Source: Planctomycetaceae bacterium (GTDB lineage Bacteria > Planctomycetota > MHYJ01 > SBBU01). From it: 8,951 nt of DNA. Below the pieces are notes generated by a model that was not told the origin of the DNA, searched no databases, and saw only the letters and a list, made by a program, of their open reading frames with translations. The position numbers and the translations under genes are program-made. The stretch covers positions 1-8,951 of the forward strand of contig SBBU01000065.1 in the NCBI GenBank assembly GCA_005239585.1. The letters are read 5' to 3'. Positions 1 through 8,951 of the stretch are shown in pieces. How positions within the stretch are numbered: the stretch's first letter is position 1; every line of letters begins with the position of its first letter.

Positions 1-1
1 A

Positions 2-817
2 AAGTATGTATTCAAGGGGAACAAGGCGGTGGATCATATAAAATTAGCAGATCATTGCCGCAAGAACGGACTTTACAGACTGGCAATTGAAGAATATGAA
101 CGTGGGCTGGAGAAGGATAAATCAATGAAAGCTCAGGTAGAAAAGGCGATTAAAGACACAATTACAGAGGATGCTAGGAACAAGTACGAACGCGCCAAGA
201 AGATAATTGACGAGGATAAACCTGAGAAGTACAAAGAGGCTGCTGCGATACTTAAAGACCTGATGTTAAACTATTCTGAAACACCATATTCTGACCTGGC
301 AAAGAAGCATGATAGTGAACTTGCTGAAAAGATCAGAAAGATCATGGAGGATGAAGAGAAAAAACGCGAGGAAATGGAACGCATGAAGATACAACTTGAA
401 AAAGAGAAGGAGGGCAAATTAGTTAAGGATATACAAAAGGCTATTCTGGACGCAAGAGAGATATGGAATCAAGGACTGGACTATGAAACTGATTTAGTAA
501 AATCTGGGCTTGCAGCTTCCAAGTGGAATCAGGCGGAAACCAAGTTGTTAGAGGCAAAAAAGAGTGCCGAACTCCTTGCCAAGTTTGGAAAGGAACAGAA
601 TACCCAAAAGGAACTTCAGGTTCTCATACCCATGATAGATAGCTGGCTTATGAGAGTCTACTATACGCTTGGGCGTTTTTATGCGCAGGAGGCAGATTAC
701 TTGAAGGCCATGCATTGGTTAAATAAGGCCCTCAAGATCGATCCAGATAACGCAGTAGCTAATACTTTGAAGCTGGAAATTACGTTGCATATTATCAAGA
801 TGAAGCAGCCTAAATAG
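2..817 (+). CDS. TPR/coiled-coil protein, 5' end outside the window
   Basis: The frame ending at TAA 815-817 is open through the left edge: upstream of the GTG at 29-31 it reads KYVFKGNKA, which runs smoothly into VDHIKLADHC. The true start is therefore probably outside the window and GTG-29 is an internal valine. Counting from GTG-29 as residue 1, a TPR-like helical hairpin spans about residues 3-35 (KLADHCRKNGLYRLAIEEYE). A second, clear TPR is near residues 209-243 (YYTLGRFYAQ, then ALKIDPDN). Between them is a long, charged, Lys/Glu-rich helical stretch, about residues 75-135, typical of coiled coil. No catalytic motif is visible. TPR proteins usually act as protein-interaction scaffolds, and no partner can be named here. 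The stop lies 77 nt before the NfeD gene, so it may or may not share that transcript. The coding frame is firm; the function is unknown. Confidence 0.85.
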   Translation, partial: KYVFKGNKAVDHIKLADHCRKNGLYRLAIEEYERGLEKDKSMKAQVEKAIKDTITEDARNKYERAKKIIDEDKPEKYKEAAAILKDLMLNYSETPYSDLAKKHDSELAEKIRKIMEDEEKKREEMERMKIQLEKEKEGKLVKDIQKAILDAREIWNQGLDYETDLVKSGLAASKWNQAETKLLEAKKSAELLAKFGKEQNTQKELQVLIPMIDSWLMRVYYTLGRFYAQEADYLKAMHWLNKALKIDPDNAVANTLKLEITLHIIKMKQPK

Positions 818-853
818 CTGCGATCGTGAATGTCCACTAAAATTATCCTCTAG

Positions 854-891
854 GGGCTTTCATTTTCACTATCACAGTTGTAAAATAGCCC
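854..891 (+). other. Imperfect hairpin just upstream of nfeD start
   Basis: GGGCT (854-858) and ATTTT (862-866) can pair with AGCCC (887-891) and AAAAT (882-886). This gives a 10-bp stem interrupted by a TTC bulge, with a loop of about 15 nt, ending 3 nt before ATG 895. No Shine-Dalgarno sequence is visible before this ATG. There is no U-run after the stem, so it is not a typical intrinsic terminator. It could influence translation initiation of the operon or be chance. Confidence 0.35.
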
Positions 892-894
892 AAC

Positions 895-2349
895 ATGAAA
901 TTGATTCTACTCTCATTGATAGGCTTGATGGCTGTGAATAGTTCTACGCCGGAAAAGGTCTATATTGTCCCGATTTACGGCGCTATTGACCCCAGCAACC
1001 GTGCATTTCTGCGTCGAGTTATTGACAAAATAAAGAAGGATAAACCTACTCTTGTTGTTTTTGAGATCAGCACGCCCGGCGGCGATGTGGGATCAATGGA
1101 AGCAATGAGCCAAATGATTCTGGATCTGAGGCACGACATTAAAACATGCGCTTTTATAACGTCCAGCAGGGGAAAGGATGAGTATACAGCAAGTACTGCG
1201 TGGTCTGCAGGCTCTCTGATTGCGATGTCGTGTCAGAGAATATTCATGGAACAAGTCTCGGTAATAGGTGCTGCTCAACCCATGTATATGACGCAGGAAG
1301 GTATGAGACCAGCAGAGCGCAAGATCATAGGTGCCCTAAGTGTGCAGTTTGGAGCCATAGCTGAAAGTAATGGCTATCCAAAGAATCTGGCAGTGGCTAT
1401 GGTTGATCCTGATTATGAAGTTTTCAAGGTTACTGTAGAAGGAGAGGAGAAGATGCGATTTCTTACAAGGGATGAGATAGAGGAGTTACGACAGAAACAT
1501 AAAAACATAAAGGAAAGCCTCGTAACTACTAAAGGAACTCCACTTTCACTCGATGCAAAGAAGGCAGCTGAATATGGCTTGGCCACTATAGTTAAAAATA
1601 GAAGTGATCTCTATAAACATTACTCTGTTGTTGATCCAGTTGAAGTAGAGGAGTCATACACGTGGAGCGAAGATCTTGTGCGTTACGTTACATCTCCGGT
1701 TGTTACCTCAATTTTGCTGTTGATTGGCTTTCTTGCAATATACATGGAATTTCGCTCACCGGGAATCGGATATCCTACTGTGATTGCTGTTGTTTGTCTT
1801 GGTTTGGTACTTTTTGGGCATCATCTTGCAGGTCTTGCCCAAGTTCCACAAATTATCATGATAATTTGTGGTCTTGTCTTGGTTGCATTTGAATTTTTTG
1901 TACTGCCCGGCACTATGATTTTCCTCACGGTAGGTCTGGGGCTTGTGTTGGTTGGATTTATCATGTCAATTCAGGGATTTGCAATCCCAGACGTCAGGAG
2001 TCCAATTCAGGTAGACACTTTCCTTGCCTCTACGTTACGTGTCCTTGTCCCATTTCTCGTATCCACATTCCTTTTTATCATCATCATTAAAATAATGCCG
2101 GGTGTTCCTGTTTTGAATAGGATGGTTCTTCAGGGAGAACTGGCAGGCAGTCCTGCAACAAATCATCAATTCCCACCAGATATTGTATCAAAGGAGGGAG
2201 TGGCCCTTTCAATGCTACGTCCTGCGGGAAATATTGAGGTAGATAAACAAGTCTATGATGCTGTTACTGAAGGGGAATTTATAGACAAGGGTGAGCGGAT
2301 AATTGTAAAGGCAGTAGAGGGGAATAGGATCATTGTTAAAAAGGCCTAA
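895..2349 (+). CDS. nfeD: NfeD long form: membrane-bound ClpP/SppA-like serine protease with C-terminal NfeD domain
   Basis: This is a 484-residue integral membrane protein. Residues 1-16 form a hydrophobic signal-like segment (MKLILLSLIGLMAV). Residues about 20-240 are a ClpP/SppA-like protease domain: VVFEISTPGGDVG (54-66) is the substrate-binding strand/turn, S104 in TAWSAGSLIAM is the likely nucleophile, and IGAAQPM (124-130) follows. K143 in the ERKIIGAL segment is the likely general base; the 39-residue Ser-Lys spacing is close to that of the characterised archaeal homologue 1510-N (S97/K138). Residues about 266-402 hold about five membrane segments. Residues about 430-484 form the NfeD OB-like domain, ending ERIIVKAVEGNRIIVKK. 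Long NfeD proteins co-occur with SPFH/flotillin proteins and are thought to process or organise membrane-microdomain proteins. The stop overlaps the next start as TAATG, indicating translational coupling. Catalytic residue assignment is by motif only. Confidence 0.93.
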   Translation: MKLILLSLIGLMAVNSSTPEKVYIVPIYGAIDPSNRAFLRRVIDKIKKDKPTLVVFEISTPGGDVGSMEAMSQMILDLRHDIKTCAFITSSRGKDEYTASTAWSAGSLIAMSCQRIFMEQVSVIGAAQPMYMTQEGMRPAERKIIGALSVQFGAIAESNGYPKNLAVAMVDPDYEVFKVTVEGEEKMRFLTRDEIEELRQKHKNIKESLVTTKGTPLSLDAKKAAEYGLATIVKNRSDLYKHYSVVDPVEVEESYTWSEDLVRYVTSPVVTSILLLIGFLAIYMEFRSPGIGYPTVIAVVCLGLVLFGHHLAGLAQVPQIIMIICGLVLVAFEFFVLPGTMIFLTVGLGLVLVGFIMSIQGFAIPDVRSPIQVDTFLASTLRVLVPFLVSTFLFIIIIKIMPGVPVLNRMVLQGELAGSPATNHQFPPDIVSKEGVALSMLRPAGNIEVDKQVYDAVTEGEFIDKGERIIVKAVEGNRIIVKKA

Positions 2350-2786
2350 TGCTTCTATTAAGCATATTTCTCTATCTCGTTGGAATTGTACTCGTTGTAG
2401 CTGAAACTATTCTTCCGGGCTTTGTAATGGGAATAGGCGGTGTAGCTTCTCTAATTCTTGCAATTTATCTTGCATTCACTGAAAACCCGATGATAGCAGT
2501 TTGTGAGACCATGATTGCAGTTGTATTTGTTCCAGTAGTTATCATATGGGGACTGCGAAGGATGCAGTTAAAGACCGCATTCAACAACAAGGCTGGAGGC
2601 TTGCAGGATCTCTCTCTAGTTGGTAAAACTGCTGAGGTTATTAATGACCTAAAACCGTATGGTACAGTACTTGTTGATGGCAAAAAACTCTCTGCGACCA
2701 GCTTTAGTGAGTTTATAACCAAGGGGGCCAGCGTAGTGATAGTAAAGGTTGAAGGATCAAACATATTTGTTAGAAAAGCTGATTAG
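2349..2786 (+). CDS. Short NfeD-family membrane protein
   Basis: This is a 145-residue protein whose ATG shares one base with the upstream TAA. Three membrane segments are predicted near residues 2-19, 24-43 and 48-67. A soluble OB-like NfeD domain follows at about 88-145: LVGKTAEVINDLKPYGTV, then GKKLSATSFSEFITKGASV, then VEGSNIFVRK. This is the usual NfeD layout of G-K-x-G/A at the first strand and a V-E-G-N/S-x-I/V-x-V end. It lacks the protease domain of its neighbour. Short NfeD proteins have no demonstrated enzyme activity; they are thought to interact with flotillin-like proteins. The floA gene begins 21 nt downstream behind its own strong ribosome-binding site. Identification is firm; the precise role is inferred from family and context. 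Confidence 0.91.
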   Translation: MLLLSIFLYLVGIVLVVAETILPGFVMGIGGVASLILAIYLAFTENPMIAVCETMIAVVFVPVVIIWGLRRMQLKTAFNNKAGGLQDLSLVGKTAEVINDLKPYGTVLVDGKKLSATSFSEFITKGASVVIVKVEGSNIFVRKAD

Positions 2787-2795
2787 AAACTAGTT

Positions 2796-2803
2796 AAGGA
2801 GGG
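2796..2803 (+). promoter_or_regulatory. Strong Shine-Dalgarno site for floA
   Basis: AAGGAGGG lies 4 nt before ATG 2808, a near-perfect anti-16S complement. It supports this start for FloA and suggests it is translated more strongly than the coupled NfeD genes upstream. Confidence 0.8.
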
Positions 2804-2807
2804 AAAG

Positions 2808-3878
2808 ATGTTAAATTTGGCACTTTCGGTACAAAGTAAACCTAGTAGCAGTAATCCTGAAATAGGCCAGATCTTGATGATAGGTGGAGTCATTGTTGCT
2901 GGTCTGTTTGTCATAGTACTAGTCTTCATACTTTTCAAATTTGGTGGGCTGTGGATCCAGTCAACATTGTCAGGTGCGCCTGTAGGGCCATTTGCACTTG
3001 TCGGAATGGCGCTGCGAAAAGTCAAACCAAGCATTATCGTTGATGCAAGAATCATGGCAGTCAAAGCTGGCGTTCCTATGAGGACGGATGATCTTGAGGC
3101 ATTATATCTTGCAAGAGGCGATGTTGTTGGTGTGACAAGATCTTTAATTGCATCCAATAAGGCAGGATTGGGCCTCACATTTCAGCAGGCAACCGCCATT
3201 AATCTTGCTGGAAGAGATGTGCTAGATGCTGTTAAAACAAGCGTAACACCAAAAGTGATTGATTGTCCTGATCCCAAAAAGGGCCGTGACACACTTGATG
3301 CCGTTGCTATGGATGGAATTCAGCTCAAGGTCAAGGCCCGAGTGACTGTCAGAATGAACTTGGCGCGTCTTATCGGCGGCGCCACAGAGGAAACAGTTAT
3401 AGCACGAGTTGGTGAGGGCATTGTTTCAAGCATTGGTTCTGCTGAGAGCTACAAGGCCGTTCTAGCAAATCCGGATGTGATTTCGAAACAGGTGCTGGCA
3501 AAAGGTCTGGATGCGCAGACTGCATTTGAAATCGTTTCTATTGATATCGCAGACGTTGATGTCGGTGAAAACGTAGGCGCGAGACTCCAGGCAGATCAGG
3601 CAGAAGCCAACATGCGCATGTTCCGGGCGGAGGCAGAGAAGAGGAGGGCGCTCGCTGTGGCAAAAGAGCAGGAAATGAAAGCCCTTGATCAGGAGAACAG
3701 GGCCAAGGTTACGCTATCAGAGGCTGAGATACCACTAGCCATGGCCTCTGCTATAAGAGAAGGTAAATTCGGTGTGGCCGATTATTTCCTTTTGAGGAAT
3801 ATTCAAGCTGATACCGATATGCGCCGCTCAATAGCTGATCCCAAGAGTACTCATGGTCATCAAGAGGATAAGAAATAA
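2808..3878 (+). CDS. floA: Flotillin-like protein FloA (SPFH family)
   Basis: This is a 356-residue protein matching FloA (YqfA) almost end to end. Residues about 20-44 form the N-terminal membrane hairpin ([20 protein letters not shown]), followed by [26 protein letters not shown]. The SPFH core contains [20 protein letters not shown] (132-151), [39 protein letters not shown] and [19 protein letters not shown]. Residues about 250-310 are the Glu/Ala-rich coiled coil ([20 protein letters not shown]). The tail has [20 protein letters not shown], the typical FloA ending. Compared with Bacillus FloA from memory, there is a short insertion near residues 153-163 ([11 protein letters not shown]). 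FloA oligomers scaffold functional membrane microdomains, and linkage to NfeD genes is a conserved arrangement. The start is fixed by the strong SD; the stop overlaps the next ATG. Confidence 0.97.
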
Positions 3879-4354
3879 TGAATGAAATAATCGCACTTCT
3901 CTTCATAGTGATCATGATTGGCGGGGAGATCTATAATGCGTTAGTTCGTAAAAAGGTCATCAAGGAGCGTAAAGAGACAACTACAGAGACCACAGAACCT
4001 AAACAAGAGTCCTCAGAGGGAGAAGAATACAAGCGCTATCTAGAGGAATTGAAGAGGAGGTACAGACAGGAAGAACCACAGGTGGTTTTAGTTGAAGAAC
4101 CACCTCAGGAAGAGCAGGAACAGGAAGAAGAACAAAAACTTGTTGCAGTAGAAGCAGAGAAACCTGTAGCGCTTACTCCAGAGGTTACTGTTCAGGTGGT
4201 AGAGGTAAAATCAGTTTCATTTGAAGATCGAGTCTTTAAATTGGGAGAATTTGACCCTATCAGAAAGGCCTATGTTTACAAGGAAGTCTTTGGCAAGGCT
4301 CGAGGCATGGATATACTTCGCGGTAATTACTTTCCATGGGAAATTCGCGGATAA
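3878..4354 (+). CDS. Small membrane-anchored Glu-rich protein of the floA operon
   Basis: This is a 158-residue protein whose ATG overlaps the floA TAA by one base (TAATG). Residues 1-20 are a single hydrophobic segment (NEIIALLFIVIMIGGEIYNA), followed by a basic stretch (RKKVIKERK) expected to stay in the cytoplasm. Residues about 30-90 are low-complexity, rich in Glu, Gln and Pro (EEPPQEEQEQEEEQK) and probably disordered or coiled. Residues about 114-158 look folded: FEDRVFKLGEFDPIRKAYVY, then KEVFGKARG. I recall similar C-terminal E-hydrophobic-hydrophobic-G motifs in small Planctomycetes proteins, but cannot test this here. Tight coupling to floA suggests a microdomain-associated membrane tether. 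No biochemical function can be assigned. Translation is well supported by the overlap and clean frame. Confidence 0.82.
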   Translation: MNEIIALLFIVIMIGGEIYNALVRKKVIKERKETTTETTEPKQESSEGEEYKRYLEELKRRYRQEEPQVVLVEEPPQEEQEQEEEQKLVAVEAEKPVALTPEVTVQVVEVKSVSFEDRVFKLGEFDPIRKAYVYKEVFGKARGMDILRGNYFPWEIRG

Positions 4355-4365
4355 ATCCCTCCCGT

Positions 4366-4394
4366 TTGACAAGTGAAAATAGTTGAACCGAAAT
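4366..4394 (+). promoter_or_regulatory. Possible promoter for the VKOR gene
   Basis: A perfect -35 box TTGACA (4366-4371) is followed after 17 nt by CGAAAT (4389-4394), a poor -10 box with 3 of 6 matches. It lies in the 94-nt gap after the FloA operon, about 55 nt before the VKOR ATG. It would allow separate transcription of that gene, but the weak -10 keeps confidence low. Confidence 0.35.
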
Positions 4395-4408
4395 TGAGTC
4401 ATGTCCAG

Positions 4409-4422
4409 ACGGCTGTAGCCGT
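4409..4422 (+). other. Small inverted repeat between the FloA operon and VKOR gene
   Basis: ACGGCTGTAGCCGT is self-complementary, giving a 5-bp stem with a TGTA tetraloop in practice. It has no following U-run, so it is not a convincing terminator. It could be a small leader hairpin of the VKOR transcript or a protein-binding palindrome. Confidence 0.3.
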
Positions 4423-4448
4423 TGTAAAGAGATACAGGTAATCTTGTA

Positions 4449-4844
4449 ATGTTGATCATATTATTGTGGATTGGCATTTTAGGGGGAATACTCTCTTCAA
4501 CAGCAGCTCTGTACGGAAGATATTATACCCTGCCCAGTTTTCTTACAGGACCTAATATCTGCAAGCTAGAGGCAGGCGGATGCCAGGTGCTTTTTCGGAG
4601 CAGGAACGCAGCCATTTTGGGCGTTCCCAATTCATTTCTTGGTATTCTGTTTTATGCACTGCTCATAATTGGATTTTCTTCTAGTTGGCCGATTTGGTTC
4701 TTGCTATTGGGGGCTTGTGCGGCATTGGTAATGAGCATATGGCTTGCAAGTAGCTTAATCGCAAATAAGCGCGAATGTATGATCTGCTGGTTCGGCCATT
4801 TTTCGAATGCAATTATATGGATTGTTCTAGCTGCTCAGTTATAG
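4449..4844 (+). CDS. Vitamin K epoxide reductase (VKOR)-family disulfide-forming membrane protein
   Basis: This is a 131-residue protein with the four-helix VKOR core and no fused thioredoxin domain. Predicted membrane segments are near residues 2-20, 57-75, 80-102 and 113-130. The hallmark residues are all present: loop cysteines C38 and C45 (ICKLEAGGC), a nearby Ser (S51), the GVPNSFLGILFY segment beginning TM2, and the quinone-reducing CxxC at C110-C113 (CMIC) entering TM4. Bacterial VKOR proteins re-oxidise an exported thioredoxin-fold oxidase and pass electrons to quinone, replacing DsbB. No DsbA is seen in the window. The convergent gene on the other strand, however, encodes an exported thioredoxin-like Cys-Sec protein, a possible partner. 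The ATG has only a weak upstream AGG-type SD. Identification is strong; substrate and partner are inferred. Confidence 0.94.
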   Translation: MLIILLWIGILGGILSSTAALYGRYYTLPSFLTGPNICKLEAGGCQVLFRSRNAAILGVPNSFLGILFYALLIIGFSSSWPIWFLLLGACAALVMSIWLASSLIANKRECMICWFGHFSNAIIWIVLAAQL

Positions 4845-4861
4845 AGTCGATCTTTTAAATA

Positions 4862-4892
4862 TTGCTACCCTGACGACAAGTCAGGGTAGCAA
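4862..4892. terminator. Bidirectional hairpin terminator between convergent genes
   Basis: TTGCTACCCTGAC (4862-4874) and GTCAGGGTAGCAA (4880-4892) form a perfect 13-bp stem with a 5-nt loop (GACAA). It fills the 60-nt gap between the VKOR stop and the stop of the convergent thioredoxin-like gene, the classic place for a shared terminator. Neither side has a long clean U-run; the minus side (TATTTAAAAG) is slightly better. Confidence 0.82.
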
Positions 4893-4904
4893 GCAATTCA
4901 ATAT

Positions 4905-6098
4905 CTAGTTGATTCCGCCAAATTTAAAGGTGGAAGGTATCAACCCAAGGTAAGGATCATCCAAGTCGCATTTGAGCGCCTCTTTGTAGATTTCTTTGTA
5001 AATGTCTTTAGGCTTTGGTAAAAGTTTTTTAAGAAGCATCGAATAGATCTTTGGCTTTTTCACTGTTTTGTTCAATTCAGTATCTTCCTTTATTAGTTTT
5101 TCTTCCAATGTTTCTTTACTTGTTATTGTTGATGACTTGAGGTCTTCGAATAATTTCTTCACAGCCTCCTTGATTGGTGTTTCAATCCATTTCTTGCTTT
5201 TCGTCAATTCAAGGCTAACTATTCTTTTTAGATGTTCAACTGCCTGCTTTCCTTCTAGTAGCCATTCATAGTGTTCTTTGACAATTCGCTCAAGATACGA
5301 GTTAGAACCGTATGACCTGTCGAACAATATTTTTGCAGCCATGGCATCTTCCATAAATGTTTCTGGGGTGTTTATGCCGGGCAGCACAGATATCACATGG
5401 CCGTCCGGCGTACAAAAGTATGTGGCGATATCTCCATTGGCAGTTCGTGTTACTGGTTTGCCGTCACCGAAATCGATTGTGACCTTTGGGACCTTTCTCA
5501 GGCTTTCCCACACTGGAACGAAATTCTCATTGATAAGCTTTATTATCTTGTCGTTCGAGAACAGTACTGCTCTCGCTATGCGGGCATTTGTTCAACAAAA
5601 CTCTTCATCTAGGTCGCCTAGCAGATGAAACAACATGACCATTTTGCCCTCTTTTTTTGCCTTTGCAGTCGCCTTTTCGAAATCACGTTCCCATTTGATC
5701 TCTTTTAGCGCCTTGGTGTAGCTCTTGTTACCATTACCAGAGGGTGAATTGTTGGCAATTGTTTTTTTTATCGGTGCTTCAATTTCTTTCTTGGCCGTGG
5801 CTACAACTGTTCCACTCTTCTCCTGAAAAGTCTTGTCGATTTTGTCTAGATCGGATAAAAGTGAATTGATAGTAATCAGCTTCTTGATTGGGGCTTCAAT
5901 GATGCTTTTACCATACGCAGTTATTACTTTTCCGTCTTTCTTGAATGGGTATTCAACTGCAGTCATGGCACCAGAAACTAGAACTTTTTCAGCCTTTTTA
6001 TTGGATACTTGATTGGGCACTTGTTGAATTGTTGCTAGTGATGTAAATAGAGCTATAGCGATTAGCAGGCCTACTTTTATGCCTTTTTTAGGTCTCAT
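4905..6098 (-). CDS. Exported thioredoxin-like selenoprotein with a Cys-Sec pair (in-frame UGA read as Sec)
   Basis: Two apparent ORFs (6098-5592 and 5513-4905) are one continuous frame interrupted only by TGA at 5592-5594. Reading TGA as selenocysteine gives 397 residues ending at TAG 4905-4907. Residues 1-22 are a signal peptide (KK then LLIAIALFTSLAT). Residues about 56-118 hold a duplicated segment with IEAPIKK at 67-73 and 106-112. The thioredoxin-like domain starts near 130: WERDFEKA, then GKMVMLFHLLGDLDEEFC-U-TNARIARAVLF, with C168 and U169 as the active pair. It continues through LINENFVPVWES, KVTIDFGDGKPVTRT and YFCTPDGHVISVLPG. Residues about 250-397 are a Lys/Glu-rich helical tail with a third IETPIK (305-310). 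Homologues I recall have adjacent cysteines at the same place (FCCANAR-like), so Sec would replace the second Cys. A SECIS-like hairpin follows the UGA. GGAGG lies 6 nt before the ATG. The alternative is a nonsense mutation of a Cys codon, or a sequence error. Confidence 0.8.
5556..5575 (-). promoter_or_regulatory. Candidate bacterial SECIS element
   Basis: On the minus strand CGAGAGCA pairs with UGUUCUCG (8 bp, one G-U wobble) around a GUAC apical loop. The stem begins 16 nt after the UGA and the loop begins 24 nt after it. Known bacterial SECIS elements lie directly 3' of the UGA inside the coding region, have their apical loop about 16-37 nt from it and carry a G at the start of the loop; all these conditions hold here. 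The fit is by eye; no folding energy was computed. Confidence 0.65.
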
Positions 6099-6102
6099 AG
6101 AA

Positions 6103-6110
6103 CACCTCCA
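6103..6110 (-). promoter_or_regulatory. Ribosome-binding site of the selenoprotein gene
   Basis: On the minus strand TGGAGGTG lies just upstream of ATG 6098-6096, with 6 nt between GGAGG and the ATG. It fixes this start, directly before a signal peptide. No comparable site precedes the GTG at 5513, which argues against independent translation of the downstream half. Confidence 0.8.
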
Positions 6111-6129
6111 TTAAAAGTTAAAACTCTCA

Positions 6130-6138
6130 TCTATAACA
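6130..6138 (-). promoter_or_regulatory. Weak extended -10 candidate for the selenoprotein gene
   Basis: On the minus strand TGTTATAGA matches the extended -10 pattern (TGn before TATAGA, 4 of 6), about 32 nt upstream of the ATG. I found no good -35 box at the usual distance. It is the best candidate in the divergent intergenic region but weak. Confidence 0.22.
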
Positions 6139-6168
6139 ATAGGACTTTTAGGATTGATTTTTATTCCA

Positions 6169-6197
6169 TTGACACGGCTAAAATGGCAGAGTATAAG
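6169..6197 (+). promoter_or_regulatory. Sigma70-type promoter for the ABC transporter operon
   Basis: A perfect TTGACA (6169-6174), a 17-nt spacer and TATAAG (6192-6197, 5 of 6) form a near-consensus housekeeping promoter. Transcription would start near 6204 and give a leader of about 85 nt before ATG 6289. It lies in the 190-nt gap between the divergent selenoprotein and ABC genes. Confidence 0.72.
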
Positions 6198-6228
6198 GTA
6201 CAGATAATCAGGGAATTATGATTGCTGA

Positions 6229-6257
6229 TTGACGGTTTTTCTGATTGGTGCTAATGT
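6229..6257 (+). promoter_or_regulatory. Possible second, weaker promoter for the ABC operon
   Basis: TTGACG (6229-6234) is followed after 17 nt by TAATGT (6252-6257), which has only 3 of 6 matches to the -10 consensus. It sits about 60 nt downstream of the stronger promoter and about 30 nt upstream of the ATPase start, and could be a secondary start site or chance. Confidence 0.28.
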
Positions 6258-6288
6258 GATGCTTGAACAATCGTATAAAAGGTAGGCA

Positions 6289-6957
6289 ATGGGGGACAAA
6301 AACGGTGCGGTCCTGTCCTTGCAAAATGTACGTAAAAGCTTTGGCAACGTCCCAATTCTTTCAATAAAAAACTTTGAGGTCAGGAGGGGAGATCAGCTGG
6401 CTGTAGCAGGTCCAAGCGGTGCTGGCAAGACAACATTCCTAAACCTTATCTCTGGGATCCTAAATTGTGATCAGGGTAGCATACTTGTTGACGGTCTTGA
6501 TATTACTAAATTATCAGGGCGAGCGCGTGATGTATATAGAGGAGGCAAGATTGGAATTGTATTCCAGACTTTTAATCTATTACAGGGATTTTCTGTACTT
6601 GATAATCTGCTGGTAGCGCTAATGTTTGGTGATCTACCTCGCAAGGACCACGAGGAACGTGCCAATGATTTACTATCACGAGTTGGATTAGCCGATTACA
6701 AACATCGAAAACCGGGCGAGCTTTCAGTGGGTCAGCAGCAAAGGGTTGCTATTGCCCGTGCACTTGTGAATAACCCGCCGCTGATCCTTGCGGATGAGCC
6801 TGCTGCACAACTCGACGCAGTAAACGCGGAAAATGTCATCCATTTGCTTCAGGAGACATGCCGGGAGGGAAATCATACATTGATTGTCGTCGCTCATGAC
6901 CAATTGGTTCTAAATCAGTTCAAGACTGTAGTCGACATCAGGGAGTTTGCTGGATGA
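6289..6957 (+). CDS. ABC transporter ATPase, LolD/MacB-like
   Basis: This is a 222-residue ATP-binding subunit of normal length for the LolD/MacB/FtsE group. Visible motifs are Walker A GPSGAGKT (41-48), Q-loop Q93 in VFQTFNLLQGFSVLDN, signature LSVGQQQR (145-152), Walker B LILADE (165-170), D-loop AAQLD where TGNLD is usual (171-175 region), and switch His H203 in VVAHDQ. The signature has Val for the usual second-position Gly (LSGGQ becomes LSVGQ), a tolerated variation. The subunit would power the permease encoded next, whose ATG overlaps this gene's TGA as ATGA. These ATPases usually drive mechanotransmission by FtsX-type permeases rather than classical substrate import. AAAGGTAGG just upstream of the ATG serves as an SD. 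The ordinary TGA stop shows UGA normally terminates translation in this genome. Confidence 0.95.
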   Translation: MGDKNGAVLSLQNVRKSFGNVPILSIKNFEVRRGDQLAVAGPSGAGKTTFLNLISGILNCDQGSILVDGLDITKLSGRARDVYRGGKIGIVFQTFNLLQGFSVLDNLLVALMFGDLPRKDHEERANDLLSRVGLADYKHRKPGELSVGQQQRVAIARALVNNPPLILADEPAAQLDAVNAENVIHLLQETCREGNHTLIVVAHDQLVLNQFKTVVDIREFAG

Positions 6958-8153
6958 ACACATTAAAAATGGCTTGGTACAACATGAAGCAGCGACTATT
7001 GGCCACAATCTTGACATCATTTTTGGTCACGATAGGAGTCGGGCTTATAAGTTCTATCTTTACTGTCCGCGATCAGGTAGACCAGTCGTTTTCAAGAGGT
7101 GTTGCAGGCAGATTTGATCTTGTCGTAGGGCCAAAGGGCAGCTCTCTACAACTTGTTTTGAATGCAGTTTTTCACCTTGATAAACCGCTTGGAAATATAC
7201 CTTATGAATTTTACGACAGGCTTTGTGACGATACACGCCGAGTTGAGCTGGCTATTCCTATGGCGATGGGCGATAGCGTCAAGGGTTTCAGACTGATAGG
7301 GACGAATCAGGATTTCCTGACCAAGTTCGAGCATAGAAAAGGTGAGACATTCCGCTTTAGTAGCGGCAGGCCTTTTGATCTTATGTACGAGGCAGTCATA
7401 GGTGCAGAAGTAGCCCGTAGAACAGGGATGAAGGTTGATAACTATTTCCCCGCAACCCATGGCATTGAATCAAGTGGTCAAACACATGAGCATAACTTTC
7501 GAGTGGTTGGAGTATTAGAGCCTACTGGAACTCCACATGATCGTGCTATCTTTTGCGATTTAAAAAGTGTGTGGGAACTTCACCGTGATCCTACTGCTTC
7601 CAGCATGCAGCGTAATCTCTCGGCCATTCTTGTTCGTTTAAAATACGAGACCGATCTTAGCTTTAGCAAGGAAATCAATGATGATGTCAAGGCACAAGCT
7701 GTGATGCCGTCGACAGGTATACGTGATCTCCAAAGTCTCTTTGGAAATGTCCAAGGTCTTATTATGGCAGTCTCTTATCTTGTGCTTCTTGCCGCAGGTG
7801 TCTCAATATTCGTCTCACTATATAATTCCATGTCTGAGCGAAGGAGGGAGATTGCTATTATTCGGGCAATGGGAGCGCCTGCTGGTACGATATTCCAGAT
7901 GATCCTGCTTGAATCTGCTATTATATGCTTAATTGGTGCGGTAGTTGGTGTTACATTGAGCCATGTAGGTCTTGTCGTATTACAATCAGCGCTTAGAGAT
8001 GCGACAGGACTGGTAATTTTTGCTGGACTTCCCGGGATGGATGATGTACTACTAATAGCTGGAGCTCTAGTACTTGGTTTAGTTTCTGCTGTGATACCTG
8101 CAGTCAATGCTTACAGAACAGACGTTGCAACCCACATTAGACCAGTAGCATAA
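6954..8153 (+). CDS. FtsX/MacB-type ABC transporter permease, resembling the ZrgB-like group
   Basis: This is a 399-residue permease with the four-helix FtsX layout: TM1 about 15-37, a large periplasmic domain of about 40-265, then TM2 268-290, TM3 about 318-345 and TM4 364-386. The cytoplasmic coupling helix is SERRREIAIIRAMGAP (293-308). The periplasmic domain begins FDLVVGPKGSSLQLVLNAVFHL, then DKPLGNIP, and later has VVGVLEPTGTPHDRAIF. I associate these motifs with permeases of the ABC modules found near DUF2796/DUF3299 proteins, such as zinc-acquisition ZrgB of Vibrio. Histidines H169, H178, H180 and H195 sit before and within the VVGVLEPTGTP segment. The gene overlaps the ATPase by 4 nt (ATGA) and the downstream gene starts 1 nt after its stop. 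The fold assignment is firm; the zinc link is inference from family and neighbour. Confidence 0.92.
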   Translation: MNTLKMAWYNMKQRLLATILTSFLVTIGVGLISSIFTVRDQVDQSFSRGVAGRFDLVVGPKGSSLQLVLNAVFHLDKPLGNIPYEFYDRLCDDTRRVELAIPMAMGDSVKGFRLIGTNQDFLTKFEHRKGETFRFSSGRPFDLMYEAVIGAEVARRTGMKVDNYFPATHGIESSGQTHEHNFRVVGVLEPTGTPHDRAIFCDLKSVWELHRDPTASSMQRNLSAILVRLKYETDLSFSKEINDDVKAQAVMPSTGIRDLQSLFGNVQGLIMAVSYLVLLAAGVSIFVSLYNSMSERRREIAIIRAMGAPAGTIFQMILLESAIICLIGAVVGVTLSHVGLVVLQSALRDATGLVIFAGLPGMDDVLLIAGALVLGLVSAVIPAVNAYRTDVATHIRPVA

Positions 8154-8154
8154 C

Positions 8155-8951
8155 ATGATTCATTTAATCTTGATGTGTCTTTGTCAGGACTCGACGGAGA
8201 CCAGGAGAATCGATTTTTCTTTTCTGGAAAAGTTTCGCCCTTACCTTGTAGAAGATCATTTTAAGGAGATGCAGGAAAATTTGCGATCTGTTGTGGGGGC
8301 CTATGTTACAATGAGCGGATACGTTTATCTGAGGTCTGGCGAAGAAGGGGATGAAGTGCTGATTATCAAAGCTCCTTATGATCCTCGAATAGCCTCAAGC
8401 GTTCCACCCGGTCGTTTCAATTGTGTGCAGATCAGATTCAAGCAGGGTACCCAACCGAGCGATATTCGCAGCGGAAGATTCATAACTGTTACTGGCTTAT
8501 TTCGCCTGGAGCATAAAAAGACTGTAGGCATGTTCAACATAGAGGAGGCTGTCGAGGGAGATGTTGCCACGCCATCAAAGGTTGCGTCCTATGCACCAGA
8601 CCCATCTGGGGCAACAAAACTAGTTTTTGCTGTCCTTGAGCAGACCAAGAAGGCAAATTCGAACCAGAGTAAAACGATAGAGATCCCGGAGATAGTCAAG
8701 TCGTACGAAGGGAGATGGGTCTCCATAACAGGTTTTTTATTAGCTAGAGGTGCAGAGGAGCAGGTTGACCAATTCACTCTTTCTAAAAATCCATTTGACA
8801 TATGCTGTCTGGGTCTGCAGCCGACAGTTTTTGATATGGTCAAGGTTCAACTGAAACAAGGTTCAAATCTTTCAAACCGGCTGGCCCGTGTGATCACTAT
8901 TTCAGGCAGATTTGCTGTGAAGCTCGAGAGGCCGGAAGGCTACATCCGAAG
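8155..8951 (+). CDS. DUF3299-like protein with two tandem OB-like repeats, 3' end outside the window
   Basis: An uninterrupted frame runs from ATG 8155, one base after the permease TAA, to the right edge: 265 codons without a stop. Spacing suggests translational coupling; no SD is seen. The N-terminus has a very short hydrophobic stretch (IHLILMCLC), possibly a weak signal sequence or lipoprotein-like leader without a clear lipobox. Two copies of one module follow. Copy 1 starts near residue 46 (VVGAYVTMSGYVYLRSGEE) and includes CVQIRFKQG (90-98) and RFITVTGLF. Copy 2 starts near residue 184 (YEGRWVSITGFLLARGAEE) and includes DQFTLSKNPFDICCLG (205-220), MVKVQLKQG (228-236) and RVITISGRF. Copy 2 resembles DUF3299, in which a G-x-R/W-V-x-I-x-G-F strand precedes a Cys-containing loop. 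Only copy 2 keeps the Cys pair C217-C218. Context points to an exported accessory of the ABC system. Frame firm, family tentative. Confidence 0.82.
   Translation, partial: MIHLILMCLCQDSTETRRIDFSFLEKFRPYLVEDHFKEMQENLRSVVGAYVTMSGYVYLRSGEEGDEVLIIKAPYDPRIASSVPPGRFNCVQIRFKQGTQPSDIRSGRFITVTGLFRLEHKKTVGMFNIEEAVEGDVATPSKVASYAPDPSGATKLVFAVLEQTKKANSNQSKTIEIPEIVKSYEGRWVSITGFLLARGAEEQVDQFTLSKNPFDICCLGLQPTVFDMVKVQLKQGSNLSNRLARVITISGRFAVKLERPEGYIR

Follow-up and report, generated by a model that had tools for sequence, protein, structure and literature searches.

The locus and its interrupted reading frame

The window, meaning the whole stretch of 8,951 nucleotides that was analysed, carries on its minus strand a long reading frame interrupted by one TGA, with a convergent gene beyond its 3′ end. 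The features considered here are the following.

4449-4844, plus strand: gene for a VKOR-family protein (disulfide formation), convergent neighbour
4862-4892, in the gap separating the VKOR gene from the convergent selenoprotein gene: perfect inverted repeat of 13 bp, loop of 5
4905-6098, minus strand: predicted selenoprotein gene, 397 codons, Sec at codon 169, stop codon TAG
5307-5714, minus strand: thioredoxin-7-like domain, residues 129-264 (alignment A4, Pfam Thioredoxin_7)
5412-5414, minus strand: Cys229 (Sec+60), possible Sec partner
5557-5574, minus strand: SECIS-like hairpin, 6-bp stem GAGAGC/GUUCUC, loop AGUACU with G-U at loop positions 2-3
5592-5594, minus strand: in-frame UGA, read as selenocysteine (residue 169) from the TGA/Cys alternation in relatives
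5595-5597, minus strand: Cys168, immediately before Sec
6024-6098, minus strand: probable signal peptide, a basic start and then a hydrophobic stretch, judged by eye
6105-6109, minus strand: GGAGG ribosome-binding site, 6 nt ahead of the ATG, called from the sequence

A preliminary description of this DNA had proposed a single open frame of 397 codons whose sole TGA follows Cys168, and translation confirmed it. Residues 161-180 of the joined protein read GDLDEEFC-U-TNARIARAVLF. The ORF listing splits the gene into an upstream ORF of 168 amino acids and a downstream ORF of 202. The first possible start of the latter is a GTG at residue 196, 27 codons past the TGA and inside the domain, in agreement with the earlier view that the downstream half has no start signal of its own. 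The further claim that both flanks of the UGA belong to one domain also held, as each side matches one family in the alignments of relatives. By eye, the N-termini of the relatives resemble the putative signal peptide of the window protein. What appears to be a gene split by a stop is in all likelihood a single gene, encoding an exported, Sec-containing redox protein. UGA is otherwise an ordinary stop in the source organism, because the ATPase ORF at 6289-6957 terminates in TGA.

The inverted repeat at 4862-4892 has no strong T run and is a possible terminator, perhaps shared by the two convergent genes; our scan for promoter and terminator patterns does not list it. ARAGORN and an Rfam search returned nothing in the window. 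Genes for NfeD1b, NfeD and FloA lie in a row at 895-4354, an ordinary membrane-protein cluster, and FloA matches (46-64% identical) were present in 11 of the 26 genomes searched, 7 of which gave two hits. Neighbours were compared as ORFs of at least 80 amino acids across 20 Sec loci and 24 of the 61 Cys loci described below, many of them on short contigs. No VKOR relative was seen near the gene in the other compared loci, and no other neighbour protein cluster was shared by more than 7 loci, those sharing clusters including the closely related L005-L007 and L010. We therefore rejected a functional link with VKOR or any other neighbour, since none is widely shared among the compared loci.

Relatives and the codon at residue 169

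The joined protein has at least 31 database relatives (the 7,991 candidates with the most shared words were scored). The gene models of 28 of these protein records begin after the UGA column, as expected if a gene caller stops at a Sec UGA; the remaining three span the site and align Ser-Cys with Cys168-Sec169. An exported redox family has thus been recorded as headless hypothetical proteins. A first genome scan with the window protein query (P0001) gave 25 candidates and none was confirmed, a plasmid search for the family found none, and a search of viral contigs returned a weak match on an IMG/VR contig (L081, 32% over 69 residues), which was excluded from the codon counts at the Sec column.

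Scanning genome contigs with a profile from alignment A1 gave 134 relatives, and we examined the best 80. At the Sec column these 80 loci carry TGA in 19 (L001-L016, L018, L023 and L024), TGC or TGT in 61, and no other codon. Immediately ahead of this codon, 15 of the TGA loci encode Cys and 4 encode Thr; all 61 Cys loci encode Ser there. The TGA loci span Planctomycetota, Melainabacteria/Obscuribacterales, Armatimonadota and Eremiobacterota/Vulcanimicrobiota, and the Cys loci come mainly from Cyanobacteria, Acidobacteriota and other Planctomycetota. The preliminary description had predicted homologues with Cys or a further UGA at residue 169, and all 80 of these best 80 of 134 loci have one or the other. 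Its suggestion of homologues with two adjacent cysteines was mistaken: every one of the 61 Cys loci, and every one of the 34 aligned Cys rows, has Ser-Cys at this pair.

For a second sample, we ran a profile of the Sec domain (alignment A4) over 199 evenly drawn Planctomycetota genomes, of which four (G001, G008, G011 and G012) were already in the first set, scoring at most 20 first-look candidates per genome. This returned at least 50 hits in 37 genomes. Exactly one TGA lies in 41 of the 50 hits, 9 are free of stops, and TAA or TAG occurs in none. We inspected 39 of the 50 sites (the other 11 being four already in the set and seven weak ones); 19 of them were strong, with TGA at 11 and TGC at 8. 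Four loci, L087-L090, have a TGA form with the motif EEFC-U-ANGR, and L088 sits on a single contig of 9.5 Mb.

In a tree of 65 rows, in which the Cys rows are 26 of the 61 first loci plus 8 new ones, L087-L090 and all 34 Cys rows form one clade (100/100); the Sec and Cys forms therefore meet within one clade. This midpoint-rooted tree needs two changes of Sec/Cys label, one also being possible, and its bootstrap had not yet converged. Downstream of the UGA, dN/dS was 0.07-0.34 in the four of five close Sec pairs that gave a value, with dS saturated (>1) in three of these four. When a profile of the Cys form was run at E ≤1e-20 over 30 Sec genomes, many of them drafts, all 31 hits carried one TGA, and no Cys form was seen beside the Sec form in the same genome. 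The two forms, not seen together in these 30 genomes, amount to a natural experiment on what selenium contributes. One genome (G009, the source of L009) holds two separate TGA-bearing copies of the family, on contigs C45 and C46. Other alignments used smaller sets of the 61 Cys loci: 25 in alignment A5, and 22 in alignment A3 and in the flank-motif scan reported below. Locus L004, whose frame overruns the usual end of the family, was left out of A3 and shortened in the flank-motif scan and the Arg-codon test.

The hairpin after the UGA and the selenocysteine genes

The loop of the window hairpin starts 23 nt after the UGA. The bacterial SECIS model given in the available part of PMC13188914 has a stem of 4-16 bp, a loop of 3-9 nt with G in its first two positions, a spacing of 16-37 nt and an MFE of -7.5 or lower. 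With its 6-bp stem, AGUACU loop, 23-nt spacing and MFE of -10.7, the window hairpin agrees with this model. RNAfold lengthens it to 8 bp (5556-5575, loop GUAC). Compared with synonymous shuffles, its folding energy is unexceptional (z -0.85, p 0.21). Across loci, the mean z was -1.17 for 20 Sec loci versus -0.46 for 26 Cys loci (Mann-Whitney p 0.034). Folding of the 51 nt that start at the UGA gave, for several loci, a minimum-energy structure other than the shared hairpin.

Alignment A2, of the window with the first 19 TGA loci, has no gap over these 51 nt. In it, columns 21-26 and 33-38 are the two arms of a hairpin, GAGAAC-CGUGYU-GUUCUC or a variant, with 96.7% of the 120 cells paired. With 11 further TGA loci (alignment A6), 97.8% of 186 cells are paired and 15 cells carry double changes. 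Changes on both sides occur in three pairs, including GAGAAC/GUUCUC versus GCGUAC/GUACGC. The latter stem surrounds the same loop in L087-L090, with one G-U in L087; the stem of L014 is another one, displaced by one base. Not one of 500 shuffles attained the observed paired percentage, the count of 15 double-change cells or the covariation score. Two other measures were unexceptional, namely the number of pairs with double changes (matched in 116 of 500) and the number of pair types (110 of 500), and these are the two least inflated by relatedness, which our covariation counts ignore.

Codon choice in the hairpin is also skewed. Where Arg is encoded in the 5′ arm (19 of the first 20 Sec loci), its codon is always AGA or AGG, versus 0 of 19, 2 of 16 and 0 of 17 at other conserved Arg columns. 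Background use of AGR is 2-48% per locus, and the nominal log10 probability is -18 with relatedness ignored. Exceptions to the AGA pattern are L014, with Lys, and L087-L090, with CGU. A covariance model of the hairpin (R1) recovered the UGA sites in 11 of 11 further Sec loci (worst E 7.7e-5). It found no match below E 0.5 in 34 Cys loci (26 plus 8 new); the nearest, in L097, had E 0.52 and lay at the Cys codon.

We next list the selenocysteine genes in the relatives' genomes. Of the 19 genomes of the first TGA loci, 15 have selB over the cut-off, 14 have selA and 16 have a tRNA-Sec scoring 60 bits or higher. At least one of the three was present in 18 of the 19; in the exception, the draft Sec genome G007, none of the three was found. 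The corresponding counts for 10 Cys genomes were 4, 5 and 3. The tRNA-Sec search scored 100 candidates per genome; we set its 60-bit threshold ourselves, since 5 of 14 control genomes gave matches above the family's own cut-off.

Among the 199 Planctomycetota genomes, selB was over the cut-off in 134, selA in 135 and either one in 144 (counted by hand). All 29 genomes with TGA hits had one or the other gene (selB in 27), compared with 115 among the remaining 170 (Fisher p 3.5e-5); without the four genomes shared with the first set, the figure was 25 of 25 (p 1.3e-4). Seven of the eight genomes with Cys hits only also have selA or selB, so in this sample the machinery tracks the whole family and not its UGA form; the fractions are 36 of 37 family-bearing genomes versus 108 of 162 others.

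Taken together, the Cys/UGA-only column in 80 of 80 loci, the SECIS-like hairpin and the Sec genes in 18 of 19 UGA genomes support the Sec interpretation first put forward in the preliminary description. We are highly confident that residue 169 is read as Sec and that the protein belongs to a thioredoxin-7-like family missing from the lists we checked.

Sec-site residues, rival readings and known families

At an E of 0.1 or lower, 16 of 20 Sec-domain members match Pfam Thioredoxin_7 (best 4.9e-5) and 11 of 20 match DUF255. The window domain itself scores under the Pfam gathering score of 27 bits for both, with 19.7 for Thioredoxin_7 and 19.8 for DUF255/Thioredox_DsbH. A PDB search with P0001 returned one row at chance level; in the PDB profile search, the top row was an unrelated chain (E 0.36) and human AGR2 came below it (E about 1), in a weak match that aligns Sec with the Cys of CPHS. 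Because of the Pfam matches, the spacing shared with VPGUxxT proteins (see below) and this weak AGR2 alignment, Sec most likely occupies the position of the N-terminal nucleophilic Cys of thioredoxins.

Among 31 Sec rows, the residue at -1 is Cys in 27 and Thr in 4, that at +3 is Ala in 27 and Gly in 4, and that at +60 is Cys in 19. The 34 Cys rows all have Ser at -1, Ser at +3 and Leu at +60. Every Sec row has a nearby Cys (at -1 only in 12, at +60 only in 4, at both in 15), and no Cys row has either. This pattern suggests that the Cys residues at -1 and +60 partner Sec; the Cys rows being one clade, it would reflect one or few events. With Ala at +3 (Gly or Ser in relatives), the resolving Cys of classical CxxC/UxxC oxidoreductases is missing, and it is absent in all 31 Sec rows. 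The preliminary description had placed the UGA where a thioredoxin-like domain carries its redox residues, as part of a Cys-Sec pair. Its placement stands, as the UGA aligns with the nucleophilic Cys; the pair proved not essential, given Thr at -1 in 4 of 31 Sec rows.

The comparisons strongly support insertion of Sec at residue 169 by SelB, which the hairpin immediately downstream of the UGA would recruit. For the predicted enzyme, we consider the following redox mechanism fairly likely. The protein, presumably of thioredoxin-like fold, would be exported, judging its N-terminus by eye. Outside the cytoplasm, the Sec selenolate would most probably attack a disulfide or a peroxide, and resolution of the intermediate might fall to Cys168, to Cys229 or to an external thiol. 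The protein is likely to be an exported single-selenol oxidoreductase. Cyanobacterial and acidobacterial relatives, and some planctomycetal ones, carry Cys in place of Sec and have Ser at -1.

The repeated flanks form a side observation. An 11-residue motif, most commonly K..(I/V)E.P(L/V)K..(L/A), lies at window residues 64-74 (5877-5909) and 302-312 (5163-5195). We counted 58 copies in 53 proteins versus a mean of 0.84 and a maximum of 4 in 200 shuffles; L085 has 7 copies.

Three other readings of the locus were weighed. The UGA could be a true stop, in a pseudogene, through a sequencing error or between two genes. The ORF listing does split the gene, the models of 28 of the 31 database relatives cover the downstream part only, and the read-through is predicted from comparison. 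However, TGA stands at the site in 19 of the best 80 of 134 loci, in at least four phyla, and at 11 further sites, and TAA or TAG never does so in the 50 Planctomycetota hits. The low dN/dS past the UGA, the conserved hairpin and the lack of a start before mid-domain also speak against a stop. We rejected this reading on the recurrent TGA-only codon, the hairpin and the low downstream dN/dS, and regard it as very improbable. An equally slight chance attaches to UGA coding for some residue other than Sec, such as Trp or Gly, through reassignment or read-through. The stop-free relatives have Cys at the site in 61 of 61 cases, UGA terminates another gene of the window, selA or selB accompanies the TGA form in 29 of 29 genomes, and the hairpin fits the bacterial SECIS model; G007, with no detected selA, selB or strong tRNA-Sec, is the genome that would suit reassignment. 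We set this reading aside on the Cys-only alternation, the normal use of UGA as a stop and the 29 of 29 genomes.

The remaining reading accepts Sec and takes the protein to be something other than chiefly a disulfide or peroxide enzyme, for instance a binder of metal or selenium or a structural redox sensor in which the flanks and the DDPYLGL tail dominate. It draws on the lack of CxxC, on the most conserved blocks (VTIDFGDG and DDPYLGL) following Sec, on the repeated K..IE.P.K motifs in the flanks and on the lack of widely shared neighbours. Yet interchange of Sec and Cys at the thioredoxin nucleophile position is typical of redox catalysis in selenoproteins, and we judge this reading to be unlikely.

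Beyond the redox enzyme family favoured here, we inspected 20 weak Planctomycetota hits, and 19 of them (L101-L119) hold a TGA within the hit. It aligns with the Sec column in 12 and falls where the column has a gap in 7. Their motifs form three further groups (U-AAG, U-SA[GA] and U-NNA), the same hairpin with the same spacing was seen by inspection in 13 of the 19, and R1 scores 10 of the 19 below E 0.05. Eight of them were compared with NCBIfam and gave no match. These groups look like sister selenoprotein families, and they suggest that the planctomycetal selenoproteome exceeds the catalogue in the available part of PMC13188914.

Reading all of this jointly, we lean towards a superfamily of exported thioredoxin-like selenoproteins, so far uncatalogued and centred on Planctomycetota, of which this gene is one branch; it would have at least five motif groups (UTNAR, UANGR, UAAG, USA[GA] and UNNA) and one ancestral SECIS hairpin. 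Sec would be ancestral in UTNAR and UANGR. The widespread cyanobacterial and acidobacterial Cys form would have arisen by loss of Sec and a Cys-to-Ser switch beside it. A CxxS enzyme with a lone thiol would thereby have replaced one whose selenol has a nearby Cys, as all 31 Sec rows do at -1 or +60.

The preliminary description did not recognise an exported Cys-Sec (CU-TNAR) family among the known ones, and our comparisons point the same way. The window protein with 9 relatives, 20 domain members (best NF041383, E 2.9e-5) and 10 further members and sisters were compared with NCBIfam, and no family there exceeded its cut-off. The UTNAR-type family is absent from the 119-family table of PMC13188914, where no entry fits, and from the table of PMC9312934, whose GOS_A has no accession and is not comparable, both in the parts of these sources available to us. 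By uncatalogued we mean absent from the sources checked; others may still have seen the family.

The nearest known systems are the VPGUxxT (seleno)proteins (NF041382/NF041383; OS_HP5). They likewise have a thioredoxin-7-like domain after an N-terminal hydrophobic stretch and Sec at the nucleophile position, and the stretch that separates Sec from the following conserved block looks equally long by eye in six VPGUxxT loci. However, the window protein scores 17.1 bits and its domain 19.7 versus the NF041383 cut-off of 275, and in the six loci compared the similarity extends over no more than 26-28 residues ahead of the Sec loop. The window family also lacks VPG, has about 6 extra residues before Sec and a different C-terminal region, and the window has Ala at +3, which is Cys in six VPG sequences. 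Membership was rejected on the short match in 6 loci, the score below the cut-off and the missing motif. Among VPGUxxT type 2 proteins themselves, 8 of 18 hits over the cut-off have two TGAs. In two of them (L121 and L122) the second TGA aligns by eye with the Cys of the GCFW-like motif of their relatives, which we take to be MsrA-like; this suggests a double-Sec thioredoxin-MsrA fusion.

The Trx7/PDZ domain (seleno)protein (NF041199) shares a Thioredoxin_7-type domain and Sec with the window protein but differs in its CxxU motif and PDZ domain, as described in the available part of PMC13188914; P0016 scores 11.3 bits versus a cut-off of 300, and one of 20 domain members gives E 0.083. Pfam Thioredoxin_7 (PF13899) and DUF255/Thioredox_DsbH (PF03190) are the best domain matches, from which the window domain differs in lacking CxxC. 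Finally, the Cys relatives read CANS and may be likened to AGR2, a human thioredoxin-like protein that is also CxxS; AGR2 is eukaryotic and has no Sec, and with a match of E about 1 the likeness is an analogy only.
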